This document shows positions 1 through 64,000 of a DNA stretch of 64,000 nucleotides, in pieces; positions within the stretch are counted from its first letter, which is position 1, and the number at the start of each line of letters is the position of its first letter. Origin of the DNA: Cupriavidus sp. P-10. Its GTDB lineage: Bacteria > Pseudomonadota > Gammaproteobacteria > Burkholderiales > Burkholderiaceae. The stretch is taken from the NCBI RefSeq assembly GCF_003402535.2, contig NZ_AP025170.1, positions 682,001-746,000 on the forward strand, given 5' to 3'. The position numbers and the translations under genes were made by a program. A model generated the notes under the pieces. It was given only the letters and a program-made list of their open reading frames with translations. It was not told where the DNA came from and did no database searches.

Positions 1-1100
1 ATTACAACCCCGTCTCGATCCACTGCGGGCCGGGCAGCCTTGACCGGCTGCCTGCCTTGCTGCACGGCCGCCGTGCCGTGGTCGTGACCTTTCCCGAAGC
101 CCGCGCGCTGGGGCTGGTCGCGAGGCTCGAGGCGCTGCTCGGCGCCGGCCTCGTTGCCGTGATCGAAGACGTACAGCCCAATCCCGACGTGGCGCAGCTG
201 TCGGGCCTCTACAACCGCTTCTGGGAACAGCCCGACGCCTGCGACGCGATCGTCGCGGTCGGCGGCGGCAGCGCCATCGACACGGCCAAGGCGCTGATGG
301 TCGGCACGGCCGGAACGACCGGATCAACGAGCGGCGGCCGCTTCGATTCGCTGCTCAGCCTGCTCGCCACCGGCAAGCCGTTCGCGCCGGCGCAGGTCAA
401 GCCGCTGATCGCGGTGCCGACCACCGCGGGCACTGGCAGCGAAGTGACGCCATGGGCCACGATCTGGGACGCGGCCAACCAGAAGAAATACTCGCTGCAC
501 CTAGACGCGACCTGGCCGGAGGCGGCCATCGTCGACCCGGGGCTGATGGTGTCGGTGCCGCTGGGCACGACGGTCTCCACCGGCCTCGACGCGCTCTCGC
601 ACGCACTGGAATCGGTGTGGAACGTCAACGCCAACCCGATCTCCGACACCTACGCGGTGTCGGCGGTGGAAGACATTTTCGAGACCCTCCCGGCGCTGGT
701 GCGCAACCCGGCCGACATCGCGCTGCGCGAGCGCATGGCGCTGGCCGCGCTCAAGGCCGGCCTGGCGTTCTCCAACACCAAGACCGCGCTGGCGCATTCG
801 ATCTCGTACGAAATGACGCTGCGCCACGGCCTGCCGCACGGCATCGCGTGCTCGTTCACGCTGCCGCTGGTGCTGGAGAAGGCGTGGGCGCGCCGCCCCG
901 ACCGCGACCGTACGCTGCAGCGGCTGTTCGGGCCGTCGCTGGAAGCCGGCCAGCAGCGCCTGCGCGCCTTCCTGCAGGGGCTGGGCGTGAAGACCGAGTT
1001 TGCCGACTACGGCGTCTCCGACGAGGAGGCCGGCGCCATGATCGCGCGAGCGCTGGACGGCGCGCGCGGCAGGAATTTCATCGGCGCCGTGCCGGCTTAG
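1..1100 (+). CDS. Iron-containing alcohol dehydrogenase, probably phosphonoacetaldehyde reductase-like (5' partial)
   Basis: The open frame enters from the left edge (codons in phase from base 3, beginning Tyr-Asn-Pro-Val), so the true start lies outside the window; the TTG at 57 is internal. The family is group III Fe-dependent alcohol dehydrogenases. The nucleotide-binding GGGSAIDTAK motif lies near 261-290. The four metal ligands are all present: Asp and His in GLDALSHALE (about 588-602), then two His fourteen residues apart (about 796-840). The gene is followed after 89 bases by an organophosphate-type MFS carrier and then phnY, so the natural substrate is probably phosphonoacetaldehyde or a related short aldehyde, as in phosphonoacetaldehyde reductases. 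Family assignment is firm; substrate is inferred from context only. Confidence 0.85.
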   Translation, partial: YNPVSIHCGPGSLDRLPALLHGRRAVVVTFPEARALGLVARLEALLGAGLVAVIEDVQPNPDVAQLSGLYNRFWEQPDACDAIVAVGGGSAIDTAKALMVGTAGTTGSTSGGRFDSLLSLLATGKPFAPAQVKPLIAVPTTAGTGSEVTPWATIWDAANQKKYSLHLDATWPEAAIVDPGLMVSVPLGTTVSTGLDALSHALESVWNVNANPISDTYAVSAVEDIFETLPALVRNPADIALRERMALAALKAGLAFSNTKTALAHSISYEMTLRHGLPHGIACSFTLPLVLEKAWARRPDRDRTLQRLFGPSLEAGQQRLRAFLQGLGVKTEFADYGVSDEEAGAMIARALDGARGRNFIGAVPA

Positions 1101-1189
1101 CGGGGCGTCCGCCACGGGCAAGGTTTACCCCGGCCACCAGAGCCCCCCAGAGCCCGCAATACGGGCCGACAATACAACAGGAGACAAGA

Positions 1190-2494
1190 ATGGAAACTGC
1201 CGATCGCATCCAGGTGGGGGCGTTCGTCGCCCCGGCGGCGCAATCGTTCCGGCGCGCACAGTGGCGCATGCTGCTGGCCGCGATGTTTTGCTACTTCTTC
1301 TTCTACACCGGCCGCCAGACCTTCGGCTTCGCCATCCCCGGCATCCAGCAGGAATTCGGTTTTTCCAAGGAAGCGCTGGGCTGGGCCTCCACCTGCCTGT
1401 TGTGGTGCTATGCGATCGGGCAGGCCATCAACGGCAACCTTGGCGACAAGTTCGGCGGGCGCCGCGTGATGACTGCCGGCGCGATCCTGTCGTGCGCGGC
1501 CAACTGGGTGGTCAGCTTTGCCGTGGGGTTCAAGAGCCTGGCGATTCCCTGGGGCATCAACGGCTACTTCCAGGCGCTAGGCTGGGCGCCGGGCAGCCGG
1601 CTGCTGTCGAACTGGTGGGGGGCCGGCGAGCGCGGCAAAGTCTATGGCTTCTACGTGTTCGCCGCGGGCTGCGCGTCGGTGCTGTCGTTCGTCACGTCGA
1701 TCGTGGTGGTCAATATCCTGCACCTGGACTGGCGCTGGATCTTCCGGCTGCCGGTGCTGCTGATGCTGGTAGGCGGCATCACCTTCTACCTGATCGTGCG
1801 CGAACGTCCGGAAGACCTCGGCTACAGGTCGCCGGATACCGGCGTGGCCAAGGGCGAGGATGGCGGCCAGGGCACGCATGCCGGGACCGATGCCGATGAA
1901 AGTTCCTGGTCGCGCTACAAGGCCGTGCTGCGCAACCCGCGCCTGCTGATCGCCGGCCTGTCGATCGGCTTCCAGAATGCCGCGCGCTATGGCCTGATCG
2001 TCTGGGTGCCGGTGCACTTCCTGGGCAAGGACTGGAAGCATGCCGACAGCCTGATCGACCCGGCCTGGATCTCGGTGGCGCTGCCGGTGGGCATGGCCTT
2101 CGGCGCGCTGTCCAACGGCTGGATCTCCGACCGCCTGTTCGGCTCCAGCCGCAGCAAGGCCATCATGCTCTACATGGTGCTGGGCGCGATCGCGTCGATG
2201 GTCATGTACCAGCTGCCCACCGGCATGGGTGCGATCGTGGCGCTGTTCCTGGCCGGCTTCTTCGTCTACGGCCCGGCCTCGTCGTTCTGGGCGCTGTGCC
2301 CCGACCTGGTCGGCGCCAGGCGCGCCGGCACCGCGACCGGCATCCTGAACTTCTTTTCCTACCTGCTCGCCGGCCTGGGCGAGCCGCTGATCGGCCGCAT
2401 GCTGGACCACTCCGGCAACACCTCGCTGGTGTTCCCGATCGTCGCGGCCAGCTGCGTGATCAGTGCCGTGATCGCGGCCTTTATTCGTCGCTGA
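1190..2494 (+). CDS. MFS transporter, organophosphate:phosphate antiporter (GlpT/UhpC) type
   Basis: A 434-residue inner-membrane carrier, starting at ATG 1190 behind an AGGAG-type site (acaggagacaaga). About twelve hydrophobic segments are visible. The early FYTGRQTFGF stretch and the loop RGKVYGFYVF after a conserved SNWWG resemble the OPA family (GlpT, UhpT, UhpC, PgtP), whose members exchange phosphorylated organics for phosphate. Lying between an Fe-dependent aldehyde/alcohol dehydrogenase and phosphonoacetaldehyde dehydrogenase, it plausibly imports 2-aminoethylphosphonate, phosphonoacetate or a related C-P compound; this is inference. Its stop codon lies in a 14-bp tandem repeat that places TGA in all three frames. 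Confidence 0.85.
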   Translation: METADRIQVGAFVAPAAQSFRRAQWRMLLAAMFCYFFFYTGRQTFGFAIPGIQQEFGFSKEALGWASTCLLWCYAIGQAINGNLGDKFGGRRVMTAGAILSCAANWVVSFAVGFKSLAIPWGINGYFQALGWAPGSRLLSNWWGAGERGKVYGFYVFAAGCASVLSFVTSIVVVNILHLDWRWIFRLPVLLMLVGGITFYLIVRERPEDLGYRSPDTGVAKGEDGGQGTHAGTDADESSWSRYKAVLRNPRLLIAGLSIGFQNAARYGLIVWVPVHFLGKDWKHADSLIDPAWISVALPVGMAFGALSNGWISDRLFGSSRSKAIMLYMVLGAIASMVMYQLPTGMGAIVALFLAGFFVYGPASSFWALCPDLVGARRAGTATGILNFFSYLLAGLGEPLIGRMLDHSGNTSLVFPIVAASCVISAVIAAFIRR

Positions 2495-2524
2495 ACCTCC
2501 GTCGCTGAACCTCCGCCGCTGAAC
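2487..2524 (+). repeat. 14-bp tandem repeat across the MFS stop codon
   Basis: The unit GTCGCTGAACCTCC occurs at 2487-2500 and 2501-2514, followed by a partial copy GCCGCTGAAC at 2515-2524. Each copy carries a TGA (2492, 2506, 2520). Because 14 is not a multiple of three, the three TGAs fall in three different frames. Confidence 0.9.
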
Positions 2525-2601
2525 GAAGCGGCCGGCGCCGCGCCGGCGCCTGCCTTGTTTCCATCCTGAAGACACGCCCTGAATCCCGGGGCATCGACAT
2601 C

Positions 2602-4071
2602 ATGAACGCATCCCACGCCATCCCTGAAATCCGCCACGACATCCGCCACCACATCCGGCACGAAGCGCTGCGCATCGCCGGCGAAAAGATCTACCGCGAA
2701 GACGTGATCGAGGTGACCTACCCGTACACCGGCGAAGTCATTGCGACCGTGCCCAAGGCCACGCTGGACGACGTGCGCCGCGCCTACCGCATCGCGCGTG
2801 ATTACCAGCCCACGCTGACGCGCTACGAGCGCTACAGGATCCTGATGCGCGCCGGCGAGATCATCGCCTCGCGGCTGGACGAGATCTCGCGCACCATCAC
2901 GCTGGAGTCCGGGCTGTGCCGCAAGGATTCGCTGTATGAAGTGGGCCGCGCCTCTGACGTGCTGCTGTTCGCCGCCAACCAGGCGCTGGTCGACGACGGC
3001 CAGGTGTTCTCGTGCGACCTGACGCACCACGGCAAGAGCCGCAAGGTCTATACGCTGCGCGAACCCTTGCTGGGCGTGATCACCGCGATCACGCCGTTCA
3101 ACCATCCGCTTAACCAGGTCATCCACAAGGTCGCGCCGGCGGTGGCCACCAACAACCGCATGGTGCTCAAGCCCAGCGAGAAGACGCCGCTGGCGGCCTT
3201 CATGCTGGCCGATATCCTGTACGAGGCCGGCCTGCCGCCGCAGATGCTGTCCGTCGTCACCGGCGACCCGCGCGAGATTGCCGACGAGATGCTGACGCAC
3301 CCCGATGTCGACCTGGTGACCTTCACCGGCGGCGTGCCGATCGGCAAGTACATCGCGGCCACCGCCACCTACAAGCGCCAGGTGCTGGAGCTGGGCGGCA
3401 ACGACCCGATCATCGTGATGGAAGACGCCGACCTGGAAGAAGCCGCCACGCTCGCGGCCAGCGGCTCGTACAAGAACTCGGGCCAGCGCTGCACGGCGAT
3501 CAAGCGCATGCTGGTGCATGAAGCCGTGGCCGACCGCTTTGTCGAGCTGCTGGTGCAGAAGACCGAAGCCGTCAATTATGGCGACCCGATGGACCCGAAG
3601 GTCGACATGGGCACCGTGATCGACGAGGCCGCCGCGATCCAGTTCGAGACCGTCGTCAATGAAGCCATCGCCGCCGGCGCGACGCTGCGCTACGGCAATA
3701 TCCGCTGCGGCGCGCTGTACTCGCCCACGGTGCTGGACCACGTCGATCCTGGGATGACGGTGGCCAGACACGAAACCTTCGGGCCGGTGTCGCCGGTGAT
3801 CCGCTTCAGGGATATCGACGAAGCGATCCACATCTCCAACGGCACCGCCTACGGCCTGTCGTCGTCGGTCTGCACCAACCGGCTCGACTACATCACGCGC
3901 TTCGTGCGCGAGCTGAAGGTTGGCAGCGTCAATGTGCGTGAAGTGCCCGGCTACCGGCTGGAACTGACGCCGTTCGGCGGCATCAAGGACTCCGGCCTGG
4001 GCTACAAGGAAGGCGTGCTGGAAGCGATGAAGAGCTTCTGCAATACCAAGACGTATTCGCTGCCCTGGTAA
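2602..4071 (+). CDS. phnY: Phosphonoacetaldehyde dehydrogenase
   Basis: A 489-residue NAD(P)-dependent aldehyde dehydrogenase, full length for the family. It should oxidise phosphonoacetaldehyde (from PhnW transamination of 2-aminoethylphosphonate) to phosphonoacetate, the substrate of PhnA encoded at 8282-9502. Catalytic residues are visible: Asn167 (TPFNHPLNQ), the general base Glu263 in ELGGND and the nucleophile Cys297 in SGQRCTAIK; a C-terminal PFGGIKDSGLG motif is typical. Start ATG 2602 was chosen because the N-terminal helix and YTGEVIATVP region follow directly; no strong ribosome site is seen. The presence of a LysR-linked phosphonoacetate hydrolase nearby makes the PhnY call much more likely than a generic aldehyde dehydrogenase. 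Confidence 0.85.
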   Translation: MNASHAIPEIRHDIRHHIRHEALRIAGEKIYREDVIEVTYPYTGEVIATVPKATLDDVRRAYRIARDYQPTLTRYERYRILMRAGEIIASRLDEISRTITLESGLCRKDSLYEVGRASDVLLFAANQALVDDGQVFSCDLTHHGKSRKVYTLREPLLGVITAITPFNHPLNQVIHKVAPAVATNNRMVLKPSEKTPLAAFMLADILYEAGLPPQMLSVVTGDPREIADEMLTHPDVDLVTFTGGVPIGKYIAATATYKRQVLELGGNDPIIVMEDADLEEAATLAASGSYKNSGQRCTAIKRMLVHEAVADRFVELLVQKTEAVNYGDPMDPKVDMGTVIDEAAAIQFETVVNEAIAAGATLRYGNIRCGALYSPTVLDHVDPGMTVARHETFGPVSPVIRFRDIDEAIHISNGTAYGLSSSVCTNRLDYITRFVRELKVGSVNVREVPGYRLELTPFGGIKDSGLGYKEGVLEAMKSFCNTKTYSLPW

Positions 4072-4081
4072 GCCCTTGCCT

Positions 4082-4707
4082 TCAGGCGTTCGAGACTGGT
4101 CGCAGCGTGCGGAAATGCGCGGCGACCAGCGCGGCGAATTCCTCGGCGATGGTCGAGGGCGACCAATGGCCTGAAAACGCCATGCGGACATCCACGCCGC
4201 AGCGCGGGGACAGCGGCACCACGCGCAACGCGTGCGCGAACACGTTGGCAACGTACTGGATGCCGATGCCGATGCCGATGCCGGTGCCCTGCGCGGCCAT
4301 CGTGCAGATCGTGCCGGAATAGGTGGTCTCGATGGTGGCAGCGGGCTCGGCGCCGACGCGGCGCATGCTTCGCTCAGCGCCACTTGCAGCGGGTCGTCGG
4401 CATTGAGCGTGATCAGCGATTGCCCGGCGAGGTCGCGCACATGCAGCGACGTGCGGCGCGACAACGGATGGTCCGGATGCATGACACAGACCGCGTGGCT
4501 CCGGTGCATGATGCGCACGTTGAACTGGGGATGGTCCAGCGGGCTGGTGCTCAGCACCAGGTCGTACTGCCCGGTCAGCGATCCGTCGCGCAGCGCATGC
4601 GCGCCGACGGTCTGCACGTTCAGGTGGATATCGGCATGCCGGGCCGAAAACTGGCCGACCACCGCGGGCAGCACGCCCAGCCCCAGCGACATCGCCAGCG
4701 GCGAGTC
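4082..4707 (-). pseudogene. LysR-type regulator remnant (C-terminal effector domain only, frameshifted)
   Basis: Read leftwards from about 4707, one frame encodes the start of a LysR substrate-binding domain (LGVLPAVVGQF, DLVLSTSPLDHPQF, HAVCVMHPDHPLSRR). The frame is lost near 4358-4366, where one base appears deleted, and the domain continues in another frame (RVGAEPAATIETTYSG onward) to a stop at 4082. The N-terminal winged-helix DNA-binding domain is entirely missing. A GATGCC microsatellite inside the remnant yields a Gly-Ile repeat. Upstream sequence switches directly into a plus-strand lyase-like gene that is also missing its 5' end. It cannot make a working regulator. Confidence 0.85.
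4259..4288 (+). repeat. Hexanucleotide microsatellite (GATGCC)4 plus one variant unit
   Basis: Four perfect GATGCC units at 4259-4282 are followed by GGTGCC at 4283-4288. In the LysR remnant (minus strand) this encodes alternating Gly-Ile/Gly-Thr residues at a place where intact LysR proteins usually have a single Gly-x-Gly-Ile. It looks like slippage expansion in a decaying gene. Confidence 0.85.
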
Positions 4708-5434
4708 GCGGCTGATCCTGAGCTACCAGGCGTTGCGCCAGTTCCATCCGCGCGCGTCGATGGACAAGGCGATCCAATGGGTCAGCCACATCGAGATCAA
4801 TCCCGCCTCGTCGCGCGTGCTGCTGCTGCATCGCTGGACCGAGCGGGTCGAGGACGAGACCTGCTTCCTGCACCGGCTCGTCACGGTCAATCCGGACGGC
4901 AGCGACTTGCGGCTGCTGGAGTGCTCGGACCATCCGCTGCCCCAGCTCGCCGACGATTTCGATCCGAACGCGGTCGGCACCTTCGACTACGAGAAGTCCG
5001 AGTACCAGATCTCGCATCCGCTCTGGCGCGATGACGACACCATCATCGTGTGGGGTCCGCATGCGGGCAGCATCCACTACCACCTGTACCAGGACCGCGA
5101 GGAGGGCAAGCGCGGCGAGGTGCGCGTGGTCGGCGACGGCGTGCTGACCGAGAACGGGCATATGACGTTCTCGCCGGTGAATCCGCGCTGGCTGCTCAGC
5201 GACACCTATCCCGATGCGCAAACCAACGAGCGCACGCTGTTCCTGTACGACATGCAGCAGGGCATGCGCCACGACCTGGGACGCTTCTACACCAGCCCCG
5301 CGCTGAAGAAGGAGAACCGCTGCGACCTGCATCCGCGCTGGAGCCGCGATGGCCGGCGGGTGTGCATCGACTCCATCCACGAGTCGGAGCGCCAGCTCTA
5401 CGTGATCGACGTGTCGCCGCTGGTTGCAGCGTGA
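4708..5434 (+). pseudogene. Oligogalacturonate lyase-like beta-propeller remnant (N-terminus missing)
   Basis: About 240 residues of a beta-propeller protein resembling the C-terminal two-thirds of oligogalacturonate lyase-type (Pectate_lyase22) proteins. Typical stretches are QWVSHIEINPASSRVLLLH, TENGHMTFSPVNPRWLLSD and LHPRWSRDGRRVCIDSIH. Homology begins abruptly around 4706-4712, next to the LysR remnant. The apparent upstream start codon of this frame (GTG/ATG around 4232) runs antisense through the LysR fragment and encodes no family sequence. The family normally has about 380-400 residues, so roughly the first third is gone. It ends at TGA 5432 and converges on a Bug receptor gene. Family call is moderately confident; lack of function is inferred from the truncation. 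Confidence 0.7.
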
Positions 5435-5483
5435 TGGCGCGGCGGGCGTGCCCGGACACCAGTCACGCCCGCGCTGCGGCGCG

Positions 5484-6488
5484 CTATTCCGCCTTCACAT
5501 TGGCGCCGCGCACCACTTCGCCCCAGCGCTTGAGTTCCGCCGCGGTGAAGTCCTGGAATTGCTTGCCAGGCATGTAGCTGGGCAAGGCGCCATCGGCCTC
5601 CATTGCGGACCTGAGCTTCGGCTGGGCCAGCGCCTTGCCCACGGCGGCCTGCAGCTTCTCCAGCACGTCCGGTGGCGTCTTCGCCGGCGCCACGATGCCG
5701 GCCCATGAAGTGACCTCGAATCCCGCCAGCCCCGCCTCGGACAGCGTCGGCAATTGCGGCAACGCCGGCGAGCGCTGCCCCGACGTGACGGCAAGGCCCT
5801 TGAGCTTGCCGGACTTCACGTGCGGGATCATGGCGGGAATGGTCTCGATCGTCATGGTGACCTCGCCGCCCATCGCGGCCAGCATGGCCGGGCCGCCGCC
5901 CTTGTAGGCGACGTGGGTCAGGTCGACCTTGCCCATCGACTTGACCAGCTCGCCGCTGAGGTGGCCGGGCGAGCCGGAGCCCGCCGACGAGAAGAACACC
6001 TTGCCGGGATTGGCGCGCATGTAGGCGAGCAGTTCTGCGGACGTCTGCGCCGGCAGCGCCGGGTTGACCGCCACCACCAGCGGGTAGCGCGCGACCAGCG
6101 CCACCGGCTCGAAGCTCTTTATCGGGTCGAATGCCAGCTTGGGGTAGATCCAGGGATTGATGGCCTGGCTGCTCAGCGTCGCCATGAACAAGGTATAGCC
6201 GTCCGGCGCCGCCTGTGCGACATACTGCGCGGCGATGTTGCCTGCCGCGCCCGGGCGGTTCTCGACCACCACCTGCTGCCCGAGCGCATCCTGCATCTCC
6301 CTGGCCAGCAGCCGGGCCAGCTTGTCGGTCGAGCCGCCGGCGGCGAAGCCGACCACCAGGCTGACCGGGCGCGCGGGATAGCCGCCCTGCGCGTAGGCAG
6401 CGCAGCACGCGGTCGCGGCCACGCCGAAGACGGCCAGGGTTGTGCGGAGGCGCCGGAAAGGTTGCCGCTTGCGCTGGGTGGCTTGCAT
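5484..6488 (-). CDS. Bug/TctC-family tripartite tricarboxylate transporter substrate-binding protein
   Basis: A 334-residue periplasmic solute receptor. It has an N-terminal basic stretch and hydrophobic signal peptide with cleavage expected near AYAQG (about residue 34), then the family hallmarks PARPVSLVVGFAAGGSTD, VVENRPGAAGNIA and APDGYTL. Start ATG 6488 follows a clear AGGAGA site eight bases upstream. No membrane partners (TctA/TctB) are encoded nearby, as is usual for the expanded Bug family in Burkholderiales. The 62-base gap to the upstream transporter gene is T-rich on the plus strand with two GTTGTTTTC copies. Ligand unknown; location suggests an organic acid linked to the phosphonate or lost lyase genes. 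Confidence 0.9.
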   Translation of the reverse strand: MQATQRKRQPFRRLRTTLAVFGVAATACCAAYAQGGYPARPVSLVVGFAAGGSTDKLARLLAREMQDALGQQVVVENRPGAAGNIAAQYVAQAAPDGYTLFMATLSSQAINPWIYPKLAFDPIKSFEPVALVARYPLVVAVNPALPAQTSAELLAYMRANPGKVFFSSAGSGSPGHLSGELVKSMGKVDLTHVAYKGGGPAMLAAMGGEVTMTIETIPAMIPHVKSGKLKGLAVTSGQRSPALPQLPTLSEAGLAGFEVTSWAGIVAPAKTPPDVLEKLQAAVGKALAQPKLRSAMEADGALPSYMPGKQFQDFTAAELKRWGEVVRGANVKAE

Positions 6489-6550
6489 GTCTGTCTCCTG
6501 TGTGGACGTTTGTCGTCGTCGTTGTTTTCGTTGTTGTTTTCTTTATAGTT

Positions 6551-8215
6551 TCACGCCGCGCCTGGATTGCCGGCAACCAGCGCTGGAACATCTTCGTGCA
6601 TCGTGCCGCGCAGCGCACCGGGCATGCTTACCGGCGCGGCGCACAGCAGGGCGTTCATCTGTGACAGCTCGCGCAGCGTATCGAGGTGCAGCGCGCTGGT
6701 CTCCACGCTGGCCGTGCGCCGCTGCGACACCCGGGCGAGGTGGCGGGCGGTGAAGCGTTCGGCGCGCGCCTGGAAGCGCGCGGCGCAGTCGTTGAGCAGC
6801 GCGTGGGCGGCGCGGTCGCCGGCGACGAACAGCGACATCCGGGTACGCAGGTTGGCCGCCAGCATGTCGCATAGCTCCAGCAGTTCGGCGCTGCCCTCGT
6901 CCGAGAAGCAATAGTTGCGGCGCAGCTTGCGCTGGTCCAGGTCGACCAGGGTCCGCTCGGCGATATCGCCCGCATATTCCAGGTTGATATTGAGCAGCAT
7001 GATCTCGTCCCAGCGCATGGCGTCCTCCGCGCCGAGCTTGCCGGCATCGACGTCGGTCAGGTACATCTTGACCGACGAGTAGAGTTCGTCGACGCGGTCG
7101 TCCAGCGCGCAGCAGCGCGCGTTCGCGGCACGGTCGTTGGCGACGATCGCCAGCTTCATGCCGGCGAGCATGTCCTCGATGACGTCGCCGATGCGCACGA
7201 CTTCGCGGGTGGCATTGCCCAGTGCCACCGACGGATGCTGCAGGTCGCCCTGGCTCAGGTAACGCGCGCCGCGCGACGCCGCCCCGGCGGGCGCATCGGG
7301 CAGCCATCGCGCGCACAGGGCGGCCACCGGTCTGACAAACCAGATCAGCGTTGCCGCCAGCGTCAGGTTGAAGGCCATGTGGAAGTCGATGGCCATGGTG
7401 GCGGCACTGCTGCCGATGCCCGCGAGCAGCGGCGGCACGGCGTCCAGCAGCGGCAGGAACACCAGCACCCCCGCGATGCGGAAGAGCAGGTTGGCAAGCG
7501 ATACGCGCCTGGCCGCGGGCACGCTGGCGGAATTGGCCAGGCAGGCTATCAGGCCGCTGCCGAGATTGGCGCCAAGCACCAGCGGCAGCGCGGTCTCCGG
7601 CGCGATGACGCCACCCATCGCCAGCGTTGCGGTCAGCAGGACGGCGGCCAGGCTGGAGTACGCCAGCAGGGCCAGCAGTGCGCCGATCACCACCGCGAGC
7701 AGCGCGTCATGGCCGAGCGAGGTAAAGATGGCGCGCACAAGGTCGGCATGCAGCAGCGGTGCGGCGTAGAAGCGGATCAGCTGCAGGGCCAGCGTGATCA
7801 GCCCGAGTCCCACCACGACCTCGCCCGCGCGCCCGCGCAGGCTGGCCTTGCCGGACAGCCGCATGGCGATGCCGGTCACCAGCAGCAGCGGCGACAGCCA
7901 CGAGATATCGACCGACAGCAGGCGCGCCATCATGCTGGTGCCGACATCGGCGCCGAGCACGATCGGCAGCGCCGCCGACAGCGACACCAGGCCCTCGGCG
8001 ACGAAGGCGCTGGTCATCAGCGCCGTGGCGCTGCTGCTCTGGATCAGCGCGGTCACGCCCAGCCCGGCCGCGAAACCGCGCGCCGGGCTTGCGGTGCCCG
8101 CTGCCAGCACCAGCCGCAGCCGTGGCCCCAGCAGTTCCAGCATGCCGTGGCGCGTGACATGCGTGCCCCAGATCAGCAGGGCAACGCCGGACATCAGGGA
8201 AAGCAGGATCTGCAT
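6551..8215 (-). CDS. Na+/Pi cotransporter (NptA/PNaS family) with PhoU-like C-terminal domain
   Basis: A 554-residue membrane protein. The first half holds the Na/Pi cotransporter repeat with the signature QSSSATALMTSAFV near residue 60; the second repeat carries YSSLAAVLLTATLA, so its usual Gln-Ser-Ser motif has Tyr in place of Gln. From about residue 330 a hydrophilic helical region resembles PhoU-like domains found in YjbB-type proteins. YjbB-type members export or exchange phosphate. Its position next to phnA, whose hydrolysis of phosphonoacetate releases phosphate, suggests handling of that excess phosphate (inference). Start ATG 8215 is preceded by GAGG. Gap to phnA is 66 bases with short duplicated sequence. 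Confidence 0.85.
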   Translation of the reverse strand: MQILLSLMSGVALLIWGTHVTRHGMLELLGPRLRLVLAAGTASPARGFAAGLGVTALIQSSSATALMTSAFVAEGLVSLSAALPIVLGADVGTSMMARLLSVDISWLSPLLLVTGIAMRLSGKASLRGRAGEVVVGLGLITLALQLIRFYAAPLLHADLVRAIFTSLGHDALLAVVIGALLALLAYSSLAAVLLTATLAMGGVIAPETALPLVLGANLGSGLIACLANSASVPAARRVSLANLLFRIAGVLVFLPLLDAVPPLLAGIGSSAATMAIDFHMAFNLTLAATLIWFVRPVAALCARWLPDAPAGAASRGARYLSQGDLQHPSVALGNATREVVRIGDVIEDMLAGMKLAIVANDRAANARCCALDDRVDELYSSVKMYLTDVDAGKLGAEDAMRWDEIMLLNINLEYAGDIAERTLVDLDQRKLRRNYCFSDEGSAELLELCDMLAANLRTRMSLFVAGDRAAHALLNDCAARFQARAERFTARHLARVSQRRTASVETSALHLDTLRELSQMNALLCAAPVSMPGALRGTMHEDVPALVAGNPGAA

Positions 8216-8266
8216 GGCGCCTCGCTGTGCCTGCGTGCTTCGGTGGGCGTGTTTCGGTGGGGGTAT

Positions 8267-9609
<1,343 letters not shown>

Positions 9610-9636
9610 TCCCACAATCTGTCAGGAAATATCACA

Positions 9637-10560
9637 GTGCCGCATAAGCTACCTCCGCTCAACGCGCTGCGCATCTTCGAGGTTGCGGCCCGCGCCGGCA
9701 GCTTTTCCGCGGCGGCGCGCGAGCTGCACCTGACGCATGGCGCGGTCAGCCGCCAGATCGAGATCCTGGAGCAATGGCTGGGGCAGCCGCTGTTTATCCG
9801 CCAGGGGCAGCGCATGGTGCCGACGGTGCACGCGCAGGCCTTCGGGCGCGAGGTCAGCGCCGCTTTCGACCATCTCAGCGCGGCGTCGGAGCGCTATGGG
9901 CGCATCGCCACGCGCAAGGTGGTGCGCGTGAACGCGCCCGCCACCTTCGCCATGCGCTGGCTGATCCCGCGGCTCGATGATTTCCGCCAGCAGCAGCCGG
10001 AAGTCGATGTACGGGTGTCAACTGCCTTCAGCAACGAGGCCGGGTTCAACGGCACCTTTGACGTCGCCATCCGGCGCACGCTGGAGCGCGGCGAGCAGTT
10101 CGAGTCCGTGCCGATCTTTGCCGAATACCAGACCGTGATCGCCAGCCCCGCGTTGCTGGCGCAGGCGCCGGTGCGCGATGTCGAAGACCTGGCCGACAGC
10201 GTGCTGCTGTACACGGAGACGCGCCCCGGCAGCTGGGAATCGTGGCTGCAGCAGGCCGGCCATGCATCGCTGCGGCCGGTGCGCACGCTGCGCTTCGACC
10301 ATTTCTTCGTCACGCTGCAGGCGGTGGTGGACAGCCTGGGCTTTGCCATCGGCACCTTCCCGACGCTGGCGGCGGATCTTGACGGCGCACGCATTGCCAC
10401 GCCGTTCGACGCTATCCGCGCGCCGGGCAACACCTACCACGCGCTGGTGCCACGCGATGCCGACAAGCCGCTGCACCTGCGCGCGTTCGTGGAGTGGCTG
10501 GTGCAGCAGGGCGAAGCGCCGGCGGCGGACGCCGGGCGCAAGGGCCGCCGCCAGCGGTGA
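9637..10560 (+). CDS. LysR-type regulator of the phosphonoacetate operon (PhnR-like)
   Basis: A 307-residue LysR protein of the GcvA type: winged helix at residues 6-65 (LNALRIFEVAARAGSFSAAA, HGAVSRQIEILEQWLG), then a LysR substrate-binding domain. The start is GTG 9637, with GGAA about eight bases upstream; the protein begins MPHKLPPLNALRIFE, normal for GcvA-like members. Divergent orientation from phnA with a perfect palindrome between them parallels the phnR-phnA pair known from Pseudomonas fluorescens 23F, where a LysR regulator responds to phosphonoacetate. The effector here is presumed, not shown. The C-terminus is rich in Arg/Lys and Ala. Confidence 0.85.
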   Translation: MPHKLPPLNALRIFEVAARAGSFSAAARELHLTHGAVSRQIEILEQWLGQPLFIRQGQRMVPTVHAQAFGREVSAAFDHLSAASERYGRIATRKVVRVNAPATFAMRWLIPRLDDFRQQQPEVDVRVSTAFSNEAGFNGTFDVAIRRTLERGEQFESVPIFAEYQTVIASPALLAQAPVRDVEDLADSVLLYTETRPGSWESWLQQAGHASLRPVRTLRFDHFFVTLQAVVDSLGFAIGTFPTLAADLDGARIATPFDAIRAPGNTYHALVPRDADKPLHLRAFVEWLVQQGEAPAADAGRKGRRQR

Positions 10561-10577
10561 GCGGTCAGGTCACCGCT

Positions 10578-11831
10578 TCAGATCACCCCTGCCGCGCGCA
10601 ACGCCTGCATCTCCTGCCGGGTCAGCCCGGCCGCGGCGTAGATCTCTTCGTTGTGCTCGCCGACTGACGGCCCGGTCCGGGGCACGGCGGGCTCGTACCC
10701 GGAGAAGCGCGGCACGTGGCACGGCGCGGGGACCGAGCCCAGGTCCGGATCAGGCAGGCGCACGATGGCCTCGCGCGCGCGGAAGTGCGGGTCTTCCAGG
10801 ATGTCCTGGATGGTGAAGATCTTGCTGAACGGGATCTGTTGCGCCTCCAGCGCCGCCGCGACGGCATGGTAATCGTGCGCCGCGAACCAGGCGCCGATCG
10901 CGTCATCCAGCGTGTCGAGGTGCTGCACGCGCGCCGGATTGGTGGCGTAGCGCGGATCGTCCGCCAGTGCCGGCTGGCCGATGGCCGCGCACAGGCGCCG
11001 GAAGATCGGGTTGGACGACGCCACCATCGACACCCAATGGCCGTCGGCGGTCGCATACATGTTGGACGGCGCCGTGTAAGTGGCCCGGTTGCCCGCGCGC
11101 TGGCGCACCTGGCCGAGCTGCTCGTATTCCACCGCGAGCGGCTCCAGCAGGCGGAACAGCGCCTCGGTGGCGGAGAGGTCGATATCCCGGCCGCTATCCC
11201 GGCCGCTATCCCGGCCGGGGGCGGCGGGATCGCGCCTGCGCTCCGCCGCGGCGGTGGCGATGGCGAATGCGCCAAACAAGCCGGCCACCACGTCGCCGGC
11301 CGGATAGTTCATGTGCAGCGGCGGACCGCCCGGTTCGCCGGCAAGGTTGGTGAAGCCGCTCATCGCTTCGAACACGCGCGCGAAGCCGGCGCGCGACGCA
11401 TACGGGCCGGTCTGGCCGAAGCCGGTCAGGCGCAGGATGATCAGGCGCGGGTTCGCTTCGCGCAAGGTCTGCGCGTCGAGGCCCCAGCGGTCGAGCGTGC
11501 CGGTGCGGAAGTTCTCGACCAGCACGTCGAATTCGGGCAGCAGCCTGAGGAACAGCGCGCGCCCCTGTGGCTGCCGCACGTCGAGCGAGATGCCGCGCTT
11601 GCCGCGATTGGCCACCTTCCAGTAGAGCGGCAGGCCGTCCTTGACCGGTGCCAGGCCGCGCAGCGGATCGCTGCCGTCGGGCAGTTCAAGCTTGACCACG
11701 TCGGCGCCCATGTCGGCGCACAGCGTGCAGGCCAGTGGCGCGGCCAGCACCGTGGCCATGTCGAGGATGCGCAGGCCGGCGAGGGGGCCCTCGGTCTTGC
11801 CGTTGCCGTTCACAAGCGAGGTCTGGTTCAT
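10578..11831 (-). CDS. CaiB/BaiF family (class III) CoA transferase
   Basis: A 417-residue type III CoA transferase that moves CoA between carboxylic acids. The family features are GLRILDMATVLAAPLA at the N-terminus, ADMGADVVKLE, VENFRTGTLDRWGL, and the catalytic Asp180 in NYPAGDVVAG. The start codon overlaps the stop of the upstream Bug receptor gene (ATGA at 11831-11828), implying translational coupling. It is the last gene of a minus-strand operon with acyl-CoA dehydrogenase, nitronate monooxygenase and a Bug receptor, so it probably activates the imported acid as its CoA ester. Residues about 207-216 are a Gly-Arg-Asp-Ser repeat from a 12-bp tandem duplication, in a surface loop by position. 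Substrate unknown. Confidence 0.9.
   Translation of the reverse strand: MNQTSLVNGNGKTEGPLAGLRILDMATVLAAPLACTLCADMGADVVKLELPDGSDPLRGLAPVKDGLPLYWKVANRGKRGISLDVRQPQGRALFLRLLPEFDVLVENFRTGTLDRWGLDAQTLREANPRLIILRLTGFGQTGPYASRAGFARVFEAMSGFTNLAGEPGGPPLHMNYPAGDVVAGLFGAFAIATAAAERRRDPAAPGRDSGRDSGRDIDLSATEALFRLLEPLAVEYEQLGQVRQRAGNRATYTAPSNMYATADGHWVSMVASSNPIFRRLCAAIGQPALADDPRYATNPARVQHLDTLDDAIGAWFAAHDYHAVAAALEAQQIPFSKIFTIQDILEDPHFRAREAIVRLPDPDLGSVPAPCHVPRFSGYEPAVPRTGPSVGEHNEEIYAAAGLTRQEMQALRAAGVI
11183..11217 (+). repeat. In-frame 12-bp tandem repeat inside the CoA transferase gene
   Basis: TATCCCGGCCGC occurs at 11183-11194 and 11195-11206, with an 11-base third copy at 11207-11217. Being a multiple of three it only lengthens the encoded Gly-Arg-Asp-Ser loop and may vary in copy number between strains. 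Confidence 0.85.
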
Positions 11832-12826
11832 GCGTCCACCTTGATGTCGCGGGCCTTGATCAATGCCGCCCAGCGCGTTGCCTCGGCCAGCAGCAACTGG
11901 TCGAACTGCCTGGCGTCGAGCGGGAGGATTTCCGCATCCAGCGCCGCCAGCCGGTTGCGCACGTCGGCGCTGCCCATCGCCGCCTGCAGCGCGGCGCCAA
12001 GGTAGTCGACGATGGCCGGCGCCGTGCGTGCGTGGACGGCCAGGCCGTACCAGGACTGCACCAGCGCGTCGGGATAACCCGCTTCGGCGATGGTCGGGAC
12101 CTCCGGCAGCGAGCGCGTGCGCCGCGCGGCATTGACTGCGAGCGGCCGCACGCGTTTCGACTGGATCAGCGGCAGCACCAGGTTCTGCGACACCAGCGCG
12201 AACTGCAGCTGTCCGCGCCCAAGGTCCAGCACCGAAGGCGGCTGGCCCTTGTAGCCGACGTTGGTCACGCGCACGCCGGTGGCTTCGAAGAACAGCTCCT
12301 GCGCCAGGTGCAGCGAGCTGCCGGCGCCCGGCACCGGCACGTTGACGGCGCCGGGGCGCGCCTTGGCCCAGGCCGCGAACTCCTTCAGCGTCTTCACCGG
12401 GACGTCGTTATGCACCACGAACACCGACGGCACCGCGGCCACCGAGCCGATGGCGCGGAAGTTCTGCACGCGAATGCCGGAGTCCGGGTAGAGCGTCTGC
12501 GCCACCGCCAGCACCGGCGTGACGCCCAGCATCGTGTAGCCGTCCGCCGGCGCGCGGCTGGCGAACTCGACGCCGATGCGGCCATCGGCACCGGGCTTGT
12601 TCTCCACGACCACGCGCTGCGGCAGGTCGAGCGACATGCGGTCAAGCGCGGCGCGCAGGGTCACATCGACCACGCCGCCGGCCGGGTAGGGCACCACCGC
12701 GCGCAGCGGCCGCTCGGGGAAGTTGCCCGGGCCGGTGCCGGCGCGGGCCAGCGCTGGCAAGAGGCCGGGCGCGGCCATCATCAGGGCGGTCTGGAACGCA
12801 GTCCTTCCGAATGCTCGGCGATCCAT
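11828..12826 (-). CDS. Bug/TctC-family periplasmic solute receptor, Tat-type signal
   Basis: A 332-residue Bug receptor. The N-terminus begins Met-Asp-Arg-Arg with an uncharged stretch ending near ALARAG, compatible with a Tat leader (twin Arg at 3-4). Family motifs follow: ERPLRAVVPYPAGGVVD, VVENKPGADGRIG, APADGYTML and VGYKGQPPSVLDL. It sits 30 bases downstream of the nitronate monooxygenase gene and overlaps the CoA transferase start by four bases, so it belongs to the same transcript. It would capture the acid that the downstream CoA transferase activates (inference). No TctA/TctB membrane genes are present. Confidence 0.9.
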   Translation of the reverse strand: MDRRAFGRTAFQTALMMAAPGLLPALARAGTGPGNFPERPLRAVVPYPAGGVVDVTLRAALDRMSLDLPQRVVVENKPGADGRIGVEFASRAPADGYTMLGVTPVLAVAQTLYPDSGIRVQNFRAIGSVAAVPSVFVVHNDVPVKTLKEFAAWAKARPGAVNVPVPGAGSSLHLAQELFFEATGVRVTNVGYKGQPPSVLDLGRGQLQFALVSQNLVLPLIQSKRVRPLAVNAARRTRSLPEVPTIAEAGYPDALVQSWYGLAVHARTAPAIVDYLGAALQAAMGSADVRNRLAALDAEILPLDARQFDQLLLAEATRWAALIKARDIKVDA

Positions 12827-12856
12827 GCTGTCTCCTCGTTCTCGTATCTGTCTGGT

Positions 12857-13978
12857 CTATTTGCCTGCGGGCGGCAGGTAAGGGCGCAGGCATTCGAGCG
12901 ACTGGCGCGTCTGCCGCACCAGCCGGTCCATGATCCGCGCCACGGGCTCGACTTCCTTTACCCAGGCCACGCTCTGGCCCGCCGCCTCGTACATCAGCGG
13001 GGCGATCCCGTGCTCTTCCACTGCCGCCAGCAGCCGGCCGGTCAGGGCCTGCTGGTAAGGCATGTCGAGAGGCGCCGGGGCGTCGGCCGCCGCCCATGCA
13101 TCGGAGAAGGCGCTGCGCACCACGCGGCAGGGCTTGCCGCTGTGCGCGCGCGTGATCACCGTGTCTTCGCTGCCGGCGGCCAGCAGCCGCTCGGTCAGCG
13201 CGGCCGGCAACCGGTGCTCGGCGCTGCCCAGCCACACGGTGCCGAGCCACGCGCCCTGCGCCCCCATTGCCAGCGCCGCGGCGATCTGGCTGCCTTCGCC
13301 GATGCCGCCGGCGGCAAGCACCGGGCGCCCCTCGGCGGCCGCGATGATCTGCGGCACCAGCGTGAAGGTGCCGATCGTGCCGGTATGCCCGCCGGCGTCA
13401 TAGCCCTGCGCGACCAGCACGTCGACGCCGGCCGCAATGGCCTTGCGCGCATGCTTGACGGCGCCGACCAGCGCCATGGTGGTCTTGCCGGCACGGCGCA
13501 CCCTGGCGATGGTGTCGGCCGGTGTGCCGACACCCGCCGCGAACACCTCCACCTCGCTCTCCGCCACGGCCGCGACCTGCTCCTCGAACAAGGCCTGCGA
13601 ACGCACGTACTGCGAGAAGAAGTTGCCCGCCGTGGCCGGCGGTACGGCAAAGCGCTCGAACAGGCCGTCGACGAAGCGGCGATGTCCTTCGGGAATCGCG
13701 GCGCTCACGTCCTCGGGGGTGGAGACGCCCGGCAGCGTGGTGGGCAGCAGCAGGTCCACGCCCACCGGCACGTCGGGGCACAGCGCGCGCAGGTCGCGCA
13801 GCTTTTGCGCCAGTTCGTTGGGGCCGTCGCGTGCCGCGGCATACACGCCGAGCCCGCCGGCATTGGAAATGGCCGCGGCGACTTCGATGCTGTGCGCGAG
13901 CCCGAACACCGGGTAGCGGATGCCCAGCCGGCGGCACAGCGCGTTGGCCAGGCTCTGGTCGGCGGTGCTTGCCATCAT
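12857..13978 (-). CDS. Nitronate monooxygenase (2-nitropropane dioxygenase) family flavoprotein
   Basis: A 373-residue FMN-dependent TIM-barrel protein. The N-terminal RLGIRYPVFG is the usual PxxxxPxxG-like start of the barrel; NAGGLGVYAA, the flavin phosphate-binding region VLVAQGYDAGGHTGTIG, and GRPVLAAGGIGEGSQIAAAL are typical. Family members oxidise nitronates, but many act as reductases or isomerases in CoA pathways (for example enoyl-ACP reductase-like proteins). Within an acyl-CoA dehydrogenase/CoA transferase operon the latter kind of role is at least as likely. Start ATG 13978 overlaps the acyl-CoA dehydrogenase stop by four bases (ATGA). Confidence 0.85.
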   Translation of the reverse strand: MMASTADQSLANALCRRLGIRYPVFGLAHSIEVAAAISNAGGLGVYAAARDGPNELAQKLRDLRALCPDVPVGVDLLLPTTLPGVSTPEDVSAAIPEGHRRFVDGLFERFAVPPATAGNFFSQYVRSQALFEEQVAAVAESEVEVFAAGVGTPADTIARVRRAGKTTMALVGAVKHARKAIAAGVDVLVAQGYDAGGHTGTIGTFTLVPQIIAAAEGRPVLAAGGIGEGSQIAAALAMGAQGAWLGTVWLGSAEHRLPAALTERLLAAGSEDTVITRAHSGKPCRVVRSAFSDAWAAADAPAPLDMPYQQALTGRLLAAVEEHGIAPLMYEAAGQSVAWVKEVEPVARIMDRLVRQTRQSLECLRPYLPPAGK

Positions 13979-15204
13979 TGCGCTCCGAACAGGTTTGGCT
14001 CGAAATCGAGGCAGGGGTGTTGCGGCATCGCCGACGCCGTTTTCATCACGTGCCGGCCGATCAGGTTCTTGTGGACCTCGCTGGTGCCTTCGCCGATCTG
14101 GTTCATCTTGGCGTCACGCAGGAAGCGCTCGATCGGATACGCATTCAGGTAGCCGTTGCCGCCCAGCAACTGCGCGCAGTCCACCACCACGCGCATGCAC
14201 AGGTCGGTGCTGTGCATCTTGGCGATCGAGGCGTGGATCGAGGTCTCGGGGTCCTTGCGGTCGTAGCGCTGCGCCGAACTGTAGACCAGGCAGCGCGCGG
14301 CCTCGATGCGCGCGGCCATGTCGGCCAGCATCCACTGGATGCCCTGGTGCTCGCCCACCGCCTTGCCCGACACCTGCCGGTGCCCCGCGTATTGCGCGGC
14401 AATCTGCAGCGCACCGGTCATCCGCCCCAGCGCGATCGCGGCATGGCCGACGCGCGCGCGCACCAGCGTGTCCTGCGCCAGCGCCATGCCCTGTCCCTCT
14501 TCGCCGAGGCGATGCGAGACCGGCACGAACACATCGTCGAGGCGGACCTCGGCGATCGGCACGCCATGCCAGCCGAGCTTGGGAATGATCGGCGAGACGC
14601 TCAGCCCTTCCGCATCGCGCGGCACCAGGAACGCCGTCAGCCCCTTGCTGCCGCCGGGGCCATCGGCAAGCGAGGCCACCGCGACAAACATGTCAGCCAC
14701 GTTGGCGCGGGTGATGAACTTCTTCACGCCGGACAGTCGATAACCGCCGGGGTGCCGGCTGGCGACGGTGCGCAGCCGCGCGAGGTCCGATCCCGCGCCA
14801 GGCTCGGTCAGCGCGAAGGCTGACTGCTTGCTGCCGTTGGCCAGCAGCGGCACCGTCTGCGCGCAAAGCTCCGCGGAACCGCCGGCGACGATCGGGCGCG
14901 ACGACAGGTCGGTGCCGGTGACGATCGATGCCGCCGTGCTGCACGTCCGCGCAATCTCTTCGATGATCCTGACGCGCAGCAGCATCGAGGCGTCGGTGCC
15001 GCCGAGCGCGGTGGGAAACGCCGTGGCGATGACGCCGCTTTCCGCCAGCGTGCGGAAGGTGTCCCACGCGAATTCGTCGTCGCGGTTCACCGCGTTGGCC
15101 CTGGGCCCGATGGTGTCGCGGACCAGTGCCTGGACACGGGCCAGCATGTCGTTCTCCGCCGCATCGAGCGGCGCCAGCGGATGGTGTTCGGCGGACAGGG
15201 GCAT
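13975..15204 (-). CDS. Acyl-CoA dehydrogenase
   Basis: A 409-residue FAD enzyme of the acyl-CoA dehydrogenase superfamily. The N-terminal helical domain, the central FALTEPGAGSDLARLRT and YRLSGVKKFITRANVAD stretches (flavin and substrate binding) and the C-terminal MNQIGEGTSEVHKNLIGR with the catalytic Glu in the usual place are all visible. Start ATG 15204 was chosen over an upstream in-frame extension to 15390 because the latter overlaps the divergent LysR start and promoter and is not family-like. The TTGG/AAGGAG-like site lies just upstream (ccaaggagatt). First gene of a four-gene operon with translational overlaps; likely controlled by the divergent LysR. Confidence 0.9.
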   Translation of the reverse strand: MPLSAEHHPLAPLDAAENDMLARVQALVRDTIGPRANAVNRDDEFAWDTFRTLAESGVIATAFPTALGGTDASMLLRVRIIEEIARTCSTAASIVTGTDLSSRPIVAGGSAELCAQTVPLLANGSKQSAFALTEPGAGSDLARLRTVASRHPGGYRLSGVKKFITRANVADMFVAVASLADGPGGSKGLTAFLVPRDAEGLSVSPIIPKLGWHGVPIAEVRLDDVFVPVSHRLGEEGQGMALAQDTLVRARVGHAAIALGRMTGALQIAAQYAGHRQVSGKAVGEHQGIQWMLADMAARIEAARCLVYSSAQRYDRKDPETSIHASIAKMHSTDLCMRVVVDCAQLLGGNGYLNAYPIERFLRDAKMNQIGEGTSEVHKNLIGRHVMKTASAMPQHPCLDFEPNLFGAQ

Positions 15205-15293
15205 GAGGCGCAATCTCCTTGGTGGTGGTGTGCGATTGCCTCTAAAGATAGAGAGGCGGTATCCTCGGATCAATGCCGGTATGGGAAAGCAGA

Positions 15294-15310
15294 TATCTCC
15301 ACAGGAGATA
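15294..15310. promoter_or_regulatory. LysR-type box ATC-N9-GAT
   Basis: TATCTCCACAGGAGATA is a perfect 7-bp inverted repeat with a 3-base centre, containing ATC-N9-GAT, the classic LysR recognition pattern. It lies 12 bases before the LysR start codon and about 90 bases before the divergent acyl-CoA dehydrogenase start, so it could serve autoregulation and activation. Confidence 0.65.
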
Positions 15311-15322
15311 GCAGGAGGGGAT

Positions 15323-16282
15323 ATGCATGCGGATGCGGGACACGACCTGACGCTCAAGGCGTTGACCACCTTCGTCGCCGTGGCGCGCACGGGCAGCGTT
15401 TCGGGCGCCGCGGCGCAGCTTGGCCTGGCACAGTCGGCGATCAGCCGGCAGGTCGCCGAGCTGGAGAAGATGTTTGGCGGCCCGCTGTTCTACCGCACGG
15501 GGCGCGGCGTGCGCCCGACGACGCTGGCCGCGCAGGTGCTGGCCGATGCCGAGCCGCTGCTGGACGGCGCCAGGCAGCTGGTCGAGTCGGCGCGCGGCCG
15601 TGCCGGCAACGTCAGCGGCATGGTCACGCTGGGGCTGGTGCCGGCGGTGGCGCCGCTGCTGTCGAGCCGGCTCTACGCCGCCGTGCAGGAGCGGCTGCCC
15701 GCGGTGAAGCTGCGCATCGTGGAGGGCTACAGCGGCGAGATGGAGACGCAGTTGACCCAGGGCAGCATCGATCTCGCCGTGCTGAACCGCTATCGTGCCG
15801 AAGGCCGGAACAGCTACCGCCGGCTGCTCGATACGCCGCTGATGCTGGTCGGGCGGCGCGAGACCCACCAGGCGCACTGGCGCGCCGCGGGCGGCAGGCC
15901 CGCTTCGATGTTGCTGCGCCAGCTCGGCGGCGTGCCGCTGGTGCTGCCGGTGCCGCCCAACGCCATCCGCAACCTGCTGGAAGAGGCTGCCGCCGCGCAC
16001 CGCATCGCGTTCAACATCTGCATGGAGGCCAGTTCATCGGTGGTCATCAAGCGGATCCTGTCCGACCATGCGGCGTTTTCCGTGCTGCCATACCACGCGG
16101 TGGCGGCCGAGCTGGAGCGCGGGGAGTACGACGCCGTGCCGTTGGCGGACCGCGCCATGCGGCAGAGCGTGGTGCTGGCGACAAGCAGCCAGCGTCCCTT
16201 TACCGCCGCGGCGCGGCAGGTGGCGCAGATGATCCCCAAACTTGCCGAGGCGCTGATCGGCGAAGGGAAGTGGCGGCGGTGA
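15323..16282 (+). CDS. LysR-type transcriptional regulator
   Basis: A 319-residue LysR regulator with winged helix at about residues 9-68 (LTTFVAVARTGSVSGAAAQL, AQSAISRQVAELEK) and a Nac/Cbl-like effector domain. Start ATG 15323 follows a strong GCAGGAGGGG ribosome site; longer in-frame extensions to 14768 run antisense through the acyl-CoA dehydrogenase and are ignored. It is divergent from the acyl-CoA dehydrogenase operon, and the ATC-N9-GAT palindrome lies just ahead of its start. Expected role: inducer-dependent activator of that operon. The 3' end converges on an MFS gene with 39 bases between the stops, filled by an 11-bp tandem repeat. Confidence 0.88.
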   Translation: MHADAGHDLTLKALTTFVAVARTGSVSGAAAQLGLAQSAISRQVAELEKMFGGPLFYRTGRGVRPTTLAAQVLADAEPLLDGARQLVESARGRAGNVSGMVTLGLVPAVAPLLSSRLYAAVQERLPAVKLRIVEGYSGEMETQLTQGSIDLAVLNRYRAEGRNSYRRLLDTPLMLVGRRETHQAHWRAAGGRPASMLLRQLGGVPLVLPVPPNAIRNLLEEAAAAHRIAFNICMEASSSVVIKRILSDHAAFSVLPYHAVAAELERGEYDAVPLADRAMRQSVVLATSSQRPFTAAARQVAQMIPKLAEALIGEGKWRR

Positions 16283-16288
16283 TGGCGT

Positions 16289-16328
16289 TCAGCGGGCGCT
16301 CAGCGGGCGCTCAGCGGGCGCTCAGCGG
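16289..16328 (+). repeat. 11-bp tandem repeat at the 3' end of the MFS gene
   Basis: CAGCGGGCGCT is repeated at 16290-16300, 16301-16311 and 16312-16322, with a partial copy to 16328. On the minus strand it places TGA at 16324, 16313, 16302 and 16291 (first base), so readthrough of the MFS stop in any frame meets another stop within about 33 bases. Confidence 0.9.
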
Positions 16329-17665
16329 CGATCCCCGCTGTCCGCGCGCTCCAGCAACCGCCCCGGCAGCGCCAGCAGCAAGGCCACGGCACCCACCGCC
16401 AGCAGCGCGGCAAGCAGGTCGAAGGCCAGGTACAGGTCGCCGGTGCGGGTCTTGATCGCACCCACCGCGATCGGGCTGAGCAAGGCCGCCACGCCGCCCA
16501 GGCTGCTGACCAGCGCGATGCCGGCGGGGGCCTGGTTGCCGCCCAGGTAGGCCGGCGGAATCGTCCAGAACACCGGCAGCGCGGCCAGGCACGCGGCGGA
16601 GCCGACCGTCATGCACGCCACCGCCGGCATCAGTTCGCCGCGCAGGACGCCCATCAGCAGGAAGCTGGCGGCCGCCACCAGCAGGCAGCCCGCCACATGC
16701 CAGCGCCGTTCCAGGCGGCGGTCCGAACTGCGCGCGAGCAGGTACATCGTCAACAGGCCGAGTACATAGGGCAGGGTGGAGATCCAGCCGATGCGTGCCA
16801 TGTGCGCTTCACCGAAGCCCTGGATCAGCGTCGGCATCCAGTAGGCGATGGTGTTGGTGCAGGCATAGATGGACAGGAAGGTCAGGCCGATGACATAGAT
16901 GCGTGGATCCCTGAGCAGCGCCCGGATGCCGCCGTGCTGGCGCGCGTGGCCTTCCTTGCCGAGGTCGCTCGCGAGCATGGCCTTCTCCGCCGGCGTGAGC
17001 CACGCTGCCTGCGCCGGACTGTCGTCGAGGTAGCGCCAGGCAACCAGGCCCAGCAGCATTGCGGGAAGGCCTTCCACCACGAACAGCGCCTGCCAGTCGC
17101 GCAGCCCCAGCCACCCGTCCAGGTGCAGCATGATCGCCGCCGCCAGCGGGCCGCTGATCATGCCGGCGAAGGTGCCCGACATCAGGAACAGCGACGTGAT
17201 CCGTCCGCGGCGCTGCGCCGGGAACCAGTAGGTCAGGTACAGGATGACGCCCGGGAAGAAGCCGGCCTCGGCCACGCCCAGCAGGAAGCGCGCGACGTAG
17301 AGCGCCTCGGGCGAATTGACCTGGCTGGTGGCGACGGTTGCGAGGCCCCACAGCAGCAGGATGCGCGTGATGGTCCGGCGCGCGCCGGTCTTCTGCATAT
17401 AGAGGTTGCTGGGCACCTCGAACAGGATGTACCCGGCGAAAAAGGCCGCCGCGCCGATGCCGTAGGCCGCATCCGAGAGACCCAGGTCGCTGGCCATGCG
17501 CAACTTGGCGAACGAGATGTTGATGCGGTCGATCGTGTTCAGCACATAGGCCGCGAACAGGAACGGCAGCAGCCGCCACGTGATCTTGCGGTAGAGGGCG
17601 GCAAGCGAGCCGGCATCCTGCAGTGGTGCCGAAGCAATGGCCGAGGCGGGGGCGAGTGGTTGCAC
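16322..17665 (-). CDS. MFS transporter, anion:cation symporter (ACS) family
   Basis: A 447-residue twelve-helix carrier. LNTIDRINISFAKLRMASDLGLSD is the conserved first-loop region of ACS-family carriers (tartrate, phthalate, glucarate and 4-hydroxyphenylacetate transporters); YMQKTGARRTITRILLLWG and RFLLGVAEAGFFPGVILYL are further hallmarks. I chose GTG 17665 because CAGGAG lies six bases before it; an ATG at 17710 would add 15 residues overlapping a hairpin. It is the last gene of the BKACE-SDR-carboxymuconolactone decarboxylase-like cluster, so it probably imports that pathway's carboxylate. A strong 14-bp-stem hairpin separates it from the gene upstream. Confidence 0.85.
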   Translation of the reverse strand: MQPLAPASAIASAPLQDAGSLAALYRKITWRLLPFLFAAYVLNTIDRINISFAKLRMASDLGLSDAAYGIGAAAFFAGYILFEVPSNLYMQKTGARRTITRILLLWGLATVATSQVNSPEALYVARFLLGVAEAGFFPGVILYLTYWFPAQRRGRITSLFLMSGTFAGMISGPLAAAIMLHLDGWLGLRDWQALFVVEGLPAMLLGLVAWRYLDDSPAQAAWLTPAEKAMLASDLGKEGHARQHGGIRALLRDPRIYVIGLTFLSIYACTNTIAYWMPTLIQGFGEAHMARIGWISTLPYVLGLLTMYLLARSSDRRLERRWHVAGCLLVAAASFLLMGVLRGELMPAVACMTVGSAACLAALPVFWTIPPAYLGGNQAPAGIALVSSLGGVAALLSPIAVGAIKTRTGDLYLAFDLLAALLAVGAVALLLALPGRLLERADSGDRR

Positions 17666-17694
17666 TTGGTACTCCTGGGCTTTGCGGCTGTTGT

Positions 17695-17724
17695 CTCCCC
17701 GCTCCCGCAAGCGGGAGCGGGGAG
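17695..17724. terminator. Perfect 14-bp-stem hairpin, REP-like or attenuating
   Basis: CTCCCCGCTCCCGC (17695-17708) and its exact complement (17711-17724) are separated by AA. It lies in the 75-base gap between two same-strand genes. No T-run follows on either strand, so it may be a Rho-independent-like pause, an mRNA-stabilising hairpin or a dispersed palindromic repeat. Confidence 0.55.
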
Positions 17725-17740
17725 CAAGCCGGTCGCGGGG

Positions 17741-18493
17741 TCAGGCTGCGGTTTCCCGCATGGCGCGGTCCAGCATCGGCACCGCGAGTTCGCAGGTCTC
17801 GATGCCTTGCAGGCTGACGATCTTCAGCACGGCCAGGATCTGCGCGCGCGTGGCGCCGAGGCGCAGCGCGGCTTCGATATGCCGCTGGGTGCCGTGGCCG
17901 TACATGTGGGTGATTGCCGCATCGCCGGCGATGCAGAGGAACTCGATCCACAGCGGCGGCAGGATGTTGTCCTGCCACAGGCCGAAGCCCATCGCCAGGA
18001 ATTTCTCCAGGTACTGCGGATCCCAGCGGTACAGCGTTTCCCACAGCGGATTGAACATGCCGTTGGCGCGCACCGCGTCGCACACGGGCGTGGCGCCGGG
18101 CGTGACTGACGCAACAGCGGGTTCATCGGAGATGCCGGCACGCGCCAGTTCCTCGGCCAGTGCCGGCACGCCGACCGCGCAGGCATGGATGCCGACCACG
18201 CTGGCGAGCTTGAAGACTTCCAGGATCTCGGCACGCGTGGCGCCCAGCCGGATGGCTTCGCGCACGTGGCGCGACACGCCCGGCTTGTACAGGTGCGTGG
18301 CGGTGACGTCGATATTCAGGCGGATCAGCGCCACCAGCTTGGGGTCAAGTACGCCTTCGGCCTGCGCATCGCGGGCCAGCGCGACCCAGCTGGCAATCCA
18401 CTTGGGATCCCATTCGGTCAGCGGATCGAGCTCGCTGCCGAGCGCACCGGTGTCGCGCAGCGCCTTGTAGTGGGGAAAGAGGTTGTGTTGCAT
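17741..18493 (-). CDS. Carboxymuconolactone decarboxylase/AhpD-fold protein with two repeats
   Basis: A 250-residue protein made of two carboxymuconolactone-decarboxylase-like helical repeats: roughly residues 35-115 (VLDPKLVALIRLNIDVTATH, HVREAIRLGATRAEILEVF) and 160-240 (HIEAALRLGATRAQILAVL). The CxxC pair of peroxidase-type AhpD proteins is absent; each repeat has a His in the place where catalytic or metal-binding residues often lie (ATH, THMYGHG). Such duplicated proteins accompany many aromatic and keto-acid degradation operons, with unknown chemistry. It is 23 bases downstream of the SDR gene and shares its orientation. Function remains unassigned beyond the fold. Confidence 0.8.
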   Translation of the reverse strand: MQHNLFPHYKALRDTGALGSELDPLTEWDPKWIASWVALARDAQAEGVLDPKLVALIRLNIDVTATHLYKPGVSRHVREAIRLGATRAEILEVFKLASVVGIHACAVGVPALAEELARAGISDEPAVASVTPGATPVCDAVRANGMFNPLWETLYRWDPQYLEKFLAMGFGLWQDNILPPLWIEFLCIAGDAAITHMYGHGTQRHIEAALRLGATRAQILAVLKIVSLQGIETCELAVPMLDRAMRETAA

Positions 18494-18516
18494 GGCTGTC
18501 GAAATCCGGGATGGGC

Positions 18517-19341
18517 TCAGATGGCCGAGCCGCCGTTGGGGCTGATGACCTGGCCGACCAGGTAGTGTTCGTCGCTGGCGAGGTGCAGCACGGTGGCGGC
18601 GTATTCCTCCACGGTGCCGAAGCGGCCCGCCGGGCAGCTTTGCCAGAGCCGGTTGCGGCCGTCTTCGCCGATCTTTTCCAGGTATTCATTGAAGGCCGGC
18701 GTCGCGACCCCACCGGGCGCCATGGCGTTGACGCAGATATTGGCGCCGGCCACTTCCAGCGCCACGGAGCGGGTGAAGGCAACCACCGCGCCCTTGGTGG
18801 CGCTGTAGTGCGGGCTGTGCGCGCTGCGGGACGAGATCCCGGCAATCGAGGCGATATTGACGATGCGGCCGTAGCGTTGCGGCTGCATCAGCCGCAGCGC
18901 CTCGCGCGTGCAGTAGAACGTGCCGTGTACGTTCACGCCCCAGTAGCGCAGCCATTCCTCGTCGGTGATCTCGCTGGTAAAGCCCAGCGACGCGCGCGGC
19001 ACCGGTGTCTGCAGGTACGCGTAAAGCTTGTTGCGGCGCTCGGTGTCCACCGGTCGGTTCGGGGTCAGCGCGGCGTTGTTGACGAGGATATGCACCGTGC
19101 CGAAGGTCTCGCGCGCCTGCGCGAACATGTCGGCCACTTGCTGGCTCGACGATACGTCGCAGACGACGGAAAGGCAGCGGCGGCCTTCGGCCAGCACCGC
19201 TTCGCGCGCCGCGGCCAGCGATGCCGGGTTGATGTCGCAGATCACCAGGTCGGCGCCTGCGCGCGCCAGCGCCACGGCGATGCCCTGGCCCAGGCCGGGG
19301 CCGACGCCGGTCACCACGGCGATCTTGTTGGTCAGTTTCAT
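18517..19341 (-). CDS. Short-chain dehydrogenase/reductase
   Basis: A 274-residue classical SDR. The cofactor motif is TGVGPGLGQG near residue 11, an acidic CDIN after beta-2 favours NAD(H), NNAAL follows beta-4, and the catalytic YxxxK appears as HYSATKGAVV with a preceding serine-rich stretch. The ATG at 19341 was preferred over a TTG five codons upstream because the SDR beta-1 strand begins immediately. It lies between the BKACE gene and the carboxymuconolactone-decarboxylase-like gene in the same orientation, and probably oxidises a hydroxy acid to the beta-keto acid cleaved by BKACE (inference). Confidence 0.88.
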   Translation of the reverse strand: MKLTNKIAVVTGVGPGLGQGIAVALARAGADLVICDINPASLAAAREAVLAEGRRCLSVVCDVSSSQQVADMFAQARETFGTVHILVNNAALTPNRPVDTERRNKLYAYLQTPVPRASLGFTSEITDEEWLRYWGVNVHGTFYCTREALRLMQPQRYGRIVNIASIAGISSRSAHSPHYSATKGAVVAFTRSVALEVAGANICVNAMAPGGVATPAFNEYLEKIGEDGRNRLWQSCPAGRFGTVEEYAATVLHLASDEHYLVGQVISPNGGSAI

Positions 19342-19425
19342 GATCGGTTGCTGCAAAGGGGGCTGTGTTCAGAGGCCGACGGCACGCGCGGCCGAAGCAT
19401 GGCGCGCCGTGGCGGGTGACTGCGC

Positions 19426-20481
19426 TCAGACGCTGCCGGGTACCGGGAAACCGCGTTGGCCCGGCTTGCGGTTCGGTGCCATGCCGAGCTGGCGGATGGT
19501 CTCGTCGGCGCTGTCGTACCACTCGTCGATCTTGTAGATGCGGCGCGCTTCCTTGCCGTTGGCCACATCGCGGCCAAGCTCGCGCGCCAGGCGCACGGTC
19601 TGCTCGATCTGCTGCACGGAGGTCATGCGCTCGCCCTTGCGGCCCCACAGGTTGTCTTCGATGCCCACGCGCACATGCAGGCCCAGCGCAATCGCCATCG
19701 CGTTCATCGGCAGCACCGCGCGCATCGCGCTTTCGATCGTCAGCACCGCGCCGTCCGGCGTGCGGCGCGCGAATTCGATCATGTCGGCCGGGTGCAGGCC
19801 CGCCGCGCCGCCGCCGATGGCGACGTAGTTCAGGATCAGCGGGCCGCGGTACAGGCCCTTGCGGATCAGGCGCTCCACCGTCTCCAGTTGCGCCACGTGG
19901 CCGAGCATGAAGTGCGGCTGGATGCCGGCCCTGGCCAGGCGCTCCAGGTGCTCGATGAAGAACGACGGCTTGGAGTCGACCACCATTTCGCTGTACGCGT
20001 TGAAGTATTCGGGCTTCTCGAGGATGGTGCCCTGCACGTCGTCGGCGGTCAGCATCTCGCAGATATTCATCTGGCTGGTGTTGATCGCGATCGTGACCTG
20101 GTCAGGCTTCGGATCGAGTGCGGCCAGCATGTGGCGCGTGTCATAGTCCAGCCACTCGGCGGCCTTGCCTTCGCCTTCGGGCGCGAACGAGATCGAGCCG
20201 CCGACCTGCAGCACCATGTCGGGCACGGCTTCACGCAGGCGCGCCAGCATCTCGTTGAACATCGAGATGCGCTTGGAGCCCTTGCCGTCCGACTCGCGCA
20301 CATGCACGTGCAGCACCGTGGCGCCGGCGTTGTAGCAATCGACCGCCTTCTGGATCTGCGCATCCATGCTGACCGGGATGTCGTCCGAGTCGGAGGGCAG
20401 CCACTGCGGGCCGTAGGGAGCGACCTGGATCACCAGTTTTTCCTGGTTTTCGGGAAGCAGGCTGTCGTCGAGAAAATGCAT
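19426..20481 (-). CDS. BKACE family beta-keto acid cleavage enzyme (DUF849)
   Basis: A 351-residue protein of the 3-keto-5-aminohexanoate cleavage (Kce/BKACE) family. These zinc enzymes condense a beta-keto acid with acetyl-CoA to give acetoacetate and a new acyl-CoA. The zinc-binding HVHVRESDGKGS, VQVGGSISF, TIAINTSQMNICEM and ILNYVAIGGGAAGLHP segments are recognisable. The ATG at 20481 follows an AGGAG site seven bases upstream; longer frames upstream are intergenic. First gene of a minus-strand unit with SDR, carboxymuconolactone-decarboxylase-like protein and MFS carrier, and divergent from a Bug receptor. The substrate (dehydrocarnitine, ketoadipate and others are known in the family) cannot be read from sequence. 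Confidence 0.88.
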   Translation of the reverse strand: MHFLDDSLLPENQEKLVIQVAPYGPQWLPSDSDDIPVSMDAQIQKAVDCYNAGATVLHVHVRESDGKGSKRISMFNEMLARLREAVPDMVLQVGGSISFAPEGEGKAAEWLDYDTRHMLAALDPKPDQVTIAINTSQMNICEMLTADDVQGTILEKPEYFNAYSEMVVDSKPSFFIEHLERLARAGIQPHFMLGHVAQLETVERLIRKGLYRGPLILNYVAIGGGAAGLHPADMIEFARRTPDGAVLTIESAMRAVLPMNAMAIALGLHVRVGIEDNLWGRKGERMTSVQQIEQTVRLARELGRDVANGKEARRIYKIDEWYDSADETIRQLGMAPNRKPGQRGFPVPGSV

Positions 20482-20822
20482 GGATAGTCTCCTGATGGTG
20501 AAGCCCTCTGCACGGGGGCGGTGCAGGTATTCTGGACGCCGGCCGCATGCGGCGTTTATCCTGCTGTCACTATTTCCTATCCCTTTGGCACAGCTGGTGA
20601 AAACCCGAACGCTGGGGCCCGGGAAGCGCTCCGGGCACGGCTTGCCGTGCCATCCGCGCCGTGCTGGCATGACCAGTCGCTTATGTTTCCGCGGTTTTAT
20701 TTCATTGGTTTTTGCGGCCGGACCGTGCGCAAAATCCCGGTGCACACACGCCACCGATGCCATCGGCACCATCGACCTCGGGCATCGCATCCACAGAAGC
20801 GGCGTGGGCTTACGGAGACAAT
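20482..20822. other. Intergenic divergent promoter region between BKACE and Bug genes
   Basis: About 340 bases without a convincing gene. It should hold promoters for both divergent genes. It contains a perfect 8-bp-stem hairpin GGCACGGC-TT-GCCGTGCC at 20634-20651 and a less GC-rich stretch at about 20684-20716. I could not identify a clear LysR palindrome. Confidence 0.6.
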
Positions 20823-21821
20823 ATGAAATCAAGCCCGACATGCCGCGGCAAGCGCGCATGGCATCTCGCAGTACTGACCGCCACCGCACTGGCAGCCGCC
20901 CCCGTCCTCGCGCAGGGCACATGGCCGTCACGCCCTATCCGCATGGTCGTGCCGAGCCCGGGCGGCAGCGGCCCCGACGTGCTGGCGCGCGTGTTCGCCG
21001 AACAGATCTCGCAAGCACTGAAGCAGCCCGTGGTGGTCGACAACAAGCCCGGCGCCAACGGCCAGCTGTCGGTCGATGCCGTCGTGCGCGCGCAGCCGGA
21101 CGGCTATACCGTGCTGCTGGCGAGTGCCTCGGCTACCGTGATGAACCAGGCGATCCAGCCGAAGCTGCCGTTCAACATCGTCGATGACCTGGTGCCGGTC
21201 GCGCAGATCGGCTCGGGCGGCGTGCTGCTGGTGGTCACGCCGGACTTTCCGGCCAGGGACATGAAGTCCTTCGTGGCAACGGTCAAGGCGCAGCCCGGCA
21301 AGTATGACTACGGCAGCTGGGGGATCGGCTCGGGCGGGCACCTTGCCATGGCGCAGCTGCACACGCTGGCGGGCATCGATCTGACCCATGTGCCCTACAA
21401 GGGCGTGCCGCCGATCCTGACCGACCTGCAGGGCGGCGTGCTGAAGATCGCCTTTGTCGATATCACCACCTCGGTGCCGCTGGTGAAGAGCGGCAAGATC
21501 CGCCCGCTGGGCATCACGGGCAAGCACCGCGCGCCGGCGTTCCCCGATGTGCCGACCATGGCCGAGCAAGGCTTCCCGATGACCAACGAGGGCTGGTACG
21601 GGCTGTTCGTGCCTAAAGGGACGTCGCGCGAGATCGTCGCGACGCTGAACCGGGAGATCAACAAGGCGCTGCGCTCGCCGGCGCTGGGCACGCGCTTCCA
21701 GCAGCTCAACATGATGACCGATCCGCCGCTGACCACGCCGGACGAGTTCGCGCGCACGGTGCGCAACGACTATGCCACGTGGGCCAACGTGGTCAGGATC
21801 AACGGCATCAAGCCGGAATAG
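20823..21821 (+). CDS. Bug/TctC-family periplasmic solute receptor
   Basis: A 332-residue Bug receptor. The start at ATG 20823 follows GGAGACA; an upstream in-frame start at 20712 would add 37 residues ahead of an obvious signal peptide and is rejected. The signal peptide ends near VLAQG (about residue 31). Family motifs: SRPIRMVVPSPGGSGPD, VVDNKPGANGQLS, QPDGYTVLL, VPYKGVPPILTDLQGG. The extra conserved PYKG region suggests the standard carboxylate-binding pocket. Divergent from the BKACE operon and followed by a convergent LysR gene; likely the uptake receptor for that pathway. Confidence 0.9.
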   Translation: MKSSPTCRGKRAWHLAVLTATALAAAPVLAQGTWPSRPIRMVVPSPGGSGPDVLARVFAEQISQALKQPVVVDNKPGANGQLSVDAVVRAQPDGYTVLLASASATVMNQAIQPKLPFNIVDDLVPVAQIGSGGVLLVVTPDFPARDMKSFVATVKAQPGKYDYGSWGIGSGGHLAMAQLHTLAGIDLTHVPYKGVPPILTDLQGGVLKIAFVDITTSVPLVKSGKIRPLGITGKHRAPAFPDVPTMAEQGFPMTNEGWYGLFVPKGTSREIVATLNREINKALRSPALGTRFQQLNMMTDPPLTTPDEFARTVRNDYATWANVVRINGIKPE

Positions 21822-21861
21822 CGGGGCGCGGGGGCGGGGCGCGGGGCGAACAGCAGGCAAG

Positions 21862-22788
21862 TCAGCCGGCCGCGGCCAGCTCCGCGCAATGCTGGAACAG
21901 CTCGATGGCCGGCGAGGGGGCCTTGCCGGCCAGCGTGAAGGTGGACACCGGCAGCAGCACGCCCGGTATCTCCAGCGGAAGGACATGGGCGAGGCCGCGC
22001 GCTTCATAGGTGCGCGCCAGGCGCCCGGTCATCATCGCCACCGCCTGCATCGCCTCCAGCAGGCCCAGCACCAGGCCAGCCGATACGGACTCGACATGGT
22101 TGGCCGGCACCTCCACCTTCATGCGCCGCAGCGACGCGTCCAGGCTCTGGCGCAGCCGCGCCGTGCGCGGCGGCACGACCCACGGGTACGCCACAAGGTC
22201 GGGCCAGTCCACCGTCGCGCAGGCCGCCAGCGGATGTTCCGGGTGGACCGCCACGCGCATCACTTCCTCATACAAGTGGCGCTGCTCGATGTCCCCGGCC
22301 GTGGCACGTTCCGATAGCGCACCCAGCACGATGTCCAGCCGCCCCGTGCGCAACTGGCCCATCAGCACGTCCATCGGCGCCTCGTACACCGCGATATTCA
22401 GCGTCGGCCTGCGCGCCTTGGCCAGCGCGATGATGCGCGGCGCGAGCGCCAGCGTCGAACCCGGCATGGCGCCGACGGCAATCGATGCGCATGCGCCTTG
22501 CCCCAGCGCCAGCAGTTCATCGCCGGCGCGGTCCAGTTCGTCCAGGATCGACTGCGCATAGCGGACAAAGATCATGCCGTGCGGCGTGGGCTCGATGCCG
22601 CGGGGCTGGCGCACGAACAAGGGGTAGCCCAGCCCTTCCTCGACCTCGGTCAGCGCCTTCGATACCGCCGGCTGCGTGATGTTCATCGCGTTCGCGACAC
22701 GCGCGACCTGCCGGTACTCCTCCAGTGCTATGACCAGACGGAGATGGCGCAGCTTTAGTCCGCTGCGCAGGAAGCCGATCGCATCCAT
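21862..22788 (-). CDS. LysR-type regulator (GbpR/PcaQ-like)
   Basis: A 308-residue LysR protein. It begins with about ten residues before the winged helix (LKLRHLRLVIALEEYRQVAR, TQPAVSKALTEVEEGLGYPL), an arrangement seen in GbpR, PcaQ and CbbR-like groups; the effector domain runs from about residue 95. It is divergent from a TauD/TfdA dioxygenase-SDR-Bug unit starting at 22975 and convergent with the Bug gene on its other side, so either side could be its target; divergent genes are the usual ones. The start is ATG 22788, with no strong ribosome site visible. Confidence 0.87.
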   Translation of the reverse strand: MDAIGFLRSGLKLRHLRLVIALEEYRQVARVANAMNITQPAVSKALTEVEEGLGYPLFVRQPRGIEPTPHGMIFVRYAQSILDELDRAGDELLALGQGACASIAVGAMPGSTLALAPRIIALAKARRPTLNIAVYEAPMDVLMGQLRTGRLDIVLGALSERATAGDIEQRHLYEEVMRVAVHPEHPLAACATVDWPDLVAYPWVVPPRTARLRQSLDASLRRMKVEVPANHVESVSAGLVLGLLEAMQAVAMMTGRLARTYEARGLAHVLPLEIPGVLLPVSTFTLAGKAPSPAIELFQHCAELAAAG

Positions 22789-22974
22789 GCTGAAAACCCC
22801 TAGAAACCAAGCGTGATTCGTTGCGGCGCGGCCGGTGAAGGCAAGGCGTCGCCGTGGGCGATATTACCTTTTGGTTTGGTCAGTCGCATCACTTTTCATT
22901 AGTCATGCGCACGCTGCCTTCGCACAATGGCTGCACCGGCCCGGCACTGGCGCCGAGACAACAAGGAGACAGCA

Positions 22975-24048
22975 ATGGAAGCAGCACAGACGGCAGCAGC
23001 ACTGAAGGCGGTGGAGACCCCGGCGGCGTGGGAGGCCAGCGACATTGCCGCAAGGGAGGGTGAATGGGTGGTCTGGCTGGGCGCGGACGAAATCGCGCAA
23101 CTCGACGCAGCGCTGGCGCATACGAAATCGCTTGGGCTCGCCGTGCCGGCCATCTGCAAGGAGACATTCCCCCTCGGCAGCCTTGCCGCGAAGCTCGAAG
23201 TCCTGCGCCATCGCCTGGAACGGGGGCTGGGCGTGGTGCTGCTGCGCGGACTGCCGGTCGAGCGCTATTCCAAGATGGATGCCGGCACGATCTACTGGGG
23301 CATCGGCATGCACCTGGGCCGCGCCGTCGCGCAGAACGCGTTTGGCGACGTGCTGGGCCACGTCTGGGACCTTGGCAAGGACCCGAAGGAAGACATGACG
23401 GCGCGCGGCTACCAGTCCCGCCATCGGCTGCCGTTCCATACCGATGGCGCCGACGTGGTCGGCCTGCTGTGCCTGCGCACGGCGCGCCGTGGCGGCATGA
23501 GCAGCATTGCCAGTTCGATGGGCATCCACAACGCCATGCTGCGCGAGCATCCCGAACTGCTGGCACGGCTGTACCAGCCCTTTGCCTTCGACCGCCGGCA
23601 CGAAGAAGCGCCGGGCCAGGCGCCGTACACGATGACGCATGTCTTCAGCTGGCACAACGGCCGGCTGTTCAACCGCTATATCCGCAGCTTCATCAATACC
23701 GCGCAGCGCTTCCCGGACGCGCCGCGTCTGGCGCCCGAGGATATTGCCGCGCTCGACCAGTTCGACGCATACACGCAGGACCCGCGCTTCCGCATCGACA
23801 TGGCGCTGGCGCCCGGCGACATGCAGTTCCTGAACAACTACGTCGTGCTGCACTCGCGCACCAGCTACGAGGACCATCCCGAGCTTGACCGCAAGCGCCA
23901 CCTGCTGCGGCTGTGGCTGTTCACGCCGGGCCTGGCCGACGTGCCGGAGAGCTTCCGGCTGCGCTACCTGCTGACCGACGCGTGGGCGAAGAACCCGCGT
24001 CCGCCGATCTATGACGTCAACCAGATCATGGGCGTGACCACGCATTGA
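22975..24048 (+). CDS. TauD/TfdA-family Fe(II)/2-oxoglutarate dioxygenase
   Basis: A 357-residue dioxygenase. The iron facial triad can be traced: His155 and Asp157 in LPFHTDGAD and His293 in VVLHSRTSYED; an Arg about twelve residues later (RKRHLLRLWL) would hold 2-oxoglutarate. ATG 22975 is preceded by AAGGAGACAGCA, a near-ideal ribosome site, and is preferred over an upstream frame at 22927. The family hydroxylates sulfonates, phenoxyacetates, gamma-butyrobetaine and many other acids. Followed after 52 bases by an SDR, so a hydroxylated product may be oxidised directly to a ketone. Substrate unknown. Confidence 0.87.
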   Translation: MEAAQTAAALKAVETPAAWEASDIAAREGEWVVWLGADEIAQLDAALAHTKSLGLAVPAICKETFPLGSLAAKLEVLRHRLERGLGVVLLRGLPVERYSKMDAGTIYWGIGMHLGRAVAQNAFGDVLGHVWDLGKDPKEDMTARGYQSRHRLPFHTDGADVVGLLCLRTARRGGMSSIASSMGIHNAMLREHPELLARLYQPFAFDRRHEEAPGQAPYTMTHVFSWHNGRLFNRYIRSFINTAQRFPDAPRLAPEDIAALDQFDAYTQDPRFRIDMALAPGDMQFLNNYVVLHSRTSYEDHPELDRKRHLLRLWLFTPGLADVPESFRLRYLLTDAWAKNPRPPIYDVNQIMGVTTH

Positions 24049-24100
24049 TGCGTACCGCGCGCCAACTCTCTTCAGCCATCCCAGACAAAGGAACCCCGCA

Positions 24101-24874
24101 ATGCACGCCCCCATGATTTCCCTGCACGGCAAGACCGCCTGGATCACCGGCGGCTCCAGCGGCATCGGCCGCGCCTGCGCGCTGTCGCTGTGGCAAGCCG
24201 GCGCGACCGTCGTGATCTCCGCGCGCAGCGAAGCGGCGATCGCCGCGCTGGCCGCCGAATGCGGCAATGAGCGCGTGATCGCGCTGCCGCTGGACGTCTC
24301 CGACCGCGAGGCCGTGGCCGCCGCCGGCCGGCAGCTGCAGGAGCGCGTCGGCGCCATCGACATCCTCGTCAACGCGGCCGGCATCAACGTGGTCAACCGC
24401 AGGCTGTCCAGGCTGACGCCGGCCGACTGGGACCAGGTCATCGACATCAACCTCAACGGCGCGTTCTACTGCATGCACGCGGTGCTGCCCGGCATGCGCG
24501 ACAAGGGGGAGGGCACCATCATCAATATCTCGTCGTGGGCGGGGCGCCATGCGTCGGCGCTGACGGGCGCCGCCTACGGCGCCAGCAAGCACGCCATGGC
24601 GGCGATGACAACTTCCGTGGCGATGGAGGAGTGCGCCCACGGCATCCGCGCGTGCGCCATCTATCCCGGCGAGACCGCCACGCCGATCCTGATCAACCGG
24701 CCCACGCCGCCCGCCGCGGAAGACCTAGCCCGCATGCTGCAGCCGGAAGACGTGGCCGACGCCGTGGCGTTCGTGGTGTCCCTGCCGGCGCGCGCCACCG
24801 TGAACGAGCTGGTCATCAGCCCCACCTGGAATCGCGCCTTCCTTGGCTTCCAGCCGCCGCTTAAGCGCGGCTGA
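24101..24874 (+). CDS. Short-chain dehydrogenase/reductase
   Basis: A 257-residue classical SDR: cofactor motif TGGSSGIGRA near residue 12, a Ser-Ala-Arg-Ser after beta-2 (compatible with NADP(H)), VNAAGIN, a serine in NISSWAG, and the catalytic YGASK. ATG 24101 is preceded by AAAGGAACC. It follows the dioxygenase gene in the same direction and precedes a Bug receptor, forming a three-gene unit. The stop codon lies in a 10-bp tandem repeat GCGCGGCTGA that duplicates the TGA in a second frame. Confidence 0.88.
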   Translation: MHAPMISLHGKTAWITGGSSGIGRACALSLWQAGATVVISARSEAAIAALAAECGNERVIALPLDVSDREAVAAAGRQLQERVGAIDILVNAAGINVVNRRLSRLTPADWDQVIDINLNGAFYCMHAVLPGMRDKGEGTIINISSWAGRHASALTGAAYGASKHAMAAMTTSVAMEECAHGIRACAIYPGETATPILINRPTPPAAEDLARMLQPEDVADAVAFVVSLPARATVNELVISPTWNRAFLGFQPPLKRG

Positions 24875-24884
24875 GCGCGGCTGA
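24865..24884 (+). repeat. 10-bp tandem duplication containing the SDR stop codon
   Basis: GCGCGGCTGA is repeated at 24865-24874 and 24875-24884; the first TGA is the SDR stop, the second is in another frame, and a TAG follows at 24891. Confidence 0.9.
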
Positions 24885-24992
24885 GCAGCTTAGCAGCACC
24901 GGCGGCCGACACGGCCGCTGCCATGGTGCGAGCAGCACCTGGCAGCGGCGTGCGGTCAATGCATGGCAGGACAATCCCGGAAGAAGACAACC

Positions 24993-25982
24993 ATGAACCG
25001 ACGCAGATGGTTGCAGGACCTGATCCCCGCCGCGATGGCGGCGTGCCTCGCCCCAAGGGTGTTCGCTCAAGCCGCGGCCCCTCCGGCGTGGCCATCGCGG
25101 CCGTTGCGGATGATCGTGCCGGGCGGCGCGGGCTCGGGCACCGACCTGATCGCCAGGGTGTTCGCCGAGCCGCTCGCGCGCGCGCTGCGGCAACCGGTCG
25201 TGGTGGAAAACCGCGCGGGCGCCAACGGCATCGTCGGCAACAACCTGGCGGCCAAGGCGGCACCCGACGGCTATACCATCCTCTTCAGCAACGCCTCCGC
25301 CATCGCAATCAACGCGGCCCTGCGCGACACCATGCCCTACGACACCCTCAGGGACCTCGCGCCGGTGATCCAGGTCAGCGCCGGCGGGGTGCTGCTGGTG
25401 GCGACGGCCGAGACCCCGGTGCGCGACCTCGCAGGCTTCGTCGAATACGTCCGCGCGCATCCCAACATTGCGTACGGCACCTGGGGCGTCGGCTCGACCG
25501 GACACCTGGCGATGGAAGCCATTGCCCGCGCGCGCGACCTGCGCATGCGGCATATCCCGTACAAGACCATGGGGCAACTGCTTACCGATCTGCAGGGCGG
25601 GGTCGTCAGCATTGCGTTCGTGGATGCACGCTCGCCGCTGTCGCTGATCCAGGCCGGCAAGCTGGTGCCGCTCGCCATGACCGGCACGCGGCGCTCGCCG
25701 ATGTTGCCGGAGGTGCGGACGCTGAAGCAGCAGGGCTTCGACCTGGATCTCGATGGCTGGTACGGCGTATTCGTTCCGGCGCATACGCCTGCCGGCATCG
25801 TGCTGCGGCTCAACGAGGAAATCGCCAGGGTGATGGTGGCGCCGGCATTGCAGGCCAGCTTCACGCAGCAGGGCTTGCTGTGGGTCGAGAAGAACTCGCC
25901 GGAACAGTTCGCGCGGGTGATCCAGAGCGATATCCGGGCGTGGAAAGCGCTGGCGACGACGGCGCGGATCCAGGTCGACTGA
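24993..25982 (+). CDS. Bug/TctC-family periplasmic solute receptor, possibly Tat-exported
   Basis: A 329-residue Bug receptor starting at ATG 24993, followed by three Arg (MNRRRWLQD), a pattern compatible with Tat export, and a leader ending near VFAQA. Family motifs: SRPLRMIVPGGAGSGTD, VVENRAGANGIVG, APDGYTIL, IPYKTMGQLLTDLQGG. Closely similar in design to the receptor at 20823. It is the third gene of the dioxygenase-SDR-Bug unit and is followed by a 10-bp-stem hairpin. Ligand unknown, probably the dioxygenase substrate. Confidence 0.9.
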   Translation: MNRRRWLQDLIPAAMAACLAPRVFAQAAAPPAWPSRPLRMIVPGGAGSGTDLIARVFAEPLARALRQPVVVENRAGANGIVGNNLAAKAAPDGYTILFSNASAIAINAALRDTMPYDTLRDLAPVIQVSAGGVLLVATAETPVRDLAGFVEYVRAHPNIAYGTWGVGSTGHLAMEAIARARDLRMRHIPYKTMGQLLTDLQGGVVSIAFVDARSPLSLIQAGKLVPLAMTGTRRSPMLPEVRTLKQQGFDLDLDGWYGVFVPAHTPAGIVLRLNEEIARVMVAPALQASFTQQGLLWVEKNSPEQFARVIQSDIRAWKALATTARIQVD

Positions 25983-25984
25983 GC

Positions 25985-26008
25985 AACGGTCCGCTACGGC
26001 GGACCGTT
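25985..26008 (+). terminator. Hairpin after the dioxygenase-SDR-Bug unit
   Basis: AACGGTCCGC (25985-25994) pairs perfectly with GCGGACCGTT (25999-26008) around a TACG loop, starting two bases after the Bug stop codon. Only three T residues follow, so termination strength is uncertain. Confidence 0.65.
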
Positions 26009-26096
26009 TGCTACGCGGCGGCGCGCGTAGGGTACAGCGCTTCGAGCGGCCGGCTCGCGCCGACAGACAGCGCCGCAGCGCGCGCTCCTGCGCATC

Positions 26097-26161
26097 TTTA
26101 TACGTTCTTTATACGCACCGATCACCTTTCTACCCGGTTTTTACGACCCCGTCGCTAAGCT
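26097..26161 (+). promoter_or_regulatory. kdp promoter with two 11-bp direct-repeat pairs (KdpE-like sites)
   Basis: TTTATACGT (26097) and TTTATACGC (26108) are 11 bases apart; TTTCTACCC (26127) and TTTTTACGA (26138) are again 11 bases apart. The last repeat ends nine bases before TAAGCT (26156), a possible -10. Direct repeats one helical turn apart that replace the -35 box are typical of OmpR-family activators such as KdpE. The TTTTTACGACCCCG part resembles the Escherichia coli KdpE site as I remember it. The same arrangement recurs before the porin gene and at 32271. Confidence 0.6.
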
Positions 26162-26192
26162 GCAAGGCGAAACCATTCAAAGGTGCTTTGTC

Positions 26193-26357
26193 ATGGACGG
26201 GATCTACTTGATCGTATTGATCGGCTTCGCGGTGCTGAGCGCAGCCCTGCTCGGGCTTTGCGCTGCGCTCGCGCCCAACGCGCCGGCACGCAGCGAACAC
26301 GGCGGCCCGCATCACCAGATGCCGGTAAAGAACAGCGCAACGGACAGGGGGTTGTGA
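26193..26357 (+). CDS. Small membrane protein encoded ahead of kdpF
   Basis: A 54-residue ORF, ATG 26193 to TGA 26355-26357. It has one hydrophobic segment of about 25 residues at the N-terminus ([18 protein letters not shown] onward) and a hydrophilic, His-containing tail. Its stop overlaps the kdpF start by one base (TGATG), so it is translationally coupled to the Kdp operon and is the first gene after the predicted promoter. A weak AAAGG lies about ten bases upstream of the start. I do not recognise a family; a KdpF-like or assembly role in the potassium pump is only suggested by position. Confidence 0.65.
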
Positions 26358-26446
26358 TGAGCTGGACGGACCTGTTGAGCGGCGCGCTGGCCGTTGCCAT
26401 TTTTGCCTACCTCCTCATTGCGTTGTTCCGGCCGGAGAAATTCTGA
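26357..26446 (+). CDS. kdpF: Potassium-transporting ATPase small subunit KdpF
   Basis: A 29-residue single-helix peptide, the same length as Escherichia coli KdpF, with a hydrophobic core [19 protein letters not shown] and the typical polar ending RPEKF. KdpF stabilises the KdpFABC complex in the membrane. Its ATG overlaps the stop of the 54-residue ORF and its TGA overlaps the kdpA ATG (TGATG at 26444-26448), an overlap pattern normal for this operon. Confidence 0.9.
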
Positions 26447-28266
26447 TGTCCTCCCAATTCGTGGGCCTGCTGGTCCTCTATCTCGCCGTCCTGCTGGCGT
26501 GCGCCCCTTTTCTCGGCCGCTATCTCCGGCGTGCGGTGGAGGACGGCAGCTATTCGCTGACCGCCTGGGGCCGTCCGCTGGAACGGGTGCTGTATCGACT
26601 GGGCGGCGTGCGTGCCGAGTCCGGGATGGGGTGGAAGCAGTACGCCATCGCGGTGCTGGCCTTCAACCTGCTTGGCGTGGTGGCGGTCTATGCGCTGCAG
26701 CGCGTGCAAGGCATGCTGCCATTGAACCCGCAAGGCTTCGGTGCCATTACGCCGGACTCGGCCTTCAACACGGCCATCAGCTTTGTCAGCAACACCAACT
26801 GGCAAGGCTATGCCGGCGAGTCGACCATGGGCTATCTGACCCAGATGCTCGCGCTCACCGTGCAGAATTTCCTGTCCGCGGCAACCGGCATCGCCGTGGT
26901 GTTTGCGCTGATCCGCGGCTTTGCGCGCCAGAGCGCCGCCACCATCGGCAACTTCTGGGTCGACATGACGCGGGTCACGCTGTACGTGCTGGCGCCGATC
27001 GCGACCGTGATTGCGCTGGCGCTGGTCAGCCAGGGCGTTATCCAGAATTTCGACGCCTACAAGGAAGCCAGCCTGGTCACGCCGGCCGAATACAGCCAGC
27101 CGAAGGTCGACGCGGCCGGGCAGCCGGTGCTCGATGCGCAAGGCAAGCCGGTGGCGGAAGACCTGAAGACCGACAAGCAGACGCTGGCGATGGGCCCGGT
27201 TGCCTCGCAGGAAGCCATCAAGATGCTGGGCACCAACGGCGGCGGCTTCTTCAATGCCAACTCGGCGCATCCGTTCGAAAACCCGAATGGCCTGGCCAAC
27301 CTCATCGAGATGCTGGCGATCTTCCTGATCCCGGCGGCGCTGTGCTTCACCTTTGGCGAGATGGTGGGAGACAGGCGACAGGGTGTGGCGGTGCTGGCTT
27401 CCATGACGGTCATTTTTGTCGCGATGGCCTGCGTGGCGGCGATGTCCGAGCAGATGGCCAATACGGCGCTGGCCGGGCTGCCGGTGGATCACGCCGCGTC
27501 GATGTGGCAGGCCGGCGGCAACATGGAAGGCAAGGAAACACGCTTCGGCATCGCGGCATCGGCACTGTTCGCCACCATCACGACGGCGGCATCGTGCGGC
27601 GCCGTCAACGCCATGCATGACTCCTTCACCGCCATCGGTGGCCTGGTGCCGATGCTGCTGATGCAGCTGGGCGAGGTGGTGTTTGGCGGCGTGGGTTCGG
27701 GGCTGTACGGCATGCTGGTCTACGCCGTGCTCGCGGTGTTTATCGCCGGCCTGATGATCGGCCGCACGCCGGAGTACCTCGGCAAGAAGATCGAAGTCTA
27801 CGAAATGAAGATGACGGCCGTGGCGATCCTGGTCACGCCGCTGCTGGTGCTGCTCGGCACGTCGGTGGCGGTGATGGCCGAGGCGGGGCGCGCCGGTGTG
27901 TTCAATCCCGGCACGCACGGCTTCTCCGAGATCCTGTATGCACTCTCGTCGGCGGCCAACAACAATGGCAGCGCCTTTGCGGGCCTGTCCGCCAACACGC
28001 CGTTCTACAACACGCTGCTGGCGGCGGCCATGTGGTTCGGCAGGTTCTGGATCATCATCCCGGTCCTTGCGCTGGCGGGCTCGCTGGCAGCCAAGAAGCG
28101 CGTCCCGGCGAGCGGCGGCACGATGCCGACGCACGGCCCGCTGTTTGTCGTCCTGCTGGTGGGCACGGTACTGCTGGTCGGTGCGCTGACCTATGTCCCG
28201 GCGCTGGCGCTGGGGCCGGTCGCCGAGCAGCTGCAGGGCACGGCGGCGGCAACGGTGGCCAGGTAA
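26446..28266 (+). CDS. kdpA: Potassium-transporting ATPase subunit A, K+-selective channel subunit
   Basis: A 606-residue membrane protein, somewhat longer than the 557 residues of Escherichia coli KdpA. Conserved pore-loop regions appear: [56 protein letters not shown] and [13 protein letters not shown], which in KdpA correspond to the four selectivity-filter repeats of a Trk/KtrB-like channel. KdpA takes up K+ from the periplasm and passes it to KdpB. The additional length is a hydrophilic insert near residues 205-245 (Gln/Lys/Asp-rich). The start overlaps kdpF; 104 bases separate it from kdpB. Confidence 0.97.
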
Positions 28267-28370
28267 ATCGACCTCTGACAAAAACATATCGAGCATTCCT
28301 GACACGTTCGGCCCCTGCACTGACTCGCCAATGCAGGTGCCGTCCGTCTCCAGCGGATTGCGGAGCAACC

Positions 28371-30593
28371 ATGCGACATGAATCGACGGCCCCGGTGGCC
28401 AAGGGCGGCGCCAACAGGACCGGCGCATCTGCCTCCAACACGCCTCAGGCGAAGAGCGCGCCGGTGTCGGACCGGCAACACGGTTCGCACCATCATCGCC
28501 CGCCAGCGCGCAGCATGTTCGCGCCGGAGCTGGTGAAGCCCGCGCTGGTCGCGGCCTTCAGGAAGCTGTCGCCGCGCGACCAGCTGCGCAACCCGGTGAT
28601 GTTCGTGGTCTACGCGGGCAGCATCCTGACGACCATTCTTTTCCTGAAGGCATTGGCCGCGCCGGCAGCCGCCGGTGGAGAATCCGCCGGCTTCATCCTG
28701 GCGGTTGCGGTGTGGCTCTGGTTCACGGTGCTGTTCGCAAACTTTGCCGAGGCGCTTGCCGAAGGCCGGAGCAAGCAACAGGCCGAGGCGCTGCGCGGCC
28801 TGAAGACCACTGTCACCGCGCGCGTGCTCAAGGACGGCAAGCGCGGCAGCGCCACCGAAGCGCGCCCAGCGACCGCGCTGCGACGCGGCGACGTGGTGCT
28901 CGTCGAGGCGGGCGAAATGATCCCGGGCGATGGCGAAGTGATCGACGGCGTGGCCTCGGTCGACGAAAGCGCCATCACGGGCGAATCGGCGCCGGTGATC
29001 CGCGAGTCGGGCGGTGACTTCTCGTCGGTGACCGGCGGTACGCGCGTGCTGTCCGACTGGATCGTGGTGCGCGTCACGACCAACCCCGGCGAAAGCTTCA
29101 TCGACCGCATGATCACGATGGTCGAAGGCGCCAAGCGGCAGAAGACGCCGAACGAACTGGCCCTGACGATCCTGCTGGTGGGGCTGACCATCGTGCTTCT
29201 GCTGGCCACGGCCACGCTGCAGCCGTTCTCGCTCTACAGCGTCCTGGTGGCCAAGGCGGGCGTGCCGGTCACGATCACCGTGCTGGTGGCGCTGCTGGTG
29301 TGCCTGATCCCGACCACGATCGGCGGGCTGCTTTCCGCGATTGGCGTGGCCGGCATGAGCCGGATGATGGAAGCAAACGTGATCGCCACCTCGGGCCGGG
29401 CTGTAGAAGCCGCCGGCGACGTAGACGTGCTGCTGCTCGACAAGACCGGCACCATCACCCATGGCAACCGCCAGGCCTCGCGCTTCATTCCGGCGCCGGG
29501 CGTGTCGCCGTTGCAGCTCGCGGAAGCGGCGTGGCTGTCGTCGCTGGCCGACGAAACGCCGGAAGGGCGCAGCATCATCACGCTGGCCCGCCAGTTGCCG
29601 GGGGTGACCGCGCCGGCGATGGCAAGCCTGAAGCCGGAGTTCGTGCCGTTCAGTGCGCAGACCCGCATGAGCGGAGTGGATCTGCGCGATGACGGCGGCG
29701 AGCGTCACGTGCGCAAGGGTGCCGCGGCTGCCGTGCGCCGGTACGTCACGGAACGCGCCGGCAAGTTTCCCGATGCGGTATTGCAGGCCGTCGATGAGGT
29801 CGCCCGTGCCGGCAGCACGCCACTGGTGGTTGCCGACGCCAACGGCGATTCGGTGCGCGTGCTTGGCGTGATCGAGCTGAAGGACATCGTCAAGACCGGC
29901 ATTCGCGAGCGCTTCGGCGAACTGCGCAGGATGGGCATCAAGACGGTGATGATCACCGGCGACAACCGGCTGACGGCGGCGTCGATCGCAGCGGAAGCAG
30001 GCGTTGACGACTTCCTGGCCGAAGCCACGCCGGAGGCCAAGCTCAAGCTGATCCGCGAGTACCAGGCAGAAGGGCGGCTCGTCGCGATGACCGGCGATGG
30101 CACCAACGACGCCCCCGCGCTCGCCCAGGCCGACGTGGCCGTGGCGATGAACAGCGGTACGCAGGCGGCCAAGGAGGCCGGCAACATGGTCGACCTGGAC
30201 AGCAACCCGACCAAGCTGATCGAGATTGTCGAGATCGGCAAGCAGATGCTGATGACGCGCGGCTCGCTGACGACCTTCAGCGTGGCCAACGACATCGCCA
30301 AGTATTTCGCGATCATCCCGGCGGCCTTTGCCACCACGTATCCGCAGCTCAACCTGCTCAACGTGATGGGGCTGGCCACGCCGGCGTCGGCCATCATGTC
30401 GGCGGTGATCTTCAACGCGCTGATCATCGTCGTGCTGATCCCGCTGGCGCTCAAGGGCGTGGTCTACCGTCCGCTGGGCGCCGCGGTGCTGCTGCGCCGC
30501 AACCTGCTGATCTACGGCCTTGGCGGCATCCTGGTGCCGTTTGCCGGCATCAAGCTGATCGACATGATCCTGGCCCTGTTCGGCTGGGTCTGA
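28371..30593 (+). CDS. kdpB: Potassium-transporting P-type ATPase subunit B
   Basis: A 740-residue P-type ATPase that hydrolyses ATP for the Kdp pump. Asp357 in [14 protein letters not shown] is the phosphorylated residue; TGES in the actuator domain, the KGA region of the nucleotide domain, and [12 protein letters not shown] in the P-domain are intact. ATG 28371 with GGAG upstream was chosen; it gives an N-terminal extension of about 48 residues, basic and with a short His cluster (HGSHHH), before the usual KdpB start around [12 protein letters not shown]. An alternative start at 28515 has no ribosome site. The extension is unusual and may be regulatory or a start misjudgement. Confidence 0.95.
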
Positions 30594-30600
30594 TTCGCTT

Positions 30601-30624
30601 CTCTCTCTCTCTCTCTCTCTCTCT
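30601..30624 (+). repeat. (CT)12 dinucleotide tract between kdpB and kdpC
   Basis: Twelve perfect CT units at 30601-30624, in the 56-base gap between the kdpB stop and the kdpC start, 25 bases ahead of the ATG. The tract is fully pyrimidine on the coding strand and could vary by slippage, changing the spacing around kdpC translation initiation. Confidence 0.95.
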
Positions 30625-30649
30625 ACCCCTTCTACGATTCGGAGCATTC

Positions 30650-31273
30650 ATGAATACGCAAGTGCAGTCCCGGCAGCCGTCTCCGGCACCCGTGCAGGGT
30701 GGCTTGTTGCGGCCAATGCTGGTGGTGTTCGTCGGCCTTTCGCTGGTGACTGGTCTGCTGTATCCCGGCGTGATCACGGCCATCTCCAAAGCCGTGTTCC
30801 CCCATCAGGCAGGCGGCTCGCTCATCGAGAAGGATGGCAAGGTGGTTGGCTCGGAACTGATCGGCCAGCCGTTCTCCGACCCGAAGTACTTCTGGGGCCG
30901 GCTGTCCGCCACCGCACCGATGCCGTATAACGGCGCGGCTTCGGTGGGGTCCAACCTCGGGCCCGCCAATCCGGCGCTGACCGACGCCGCTCGCGCGCGC
31001 GTCGACGCACTGCACGCCGCAGATCCGGACAATCAGGCGCCGGTTCCCGTGGATCTGGTGACGGCATCCGGCAGCGGGCTCGACCCGCACATCAGCCCCG
31101 CGGCCGCCGAATACCAGGTGGCGCGCGTCGCCCGCGTCAGGGGGATTCCGATCGAACAGGTGAAGCAGCTGGTTGCCGCACACACGGAAGCGCCGCTGCT
31201 GCCAGTGCTGGGGGACCCGGGCGTCAATGTCTTGAAGCTGAACCTTGCGTTGGATGCCATCGCACGGAAGTAG
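30650..31273 (+). CDS. kdpC: Potassium-transporting ATPase subunit C
   Basis: A 207-residue protein with one N-terminal transmembrane helix (about residues 20-42) and a periplasmic domain. Recognisable KdpC segments are [33 protein letters not shown] and the C-terminal [23 protein letters not shown] (only partly quoted by motif here: [16 protein letters not shown]). KdpC has been proposed to raise the K+ affinity of the complex. Start ATG 30650 follows CGGAGC. It closes the operon before a hairpin; no kdpD or kdpE gene follows within the window. Confidence 0.95.
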
Positions 31274-31298
31274 CACGGTGCCGCGTGCGTGCCACGAC

Positions 31299-31322
31299 GC
31301 CGCCGCGCAGAGGCGCGGCGGC
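31299..31322 (+). terminator. Hairpin after kdpC
   Basis: GCCGCCGCGC (31299-31308) pairs perfectly with GCGCGGCGGC (31313-31322) around an AGAG loop, 25 bases after the kdpC stop. No T-run follows, so it may act as a pause or with Rho. Confidence 0.6.
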
Positions 31323-31382
31323 ACTGGCCTGCCCGCGCGAAATCCCGGCACCTTTATCGAATTTGCACACGGACGCTGCAGC

Positions 31383-31417
31383 TTTTGATGCCGTTTTTAC
31401 GCGTCAGTCCATATCGT
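31383..31417 (+). promoter_or_regulatory. Porin promoter with 11-bp direct repeat like that of kdp
   Basis: TTTTGATGC (31383) and TTTTTACGC (31394) lie 11 bases apart, followed nine bases later by TATCGT (31412) as a possible -10; the porin ATG is at 31468. The GTTTTTACG core is shared with the kdp promoter, and a CTTTAT element lies 41 bases before it in both. Suggests the same OmpR-family activator. Confidence 0.55.
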
Positions 31418-31467
31418 GGCGAGGCTCCCGGTAACGGGGGATTCCTTCAACTCTCGTCGCATCAACA

Positions 31468-32247
31468 ATGACTGACCTGCGCCATACCGCGGCCGTGCTG
31501 CTCGCATGTTCCGCATCTTCCATCCTTGCCTTCACTGCCATGCCCGCCATGGCGCAATCCCAGCCTGACGCCGAGCCGTCTGCGCATACGCTCACGGCCA
31601 ACCTCTCGATCGCCACCGACTACCGCTACCGCGGTCTGATGCAGACGAACCGCCGGCCGGCGATTCAGGGCGGGTTCGACTACAGCCATGCGAGTGGGTT
31701 CTACCTCGGCAACTGGAATTCGAGCATCAGCTGGCTGGGAGACAGCAATCCCGAGGTGTCGGCCCCGATCGAGATGGATTTCTACGGCGGCTACAAGAAT
31801 ACGTTCGGTGGCGACTGGACCTACGATCTCGGCATGCTGCAGTACTACTACCCGGGCGACTACCCGGCGAACTACACGCGCCCGTACACCACCGAGGTGT
31901 ACGCGGCCCTGGGCTACGGTCCGGTGACGCTCAAGTACTCGTACGCCCCGACCAATCTCTTTGGCTTCGCCGACAGCAGGCACAGCTGGTACGTAGACCT
32001 GACCGCCAACGTGCCGCTCAATGTCTGGGACCTTACGCTGAACACCCATGTGGGTTACCAGAAGGTGCAGGTCGCCAATGCATCGTATATGGACTGGAAG
32101 ATCGGCCTGACCAAGGACCTGGGCAAGGGATTCGCGCTGGCCGTGGCCTACATCGACACCAATGCCGACAAGGCGGTGTACACCAATGCCAGGGGCCGCT
32201 ACATGGGCCGTGGCACCGCATGGGCTTCCTTGACGAAGACGTTCTGA
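31468..32247 (+). CDS. TorF-family putative porin (TIGR02001 type)
   Basis: A 259-residue outer-membrane protein. The signal peptide ends near PAMAQS (about residue 30). The mature part starts with TANLSIATDYRYRGLMQT, the hallmark of the TIGR02001/TorF family, and shows alternating aromatic beta-strands (FDYSHASGFYLGNWNSSI, WTYDLGMLQYYYPGDY) with a terminal Phe as required for Bam assembly. Cargo is unknown for the family. Its promoter shares the direct-repeat pattern of the kdp promoter, so a role in potassium-limited or osmotic conditions is suggested. Start ATG 31468 has only weak ribosome-site sequence. Confidence 0.85.
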   Translation: MTDLRHTAAVLLACSASSILAFTAMPAMAQSQPDAEPSAHTLTANLSIATDYRYRGLMQTNRRPAIQGGFDYSHASGFYLGNWNSSISWLGDSNPEVSAPIEMDFYGGYKNTFGGDWTYDLGMLQYYYPGDYPANYTRPYTTEVYAALGYGPVTLKYSYAPTNLFGFADSRHSWYVDLTANVPLNVWDLTLNTHVGYQKVQVANASYMDWKIGLTKDLGKGFALAVAYIDTNADKAVYTNARGRYMGRGTAWASLTKTF

Positions 32248-32270
32248 GCGCGCGTGGCCGGCGCTGCCGA

Positions 32271-32304
32271 TTTTGATGCGGATTTAATGCGTCGGCCTTA
32301 TCTC
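32271..32304 (+). promoter_or_regulatory. Third direct-repeat promoter, downstream of the porin gene
   Basis: TTTTGATGC (32271) and ATTTAATGC (32282) lie 11 bases apart, with TATCTC (32299) eight bases after the second. The 23-base block 32271-32293 matches the porin block 31383-31405 at 19 positions. It points rightwards into a leader and a small zinc-ribbon ORF. Confidence 0.5.
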
Positions 32305-32501
32305 CTTACATCAAATTTAGACGGCGCTGGCTAGCATGAGGGCATGTTCAACACGTGACCCGCAAGCGCGGGTTCATCCCAACATGCGATAGTCAAGCCT
32401 GGCCCGTTGATGCTGGAGGAGGCCATTGCCCTGCTTCCTCAGCCATCCGTGGCGCGGGATGAGCATCTGGCAGCCTGAAAGTCCTGCCTGTCGAGACGAC
32501 G

Positions 32502-32696
32502 ATGAAACCCCCTGTCCCACTCTTCTTCACCTGCGCGGTGTGCGGGCACGTTCACTCCGAGACCTTGCAGGATCTGGTCTCGGGGAAGGCGCCGCGGCCG
32601 CTGACTTGTCCTGCCTGCCACCGCGAGCTGGGCATCGACTGGGGCTGGGTCACTGACCAGGCGGCCCAGCCAGGGCTCATCTCCACAGAGCGGTAG
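32502..32696 (+). CDS. Small zinc-ribbon protein, function unknown
   Basis: A 64-residue ORF starting at ATG 32502. Two CxxC pairs (Cys11/Cys14 in FFTCAVCGHVH and Cys36/Cys39 in LTCPACHREL) spaced about 22 residues apart form a probable zinc ribbon; His residues follow the first pair. The rest is hydrophilic with no signal or membrane segment. The conserved-looking Cys spacing in a GC-rich genome makes a real protein likely, although the ribosome site is weak. It lies between the third KdpE-like promoter and the groES promoter. Function unknown. Confidence 0.6.
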   Translation: MKPPVPLFFTCAVCGHVHSETLQDLVSGKAPRPLTCPACHRELGIDWGWVTDQAAQPGLISTER

Positions 32697-32765
32697 GGCA
32701 CTCGCCCGTACCGCCTGCTCCCACCCCGATCGCCCGTCCGGGAAAACCCCCATAAAGCCGCTGTC

Positions 32766-32820
32766 TTGAAATGGCCATACCCCGTCCCTATAATTAGCAC
32801 TCGTCGGGGGTGAGTGCTAA
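32766..32820 (+). promoter_or_regulatory. groESL promoter with CIRCE operator
   Basis: TTGAAA (32766-32771) and TATAAT (32789-32794) with 17 bases between form a near-perfect sigma-70 promoter. It overlaps a perfect CIRCE element: TTAGCACTC (32794-32802), nine-base spacer, GAGTGCTAA (32812-32820). HrcA repression of groESL is therefore expected. I saw no well-spaced sigma-32 promoter. Confidence 0.95.
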
Positions 32821-32924
32821 CAGCATCAAGTGCCCCTTGCGACACCTGAACATTTCAGACGGCCGTCGCCTCGGTAGCCGGCCGATTTGTGATCGAAAAC
32901 TCACTTTTGTATCTAGGAGTCCGT

Positions 32925-33215
32925 ATGAACCTGCGTCCTCTGCACGACCGCGTGATCGTGAAGCGTCTGGACAACGAAACCAAGACCGCGTCCGGTATCG
33001 TGATTCCCGACAACGCTGCCGAGAAGCCCGATCAAGGCGAAGTGCTGGCGATTGGTCCCGGCAAGAAGGATGACAAGGGCAACAACATTGCCCTGGACGT
33101 CAAGGTCGGCGATCGCGTGCTGTTCGGCAAGTATGCCGGCCAGGGCGTGAAGGTGGATGGCCAGGAACTGCTGGTCATGCGCGAAGAAGACATCATGGCC
33201 GTGGTCAACAAGTAA
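32925..33215 (+). CDS. groES: Co-chaperonin GroES
   Basis: A 96-residue protein matching GroES throughout: [16 protein letters not shown] at the start, the mobile loop [30 protein letters not shown], and the [11 protein letters not shown] end. It caps the GroEL cylinder. The ATG at 32925 follows TAGGAGTCC; an upstream in-frame start at 32889 lies in the leader and is rejected. It is 104 bases downstream of the CIRCE operator and 48 bases ahead of groEL, with which it is co-transcribed. Confidence 0.98.
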
Positions 33216-34907
<1,692 letters not shown>

Positions 34908-34923
34908 TTTGTGCCGACCGACT

Positions 34924-34963
34924 GCCGGCAGGGTGTCACAACCTGAGCCGGCAGGCTGTCACA
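34924..34963 (+). repeat. Imperfect 17-bp direct repeat after groEL
   Basis: GCCGGCAGGGTGTCACA (34924-34940) and GCCGGCAGGCTGTCACA (34947-34963) differ at one base and lie between the groEL stop and its terminator. Confidence 0.85.
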
Positions 34964-34965
34964 GC

Positions 34966-35001
34966 AAAAACCCCCGCGGGTGCGAACCCGCGGGGGTTTT
35001 T
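34966..35001. terminator. Bidirectional Rho-independent terminator of groESL
   Basis: AAAAACCCCCGCGGGT (34966-34981) pairs perfectly with ACCCGCGGGGGTTTTT (34986-35001) around a GCGA tetraloop of the stable GNRA type. The A-run and T-run allow termination on both strands, serving groEL and the convergent phosphoesterase gene. Confidence 0.95.
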
Positions 35002-35046
35002 GTTTGTGGGGGCCTTGCCTGCTTTATGACTTGCGGGGCTTCAGGG

Positions 35047-35832
35047 TCAGACCTCCACCACGTAGCACCAGTCAAAGCGCGCATTTTCCAGTTCCCCCGT
35101 CCGCCGGCTGACATAGCCGCGCGGATTGCACACCACGCGTGAATCGTCGATGCAGTAGTCGAAACTGGTGTGCGTATGCCCATGGATCCACAGGTCCGCC
35201 TGCGCCACCAGGTCTGGCCGGCGCGACAGGAACCCGCCTGACACCAGGTCGTGCGAGTAGCGCGGGTCGAGACTGCCCAGGTCCGGGCCATGATGCGTGA
35301 CCACCACGGTCTTGCCCTGGAACGGCCGCGCCAGTTGCGCGGCCAGCCAGGCCGAAGCAGCCTCGTGGCGCGCCAGCGCGTCTTCCGGGGTGAAATGGCG
35401 TGCCTTGCCATCGCCGCCTTCCAGTTCGATCAGCCGGTGATCGAGCATCACGCCCGCGCAAGCCTGCATCGAAGCCTCGCGCCGGTCGGCGCCGAACAGC
35501 GTGTAGTCGGTCCACCAGGTCGTGCCCAGGATGCGCACGCGGCCCCTGGCGCTATCGAACTCGGCGACGGCATTGTTGAGCACGTGCATGCCGGGGTGGT
35601 CCGCGGCAGCCTCGGCCATCTGCCGGTCGACGGCGTTGAAGTTGCTCTCGTAGTACTCGTGATTGCCCGGCACATAGACCACGGGCTTGCCGAAGGTGCG
35701 CGCAGCCCAGTCGATGCCGTCGCGGCCGTTGGCGATGTCGCCAGCCAGCACCACGATGTCGGCATCGCAGCCGGGGACTTCCTGCGGCAGGTTGTGCTCG
35801 ATATGCAGGTCGCTCAGGATGCGCAGTTTCAT
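35047..35832 (-). CDS. Calcineurin-like metallophosphoesterase
   Basis: A 261-residue cytoplasmic phosphoesterase. The dimetal motifs are in order: DLHIEHN (residues 8-14), VLAGDIANGRD (about 28-38), VPGNHEYYESN (about 53-63), VVTHHGPD, and HGHTHTSFDY near residue 217. No signal peptide. Start ATG 35832 begins directly at the first beta strand (MKLRILSDLH), the usual form. It is a single gene between the groESL terminator and the Tad locus terminator. Substrate unknown; the family includes nucleotidases, phosphodiesterases and protein phosphatases. Confidence 0.87.
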   Translation of the reverse strand: MKLRILSDLHIEHNLPQEVPGCDADIVVLAGDIANGRDGIDWAARTFGKPVVYVPGNHEYYESNFNAVDRQMAEAAADHPGMHVLNNAVAEFDSARGRVRILGTTWWTDYTLFGADRREASMQACAGVMLDHRLIELEGGDGKARHFTPEDALARHEAASAWLAAQLARPFQGKTVVVTHHGPDLGSLDPRYSHDLVSGGFLSRRPDLVAQADLWIHGHTHTSFDYCIDDSRVVCNPRGYVSRRTGELENARFDWCYVVEV

Positions 35833-35970
35833 GGGAACTCCGGGGCGATGTTGTCGGGCTGCATGCGCCGCGCTGTCGGCGGGGGCAGTGGTGGCATTCT
35901 TAAGAAGCCTGGCGCCGTGGTCAAGTCCCCCGGGCGAAACGGATGGCCGTAGCCTGTGCCGCCGGAAAGG

Positions 35971-35996
35971 AAAAAAGCCCGGAACCAGGTCCGGGC
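35971..35996 (-). terminator. Rho-independent terminator of the Tad locus
   Basis: GCCCGGA (35977-35983) pairs with TCCGGGC (35990-35996) around six bases; on the minus strand the hairpin is followed by six T residues (35976-35971). It lies 69 bases beyond the tadC stop, marking the end of the long minus-strand pilus operon. Confidence 0.85.
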
Positions 35997-36064
35997 AAGG
36001 GACTGTCTGGCCGGCGTTGCACCGGGAGACAGCCGGGGGAACCGTTCAGGGTTACCCGAGAGTC

Positions 36065-37036
36065 CTATCCTCCCTGTCCTGCCATGGTCGGCAGCAGGAC
36101 GCGATAGATCTGGATAAACGCCGGCCCCAGCAGCACCAGCAGCAGCGAGGGGAAGATGGTAAAGATCAGCGGGAACAGCAGCTTGAGCGCGATCTTGGCG
36201 GCCTCTTCCTCGGCCAGCATGCGGCGCTTGGTGCGCAGCATGTCCGACAGCACCCGCAGCGACTCGCCCAGGCTGGTGCCGAAGCGGTCGGCCTGGATCA
36301 GCATCGAGGCGAACTTGTCCACATCCTCCACGCCGGTGCGCAGCGACAGGTTGGACAGCGCCTTTTCCTTGGAGAAGCCGGAGCGCAGTTCGAGCAGCAT
36401 CAGCTGCAATTCGTCGGCCATTACCGGGCAGCGCAGCGCAAGTTCGTCGGCGACCCGCATCAGCGCGGCGTCGAGGCCGAGGCCGGCTTCCACGCACACG
36501 GTGAGCAGGTCGATGACGTCGGGAAATTCCTCGAAGACCTTGCGTTGGCGCTCGGCAACCTTGCGTGCCAGCACGACGTTGGGGAGGTAGTAGCCGATCG
36601 CGCCCAGCAGCGCCAGCAGGGCGAGCATCGTGTACTGGTCCTCGAACGCTGGATGGCCATTCAGCGCCAGCAGCCCGGTCATCGGCAGCACCAGCGCTAG
36701 CACGGTCTTGGCACCAAAATACAGCGGCGCGGCGCTTGCGCTGCGCCAGCCGGCGTTTGTGAAGCGCACGCGCAGCTGTGAATTTTCCCAGCCCTCTTTG
36801 GGCAGGGACAGCCGCGACACCGGTTGTGCCAGGCGCACCAGCTTCTCGATCCAGGCCTGCCGCGCGTCGGGAGCGGAGGGCATGCCTGCCTGGCCGGCGA
36901 GCTGCTCGACGCGTCCGTGCATGCGGTTCGGTGAAAACGCGTACATCACGGCAAGCACTGTGCCGAATGCCGCCACGAAGACCAGCGCGAGCACGACCAG
37001 CTGCTCGGCAGGAATACCCTCGATGATGCCTTGCAT
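36065..37036 (-). CDS. tadC: Tad pilus inner-membrane platform protein TadC
   Basis: A 323-residue membrane protein with a type II secretion system F domain (about residues 180-310), where the LSLRTGVEDVDKFASMLIQ and RAMLAEEEAAKIALKLLFPL-type helices are recognisable (AEEEAAKIALKLLFPL visible). Hydrophobic segments lie near residues 15-32, 115-150 and 290-315. With TadB it forms the inner-membrane platform on which the TadA ATPase acts. ATG 37036 lies 50 bases downstream of tadB. Last gene of the Tad locus, followed by a terminator. Confidence 0.92.
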   Translation of the reverse strand: MQGIIEGIPAEQLVVLALVFVAAFGTVLAVMYAFSPNRMHGRVEQLAGQAGMPSAPDARQAWIEKLVRLAQPVSRLSLPKEGWENSQLRVRFTNAGWRSASAAPLYFGAKTVLALVLPMTGLLALNGHPAFEDQYTMLALLALLGAIGYYLPNVVLARKVAERQRKVFEEFPDVIDLLTVCVEAGLGLDAALMRVADELALRCPVMADELQLMLLELRSGFSKEKALSNLSLRTGVEDVDKFASMLIQADRFGTSLGESLRVLSDMLRTKRRMLAEEEAAKIALKLLFPLIFTIFPSLLLVLLGPAFIQIYRVLLPTMAGQGG

Positions 37037-37086
37037 GATTGACTCCCCTCAGGACCGTTGTGCCGCCGTGGCTTGCTGTTGTTGTC

Positions 37087-38064
37087 TCATACTCGGATGC
37101 GGATGATCTTGCGCATCCATAGCACGCCGAACACCATCGACACCAGCGCGCCGCCGATCATGCGCCACCCGATCGGGTCTTCCCACAGCACCTTCATGAA
37201 GCCCGGGTTGACCACCATGATCATGCCGGCGGTCGCAAATGGCAGCAGGCCCAGGATCCATGCGGACAGGCGTCCTTCGGCAGAAAGCACGCGGATCTTG
37301 TCGAACAGCTTCAGCCGCTCGCGCACCATGTTGGCGATGGTGTCGAGGATCTCGGCAAGGTTGCCGCCGCTTTCGCGCTGGATCAGCACGGCGATGACAA
37401 AGTAGCGCAGGTCGCCCACCGGCACACGGATTGCCAGGTTGGTCATGGCCTCGTCCAGCGCCACGCCGTAGTTGATTTCTTCGAACGTAGTGCGGAACTC
37501 GGGGCCGATCGGGGCCTTGATCTCCTGGCCGACCATGCCCAGCGCACCGCTGAACGAGTGCCCGGCGCGCAGGGAGCGGCTGATCATGTCGACGGCGTCC
37601 GGCAGTTGCTTCTCCATCTGCTTGATCCGCTTGATCCGCAGGCGCATCACGTGCAGCACTGGCATCAGCCCGGCCACGGCGGCAATGGCCAGCACCACCG
37701 GCGCCGGCACCGGCACCAGTGGGATCAGTGCGACCGTGCACAGCACCACGAGCGCGCAGTAGCCCAACAGTTGCGATACCGACCAGGAACTGCCGGACTG
37801 CTCCAGCCAGCGGTCCAGCGAGCCGATGCGCGGCATCCGCATCAGCCACTGCTGCATCCGCGGTGAATCGCTGAGCAGGCGCTTCTTTAGAATCGACAGG
37901 CGTTCGGCATTGACGTGGCCGCCCGCGGACAGCGCACGCAGCCGCGCCTCGATACGCTTGGCGGCGGGGCCGTGGTAATTGTTCCACCAGAGATAGATGC
38001 CCTCGACGCAGAGCACCACCGCCGCGAACAGCAGGATGCCGAAGGCATAGAAGATCGTGCTCAT
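37087..38064 (-). CDS. tadB: Tad pilus inner-membrane platform protein TadB
   Basis: A 325-residue type II secretion F-domain protein. The N-terminal membrane helix, a pair of central hydrophobic segments (about residues 95-135) and the F domain containing SRSLRAGHSFSGALGMVGQE and RESGGNLAEILDTIANMVRE are typical TadB features. It pairs with TadC. Start ATG 38064 is preceded on the minus strand by GGGGGAGACGCAA. It follows tadA by 42 bases in the order tadA-tadB-tadC, which is conserved in Tad loci. Confidence 0.93.
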   Translation of the reverse strand: MSTIFYAFGILLFAAVVLCVEGIYLWWNNYHGPAAKRIEARLRALSAGGHVNAERLSILKKRLLSDSPRMQQWLMRMPRIGSLDRWLEQSGSSWSVSQLLGYCALVVLCTVALIPLVPVPAPVVLAIAAVAGLMPVLHVMRLRIKRIKQMEKQLPDAVDMISRSLRAGHSFSGALGMVGQEIKAPIGPEFRTTFEEINYGVALDEAMTNLAIRVPVGDLRYFVIAVLIQRESGGNLAEILDTIANMVRERLKLFDKIRVLSAEGRLSAWILGLLPFATAGMIMVVNPGFMKVLWEDPIGWRMIGGALVSMVFGVLWMRKIIRIRV

Positions 38065-38106
38065 TTGCGTCTCCCCCGATTGAATGTGCCGCGTGCCTTG
38101 CGCGGA

Positions 38107-39471
38107 TCACACTTCATAGCGATGCGCCGGATCGTAAGTTTCATCGGGCAAGCCCACGCCGAACACGCGCAGCCGCTCGGCAAACTTGGGGTACACCCCG
38201 GTGGCGCGGAAATGGCCGCGCACGGTGCCGTCCTTGTCCACGCCGGAGCGCTGGAAGGTGAAGATCTCCTGCATGTTGATGATTTCGCCTTCCATGCCGG
38301 TGATCTCCGCGATGCTGATGATCTTGCGTCGCCCATCGGTCATGCGTGCGGCCTGGACGATCACCGTGATGGCTGAAGAGATCTGCTGGCGTATCGCCTT
38401 GGCCGGCATGGTCAGGCCGGCCATGCTGACCATGTTTTCAAGGCGTGTCAGCGCGTCGCGCGGGGTATTGGCGTGAATGGTGGTCAGCGAGCCTTCGTGG
38501 CCGGTGTTCATCGCGTTAAGCATGTCCAGCGCCTCGCCACCACGCACCTCGCCCAGGATGATCCGGTCCGGGCGCATGCGCAGCGCGTTGCGCACCAGCG
38601 AGCGCTGCGTGATCTCGCCCTTGCCTTCGATGTTCGGCGGGCGGGTTTCGAGGCGCAGCACATGAGGCTGGCGCAACTGCAGTTCGGCCGCATCCTCGAT
38701 AGTGACCACGCGCTCATCCTCGGGGATAAATCCGGACAGGATGTTCAGCAGCGTGGTCTTGCCGCTACCGGTGCCGCCGGAGACCAGCACGTTGATCTTG
38801 GCGTGCGCCAGCGCCTGCAGCATCTGGGCCATCGGCGGGGTCAGGCTTCTCAGGTTTACCAGGTCGGAAACCTGCAGCGGATTGACTGCGAAGCGGCGGA
38901 TCGACAGCAGCGGCCCGTCGATCGCCGATGGCGGGATGATGGCGTTGACGCGCGAACCATCGGGCAGGCGCGCGTCGACCATCGGGCTGGTCTCGTCGAT
39001 GCGGCGCCCCACGCGCGACACGATCTTCTCGATGACCTTCATCAGGTGGGCGTCGTCGTAGAAACCGATATCGGTAAGTTCCAGCTTGCCGCGTCGCTCG
39101 ACATAGGTTTGCTTCGCCGTGTTGACCAGGATGTCGGACACGGTCGGATCCTGCAGCAGCGGCTCGAGCGGGCCGAAGCCAAACATCTCGTCATAGATGT
39201 CCGACGTCATCTGGCGGCGTTCAGTGTCATTGATCAGGATCCGCTCTTCGTCGATGATGGCGTCGATCAGCACGCCAATCTCCGTCTTCACCTGCTCCAG
39301 TGGATAGCGCGCCAGCCGCTCGAGTTCGACCCGGTCCAGCACAGCGTCGTGGACGGTCTTCTTGAAATTCCGGTAAGCCTGCGTGGTGCCATGGCTGCGG
39401 GCGGGCACAGCATGGCCGTTCATTTGCAGCACCGGGTTCTCTGGCAGGGAAAGCTGTTCGCGGATCGACAT
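38107..39471 (-). CDS. tadA: Tad pilus assembly/retraction ATPase TadA (CpaF)
   Basis: A 454-residue secretion ATPase of the CpaF/VirB11-like family. The Walker A motif is [12 protein letters not shown]; the Asp-box ([10 protein letters not shown]), the Walker B/His-box region ([33 protein letters not shown]) are intact. A hydrophilic N-terminal region of about 80 residues precedes the catalytic core. ATG 39471 was chosen because [15 protein letters not shown] begins family-like sequence; a frame extending to 39693 runs through the tadZ gene. It lies 25 bases downstream of tadZ. Confidence 0.95.
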
Positions 39472-39496
39472 GATGGACTCCGGTTCGTGATGCGGT

Positions 39497-40693
39497 TCAG
39501 GCGGCGCTCGACTTCGGGCGCAGGAAGAGCCTGGCCAGCGACTGCCTGGCCGGCTGCGCCTGCCGTTCGGTCCCGGCGCTTGCGGCAAGCGTGGCGCCGA
39601 GAGACAGCAGCGACTTGGCGATGGCGCTGCGCTTCTGTCCCTTGAGCACGGGAACGCCGTGGCCGATCGATTCATCCACGGCAACAGGATCATCGGGCAA
39701 CGCGTGGAAGACCTTCATGCCGAAGACTTCTTCCAGCTTGGCACGCGGCAGCTCGTCGCGGCGGCCCTGGCGGTTCAGCAGGATGCGGATCTTGTCCTCG
39801 GTGTAGTGCAGCGCGCGCAGGATATCCAGCAGGCGCTTGCCGGTGCGGACATAGGGGATGCTGGGCTGCACGGTCAGGAAGATGCTGTGGCTGCGGTCGA
39901 AAGCCGCAAGCGACAGTGGGGTGACCGACTGCCCGATGTCGATCAGGATGAAATCGTAGCGCGGGCTGACCACGGAAAGGATGTGGTCGATCCTGTCCTT
40001 GCGGACCTCGTTGGCCTTGATCGGGTCGATCGCACCGGCCAGGATATCGAATCCCTCGTCGACGCGGGTCATGCAGGCATCGAGGAAGGTATCGTCCATG
40101 CGTTCCAGCTGCGAGCACACGTCCGTCAGGGTCGCGGGCGGGGTCTTGTCGCTGACCAGGAATGCCGTATCGCTGAACTGGGTGTTCAGGTCGATCAGAA
40201 GTACCCGTTTGCGCTCGCCGGCGCTCAGGGCGTAGGCCAGGTTGCCGGCGATAAAGCTGGTGCCGGCGCCGCCCTTGCATGAAACCAGCGAGATCACGCG
40301 CGCTTCGTTGCGCTCCCTGGGCACGTGGTTTGCCTCCAGCCGCCCGAGCGCCTCGCTCAACTGGCCCTTGTCGAGCGGCCACGGCAGGATGTCGCGCACC
40401 CCGGCACGCAGTGCCCGGATCAGGACATCCGGCTGCTGCGCCGACGTCACCAGGATGCAAGGCAGGTCGGGATGCTGCTGGCGCAAGGCTTCAATGCCCA
40501 GCATCTGCGTGCCGCCGCGGAAGTCCTGGTCGAGGATAAGCGCATCCGCGCTGCGCAGGTGGCTGCCATGCGTGCATAGCGCGGCGGGAGCATCCTGCAG
40601 CCGCATGATCTGGAAGGTTCCACAGGCGTCCGCCATACGCGAAAGCTCGCCCAACCTTTCAGCATCCTCGGAAACGATCAGAATTCTGAGCAT
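39497..40693 (-). CDS. tadZ: Tad pilus polar localisation protein TadZ/CpaE
   Basis: A 398-residue protein: an N-terminal receiver-like domain ([17 protein letters not shown], with [10 protein letters not shown] where the phospho-acceptor Asp would sit) and a MinD/ParA-type ATPase domain from about residue 132 with the deviant Walker A KGGAGTS and the Walker B LLIDLN. TadZ proteins localise the pilus machine. The KGGAGTS motif has Ala before Gly in place of the usual Val/Thr but keeps the leading Lys. It ends in a Lys/Arg/Gln/Ala-rich tail. Located between the TadE-like gene and tadA. Confidence 0.92.
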
Positions 40694-40715
40694 GGTGTGC
40701 TCCTGGTTATGCGTG

Positions 40716-41174
40716 CTAATTGCAGATCTTGCCGCCGGTTGAAGAGTTCAGGCTTTCCCGCGGCAGCGTAGTCGTGAACGAAGGCATGGCCAGCGTGATC
40801 GGCACGACGGGAATGAAGGTCTTGACCGAGATGTTGGCAACGCTGACGGTGACCGAGCGGCACGTGCTGCGGGCAGCGTCGGCGTCCGCGTCGCAGCCGC
40901 TGGGCTCGTAGCCGATCTGGATATTGGTGGCCTGTAGCTTCGGCATCAGATTGGTCATCCTGGCCTTGATGGTCGCGTCCTTGGCGTCGCACACCGCCGC
41001 GATGCGTGCGCCCAGGCGGGTGGCCTCGCCAGCGGTGTTCCAGTAGAACAGCACGCGCGAGAACTCGGCAATGCCGATCAGCAGCATGAAGAAGATGCTG
41101 GCTACCAGGGCGAACTCGATCGCGGTGGCGCCGGCCTGGTGCGGACGCAGGCGGGTGGTACGATGCGGAGTCAT
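40716..41174 (-). CDS. TadE/TadF-like pseudopilin
   Basis: A 152-residue protein with a short basic N-terminus and one membrane helix carrying the TadE signature GATAIEFALVASIFFMLLIG, followed by a periplasmic domain with two Cys near residues 81-92 and one near the end. TadE and TadF are minor pseudopilins processed by the prepilin peptidase and needed for Flp pilus formation. The ATG at 41174 overlaps the stop of the preceding TadE gene by four bases (ATGA), so the two are translationally coupled. I assign it as the second TadE/TadF-type protein. Confidence 0.85.
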   Translation of the reverse strand: MTPHRTTRLRPHQAGATAIEFALVASIFFMLLIGIAEFSRVLFYWNTAGEATRLGARIAAVCDAKDATIKARMTNLMPKLQATNIQIGYEPSGCDADADAARSTCRSVTVSVANISVKTFIPVVPITLAMPSFTTTLPRESLNSSTGGKICN

Positions 41175-41698
41175 AGCACTTGCCTCATGACTGTTGCGAT
41201 ATCGGAGAACGCCAGGTTTCCCACCTTGATGTAGGTCTGGATTGGCGAATATGAGTAACCCGATATCTTCACTTCGACCAGGTTGATGGTGCCGGCCTGC
41301 ACGCCTGAACTGTCGCCGCCCTCGTAGATGGGGACGTTGGCGAACTGCTTGCCGCCACATCCGCTCGCCTCGACACGGTCACAGACGACCACCATCGAGG
41401 TGCTGAGGCCTTTCACCAACACCTCGCCTTCGCAGACGCTCTTGCCATAGACGGCCATGCACTTTGCCTGCGCCAACGGATAGCCCGGCTCGCTGGGCGC
41501 GTACTGCGACAAGAAGCGGGCAGCGTCGCGCGTGGCTTTGGTCAGGGCGTTGTATTGGTAAATGGCGCGACCGTACTCCGCCACCCCGCTCACCAGCAGA
41601 AGCAAGGGCACCAGGACCAGTGCGAATTCCACCGCGACCACCCCGCGTCGATTGTGCCGAGTGTGCCGATTGCGCCTGCGCTGGCTGCATCGCTCCAT
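41171..41698 (-). CDS. tadE: TadE-like pseudopilin
   Basis: A 175-residue protein. A basic N-terminus of 18 residues is followed by the TadE signature GVVAVEFALVLVPLLLLVSG, with Glu five residues after the Gly as in prepilin processing sites. The periplasmic part carries Cys pairs (KCMAVYGKSVCEG, CDRVEASGCGG) that may form disulfides. The gene lies nine bases after the TadG-like gene and overlaps the next TadE-like gene. Partner of that gene product in the minor pseudopilin complex (family knowledge). Confidence 0.87.
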   Translation of the reverse strand: MERCSQRRRNRHTRHNRRGVVAVEFALVLVPLLLLVSGVAEYGRAIYQYNALTKATRDAARFLSQYAPSEPGYPLAQAKCMAVYGKSVCEGEVLVKGLSTSMVVVCDRVEASGCGGKQFANVPIYEGGDSSGVQAGTINLVEVKISGYSYSPIQTYIKVGNLAFSDIATVMRQVL

Positions 41699-41707
41699 GA
41701 TTCGCTC

Positions 41708-42970
41708 CTATTGCACCAGCACCGGCACGCGGGGGCCTGCACCTGTATCGGACCCGGGCACGCCCTGGGTCGCGCAGGGGCTGGTTGGATCCTTCGAATT
41801 GCCCAGATATTCGAGGTAGACCACATCCTTTGCGCTGGGCTCCTGCATTGGCTGCACCATCAGCATGCAGTTCCAGGAAACTACCTTGGCCAGCTTGGCA
41901 GAGGCGAATTCGGTGCAATCCACCATGGGAACATGTACCAGCCTGCGGTCGGCGCCGGCCTTGTGCACCGCCTGTGTCGACTCCGTACCCTTGGTGGTCA
42001 GGCCGCTATTCTTGTCCGTCTGGTATGGCGAGTTCGCGCTCCGCTTCTGGATGAAGTCAGCGTAGGCGTTGCCGCCGTTCGGCGGATTCCATGTAGTTAC
42101 GCTGTAGGCATAGCCGGTAAAGTCCGGCGCCCCATCGGTCGGTCCCTTGTAAGAGCCGGTATAGATACCGAAGCGGGTATTCCACGCCGCGATCAGCGCC
42201 GAGATATTGCCCGGTTCACCAACCTTGGAGCCCACTGCCGGCAGGTCGCACTGTCCGCTGCCGGCAATCAGGTCCGCCAGCTCGGAAGCACCGCCGGCCG
42301 GAGGCGACAAGTCAGCCCAGCCAAAGCTGCCGGGGCCATACGGGTCCTTCGGATCGACCTTGGACTTGATCCAGTCGCCGCGGTTGTACGCGGTTTTGGG
42401 CGGATTGGCCGTCGGCGGCGTGCAGACATAGACCGGGATTGCGCAGGCCGTCTGCGCACTGGTGGTGGTGGCCACGCCCATTGCGCTTACGGTACTGGGC
42501 TGAATGTCGATGCCTGGCAGCAGGTTAAGGAGGTGGATGAACCAGTGGGCAATATCCGTGCGCTCGGCGGTGCATTTGACGTACTTCACCTTGTCCAGCG
42601 CGAACGGCACCTTGTCCTTGGTGTAATAGGTACCGTCAGGCGTGTCGCCGTACGAGACGTTGAGATCCTTGACCATCTTCACTGCCTCGTTCTGGAACAT
42701 GGCAGCGTTGCTCGTGCCGGTGGCAAGGCCGGCCGCCTCCGACACAAGCAGCGGCGTGGCCCCGGTAACGTCGCGCGCGGCGGCCAGCGCGCAGGCATCG
42801 ACGCTGTTCTGCAGCTCGCTCTTGGTCACATAGAGCTTGCCCAGGTCGAGCGCCAGCCCGACGAAGCCGATCAGTACGGCCAGCGACAGGCCGACGATGA
42901 TGGCGATCGCGCCACGCTGCCGCTTGCGCCAGGTGGTCCGCCGGCCTCGGTGGGTGGTAGGGCGTGACAT
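41708..42970 (-). CDS. tadG: TadG-like protein with von Willebrand-type/Tad domain architecture
   Basis: A 420-residue protein. The N-terminus has a positive patch then the TadE/TadG membrane segment QRGAIAIIVGLSLAVLIGFV, followed by the putative Flp-pilus TadG N-terminal region (LDLGKLYVTKSELQNSVDAC, ALAAARDVTG). The rest is periplasmic, rich in Pro, Gly and Asn, with at least eight Cys that could form disulfides. ATG 42970 was chosen over an ATG at 43030 because it directly precedes the basic stretch and avoids overlap with the lipoprotein gene. TadG is thought to anchor or couple the pilus envelope complex. Confidence 0.85.
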   Translation of the reverse strand: MSRPTTHRGRRTTWRKRQRGAIAIIVGLSLAVLIGFVGLALDLGKLYVTKSELQNSVDACALAAARDVTGATPLLVSEAAGLATGTSNAAMFQNEAVKMVKDLNVSYGDTPDGTYYTKDKVPFALDKVKYVKCTAERTDIAHWFIHLLNLLPGIDIQPSTVSAMGVATTTSAQTACAIPVYVCTPPTANPPKTAYNRGDWIKSKVDPKDPYGPGSFGWADLSPPAGGASELADLIAGSGQCDLPAVGSKVGEPGNISALIAAWNTRFGIYTGSYKGPTDGAPDFTGYAYSVTTWNPPNGGNAYADFIQKRSANSPYQTDKNSGLTTKGTESTQAVHKAGADRRLVHVPMVDCTEFASAKLAKVVSWNCMLMVQPMQEPSAKDVVYLEYLGNSKDPTSPCATQGVPGSDTGAGPRVPVLVQ

Positions 42971-42995
42971 ATCGGCTCTCCGTGGTTTGCGCGGA

Positions 42996-43334
42996 TCAGC
43001 GTGACCCGCCGCCTGACATGCCCACGCCACCGTAACCGCCGGCGCCGAAGTCGATCGTCATAGAGGGCGAGCTGCCTTGCTTGCCGTTGGCCAGCGAACG
43101 GTCGAAGTTCTTCATTGCCGCCACCGCGGTCTTGCCATCGGTGCCGGTGACCGTGGGTAGGCCAGCCGGCGCATCGGGATTGATGATCTGCATCTGCGTA
43201 ACCGTGGCGAGCGCCACGCCGCGCTGGCCATCCCACACCGGCGTGGAGGTCATGCAGGCCGACAGCGAGAGGCAGGCCAGGCTGCCGAGCACCAGCGTGG
43301 CGGTGCCGCGCGAAAGGTTGAGTTTCTTGATCAT
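42996..43334 (-). CDS. Small Tad-locus lipoprotein, unknown family
   Basis: A 112-residue lipoprotein. The N-terminal hydrophobic stretch ends in the lipobox LSAC with Cys27 as the lipidated residue. The mature part is short, with an Asp/Ser region and a Gly-rich tail (GAGGYGGVGMSGGGSR). The second of two in-frame ATGs (43334) is preferred because AGGAGA lies six bases before it. It takes the place between the secretin and TadG genes where other Tad loci carry rcpB/tadD-type lipoproteins, but it has no TPR sequence. It may assist secretin assembly; this is inference. Confidence 0.75.
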   Translation of the reverse strand: MIKKLNLSRGTATLVLGSLACLSLSACMTSTPVWDGQRGVALATVTQMQIINPDAPAGLPTVTGTDGKTAVAAMKNFDRSLANGKQGSSPSMTIDFGAGGYGGVGMSGGGSR

Positions 43335-43360
43335 GATCATTCTCCTTTGGGCGCGGCGGT

Positions 43361-45250
43361 TCAGTTGCCGCCCGCGGCGCTGCGCGTGGCGATCGCGGCG
43401 GCTTGTGCCTGTGCCAGGCGCGCTGCGGTGGCTTCGATGCGGGCGATGCGCGCGGCGGTGTCCTCGGCAGGGGGGGCGGCGGCGATATTGCGGGCAACTG
43501 GTTGGGCCGGTTCCGGCGCGCCGGAGGTCCGAGGCATTGCGGTCGCGGCTGCCTGCGCTCCTGACGATCCAGCAGTTGCCGGCGGGTCCAGTGGGCGACC
43601 CGTCGGCACCATCGAGACCGATGTGCCAGTGCCTTCGCTGCGCGGCGTCGACGGCGGCGTGACGGGTGCGGCGGCCGGCGCGGCGGGTTGCGAAGGGGCC
43701 GGCGCGGGCTGCGGCGCGGGCTTGCCGCTGCCTTCCATATTGCCCATGAAGTACAGCGACAACGGGTTGGGCGTGGAGAAGCTGTCGGTCGGCAGCGGGT
43801 AGTTGTTGGTCTGCATCGGCTTGACCAGGCGCGGCGTGATGACGAACACCAGTTCGGTCAGGTCCTGCTGGTACTGCGTGCTGCGGAACAGCGTGCCCAG
43901 CACCGGCACCTCGCCCGCACCCGGCAGCGCCTTGAGCGAGCCGCGCGCGCTATCGGTCAGCAGCCCGCCGATGGCGAAGCTTTCGCCGTCGCGCATCTGC
44001 ACGGTGGTGGAGGCGCGGCGGGTGGTGATGACAGGCAGGATGGTCTGGCCCGCCAGCGTGCCGCCGCGGATCGTGGCACCCGTGGGCGACAGCTCGGACA
44101 CTTCCGGCGACACCTTCAGGTGGATGCGGCCGTTTGCCAGCACAGTGGGCGTGAACTTCAGGCCCACGCCGAATTCTTCTTCCTGCAGCGTGACGGTGCC
44201 AGCCCCGTTCAGCACATTGGCCTGCGCTACCGGGATGTAGATCTTGCCACCGGCGAGGAAGCTGGCCTCTTGGCCGCTGATCGTGACCAGGTTTGGCTCG
44301 GCCAGGATCTTGACCAGGCTGTCGTTCTTTTGCGCGTCGATGGCGAACTCGAAGGGCAGGTTGTTGGCCTTGCTGCCGAAGATGGCCCCCGAAGCGCCGG
44401 TCAGCAGCGACGTCACGACACCACCCGTCCACGAGCCAAAGCCGCCCTGCAGGTTGACCGCGGAACCTAGCTGGTTCAGCAGCGTCTTGGATACCTCGGC
44501 CACCTTGACTTCCAGCATCACCTGCTGCGGGCTGTCGACGGACAGCATGTTTAGCACGCCGCCTTTCTTGTCCCCGTTCTTGCCGTCGGTGCCTTGTGCC
44601 GCGTTGGCGTACGCCTGGGCGATGTCCATGGCCTGCTGGGCGGACTGGGCATTGGTGACGCTGCCGGTCAGCACAAGGTTATCGGCTGCGGTCATTACGC
44701 GGATGCCAGGCTCGCCGGGCAAGAGCTGGCCGAGCGACGTCTGCAGGCCGCCGGCATCGGCATTGACCACAACGTTGATGATGGTGCAGGCGCCGCTGCG
44801 GCCTTGCACGATCATGTTGGTGGTGCCCACGCTGCGGCCCAGCACGTAGAGCGTCTGGGGCGAGACCATGGTGGCCTGCACGACATTGGGATTGCCCAGG
44901 GTGCGGTTGCGCACGGGCTCCTGCAGCGAGATCAGCTGCGACTTGCCGACCGGCACCATCACGCTGGATTCGCTGCGGATCGCGCCGACGCAGTTGGGAC
45001 CGCGCGCCTCGGCGGACGGCGCGGGTGCCTGCGCCGCGCCCTGCGCCAACGTGGTCGGGGCACCTGGCGTCATGCTGATGGTCATCTGCATCGGTGCCGC
45101 AGGTGCCTTGGCCGCGGCTGGCGCAGTGGTCTTGGTCAGAACGCCCGCCTCCATGGCGGCTTGCGCCGCGGCGGCCAGCGGGGTGAAGAGGATGGCGGCA
45201 AGCACCAGGATACGGGTGCCGCCTGCGGCGTCGGATCTTTTCTGGTTCAT
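43361..45250 (-). CDS. rcpA: Tad outer-membrane secretin RcpA/CpaC
   Basis: A 629-residue secretin. A signal peptide (cleavage near AAAAQA, residue about 29) is followed by an Ala-rich linker, a pilus-formation N domain (VMVPVGKSQLISLQEPVRN, NVVQATMVSPQTLYVLGRS, NMIVQGRSG), a BON-like region, and the secretin domain with NPVSP-like VEVSKTLLNQLGSAVN, VTLQEEEFGVGLKFTP, GGLLTDSARG and the terminal VFVITPRLVKP. The last 110 residues are Pro/Ala-rich and look disordered. It forms the outer-membrane pore for the Flp pilus. Flanked by cpaB and the lipoprotein gene. Confidence 0.95.
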   Translation of the reverse strand: MNQKRSDAAGGTRILVLAAILFTPLAAAAQAAMEAGVLTKTTAPAAAKAPAAPMQMTISMTPGAPTTLAQGAAQAPAPSAEARGPNCVGAIRSESSVMVPVGKSQLISLQEPVRNRTLGNPNVVQATMVSPQTLYVLGRSVGTTNMIVQGRSGACTIINVVVNADAGGLQTSLGQLLPGEPGIRVMTAADNLVLTGSVTNAQSAQQAMDIAQAYANAAQGTDGKNGDKKGGVLNMLSVDSPQQVMLEVKVAEVSKTLLNQLGSAVNLQGGFGSWTGGVVTSLLTGASGAIFGSKANNLPFEFAIDAQKNDSLVKILAEPNLVTISGQEASFLAGGKIYIPVAQANVLNGAGTVTLQEEEFGVGLKFTPTVLANGRIHLKVSPEVSELSPTGATIRGGTLAGQTILPVITTRRASTTVQMRDGESFAIGGLLTDSARGSLKALPGAGEVPVLGTLFRSTQYQQDLTELVFVITPRLVKPMQTNNYPLPTDSFSTPNPLSLYFMGNMEGSGKPAPQPAPAPSQPAAPAAAPVTPPSTPRSEGTGTSVSMVPTGRPLDPPATAGSSGAQAAATAMPRTSGAPEPAQPVARNIAAAPPAEDTAARIARIEATAARLAQAQAAAIATRSAAGGN

Positions 45251-45316
45251 TTTGAATCTCCCCCCGGAGAGGCTGTGATGCAGATCAGGATTCGTTGGGC
45301 GTCGTGCGAGACGCAG

Positions 45317-46159
45317 TCAGAAGCACTCGACGCCGCCCTGCATGCCTGCCAGCACACCGATGCAGTTGCCACGCGAGGGCTGTGCTGCCACCGTGCGGGT
45401 CTTCACCACGGTGCGCGTGGCCGTCTGGGTCACGACCTTGACGGGCGGCGCTTCGGGTGCCTTGCCCAGCAGCGTGCCCTTGGTGGCGCCGCCAGTGTTG
45501 ATGTCAGCAACGTCCATCTGGTTGCGCAGCACGAGCGACAGCGTGCCGACACTGCGGGCCACGTCGAGCTTCTCGGCCTGCTCGGGCGTCACTTCCAGCG
45601 TGACGGCATTCACCACCTTGGGCTGCGTGTCGTCACGGCTGACCTGCTGCGCTACCGCCAGCACCAGGATCTTCTCGAGCACGATCTTGGAGATGTTGCT
45701 GTTCTGCGCGTTTCGCGCTTCTTCATTCGTATTGACGATCACGTCGACATAGTTGCCCGGCAGCGCGAAGCCGGCCACACCCACCACGTCATTGACGCGA
45801 ACCGTGATCGCGCGCTTGCCGTCGTTGATGACCGCCGACAGTCCGCCCTTGGTGCCGATCGGCGCCAGCTTGGCATCGAGAACCGGCTCGCCGCGCTGGA
45901 GGCTGGTGCGGACCACGCGGCCCTCCAGAGCCTTCATGTCCTGGAACGCACCAGGCGGAACGCTGCCAGTCGGCCAGCTGACAAGCCGCAACTGGCTGCC
46001 GTTGAGCGGTTGCCCCAGGTTCAGGTCGTTGGCGGCTACCACTACCTGCCTGACCGAACTCGATGACTGCTGCACCAGCCATCGCGACGCCGACACCACT
46101 GCCGCCACGCCGGCGACCAGGGCAATCAGCAGCATCAGGATTGCGCGCATGTTTTTCAT
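45317..46159 (-). CDS. cpaB: Flp pilus assembly protein CpaB/RcpC
   Basis: A 280-residue periplasmic protein anchored by an N-terminal helix (about residues 5-25). The SAF domain is visible (VVVAANDLNLGQPLNGSQLR, SWPTGSVPPGAF), then the RcpC/CpaB domain (ITVRVNDVVGVAGFALPGNY, VTLEVTPEQAEKLDVARSVG). ATG 46159 follows GGGGAGAG at good spacing and replaces the ORF's earlier start at 46183. CpaB is needed for secretin function in Tad loci. It lies 66 bases ahead of the secretin gene. Confidence 0.93.
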   Translation of the reverse strand: MKNMRAILMLLIALVAGVAAVVSASRWLVQQSSSSVRQVVVAANDLNLGQPLNGSQLRLVSWPTGSVPPGAFQDMKALEGRVVRTSLQRGEPVLDAKLAPIGTKGGLSAVINDGKRAITVRVNDVVGVAGFALPGNYVDVIVNTNEEARNAQNSNISKIVLEKILVLAVAQQVSRDDTQPKVVNAVTLEVTPEQAEKLDVARSVGTLSLVLRNQMDVADINTGGATKGTLLGKAPEAPPVKVVTQTATRTVVKTRTVAAQPSRGNCIGVLAGMQGGVECF

Positions 46160-46208
46160 GATGACTCTCCCCAGTATTCCCAATGGTTTCCGTGTCGGCT
46201 GCTATTGT

Positions 46209-47627
46209 TCAGCTCGCGGCGCGGTGGTTGTCTGACCAGCGACGGGCGCCGCTGGCCTGCGGCATTCCTTCGGGCGAGGTGCGCAGCCCGTAATAACCCT
46301 GCCAGGCCGCCACCAGGCGCTCCTCTGTGACTTGCGGCGCGGCGCCGTGGTAATGCACGCCGGAGGCGACCAGGCGCAGCAGGTCGCGCGGGATGCAGGC
46401 GAACAGCGGCGTATCGCTGGCGTAGTGCAGGCTGTCGACAAGGAAGTCGAACACGGCCTCGCCGCTGGCCAGTCCGTATTCGGCGGCAGTGCGCTGGTAC
46501 ACCTCGCGGTAGTCGTCCACCGACAGCGGGCCCACGTAGAGCTTGCTGCCGAGCCGGCGCAGGAAGGCATCGTCGCCGAGCTCCGCCGGTTCAAGGTTGC
46601 TCGAGAACACCGGCCATACGTCGAACGGCACCGTGAAGCGCACGCCTGTCTGCAGCGTGAACATGTCGATGTTGCGGTCCAGCGGCACGATCCAGCGGTT
46701 CAGCAGGTCGGTGACGCCAACCAGCTGGCGGCCCAGGTCGTCGATGATGTAGATGCCATTGTTCGCCTTCATGTGCGGCGGCGCCTGGTAGAAGCCGGCG
46801 ACAGGGTCGTGGCGCAGGTCCAGCATGGACAATGTCAGTTCGCCGCCGGACAGCACCACCGGGCGGTGGCAGAGAGTCCAGCGGCGGTCCAGCGAACGGC
46901 GTGCCATCGAGTCCTCGCTGTCATCGCAGGGCACATGGACCAGCGGGTCGTAAACCTGGATGATTTCGCCGGCCACGGTGATGGCATGCGGCACCGGCAC
47001 CGCCCCCGGCAGCAGCATCCCCAGGCGCTGCGCCAGGTAGGTCTTGCCGCTGCCGGCGGGCCCGTAGATCATCAGGGCCCGGCAGGTATTCAGCGACATG
47101 CCGATGGCATCCAGCAGGTGCACCGGGATCACCAGGTCATGGAAGGCCGCGGTGACGTCCGCCTTGGTCACCGATGCCTGGCCGACTGAGTGGCGCTCCA
47201 CCGCCTGGACATAAGCGTCCAGCGTGACCGGCGCAGCGCCGACGTAGCTGCAGCGCGCCGAGGCTTCGGCGGCGCGGGCATAGCCGGCGTCCGTCAGCCG
47301 GAAGCGGACGTCGAGGTCGCTGGCGCCGCGGTGGGCGATTTCCAGCAGGCGCTCACGTACGGCGACGGAGGCGACTTCGTTGACCACGGTGCCCGGCAGC
47401 TTCAGCGTGTCGGTAAGCACTGCCAGCGTGACGGTGCGGTGCTGGTAGGCGGCCTTCATCAGCAGGCCCAGCAGCAGTGCCACTTCCAGCCCGGTGTCGG
47501 CGATGGTGCGCGGCAGGACGTGCCAGGGGGACAGGGCCACCGTGCCGTGGTCGGCCTGGGTATTCCTGGCTGTCGCTACGGGTTCGAGGTGCCGCGTGGC
47601 GTGACCCGTGTCGTGGTACTCATTCAT
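46209..47627 (-). CDS. AAA+ ATPase with winged-helix-like N-domain, Tad-locus associated
   Basis: A 472-residue cytoplasmic ATPase embedded between cpaB and the prepilin peptidase gene. Residues about 35-120 look like a helical, possibly winged-helix domain (ADTGLEVALLLGLLMKAAYQ onward). The AAA core has Walker A YGPAGSGKTYLAQRL near residue 193, Walker B GIYIIDDLG, a sensor-like VFSSNLEP and an arginine-rich AFLRRLGSKLY. It is not TadA, TadZ or a normal MoxR protein, and I do not recognise a named family. ATG 47627 follows GGGGGAAGG. Spacing to cpaB (49 bases) implies co-transcription. Its role in pilus assembly or gene control is unknown. Confidence 0.8.
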   Translation of the reverse strand: MNEYHDTGHATRHLEPVATARNTQADHGTVALSPWHVLPRTIADTGLEVALLLGLLMKAAYQHRTVTLAVLTDTLKLPGTVVNEVASVAVRERLLEIAHRGASDLDVRFRLTDAGYARAAEASARCSYVGAAPVTLDAYVQAVERHSVGQASVTKADVTAAFHDLVIPVHLLDAIGMSLNTCRALMIYGPAGSGKTYLAQRLGMLLPGAVPVPHAITVAGEIIQVYDPLVHVPCDDSEDSMARRSLDRRWTLCHRPVVLSGGELTLSMLDLRHDPVAGFYQAPPHMKANNGIYIIDDLGRQLVGVTDLLNRWIVPLDRNIDMFTLQTGVRFTVPFDVWPVFSSNLEPAELGDDAFLRRLGSKLYVGPLSVDDYREVYQRTAAEYGLASGEAVFDFLVDSLHYASDTPLFACIPRDLLRLVASGVHYHGAAPQVTEERLVAAWQGYYGLRTSPEGMPQASGARRWSDNHRAAS

Positions 47628-47707
47628 TGCCTTCCCCCGGTTGCTGATCTGCTTGTTCTGGCGCTTCAAGGCGCTCGCCGTGTGCTGGCTGCGCTGTCGT
47701 GTGGTTC

Positions 47708-48241
47708 TCAGGTGCTGGCAAAGAGCATGGCAAGCGTGCCGGCGGCAATGGCGACGCCGTAGGGTATTGAGCCTGCGGATGCTTCGGTTTCCGGCTGCAC
47801 TGGCCTCGCACGGCGTTGAACCGCCATGCTGAGCATGTAGCTCACTCGCGACAGGGTCACAAGCGTCTGCCTGGTGACGAGAAGGTGCACCAGCGCCCAC
47901 ACGCCACCGATCACGCATGTCGCAAGCGCGACGTTCACAACCATGGCCGCGCCAAGCCAGGCGCCCACGGCTGCCAGCAGCTTGACGTCGCCGGCGGCCA
48001 TGCCGCGCAGCAGGTAGAAGGGCAGAAACAGCGCCAGGCCCACCAGCCAGCCAGACAGCCATGCCAGCGAGCCAGCGGTGATGCCATGAATGGTCATCTG
48101 GACTGGCAGCGCGGCGACCCAGGCGCCGAAGGTCAGCCAGTTGGGAATGCGGCGCCGGTCCAGGTCGATGGCCGCAGCGGTCAGCACGATGCCGATCGTG
48201 GCGGGGCCTACGAGGGAGGCGAGAGTCGTGGCTGTTTGCAT
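47708..48241 (-). CDS. tadV: Prepilin peptidase TadV/CpaA
   Basis: A 177-residue polytopic A24-family aspartic protease lacking the methyltransferase domain, typical of Tad loci. The two catalytic Asp residues are Asp26 or Asp28 (AAIDLDRRRIPN) and Asp85 (GMAAGDVKLL). It should cleave the Flp prepilins after Gly17. Five or six hydrophobic segments are seen. ATG 48241 begins family-like sequence; no overlap with the flp genes upstream (56 bases). Confidence 0.92.
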   Translation of the reverse strand: MQTATTLASLVGPATIGIVLTAAAIDLDRRRIPNWLTFGAWVAALPVQMTIHGITAGSLAWLSGWLVGLALFLPFYLLRGMAAGDVKLLAAVGAWLGAAMVVNVALATCVIGGVWALVHLLVTRQTLVTLSRVSYMLSMAVQRRARPVQPETEASAGSIPYGVAIAAGTLAMLFAST

Positions 48242-48297
48242 GGCGTGTCGGCTTGAGGGTTGGGGCGATTGGTCAGGGGAATTACTGTGCGGATGTT

Positions 48298-48471
48298 CTA
48301 GGGCATGCTGGAAGCAATTAGGTCGTACATCTCTTTCACTGCGCCGCTAAGCTTGAACACGGAGCCGATAATGGCCACCGCAATCAGCATGCCGAGCAGC
48401 GCGTATTCAAGAGAGGAGACGCCTTTGTCGTCTTGCAGCAGATCCTTTGATACGGCGAGGAACTTCGACAT
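48298..48471 (-). CDS. Flp-type prepilin, second copy
   Basis: A 57-residue Flp prepilin. The leader of 17 residues ends in Gly17, followed by VSSLEYALLGMLIAVAIIG, keeping the Glu+5/Tyr+6 signature required for processing by TadV. The C-terminal region (KEMYDLIASSMP) is short. ATG 48471 was chosen because GGAG lies about eight bases upstream and the leader length equals that of the other Flp. Divergent in sequence from the first copy, so the two probably differ in abundance or role (major and minor pilin). Confidence 0.9.
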   Translation of the reverse strand: MSKFLAVSKDLLQDDKGVSSLEYALLGMLIAVAIIGSVFKLSGAVKEMYDLIASSMP

Positions 48472-48574
48472 TGGCGTCTCCGAATTCACGGCGAAGGCTT
48501 GAAGCACGGGCGCACCGCACGGCCAACGCGTTGCTGCAGCCATATATGCGTCCGCGTCGATTGCATATCTATCA

Positions 48575-48769
48575 TCAGGTGGGAGTCTTGTTGGCGTCCT
48601 GGAGCGACGTGCCGATCTTGTCAAACGTCAAGTCCAATTCGGTGCCAACAAGCCTGACGGCCGCAATGATGACGACGGCAATCAGCGCGGCAATCAGGCC
48701 ATATTCAATGGCGGTCACGCCTTCTTCATCGCGGATGAATTGCTTGAACATAGTGGTCAGGGTTTGCAT
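48575..48769 (-). CDS. flp: Flp-type prepilin, first and probably major pilin
   Basis: A 64-residue Flp prepilin. The leader ends with Gly17 (MFKQFIRDEEG), then VTAIEYGLIAALIAVVIIA with the Glu+5/Tyr+6 signature. The mature pilin is about 47 residues with a Thr/Lys-rich tail. ATG 48769 follows an AGGAG site. It is the first gene of the Tad locus and is separated from the second flp by 103 bases, suggesting strong expression from the promoter upstream in the 1.16-kb intergenic region. Confidence 0.93.
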   Translation of the reverse strand: MQTLTTMFKQFIRDEEGVTAIEYGLIAALIAVVIIAAVRLVGTELDLTFDKIGTSLQDANKTPT

Positions 48770-49932
48770 GATTAACTCCTTTGGTTTGGAATAAGCACTA
48801 CAGGACTGCGGAACTTCGGAAAGGAATGCAACCGGCACCAGATCTCAATGCCGGGAAACACAGCATCACGGCGGGGCGCAGATAGCACATGCATGGAAGG
48901 GCCAGCGGCCAGGACCGCCGCACATGCCCTGCGGGCTGCGCGCCTCCAGCCGGCGTTCGGCCGAAGCGTGCATGCAGCGAGCTACGTGGTGCGCATGGCC
49001 AGCGCGGGTCATGCAACGGAACGGCACGCTGCCGCCCATGCGGGCGGATGTGGCGTGACCAGCGTTCCGGTGCGTCAGCGCGAAATGGCGTGCGGCAGGC
49101 ATGGCAAGTTTCCCCGTATCGTTTTTTGGTTCTGATGCCGGCTGGTTGCTCCAGCATCTCGGCATTCGTCTTTGTGGCGGTGCCGGTGCCAGGACATAGG
49201 CAAGCGGCGGGCCAGCCAACACGAAACCCTTGTGCCATAAGGCTTTCCGGGAAGCATGGGTGAAGCGGTGGCAGGCCATCGGAACCGTATGCGGTGTTTT
49301 CACCGCGCTTCGTTGCCGGCGGGAAACGCAAGCCGCAGAGGCCATTTCGGATGAACCAACTAACGGATTAGGGCGCAGGGCGCGTTGGCACGCGGGGGGC
49401 GGTCAATCCAGGGCAGGCGCCTCAACCAAAAGCATGATTTGGCAGGGTTGGATGAGAGCGATACATACGGCGCTTGGATGGGGCTTTGCGGTTGTCGCTG
49501 ACTGCGGCGCGGACAGTGTTGCCTGATGGATGAGGAAGCCAGCCCGGCGGGCCAACGTTTCCGGATAGAAACGTCGACGCCTTCCGTGGCGCGCCTGGCA
49601 TGTGTTGCAATCCCGGCCGGATCCCCTGCAACCCCTGTATTTGCGCGGCTTGCCGGCCAGGCAGGCCGCGTGATTCACGGCGGAAACGTTGCTCGATCCG
49701 GCGTCGCCCGGGACGGCTGTCCATGCGTTGCCGACGCCCGCGCGCCTTGCTTTCTGTACGGTGTGCGACAAGACTGGGCCAGTAAGAACGGCTGCGCCTC
49801 CGCTATGCACGGCGGGTGGCGCATGCACAAGACTAAAAAAGCTCGGGGGAAGATGTCGCATCGACAGCCGGTGTGGTTGCACACGCGCACGCCCCCTGAT
49901 GCAGGTATTGCCAGCATCGGAGGATCCAGGTC
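48770..49932. other. Long intergenic region between the Tad locus and the glycosyltransferase gene
   Basis: About 1.16 kb with no ORF that I can support; the open frames are short, overlap on both strands and have low-complexity composition. It must contain the Tad locus promoter (leftward) and the glycosyltransferase promoter (rightward). A sigma-54-like sequence lies at 49385-49400. I see no tRNA, IS or phage remnant. Confidence 0.65.
49385..49400 (+). promoter_or_regulatory. Possible sigma-54 promoter
   Basis: TTGGCACGCGGGGGGC has a perfect -24 element (TTGGCACG) and GC exactly ten bases after the GG, but the usual TT before the -12 GC is replaced by GG. It lies about 530 bases ahead of the glycosyltransferase gene and near a sigma-54 activator gene. 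Weak evidence. Confidence 0.3.
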
Positions 49933-50943
49933 ATGTCCAACTATGAAACCCAGCTCCTGTCGTTGGTGGTGCCGTTCCACAACAACGGCGCTGCGACAGA
50001 TGGCTTCTTTGCGCGCGTGCTGCCGATCCTGGAATCCCTGCACGCCACGCAGTTCGAGATCGTCTGCATCAACGACGGTAGTACGGACGATACGCTGCCC
50101 AGGCTGGTCGAAGCGGCGCGCCATGATGGCAGGATCCGCGTGATCGAACTGACGCGCTGCTTTGGCAAGGAGGCGGCCCTGACTGCCGGCATGGACGAGG
50201 CACACGGGGACGCCGTAATTCCGTACGATGCCGACCTGCGTGATCCGCCCGAGCTGATCCCGACGCTGGTCCAGTGTTGGCGGCAAGGTGCGGAGGTGGT
50301 GCTGGCCCAATGCATGGGTCCAAGTGAGGGCTCCTACCTGAAGCGTTTGGCCGGAGCCGTTTGCGACCGCTTGCACAACGCACTGTCAGACCTGAAGATT
50401 CCCAGCAATGTCGGTGAATTTCGTCTGATGGATCGTGCCGTGGTGAATGCCCTCAAGCAGCTTCCCGAAAGGCACCGCTTCATGAAGGGTCTGTTCTCCT
50501 GGGTGGGCTTCAGTACCGTGATCGTGCCGTACCAGCGTGAACAGCGCCGTGCGGGCTTATCGAACGACCAGGGAGGCGGGCGGTGGAGGGCGACGCTGGC
50601 CGACATCGCCAGCTTTGGATCGGTGCCGCTGCGTGGCTGGACGTACCTTGGCTCGTGCATCGCGCTGGTTTCAATCTGCTACGGCCTTTACATCGTCGCA
50701 TGTAGTGCGATGGGTAATGCGGACGGCTTCGGCTATGCGCCGGTGATCGCGCTGTTGCTGTTTTTCAGCGGCGTGCAGCTGATTGGCATTGGCCTGCTTG
50801 GCCAATATATCGGGCGCATCTACGAGGAATCAAAAGGCCGGCCGATCTACCTGGTCAAGCGCCGCTACCATACGCGCCGTCCGCAGCGGCGCGCAGGCGG
50901 GGACGGCAAGATCATTCCACTGGTTGCCGGCAAGCGCAGCTGA
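49933..50943 (+). CDS. Family 2 glycosyltransferase (polyprenyl-phosphate glycosyltransferase type)
   Basis: A 336-residue membrane glycosyltransferase. The GT-A domain begins at the N-terminus (LLSLVVPFHNN, CINDGSTDDTL) with the metal-binding Asp-Ala-Asp in IPYDADLRDPPE. Two C-terminal transmembrane helices (about residues 232-256 and 268-292) precede a basic tail, the layout of GtrB/ArnC-like dolichyl- or undecaprenyl-phosphate glycosyltransferases. ATG 49933 follows GGAGGATCCAGGTC. It is a single gene with its own terminator, next to a VpsR-like regulator and the Tad locus; it may modify a surface glycan or pilin. Sugar donor unknown. Confidence 0.88.
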   Translation: MSNYETQLLSLVVPFHNNGAATDGFFARVLPILESLHATQFEIVCINDGSTDDTLPRLVEAARHDGRIRVIELTRCFGKEAALTAGMDEAHGDAVIPYDADLRDPPELIPTLVQCWRQGAEVVLAQCMGPSEGSYLKRLAGAVCDRLHNALSDLKIPSNVGEFRLMDRAVVNALKQLPERHRFMKGLFSWVGFSTVIVPYQREQRRAGLSNDQGGGRWRATLADIASFGSVPLRGWTYLGSCIALVSICYGLYIVACSAMGNADGFGYAPVIALLLFFSGVQLIGIGLLGQYIGRIYEESKGRPIYLVKRRYHTRRPQRRAGGDGKIIPLVAGKRS

Positions 50944-50961
50944 CAGACGCCTGCGCCGGTG

Positions 50962-50994
50962 CGGCCGCGCGGCGTCGCGGCCGGCTATTTTTTT
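50962..50994 (+). terminator. Terminator of the glycosyltransferase gene
   Basis: An 8-bp stem CGGCCGCG/CGCGGCCG (50962-50969 with 50976-50983) is followed after four bases by seven T residues (50988-50994). Confidence 0.85.
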
Positions 50995-51147
50995 GAGGCA
51001 GGCAGGCATGCCGGGCCCCAAGCTAGCAAATCATGAAGGTAAAGCGCTGGCGGGATCGCGATCGACCCCGCCAGCAACGTCGTGAGAGATGGGTTGGGCG
51101 TGCGTGCGTAACCGGATGGGCGCGGTTTGCCTGGACGGTCTCCCGCC

Positions 51148-52527
51148 TCAGCTTCCCTGCACGCACACCATCCCCATATCCCCCTTCTTCACCTGCAGCT
51201 TGTAATCCCGCATCAGCCTGAACAGCGTCACGCGCGAAATCCCAAGCTCCGCGGCGACGTCAATGAGCCGTTCGTGATTGCGTTGCAGCGCCTCGATAAT
51301 GGCGTTCTGCTCCGCGGCCTCGCGGATTGCCGCGAGCGTCAGCGGGCGTTCCTCGGCGGGTGCGGCCAGCTCCAGGTCCGCCGGCTGGATCACGCCGTCT
51401 TCGCACATTGCCGCGGCGTGGCGGATGCGGTTGATCAGCTCGCGCACATTGCCCGGCCAGTTGTGTTGCTGGATCGCACGCAAGGCCAGCGGCGAGAAGC
51501 CGCGGATGCGTGCCGGCGACTGCTTGCGCACGCCTTCGAGCACGTGCTCGGCGATCAGCATGATGTCGCTGCCGCGTTCGCGCAGCGGGGGCTGGCGCAC
51601 GCGCAGCACGCACAGGCGGTGGTAAAGGTCGCCGCGGAAGCGCTCGGCGGCAATGGCGGCCTCGAGGTCGACGTGGGTGGCGGAGACGATGCGTACGTTC
51701 ACTTCGACCGATTCGGTGCCGCCCAGGCGCTCGATGCGGCCGGTCTCCAGGAAGCGCAGCAGGCTGGTCTGGCTTTCCAGCGGCATGTCGCCGATTTCAT
51801 CGAGGAACAGGGTGCCGCCCTGCGCCATCTCGATGCGGCCGGGCTTGCGCTTGGTCGCGCCGGTGAAGGCACCGCGCTCGTAGCCGAACAGCTCGGACAT
51901 CAGCAGCGTGGGCGGGATGGCGGCGCAGTTGACAGCCACGAACGGGTGCGAGGCGCGCTCCGACGCTCGGTGGATCGCTTGCGCGGCCAGTTCCTTGCCG
52001 GTGCCTGACTCGCCGGAGATCAGGACAGGGGTGTCCCAGCGCGACACCTTCTCGATGCCGCGGAACAGCGTCTGCATGGCCGAGCAGCTGCCGATCATGC
52101 CGTCGGGGCGCAAGGTGCCGGGGGTGGCGCGCTGCACACCGGGCCGCAGCTGCGCCATGCCATGCGCATGGCCGAGCGAGTGGGCCAGCTCGGCGTGCTC
52201 GAACGGGGCGGTGTAATAGTCGACGAAGTACAGGCCAAGCAGCCGTCGCGCGGTCTCGGTCAGCGCCTCGCGCCCGGCGACGGCGCCGATCCAGCCGATC
52301 TGGGGTTGCGCGAGCCAGGGCTCGAACGATTCCAGGTCGGCGTCACTGAAGCCGCTGTGCAGGTCCAGCAGCGCGGCATGGGGCTGGTTGCCGGCCGGCA
52401 GGGCATGGAGGTCTTCCAGGCAGGACGCGAAGCTGAGTTTCCAGCCACGTTGGGCAAGGACCCGGCACAGCATGGCGTCGTGGTGCTGCGACAGGTACAG
52501 CAGCGGGCGGTTGGCATACGCGCTCAT
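51148..52527 (-). CDS. Sigma-54-dependent Fis-family activator, VpsR-like
   Basis: A 459-residue enhancer-binding protein. An N-terminal receiver-like/VpsR domain spans residues 5-125 without a clear phospho-acceptor acidic pocket. The AAA core follows: Walker A GESGTGKE, the sigma-54 contacting GAFTGA, Walker B GTLFLDEIGD, and RFRGDLYHRL. A Fis-type helix-turn-helix lies near the C-terminus (DVAAELGISRVTLFRLMRDY). VpsR and relatives control exopolysaccharide and biofilm genes, some through c-di-GMP. Its neighbours, a glycosyltransferase and the Tad locus, fit such a role, though targets are inferred. Confidence 0.88.
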   Translation of the reverse strand: MSAYANRPLLYLSQHHDAMLCRVLAQRGWKLSFASCLEDLHALPAGNQPHAALLDLHSGFSDADLESFEPWLAQPQIGWIGAVAGREALTETARRLLGLYFVDYYTAPFEHAELAHSLGHAHGMAQLRPGVQRATPGTLRPDGMIGSCSAMQTLFRGIEKVSRWDTPVLISGESGTGKELAAQAIHRASERASHPFVAVNCAAIPPTLLMSELFGYERGAFTGATKRKPGRIEMAQGGTLFLDEIGDMPLESQTSLLRFLETGRIERLGGTESVEVNVRIVSATHVDLEAAIAAERFRGDLYHRLCVLRVRQPPLRERGSDIMLIAEHVLEGVRKQSPARIRGFSPLALRAIQQHNWPGNVRELINRIRHAAAMCEDGVIQPADLELAAPAEERPLTLAAIREAAEQNAIIEALQRNHERLIDVAAELGISRVTLFRLMRDYKLQVKKGDMGMVCVQGS

Positions 52528-52864
52528 ACGATTTCCCCGGATTTCTTCTTATTTAACGAAGCCGGCGGCGGCGGTTGCCGCGCACCGGATTCGGTGGCCC
52601 TGAGGCCCGCGCCAGCGCCACGCACTATGGATGCGTCACGCGGGCGTCCTCCCCGAATTCTGTTTTGCCGTCCCGCTGTTGCGCCGCGTAGTCCGCCGCT
52701 GCCGCGCCGATGTCGATGGCATCGGTCACGGCAGCGGCGTCTCGCCGCGCCTGCATGGCAGGCCGGTCAGCACCCCATTCATCCAGACGCGCCGGCAAGC
52801 CGGTACATCCGCGTTCCCCTTTGCCGCCCGGTGGTCCGGACTGGCGGGGTCTTTCCAGGTTCCA

Positions 52865-52892
52865 CGGGCCGCGCGCTTGCGCGCGGCCCGTG
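52865..52892. terminator. Strong palindromic hairpin without T-run
   Basis: ACGGGCCGCGCGC (52865-52877) pairs perfectly with 52880-52892 around TT. Thirteen base pairs, extremely GC-rich, isolated in non-coding DNA with no adjacent gene to terminate. It may be a dispersed palindromic repeat or a structured RNA element. Confidence 0.5.
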
Positions 52893-53248
52893 TCCCGAAA
52901 GACCTCCTCTGATCTTGTCGGCAACCGCTGCAAAGCAGGCAGCAGCAAGCTCCGGTGCGGGCCAGTTCCAGCCGCGTGGCCCAACGCTTACAGCACCAGC
53001 CCGACGCCCCACCCTGGGATGCGAGGGTCGTTCTGAAACTGATCTTCGGCGAACGCGTGCCATATGTTTGCCGCTTCCGTTTCAGACTTCCCCTGTGTCG
53101 GGCTTCTGTTCGCGGAGACATAAGTGCGACGAACGTGCCAGAGTGCAGCAGGCCTTTGATTTGAAAAGGAAATCGTGAAAAGCGCGCGCGCGGGTCGCCG
53201 GCGAGCCGTCAAAAAACGTTCGGATTTTGATACATCGTTGGCAAGTTT

Positions 53249-53267
53249 CATGCTGCAGTGCAGCATG
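53249..53267. repeat. 19-base palindrome CATGCTGCA-G-TGCAGCATG
   Basis: A perfect 9-bp inverted repeat around a single G in a relatively AT-rich part of the gene-less region. It has the look of a dimeric regulator's operator, but no gene start lies close by. Confidence 0.55.
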
Positions 53268-53810
53268 TCAACGGTGACACATGCCAGCGATACGTCACAC
53301 GTTAACCAGATGATGTGTCGAATGGCGTACCTGGAGGCATCCGTTGCCATCCGAAAGAGGGGAAGCGGTAATTTCAACGCTCAGGCGTCATGAAACCTAT
53401 GCTGCACGCGGAATCGCGCTCCCGGAGGTTTCATTTCCGTTACAGCGAACTGGATCTTTTGCAGCCGGCGTGGCCTGCCGAAGACACCTTGTCTCAGCCT
53501 TTTGGCGCTTTGCAGCCAGGTGTGTCTGTGCCGGGAGGCGTCTGCGCCGGACGTTGACAGGCATTTGCGGGGTTCCGCGCATGAGCTGGCATGCCGGGAC
53601 TCGCCTGTTTGGATGAGTATCGTGGGACGTACACGCGTGCCGGCACGGTCAGCAAAATGGTTGCATCGGTGAAACTCGGAGGGATTTCGGATCCGGGCGA
53701 AAGTCCGCTTCCAAGGTACGGCGCCGGGGTTGTGATCGCCCGCCAGCCGTTGAAAAGCCTGGAGTTATCGAAAATGATTCGTATTGCCAACTTCGGCGTA
53801 CGAAACAATT

Positions 53811-54779
53811 TCATGAATGAAACTGATGCTGTTGCCCGCCGACGGTTGGAGGCGTCTGCGTGGCCTCGCCCCGCACCTGCTGCTGCAACCAGGCGTGGAA
53901 GGCATGGATCGCCTTTTCCCGCGGATTGCCTTCGCGCCAGGTGACCCAGTAGTGCAGGCTGGACGGAATGCGGGTCGAGCCTATCTGCACCAGCTGGCCG
54001 GTGGACAGGTAGTCGTGCGCCAGTTGCGCGCGCGCGGTCGCCACGCCCAGCCCGGCCACCGCGGACTGCAGCATCAGCCCTGCATCCTGGAAGATCGGGC
54101 CGCGCTCGGGCTCGTCGCCCGGCAGTCCGGCGGCTTCGAGCCAGTCGCGCCACGGGCGCAGTGCAAAGCGCAGCATCGGCAGGCGCGGCACGTCGGCCAG
54201 TGTGAAGCCGGGGTAGCGCGCCAGCAGCGCCGGGCTGGCCACGGCGATGACGTGGTCCTCGATCAGGTTGTGGCATTCGAAGCCGGGCAGGTCGACGCGC
54301 TGGTGCCAGATGCCGACGTCGACGCTGTAGGGGTCCGGCGGGGTGATCTCGGCGTGCATCCGCAGGTGCAGGTCCAGCGACGGCACCTGCTCGTGCAGGC
54401 TGGGCAGCCGCCGGATCAGCCAGGCGTTGGCCAGGTCCTCCATCACGCTGACCTGCAGCCGCACCACCGGCGGCGCGGCGCTGTTGCCAGCCTCGCGCAG
54501 CGCGCTTTCGATGCTGTCGAGCGCGGCGCGCACCTGCTCGGCCAGCCGCGCGCCGGCGCTGGTCGGGGTCATCTGGCTGCCGGTGCGCTGGAACAGCTTG
54601 GTGCCCAGGCTGGTTTCCAGCCCGCGGATATGGTGGCTGATGGCGCTGTGCGTAAGCGCCAGCTCTTCGGCCGCGCGCGAGAAGCTGCGGTGGCGCGTGG
54701 CGGCCTCCAGCGCACGCAGCGCTTGCAGCGGAGGCAGGTGAACGGGGCGATTCGCGGGTTTGCCGGGTGATTTGGCCAT
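53811..54779 (-). CDS. LysR-type regulator (GcvA-like)
   Basis: A 322-residue LysR regulator. The winged helix covers about residues 12-72 (LPPLQALRALEAATRHRSFS, THSAISHHIRGLETSLGTKL); the effector domain shows the GcvA-group feature GFECHNLIEDHVIAV and a HYWVTWREGNPREKAI C-terminal segment. ATG 54779 was chosen over an in-frame TTG three codons upstream. It is divergent from an MFS carrier gene, 69 bases away, and so probably controls it. The C-terminus is Gln/His-rich. Confidence 0.88.
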   Translation of the reverse strand: MAKSPGKPANRPVHLPPLQALRALEAATRHRSFSRAAEELALTHSAISHHIRGLETSLGTKLFQRTGSQMTPTSAGARLAEQVRAALDSIESALREAGNSAAPPVVRLQVSVMEDLANAWLIRRLPSLHEQVPSLDLHLRMHAEITPPDPYSVDVGIWHQRVDLPGFECHNLIEDHVIAVASPALLARYPGFTLADVPRLPMLRFALRPWRDWLEAAGLPGDEPERGPIFQDAGLMLQSAVAGLGVATARAQLAHDYLSTGQLVQIGSTRIPSSLHYWVTWREGNPREKAIHAFHAWLQQQVRGEATQTPPTVGGQQHQFHS

Positions 54780-54848
54780 GGCCGTCAAATTCTACTCACA
54801 ATTGCCGCGGGTATGTTTCGTTGGCCTTGCACCGGAATGGGGACGACA

Positions 54849-56120
54849 ATGCAGCCCATGACAACTACCACTTCTACTGCCTTGTCTTCGGCCCCCGCGC
54901 CAACACAACAAGCTGACGCCCGCTGGCGCGTGCTGGCCGTATTCTCGCTGGGCTTTCTGGTTTCTTATGTGTTCCGGGGCGTCAACCTGGGCTTCGCGCC
55001 GCACCTGACGCGCGAGCTGGGGCTCAATGCCGGCGACCTCGGCCTGCTCACCAGTTTCTATTTCCTCGGCTTTGCCTGTGCCCAGCTGCCGGCCGGCATC
55101 CTGCTGGACCGTTTCGGCCCGCGCCGCACCGAGGCGGCGATGCTGCTGGTGGCGGTAGCCGGCTCGCTGGTGTTCGCGCTGGCGCCGGGCATGGCCGGGC
55201 TGGCCGCCGGCCGGCTGCTGGTCGGCGTGGGCGTGTCGGTGTGCCTGGGTGCCGCCATCCAGGCGCTGTCGATGTGGTTCCCGCTGTCGCGCATGCCGCT
55301 GCTCAACGGCGTGGTGATGGCGATCGGCGGGCTCGGTGCGGTGCTGGTCGGCACGCCGCTGTCGTGGCTGCTGTCGCTGACGGACTGGCGCACGATCAGC
55401 GCCGGGCTGGCCTGCGTGTCGCTGGCGATGGCGGTGCTGCTGTGGTTCGGCGTGCCCGACAAGCCGCGCGCCGGCAAGGAAAGCCTGCGCGAGCAACTGC
55501 GCGGCACGCGCCAGATCCTGGGCAGCGAGCGCTTCTGGCGCGTGGTGCCGCTGACGCTGCTCAACCAGGGCGTGTTCCTGGCGGTGCAGACGCTTTGGGT
55601 CGGTGCCTTCCTGCGCGATGTGTCGGGCTTCGATCCGGCCACCAGCGCGCGGCTGGTCTCGGTGATCGGCTTTGCGATGATGGCGGGCTGCGTCGGCTCG
55701 GGCTGGGCGGCGCGCCACCTGGAACGCATCGGCGTGAGCCTGTACGCCTTTGCCGGCATCGGCATGACCGGGTTTATCGTGGTGCAGGGGTTGCTGATGG
55801 CACAGGTGCCACTGCCGCCGGCGCTGCTGTGGGCGGCTTACGGTGTGTTCGGTTCCAGCGGCATCCTGACCTATGCGGTGCTGGCGCGCAGCTTCCCGGA
55901 CGCGCTGATCGGCCGGGCCACCACGGCGCTGACGCTGACAGTGTTCCTGGCCACCTTTGCGTGCCAGGTAGGGGTTGGGTTGGTGCTGGACCTGTGGCCG
56001 TCGAGTGCAGGCCATTATCCGAAGGCGGCCCACCTGACGGCGTGGGCGGGGCTGGTTGGGCTGCAGGTGCTGGCTGCGGTCTGGTATCTGATGGGGGCGC
56101 GCCGCGCGCCGGCCCGCTAG
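54849..56120 (+). CDS. MFS transporter (CynX/NimT or YbfB-like group)
   Basis: A 423-residue twelve-helix carrier. The first loop motif LAFGFAPHLTRELG-type (here NLGFAPHLTRELGL) and the LLDRFGPRRTEAAMLL loop between helices 2 and 3 are MFS hallmarks. The start ATG 54849 was chosen because GGGGACGACA precedes it; an upstream in-frame start at 54813 is possible. Divergent from a GcvA-like LysR gene. Its TAG stop shares a CTAG with the TAG stop of the convergent TPM gene. Substrate unknown. Confidence 0.83.
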   Translation: MQPMTTTTSTALSSAPAPTQQADARWRVLAVFSLGFLVSYVFRGVNLGFAPHLTRELGLNAGDLGLLTSFYFLGFACAQLPAGILLDRFGPRRTEAAMLLVAVAGSLVFALAPGMAGLAAGRLLVGVGVSVCLGAAIQALSMWFPLSRMPLLNGVVMAIGGLGAVLVGTPLSWLLSLTDWRTISAGLACVSLAMAVLLWFGVPDKPRAGKESLREQLRGTRQILGSERFWRVVPLTLLNQGVFLAVQTLWVGAFLRDVSGFDPATSARLVSVIGFAMMAGCVGSGWAARHLERIGVSLYAFAGIGMTGFIVVQGLLMAQVPLPPALLWAAYGVFGSSGILTYAVLARSFPDALIGRATTALTLTVFLATFACQVGVGLVLDLWPSSAGHYPKAAHLTAWAGLVGLQVLAAVWYLMGARRAPAR

Positions 56121-56620
56121 ATCACCATCGGCCGGTCATCCAGCTCATTGGGGTTGTGCCCGCCGTCCGACGGGAAATGGGTAGCCAGCAACTCATGGAC
56201 GCGTGCCACCGTGGCCAGCACCGGTGCCACCGACAGGTCCTGCTTCAGCCCGTGTGCCAGCTCATCGCACAGTTCGCGCCAGATGGATGGCCCCACGCTG
56301 GCGTCGATGCCGCGGTCGGCCAGCAGTTCGACCGCGTGGTCGGCCAGGTTGATGTAGAGCAGCACGCCGGTATGGTCGGCGGTATTCCAGACTTCGAGCG
56401 CGCCGAACAGGAAGCGGGCGCGCTCGCGCGGGGTCACGCCGGCCCAGGCGTGGCCCATCGGCAGGCTGGCTTCGATGACCACGCGGATCTCGCCGCGATG
56501 GCGCGCCTCGCCGGCATGCACCGCAGCATGGAGCTGCTGCTGGGCCTCGGGCGGGAAGTGCTTGCGCGCGGTGCCGGCGGTGGTGGCGAGATGGTGCAGG
56601 GCACGTCGGAGATGGGGCAT
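56117..56620 (-). CDS. TPM-domain protein (small, cytoplasmic-looking)
   Basis: A 167-residue protein containing a TPM domain: EIRVVIEASLPMGHAW, VWNTADHTGVLLYINLADHA, VELLADRGIDASVG and the acidic end. It lacks a signal peptide and membrane segments. TPM domains occur in membrane-linked proteins of unclear enzymatic role (a plant homologue acts in photosystem II repair). It is 16 bases downstream of the larger TPM gene and belongs to the LemA-TPM-TPM operon, a common bacterial trio. Confidence 0.85.
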   Translation of the reverse strand: MPHLRRALHHLATTAGTARKHFPPEAQQQLHAAVHAGEARHRGEIRVVIEASLPMGHAWAGVTPRERARFLFGALEVWNTADHTGVLLYINLADHAVELLADRGIDASVGPSIWRELCDELAHGLKQDLSVAPVLATVARVHELLATHFPSDGGHNPNELDDRPMVI

Positions 56621-56636
56621 GGTCGTCGCTTATCTG

Positions 56637-57509
56637 TTACCAGTTGCCGGATGCGCCGCCGCCATCGAAGCCGCCGCCGCCTCCGCCGCTGAAGCCGCCG
56701 CCACCTCCGCCGCCGCCGCCGAATCCTCCGCCACCAAAGCCTCCGCTGCGCCGGCCCCAATCCTGCCCCATGCCATAGCCGCCCAGCCCACCCAGGCCGC
56801 CGGCGATCACGTCACGGCCGCGCCCGGTGGTGACGATCTGCGGCCCGCGCGAGCGCAGCATGGCGCCGATAAAGAAGAACAGGATGATCGCCAGCGGGAA
56901 CAGCACCGGCAGCCAGTCGTCCAGCCCGGAGGCCTGCTGCGCCTTGCGCGGCTGCGGGCCGGCCAGGCCTTCCTTGTCGATGGTGGCCTGGATGGCGGAG
57001 ATGCCGGCCGCCAGCCCGCCGTAGAAATCGTTCTGGCGGAAGTGCGGCGCCATCACGTCCTGCAGGATGCGCTTGGACATGGCATCGGTCAGCGACCCCT
57101 GCACGCCGCGGCCGACCTCAAGCCGCATCTTGCGCAGGCCGGGCGGGTTGTCCTTGGCGATCAGCACGATCACGCCGTCGTCGATGCCCTTGCGCCCGGC
57201 ACGCCAGGCGTCGGCCACGCGGATGCTGTAGGCGTCGATCGGCTCGGGATCGGTGGTCGGCACCATCAGCACGAAGATCTGGCTGCCGCGCTGCTGCTCG
57301 TATTCGCCCAGCACGTTTTCCAGGGCGGTGCGCTGCTGCGAGGTCAGCGTGCCGGTCAGGTCGGTGACGCGCTGGGTCAGCGGCGGCACCGGGACAAAGC
57401 CGTCGGCCGCCAGTGCCGGCGCGCACAGCCATGCCGCCAGCCACAGCAGCAGCGCGGCGAAGGCCGGCCGCCACGCGGACGGCCGCGGCATCGGGCTGGT
57501 CAGGCGCAT
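56637..57509 (-). CDS. YgcG-like TPM-domain membrane protein with Gly-rich tail
   Basis: A 290-residue exported protein: signal peptide ending near ALAADG (residue about 35), a periplasmic TPM domain (about 45-165; RVTDLTGTLTSQQRTALENV, IDDGVIVLIAKDNPPG, EVGRGVQGSLTDAMS), a membrane helix about residues 190-208, and a C-terminal tail of about 45 residues almost entirely Gly and Ser/Phe. The Gly tail is encoded by GGC/GGT-rich sequence at 56650-56750. It lies 10 bases downstream of lemA. The trio LemA-TPM-TPM is linked to envelope stress in other bacteria (known), function otherwise unclear. Confidence 0.9.
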   Translation of the reverse strand: MRLTSPMPRPSAWRPAFAALLLWLAAWLCAPALAADGFVPVPPLTQRVTDLTGTLTSQQRTALENVLGEYEQQRGSQIFVLMVPTTDPEPIDAYSIRVADAWRAGRKGIDDGVIVLIAKDNPPGLRKMRLEVGRGVQGSLTDAMSKRILQDVMAPHFRQNDFYGGLAAGISAIQATIDKEGLAGPQPRKAQQASGLDDWLPVLFPLAIILFFFIGAMLRSRGPQIVTTGRGRDVIAGGLGGLGGYGMGQDWGRRSGGFGGGGFGGGGGGGGGFSGGGGGGFDGGGASGNW

Positions 57510-57519
57510 GGCCGCTGCC

Positions 57520-58146
57520 TCAGAACTTGACCGCGGGGGGCGTCGAGATGGCCTTCTCGTTTTCCACCGTGAATGAAGGCTTGACCGGGTACTTGAAGAT
57601 CATCGCGGTCAGGTTGGTGGGGAAGCTGCGCGCCAGGATGTTGAAGTCCTGCACCGCGGCGATATAGCGCTGGCGCGCCACGGTGATGCGGTTCTCGGTG
57701 CCCTCCAGCTGCGACTGCAGGTCGCGGAAAGAGGCGTCGGCCTTCAGTTGCGGGTAGTTCTCGGACACCGCCAGCAGGCGCGACAGCGCGCTGGACAGTT
57801 CGCCCTGCGCCTGCTGGAAGCGCTTGAATGCTTCCGGGTCGTTCAGGGTCTCGGGCGAGACCTGGATGCTGGTGGCGGCGGCGCGCGCCTTGGTCACCGC
57901 TTCGAGCGTCTCGCGCTCGTGCGTGGCATAGCCCTTGACGGTGTTGACCAGGTTGGGGATCAGGTCGGCGCGGCGCTGGTACTGGTTGATGACCTCGCCC
58001 CAGGCCGCCTTGACTGCCTCGTCCTTGGACTGGAAGTCGTTATAGCCGCAGGCGGTCAGCAGGCTGGCCATGGCCGCCAGCAGCAGCCAGCGCAGCACGG
58101 ACAGCGGCGAGCGCAGTGGCAAAGGCAGGGAGGAAGAAGCGCGCAT
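57520..58146 (-). CDS. lemA: LemA-family lipoprotein
   Basis: A 208-residue LemA protein. The N-terminus ends in a lipobox LLTAC with Cys33, so it is probably lipidated, unlike many LemA proteins that have a simple helix anchor. The coiled-coil LemA domain includes QYQRRADLIPNLVNTVKGYA, ENYPQLKADASFRDLQSQLE and the RYIAAVQDFN segment. ATG 58146 was chosen because GGAG lies eight bases upstream; ATGs at 58170 and 58206 extend into sequence with no ribosome site. First gene of the LemA-TPM-TPM operon. Confidence 0.92.
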   Translation of the reverse strand: MRASSSLPLPLRSPLSVLRWLLLAAMASLLTACGYNDFQSKDEAVKAAWGEVINQYQRRADLIPNLVNTVKGYATHERETLEAVTKARAAATSIQVSPETLNDPEAFKRFQQAQGELSSALSRLLAVSENYPQLKADASFRDLQSQLEGTENRITVARQRYIAAVQDFNILARSFPTNLTAMIFKYPVKPSFTVENEKAISTPPAVKF

Positions 58147-58275
58147 CGTGGGGCTCCGCAGGTTAGGCATGATGGCATGGACAAGCGAATCCCAAGTGTA
58201 GCGCACCGCCTTTCTGACAGGTGACGGCCAGGCGACGGCCAGGCGACGCCCGGCGCGTCGCCTGCCGGCGTGGCC

Positions 58276-59568
58276 TCAGGCCGCCGCGAACGCCTTGCGC
58301 GCGGCGTCGAAGGTGGCGCCCAGGATGGCGTCGTCGTGCTGTGCCGAGACAAAGCCGGCCTCGAACGCCGACGGCGCCAGGTAGACGCCGTTGTCCAGCA
58401 TGGCATGGAAGAAGCGGTTGAAGCGCGCGGTGTCGCTCTTGGTCACTTCGGCAAAGCTGCCAGGCACGCCTTCGCGGAAATACAGGCCGAACATGCCGCC
58501 GATGGCATCCGCGGCGAACGGTACGCCGGCCGCCCGCGCGGCTTCGGCCAGGCCGTCGGCCAGCTTGCGGGTTTGCGCCGCCAGCTTGTCGTAGAAGCCG
58601 GGCGCCTGGATCAGCTTGAGCGTGGTCAGGCCGGCGGCCACCGCCAGCGGGTTGCCCGAGAGCGTGCCGGCCTGGTAGACGCCGCCCAGCGGCGCCAGCT
58701 TTGCCATGATGTCGCGCCGCCCGCCGAAAGCCGCCGCCGGCATGCCGCCGCCAATGACCTTGCCCAGGCAGGTCATGTCCGGGCGAATGCCGTAATAGGC
58801 CTGCGCGCCGCCCAGGGCCACGCGGAAGCCAGTCATCACTTCGTCGAAGATCAGCACCGCGCCGTCGCGGCTGCACAGCTCGCGCATGGCTTTCAGGAAG
58901 GCGTCGCTGGCGCGCACCAGGTTCATGTTGCCGGCCACCGGCTCGACGATCACCGCGGCGATCTCGCCGGCGTGCCTGGCGAAGGCCTGCTCCAGCTGCT
59001 CGACGTTGTTGTACTCCAGCACCATGGTGTGGCGCGTCACGTCGGCCGGCACGCCCGCCGAGGAGGGCGCGTTCTGCGTGGTGTCGGCAAAGGTCAGCAG
59101 GCCCGAGCCGGCCTTGACCAGCAGGCTGTCGGCATGGCCGTGGTAGCAGCCCTCGAACTTGATGATCAGGTCGCGGCCGGTAAAGCCGCGCGCCAGGCGC
59201 AGCGCGCTCATGGTGGCCTCGGTGCCGGAAGACACCAGCCGCACCTGCTCGATCGATGGCACCAGCTTGCAGATTTCTTCGGCCATGGTGATCTCGCCCT
59301 CGGTGGGCGCGCCGAACGAAAAGCTCTGGGCGCAGGTTTCCTGTACCGCGCGCACCACTTCAGGGTGGGCATGGCCAACGATCATCGGGCCCCAGGAGCC
59401 GATGTAGTCGATATAGCGCTGGCCGTCGGCATCCCACATATAGGCTCCCTCGGCGCGCGTAATAAAGCGCGGCGTGCCGCCCACCGAGCGGAAGGCGCGC
59501 ACGGGGGAGTTGACGCCGCCGGGAATGGTCTGCTGGGCGCGGTCGAAGAGCTGCTGGTTACGGGACAT
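58276..59568 (-). CDS. hemL: Glutamate-1-semialdehyde 2,1-aminomutase
   Basis: A 430-residue class III aminotransferase-fold enzyme that converts glutamate-1-semialdehyde to 5-aminolevulinate in haem synthesis. Hallmarks: [16 protein letters not shown], the cofactor region [25 protein letters not shown] ([14 protein letters not shown]), [13 protein letters not shown] and the PLP lysine in [17 protein letters not shown] 59568 gives the normal N-terminus [12 protein letters not shown]; the frame extends further to 59655 without support. It is divergent from the rubredoxin gene, an arrangement common in beta-proteobacteria. The LemA operon follows in the same direction after 129 bases. Confidence 0.97.
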
Positions 59569-59795
59569 GGCGTTGAGTGGAATCAAGGACTGCTGGGAAC
59601 GTGGCGGCGCGGCCGGACAGTCCGTAGACATGCAGGCAATACCGATGAACTTCACGGCAATTGCCTGTCAATCCGGCGCTAACATGCGCGAACACGGCGG
59701 AACTGGCACGATTCTGGCTGCCGCCGGCTGGCGCGGGCGGCACGGTTTCGGTACCATCTGCGCTGGATTTTAATGGAGAGTGGCCAGAGCCTGTT

Positions 59796-59966
59796 ATGGA
59801 ATACAAGACTTGGATGTGCCTGATCTGCGGCTGGATCTACGACGAAGCCGCAGGCGCGCCGGAAGACGGCATCGCCCCGGGAACCCGGTGGGAAGACGTG
59901 CCCATCAACTGGACCTGCCCGGAATGCGGCGCGCGCAAGGAAGATTTTGAAATGGTGGCCATCTGA
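59796..59966 (+). CDS. rubA: Rubredoxin
   Basis: A 56-residue electron carrier with the two iron-binding pairs Cys8/Cys11 ([11 protein letters not shown]) and Cys41/Cys44 ([14 protein letters not shown]). The spacing and aromatic residues are typical of the AlkG2-type rubredoxins. ATG 59796 lies in-frame after TTAATGGAGAGT; other frames upstream lack support. Its position between hemL and pilG is conserved in many Burkholderiales, with no clear functional link to either. Confidence 0.95.
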
Positions 59967-60339
59967 AGCTGGCCGCCTGAAGGCACGACGCCAGCTTGCG
60001 CGCCATCGAGGCTTCACAGAAAGCCGCCAGACTGGCAGCGCGCGTCGCGCCGATACGACAGAACGCCGGCAAGGGACCGCTGCCCCGGATTGACGGCCCA
60101 GCGGCGTCTTGTCACACTCTGTTGCAAATTATGTGGCCGTCCATCCGCCATTGGTAGGGAAGACGGCAGGCAGGTGCGGGGTCCACGCACCGCCGCTGCC
60201 GGGTCTGGCCCGGCCTTGAAGGGAAAGCAGAATTATTTGTCGGGGGTCCGTCGGGGCGCGCATGGGTCGCGCTGCTCCGCACGGGTGTTCTCTAGTGCTT
60301 GCCGGCGCGCCGCATGGTGTGGCCGGTCGCGGGAACAAC
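59967..60339. other. Intergenic region between rubredoxin and pilG
   Basis: About 370 bases without a supportable gene. It probably carries the pil-chp operon promoter; TTGTCA near 60109 and an AT-rich stretch at 60123-60132 are possible elements, but spacing is poor. No hairpin with a T-run was seen. Confidence 0.5.
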
Positions 60340-60828
60340 ATGCGGGTCGCTCAAACAGAAGAAAACCAGCGGGTCAATGCCGCCGGCGTCAGCGTTGCGG
60401 CGCCTGGCGTGCCAATGCCGGACACCATGGCGCACGCGCGCCGCAAGGTCCTGGTCATCGACGATTCCAGCACCATCCGCCGTACGGCGGAGATCTTCCT
60501 GTCGCAGGCGGGATACCAGGTGATGCTGGCCGAGGACGGCTTCGAGGCGCTGGCCAAGGTCGGCGAGCTGCATCCTGACCTGGTCTTCTGCGACATCCTG
60601 ATGCCCCGGCTGGACGGCTACCAGACCTGCTCCCTGATCAAGAAAAGCCCGCGCTTCCACACCATCCCCGTAATCATGCTGTCCTCGCGCGACGGCGTGT
60701 TCGACCGCTCGCGCGGGCGCCTGGTGGGAGCGCACGACCATCTTGCCAAGCCGTTCACCCGTGAAGCGCTGCTGCAGGCCGTGCAGGCCTGCCTGCCGGA
60801 CCACGGCGCCGCCTTGCCGGCATGCTGA
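60340..60828 (+). CDS. pilG: Twitching motility response regulator PilG
   Basis: A 162-residue single-domain CheY-like protein with a 35-residue N-terminal extension. The acidic pair Asp41-Asp42, the phospho-acceptor Asp85 (LVFCDILMPRLDGY), a conserved Ser/Thr (IMLSSRDG) and Lys (HLAKPFTRE) are in place. ATG 60340 after CGGGAACAAC was chosen; a shorter start at 60415 remains possible. PilG and PilH are the response regulators of the Pil-Chp chemosensory system that steers type IV pilus extension and retraction. First gene of pilGHIJ. Confidence 0.88.
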   Translation: MRVAQTEENQRVNAAGVSVAAPGVPMPDTMAHARRKVLVIDDSSTIRRTAEIFLSQAGYQVMLAEDGFEALAKVGELHPDLVFCDILMPRLDGYQTCSLIKKSPRFHTIPVIMLSSRDGVFDRSRGRLVGAHDHLAKPFTREALLQAVQACLPDHGAALPAC

Positions 60829-60855
60829 CGGCCTGAACGAATCGAAGGAAACCTC

Positions 60856-61227
60856 ATGACCGCCATCAACAAGATCCTGATCGTCGACGATTCCCCGACC
60901 GAAGCGCTGTTCATGTCCGACCTGCTCGGCAAGCGCGGCTTCAAGGTCTCGGTCGCCGGCAACAGCGACCAGGCCTTCGCGCGCCTGGAATCGGAAAATT
61001 TCGACCTGATCCTCATGGACGTGGTGATGCCCGGCCAGAACGGCTACCAGGCCACCCGCGCGATCAAGCGCGACGACCGCTTCAAGGACATCCCCGTGAT
61101 CATGTGCACCAGCAAGGGCCTGGACACCGACCGCATCTGGGGCATGCGCCAGGGCGCGTCGGACTACATCGTCAAGCCGGTGGACGGCGAGGAACTGCTG
61201 GGCAAGATCGCCGCGCTGTCGCACTGA
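60856..61227 (+). CDS. pilH: Twitching motility response regulator PilH
   Basis: A 123-residue CheY-like receiver. Asp11-Asp12 (ILIVDDSPTEAL), the phospho-acceptor Asp55 (LILMDVVMPGQNGYQ), IMCTSKG and the Lys of IVKPVDGEEL are all intact. ATG 60856 follows GAAGGAAACC. It lies 27 bases after pilG and 55 bases before pilI. In Pseudomonas aeruginosa PilH acts as the counter-regulator of PilG (known). Confidence 0.93.
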   Translation: MTAINKILIVDDSPTEALFMSDLLGKRGFKVSVAGNSDQAFARLESENFDLILMDVVMPGQNGYQATRAIKRDDRFKDIPVIMCTSKGLDTDRIWGMRQGASDYIVKPVDGEELLGKIAALSH

Positions 61228-61282
61228 GTTGCCAGCGCCAGCCGTACGGGATGCCACTGCCACCAGTACCGGGGACCGCCAC

Positions 61283-61843
61283 ATGAACGCGCCACGCCAA
61301 GACCTACGCGCCCGCCAGACCCGCCTGCAGGACTACCAGGCCATGCTGGCCCGGCGCCTGCGCGAGGCGCGCAGCCTGCCCGCCGCCGACAGCTACCTGG
61401 CGCTGCAGATCGGCACGCGCCACTGGCTGCTGCCGCTGGCCGAGACCGGCGAGGTGCTCGACATGCGCCAGCCCAGCCGCGTGCCGCTGACGCAGCCGTG
61501 GTACAGCGGGCTGGTCAATGCACGCGGCAGCCTGCTCGGCGTGATCGATTTCAGCCTGTTCTGCGGCGGCGCGCCGACGCCGGTGCAGCCTGGCAGCAAG
61601 CTGGTGGTGCTGTCGCGCCAGGTGGAGCGCGCCTGCGCGGTCCTGGTTACGCGCGTGGCGGGTTTGCGCCATGCCGCGGATTTGGGCCTGCCGCACGAAG
61701 AGGCGGCACAAGAACCAGGCGAAGCGCCGGCTTGGGAGGGCCAGCGCTTCGCGGATCGTGAGGGACGCGACTGGCAGGTGCTCAACGTGCGTGCGCTGCT
61801 GGAGGCGCCGGCGTTCCTGCAGGTGGGCCGCAGCGCGGCCTGA
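61283..61843 (+). CDS. pilI: CheW-like adaptor PilI
   Basis: A 186-residue CheW-domain protein: SYLALQIGTRHWLLPLAETG, the LVNARGSLLGVIDFSLF core strand region, and a C-terminal tail. It links the receptor PilJ to the histidine kinase ChpA. ATG 61283 follows GGGGACCGCC; the frame upstream to 61229 has no ribosome site. Slightly longer than Escherichia coli CheW because of about 30 N-terminal residues rich in Arg and Gln. Confidence 0.88.
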   Translation: MNAPRQDLRARQTRLQDYQAMLARRLREARSLPAADSYLALQIGTRHWLLPLAETGEVLDMRQPSRVPLTQPWYSGLVNARGSLLGVIDFSLFCGGAPTPVQPGSKLVVLSRQVERACAVLVTRVAGLRHAADLGLPHEEAAQEPGEAPAWEGQRFADREGRDWQVLNVRALLEAPAFLQVGRSAA

Positions 61844-61893
61844 GGCGGCGTGAACCACCCCACGCCGCAACCGGGCAGGAAATACCGGGCGCT

Positions 61894-61921
61894 ACAACCG
61901 GGCAATAACAACCAGGCAATA
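61894..61921 (+). repeat. 14-bp tandem repeat between pilI and pilJ
   Basis: ACAACCGGGCAATA (61894-61907) and ACAACCAGGCAATA (61908-61921) differ at one base. They are part of a 152-base gap rich in the ACCGGGC motif. Confidence 0.85.
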
Positions 61922-61995
61922 ACACGCGCGGGCCACGGGCTGGCGCACCCGGCACGAGCCGCCGGGCACAACAACGAATAACGGAAGAGGGTGCC

Positions 61996-64000
61996 ATGGG
62001 TTTCAAGAAATTCAGCCTGGGCCGGCGTACGCCGGCAGCCGACGCCGCCGCTGCGGCCGCCCTTGGCGGCGGCCCGGAAGCCGCACCCGCCGCACCTGCC
62101 GCACCCGCGGCGCCCGCCGGCCTTGGTGCCACGCCGCTGGAGCACGTGTCGGCGTGGCTGGGGCGCATGCCGTTCTCGTCGCAGCAGCGGGCGCTGACGG
62201 TGGGCGTGGTGGTGTCGCTGGTGGCGCTGCTGGGCTCGGTGTACCTGGACAACCGCATCGCCAACAATGCCGCGGCGCAGATCGAGATCGCCGGCGACAT
62301 GCTGATGCACTCGCAGCGCCTGGGCAAGGCGGTGCCGGTGGCGTTGCTGGGCAATGCGCAGGCCTTCAAGCAGCTGCGCGAGTCCAAGGAAACGCTGGCG
62401 AACGACTTGAAGGCGTTGCAGGAAGGCAGCGACGAAAAACGCGTGCGCGCCACCAGTGGCGACGCCGGCCCGCTGCTGGAAGCCGCGATGACCTCGTGGA
62501 AGCGCTCCGAGAAGAGCGCGGCCGATGTGCTGGCGCAGCAGCCGGTGCTGACCACCATCGGCCAGACCCTGCAGGTCTTCAACGCCTCCAACCCCGAACT
62601 GCTGGAAGCCGCCGAGCAGGTGGCCGCGATCAAGCTGCAGTCCGGCGCCAATGCGCGCGAGGTGGCGGCGTCCGCGCAACTGGTGATGCTGACGCAGCGC
62701 CTGGGCAAGAACCTGAACGAGTTCCTGGCCGGTGAAGGCGTCAACCCCGAAACCGCGTTCCTGCTCGGCAAGGACACCAACACCTTCCGCGAGACGCTGG
62801 ACGGGCTCATGAACGGCAGCGAAGCGCTGCGCCTGGGCGCGGCCACCGATGACGAGACGCGCGGGTACCTGAAACAGCTGTCGCAGCGTTTCGACGCGGT
62901 CCAGAAGACCACCCAGACCATCCTGCAGAACCTGCCCGGCCTGATCGCCGCCAAGCGCGCGCAGCAGCAGATCTTCAACGACAACGAAGCGCTGCGCGGC
63001 GAGCTGTCGGCGCTGCAGCGCGCCTATGCAGAGTCGGCGCGCTTGCGCCCGGTGACGCTGGGCGCGACCGTGGTGTCGGCGCTGCTGACGCTGCTGTGCC
63101 TGGTCGGCCTGGCCGCGCTGTACCTGCGCGATTCGCGCATGCGGGCGCTGGAAGCCGAGGCGCGCGAACGCGAGGCCGAATCGCGCCGTCTCGACGAAAA
63201 GCGCAACAACGACAACACACAGAAGGCCATTCTGCAGCTGATGAACGAGTTGCAGGACATCGCCGACGGTGACCTGACGCGCCAGGCCACGGTGACCGAG
63301 GACATCACCGGCGCCATCGCTGACTCGGTCAACTACACCGTGGAAGAACTGCGCGAGCTGGTCGGCCGGGTGCAGCAGACCGCCGGCGAGGTGACGCAGG
63401 CCTCGGGCCAGGTGCACGCCACGTCGACCCAGCTGGTGTCGACCACCGAAGAGCAGTCGCGCCAGATCCGCCAGACCGGCGAATCGGTGGTGGAGATGGC
63501 GGACCGCATCACGCAGGTGTCGCGTGGCGCGGCCGAGTCGGCCAACGTGGCGCGCGCCTCGCTGTCCGCCGCCGAGCAGGGCCAGCAGGCGGTGCAGAAC
63601 GCCATCACCGGCATGAACGACATCCGCGAGCAGATCCAGGAGACCTCCAAGCGGATCAAGCGGCTGGGCGAGTCGTCGCAGGAGATCGGTGAAATCGTCG
63701 AGCTGATTTCCGACATTACCGAGCAGACCAACGTGCTGGCACTGAACGCCGCCATCCAGGCCGCATCGGCCGGCGAAGCCGGGCGCGGCTTCTCGGTGGT
63801 GGCTGAAGAAGTGCAGCGGCTGGCCGAACGCTCCGGCGAGGCTACCAAGCAGATCGGCGCGCTGATCCGCACCATCCAGACCGATACCCAGGACGCCGTG
63901 CACGCGATGGAGCGCAGCACGCAGGGCGTGGTCGAAGGCGCGCGGCTGTCGGACAACGCCGGCGCGGCGCTGGTCGAGATCGGCCGCGTGTCGCGCCAGC
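61996..64000 (+). CDS. pilJ: Twitching motility methyl-accepting chemoreceptor PilJ (3' partial)
   Basis: At least 668 codons, running off the right edge. After an Ala/Pro-rich stretch, a first membrane helix lies near residues 68-86, a long periplasmic helical sensor domain follows (PilJ-type, about 90-350), a second helix near residues 352-375, a HAMP region, and the start of the methyl-accepting domain with the highly conserved hairpin [23 protein letters not shown] 61996 is preceded by GGAAGAGGGTGCC. PilJ senses surface contact or chemical cues and signals through PilI and ChpA. Confidence 0.93.

Follow-up and report, generated by a model that had tools for sequence, protein, structure and literature searches.

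A TorF-type porin that may share KdpE-type direct-repeat promoters with the kdp potassium pump in Cupriavidus and its relatives

Could a bacterium switch on a pore in its outer membrane together with its emergency potassium pump? The outer-membrane step for K+ is usually deemed non-limiting, as general porins let ions pass. In the Cupriavidus-like soil bacterium studied here, however, a TorF-type porin and the Kdp pump are apparently co-switched via the same paired sites, and many relatives share these sites even if the two genes are far from each other. If this reading is true, K+ scavenging can need an outer-membrane step of its own, and a large outer-membrane family of unknown function would gain a regulator and a nutrient context. 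We found no paper in the open-licence literature that ties KdpE or kdp to a TorF/Gcw_chp porin. In Collimonas, Kdp genes are up in nutrient-poor medium, and the accessible part of that report names no kdp-linked porin (PMC12542777); the accessible parts of PMC12117332 and PMC13303613 added nothing on regulation.

Paired repeats in three promoters

Direct reading of the window (the whole 64-kb stretch of DNA analysed) bore out the sequence-only reading, which had described half-site pairs with an 11-bp spacing before kdp, before the porin and behind it; there are four such pairs (Table 1). The CTTTAT element that it had seen 41 bases ahead of GTTTTTACG is likewise present in the first two promoters (26096 and 26137 for kdp, 31352 and 31393 for the porin). 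Its -10 hexamers stood at kdp and the porin: 9 bases lie there between the end of the second 9-base half-site and the hexamer, and relatives have similar ones. Its third hexamer, TTATCT near 32298, is not conserved in the alignment and was rejected. In the porin promoter, the partner of the weak distal half-site is degenerate.

Table 1. Features of the kdp, porin and third-promoter region (window coordinates)
Feature	Position	Strand	Basis
Distal KdpE-type pair, kdp promoter (TTTATACGT-N2-TTTATACGC; second half-site at 26108)	26097..26116	+	matrix training site, score 30.7
Proximal KdpE-type pair, kdp promoter, 30 bp after distal (TTTCTACCC/TTTTTACGA; second half-site at 26138)	26127..26146	+	matrix training site, score 26.1
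kdp promoter -10 hexamer TAAGCT	26156..26161	+	similar in relatives
54-aa ORF upstream of kdpF	26193..26357	+	present before kdpF in Cupriavidus-group loci; no Pfam match over cut-off
kdpF	26357..26446	+	PF09604, 3.4e-9
kdpA	26446..28266	+	TIGR00680, 777 bits
kdpB (start approximate)	28371..30593	+	reading and position; match to relatives' kdpB
kdpC	30650..31273	+	place and matches in relatives
TTTATC, weak distal half-site, porin promoter, 30 bp before proximal pair	31353..31358	+	similar in several relatives
KdpE-type pair, porin promoter (TTTTGATGC-N2-TTTTTACGC; second half-site at 31394)	31383..31402	+	matrix 16.6; conserved
Porin promoter -10 hexamer TATCGT	31412..31417	+	kept in 7/7 aligned sequences
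TorF/Gcw_chp family porin, predicted 12-stranded barrel	31468..32247	+	profile matches and predicted structure
Third-promoter pair, distal element (TTTTGATGC-N2-ATTTAATGC; second half-site at 32282)	32271..32290	+	kdp-matrix score only 0.5
Half-site-like CCTTACAT/AATTTAGAC, proposed proximal element	32303..32322	+	kept in six sequences; tentative assignment
Likely -10 TAGCAT, third promoter	32332..32337	+	identical in six sequences
orf127-DHDPS operon remnant	32384..32478	+	orf127 start, stop at codon 3, then last DHDPS bases
64-aa zinc-ribbon-like ORF	32502..32696	+	weak matches below cut-offs; after DHDPS in L008, L020

Two patterns, both drawn up after the sites were known, were controlled with 100 dinucleotide shuffles, none of which reached the observed count for either. 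With both strands of the window counted, TTTNNAY-N4-TTTNNAY has three matches (26097, 26127 and 31383; shuffle mean 0.01), and TTTNNAY-N5-TTNNAYG has four, which are the four pairs only (shuffle mean 0.07). Across the genome, the latter matched 20 times compared with 13 times for the reversed control; among the 20 are the four pairs of Table 1 and a match ahead of kdpD, and the remaining 15 may be largely due to chance. The motif TTTTGATGCNGNTTTNAYGC, which was composed from the sites, is matched exactly at two places of the genome, namely the porin and third sites. An Rfam scan of 25000-33300 gave three matches, all far under the gathering scores and hence no known RNA element.

KdpE and the conservation of its putative sites

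The E. coli KdpE operator is TTTATA-N5-TTTACA, and the protein contacts DNA through R193, R200 and T215, according to the accessible part of PMC3264566. The KdpE orthologue of our genome (L005, 11373-12065) gives 7.5e-93 against 4kny, and the equivalents of all three residues are present in its alignment to 4kny, from which the contact-residue numbering was derived within this analysis. As in the operator described there, T-rich direct repeats that recur after 11 bp lie before kdp; the distal kdp pair fits it in full, the proximal kdp and porin pairs nearly, and the third pair loosely. Compared with what that source describes (PMC3264566), the arrangement here differs in that the pair is doubled in tandem at a 30-bp interval, with its second copy immediately ahead of the -10, and in that there are further putative targets, i.e., the porin, the distant kdpDE operon and, in relatives, orf127-DHDPS.

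The kdpDE operon lies 343 kb from kdpFABC, and kdpD has in front of it a near-duplicate of the two kdp pairs (dual score 52.5 under a matrix trained on kdp promoters only). In the pho boxes of PhoB, 11-bp direct repeats stand in for the -35 box, some 10 bases ahead of the -10. The repeat spacing and the place before the -10 are alike in the two systems, but the half-site sequence and the signal differ.

From these features, we infer KdpE binding, a K+ response and the mode of activation at the putative sites. Upon K+ limitation, KdpD would phosphorylate KdpE, the dimers of which would bind the 11-bp-spaced direct repeats, often as a tandem of two pairs at a 30-bp interval. From a last half-site that ends 9 bases ahead of the -10 hexamer, bound KdpE would recruit RNA polymerase and replace the -35 box, and the porin then made would be an outer-membrane pore that feeds Kdp; its most likely cargo would be K+ or small cations like it.

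Is the porin site conserved? The sequence-only reading had suggested aligning the intergenic regions of relatives, and in that alignment the kdp and porin repeats are conserved. Under the kdp matrix, the window porin site scores 16.6, a value reached by 0 of 100000 random 200-bp windows (95% point, -2.2), and the best site lies 83-90 bp upstream of the porin in 7/7 Cupriavidus loci; the scores are weak at L008 (3.9) and L012 (-1.5). The promoter of the amtB-linked paralogue scores -10.6. Aligned tandem pairs precede kdpFABC in 25 of the 26 Cupriavidus-group loci (the exception is L017). The same matrix also finds kdp promoters in other genera, where a tandem site over threshold lies before kdpA in 35/54 loci and none does in 19/54. 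Besides the training sites, the tandem scan gave 47 peaks, 35 before kdpA, 1 before kdpD, 9 before orf127, ParA-porin, porin or DHDPS genes and 2 elsewhere. The 19 include the Roseateles-type loci L032, L033, L034, L037 and L044, in which porin and kdp are neighbours and the whole locus lacks a tandem site over threshold.

In Cupriavidus, the site is also mostly kept where the porin and kdp are unlinked, i.e., with no kdpA within 12 kb. The loci of the best 29 porin matches include 16 that are unlinked and not of the amtB type; scored in 260-bp windows, 11 of these reach at least 0.8, and 15 show a pair when judged by eye. Two of the 16 (L135 and L153) lie near contig ends, so that kdp linkage is possible, and in eight the contig also carries kdpA, but at a great distance. 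TorF is present in 32 of the 80 KdpA-nearest loci in several arrangements; in one locus (L007), kdpFABC lies before groES without the porin. A general TorF-kdp linkage across the order was rejected, as the two lie within 10 kb in 3 of the 13 genomes with both families in an even 60-genome sample.

Could a second OmpR-family regulator, responding to another stress such as low osmolarity or envelope stress, act at the porin and orf127-DHDPS through a TTGATGC half-site and leave KdpE to kdp only? Another regulator of this family is possible because half-sites of the porin and third promoters drift towards TTGATGC/GATTTGATGC. Furthermore, unlinked Cupriavidus porin half-sites read TTGAYGC/GATTTGATGC with low kdp-matrix scores, and the third site scores poorly under that matrix (Table 1). 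On the other hand, full kdp-type tandem pairs stand at the porin/orf127 clusters of Rugamonas, Massilia, Polaromonas, Undibacterium and Herbaspirillum, and KdpE and KdpD queries found no relative among the chosen ORFs in the 18-kb flanks of six unlinked porin clusters, which leaves no local candidate. We consider a second regulator unlikely.

It is far less probable still that the porin pair is chance or a functionless remnant of a promoter duplication in the kdp region. The kdpD promoter shows that promoter copies arise here, but the shuffles argue against chance, and against a remnant stand the retention of the pair in 7/7 linked and most unlinked loci and a porin promoter that is intact in the window and in G091, in both of which the third operon has decayed.

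The proposed KdpE-type activator and the placing of the porin in a putative K+-limitation regulon are both supported by conservation, the kdp-trained matrix, the tandem sites at porin clusters of other genera and the sites kept at unlinked loci, all of this at the sequence level. We regard it as probable that kdpFABC, kdpDE, the TorF porin and, in relatives, orf127-DHDPS form one KdpE regulon with a feeder pore.

The third promoter and orf127-DHDPS

The third transcript of the sequence-only reading survives in part. Its site is genuine, but what this drives in relatives is an operon that is dead here, and the -10 probably has another position. All six aligned sequences that cover the region (the window and five relatives) share an unchanged CTAGCAT (32331-32337), which lies 9 bases after a further half-site-like AATTTAGAC, and TAGCAT is the likely -10 on the strength of this alignment. 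In L008 and L020, a third-type site precedes orf127-DHDPS, and a site driving the zinc-ribbon ORF alone was therefore rejected. In Pfam, the L020 orf127 protein matches no family, P-II included, with an E-value of 0.1 or below, and the best match of a PDB sequence search (E 0.36) is unrelated; membership of P-II by sequence was rejected. The orf127-model search covered the ORFs of kdpA-chosen loci plus L004 and L005; because the searched loci were chosen for kdpA, orf127 relatives beside kdp are no independent evidence of linkage. The independent evidence for the orf127 link is its place behind tandem sites.

The porin, its paralogue and the possible cargo

The window porin matches TIGR02001 (224 bits, cut-off 47) and PF09694 (262, cut-off 24), its predicted structure has 12 strands (pLDDT 89.4), and its C-terminal Phe (F259) is invariant in 34 sequences. 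The family match and the strand number agree with the TCDB 1.B.71/Gcw_chp pores, for which the accessible table entry names neither regulator nor cargo (PMC4827864). The closest solved folds are KdgM and NanC, pores for acidic sugars.

A 69% paralogue (C1:278817) precedes glnK-amtB, behind a TGGCACG-N4-TTGCA that we take to be a sigma-54-like motif, whereas the window porin has no adjoining glnK-amtB and sits beside kdp instead. Similarly, for 35 of the 54 TorF matches, a same-strand amtB lies at a distance of 462-983 bp. The neighbour counts for amtB here and for kdp across the order used kdpA matches over the cut-off, leaving out one G026 fragment, a sub-cut-off G018 match and 36 AmtB rows; on re-checking, the omitted rows add no neighbour. 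According to the accessible text of PMC3023670, NlmA of the Herbaspirillum seropedicae nlmA-glnK-amtB operon is membrane-associated, encoded before a small-cation transporter and made when that cation is limiting. From the gene order around amtB, we infer that NlmA would be a TorF porin. Like NlmA as described there (PMC3023670), the window porin is encoded beside a small-cation transporter and putatively made under limitation of its cation; unlike NlmA, it sits beside kdp with KdpE-type sites.

We conjecture that the cargo is perhaps K+ or similar small cations, and the paralogue may play a like part for ammonium ahead of AmtB. A different cargo within the same regulon, an organic solute (an acidic sugar or osmolyte) that replaces cytoplasmic K+ and is acted on by the DHDPS-type aldolase, is less likely. 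The likeness to KdgM and NanC says little on this point, as fold likeness among small barrels is a poor guide to cargo, and the paralogues before glnK-amtB and the exchange of barrels are easier to explain with small cations.

A wider, doubtful scheme would make TorF porins dedicated doors for small monovalent cations, under NtrC/sigma-54 with GlnK-AmtB for ammonium and under KdpE with Kdp for potassium, with barrels swapped by gene conversion and with a CutA/P-II-like orf127, under KdpE-type sites, as the potassium-side counterpart of GlnK. Paralogous barrels in one cell under apparent nitrogen and potassium control offer a natural comparison. Two relatives carry chimeras of a kdp-type promoter and an amtB-type barrel. 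The tree does not support a single origin of the kdp-linked porins, as it shows seven label changes, at least five of them forced by well supported branches.

Site pairs of the window and the KdpE of its genome

The four half-site pairs that the sequence-only reading had placed before kdp, before the porin and after it all stand at those positions with 11-bp spacing. TTTNNAY-N5-TTNNAYG matches these four pairs and nothing else on both strands of the window, and in 100 dinucleotide shuffles of the window its matches averaged 0.07, with a maximum of 1. The genome (9.08 Mb) has its closest kdp loci in Cupriavidus, and the gene order of the region is 54-aa ORF, kdpF, kdpA, kdpB, kdpC, TorF/Gcw_chp porin, small zinc-ribbon-like ORF, groES. 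In the kdp promoter, a -10 element follows two pairs that are 30 bp apart; aligned kdp pairs, some with degenerate half-sites, were recovered from the window, the kdpD upstream region and 25 of the 26 Cupriavidus-group loci (L006–L031), L017 having no row. The 54-aa ORF lies upstream of kdpF in Cupriavidus-group kdp loci; its product may be a small membrane protein, or a leader peptide, that belongs to the Kdp system.

Could KdpE be the protein that acts on these pairs? The window holds no kdpDE; the single KdpD found in the genome is 343 kb off and is followed by KdpE. The latter is orthologous to the E. coli protein (7.5e-93) and keeps the equivalents of R193, R200 and T215, which PMC3264566 reports for DNA binding. 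That source gives the E. coli operator as TTTATA-N5-TTTACA; the distal kdp pair of the window, TTTATA-N5-TTTATA, is by its sequence the same kind of site, as the sequence-only reading had proposed for the half-site. Upstream of kdpD the kdp promoter recurs as a near copy that retains both pairs, the -10 element and the opening codons of the 54-aa ORF. Because kdpDE stays together with kdpFABC in 25 of 26 Cupriavidus-group loci (the exception, L007, is on a contig that runs on into groES), it looks like the promoter was copied when the operon split. An ArsR-like reading frame (named by reading) lies just upstream of the copy on the opposite strand.

PhoB activates from a position in place of the -35 box. 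KdpE-P would bind the tandem pairs and, once bound, would activate in a PhoB-like manner, from a position replacing that box.

Coordinates and matrix scores of sites, genes and related features
Feature	Location	Score or remark
Distal kdp pair	window 26097/26108	30.7, training
Proximal kdp pair	window 26127/26138	26.1, training
Porin pair	window 31383/31394	16.6, non-training
Third-site pair	window 32271/32282	
54-aa ORF	window 26193-26357	
KdpD	C1:365561	
kdpD upstream region	L005 7840-8330	G000:C1 about 365 kb
First codons of 54-aa ORF before kdpD	L005 8350-8390	
kdpFABC immediately upstream of groES	L007 14780-15090	Cupriavidus sp. LEh25; no porin, no third site
Chimeric porins	L006 18577-19461; L008 14861-15703	
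orf127-DHDPS deletion in G091	L130 after 2280	starts just past the pair
ParA-like ATPase	L069 8087-8710; L070 6385-7008	also in L050, L080
Tandem site, no recognised gene downstream	L065 15416	contig end
Tandem site, no recognised gene downstream	L035 14624	unknown ORFs before kdpD

The porin promoter

The 20-bp-pair matrix was trained on 52 kdp pairs, both window kdp pairs included. Run over the window, it picked out the porin pair as the best non-training match, the next scoring 10.0. The best site lies 83–90 bp before the porin start in all seven Cupriavidus sequences compared, each with an intact porin beside kdp, and scores 16.6 in the window, 13.8 in L006, 13.1 in L013, 11.7 in L031, 10.9 in L020, and 3.9 and -1.5 in L008 and L012, these last two being individually not significant. 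A score of 16.6 was not attained in any of 100,000 random 200-bp windows, and 10.9 or more occurred in 0.039% of them; the amtB-linked porin paralogue scored -10.6. Aligning the kdp–porin intergenic regions of relatives, the other check suggested, revealed conservation of the pair, its spacing and TATCGTG. The porins of L006 and L008 are chimeras in which the promoter and signal peptide are of the kdp type and the barrel is of the amtB type, a pattern that gene conversion might produce.

Our main doubt is that the porin half-sites drift towards TTGATGC, and because of this drift there is room for a second OmpR-family regulator at the porin promoter, which we nevertheless consider unlikely. We conjecture that the porin is a pore supplying K+ to the Kdp pump under K+ scarcity.

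The genus survey covered 40 genomes and examined 29 porin loci for sites (best matches). Eleven lie within 12 kb of kdpA, with the best site 74–108 bp upstream and scores from 16.6 to -0.8, and two of the other 18 belong to the amtB type and carry a sigma-54-like motif. That leaves 16, among which 11 reach a score of at least 0.8, 15 show the pair by eye (L155 being the exception) and 10 have orf127 and DHDPS downstream of the porin. The ORFs chosen in the 18-kb flanks of six unlinked loci, four of which have pntAB-like genes on one side and an mnmA-like gene on the other (so named by reading), gave no KdpE or KdpD match. The presence of the site at such unlinked porins argues that it is retained in trans in most of these Cupriavidus genomes. 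The porin–kdp linkage itself is lineage-limited (3 of 13 in an even genome sample), and in loci of the Roseateles type, where the porin stands next to kdp, no tandem sites exceed the threshold.

Tandem sites in other loci and the third site

We scanned 3.15 million positions of the loci on both strands for two pairs 30 bp apart scoring >14. The peaks comprised 28 at training promoters and 47 others, of which 35 precede kdpA, one kdpD, four orf127-type genes (L045, L050, L075, L080), two a ParA-like gene with the porin next (L069, L070) and one a DHDPS gene (L050); two are immediately upstream of the porin (L040, L078) and two are elsewhere (L065, whose contig ends soon after, and L035). The background was one match per 8.2 million positions of block shuffles, and 9 of 20,000 random 500-bp windows away from the genes named in the scan held a match. 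Sensitivity is limited, as 35 of 54 non-Cupriavidus kdpA upstream regions passed the threshold. In Massilia, Pseudoduganella and Rugamonas, the ParA-like ATPase (~207 aa, named by reading) separates the tandem sites from the porin.

In L006, L008 and L020, the third-site pair follows the porin, and behind it come orf127, of 127 aa, and a gene of the DHDPS family (PF00701, 3.4e-59 in L020); a diverged pair precedes both genes in L012 and L031, and L013 lacks the region. The third transcript proposed for the window shares this pair, but its operon is a remnant: the promoter and the orf127 start align over 161 bases at 81% identity, codon 3 of orf127 is a stop, and what follows is 27 bases from the end of the DHDPS gene. 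In Cupriavidus sp. TA19, the database protein P0038 has orf127 fused to the DHDPS end, by reading a shorter deletion. The genome G091 has a window-like kdpFABC–porin order, an intact porin promoter (16.6) and a different, larger deletion that removes the orf127-DHDPS operon.

The orf127 protein has no Pfam family match. A search of 6,928 ORFs, taken from the kdp-selected loci and from L004 and L005, with a model built on its Cupriavidus members brought up relatives in Rugamonas (1.5e-8, 4.3e-7), Gallionella (9.6e-6) and an Oxalobacteraceae genome (0.0024); a Polaromonas ORF (0.065) was at the level of noise. The core of orf127 is predicted to be ferredoxin-like, with CutA, LarC2 and GlnK tied.
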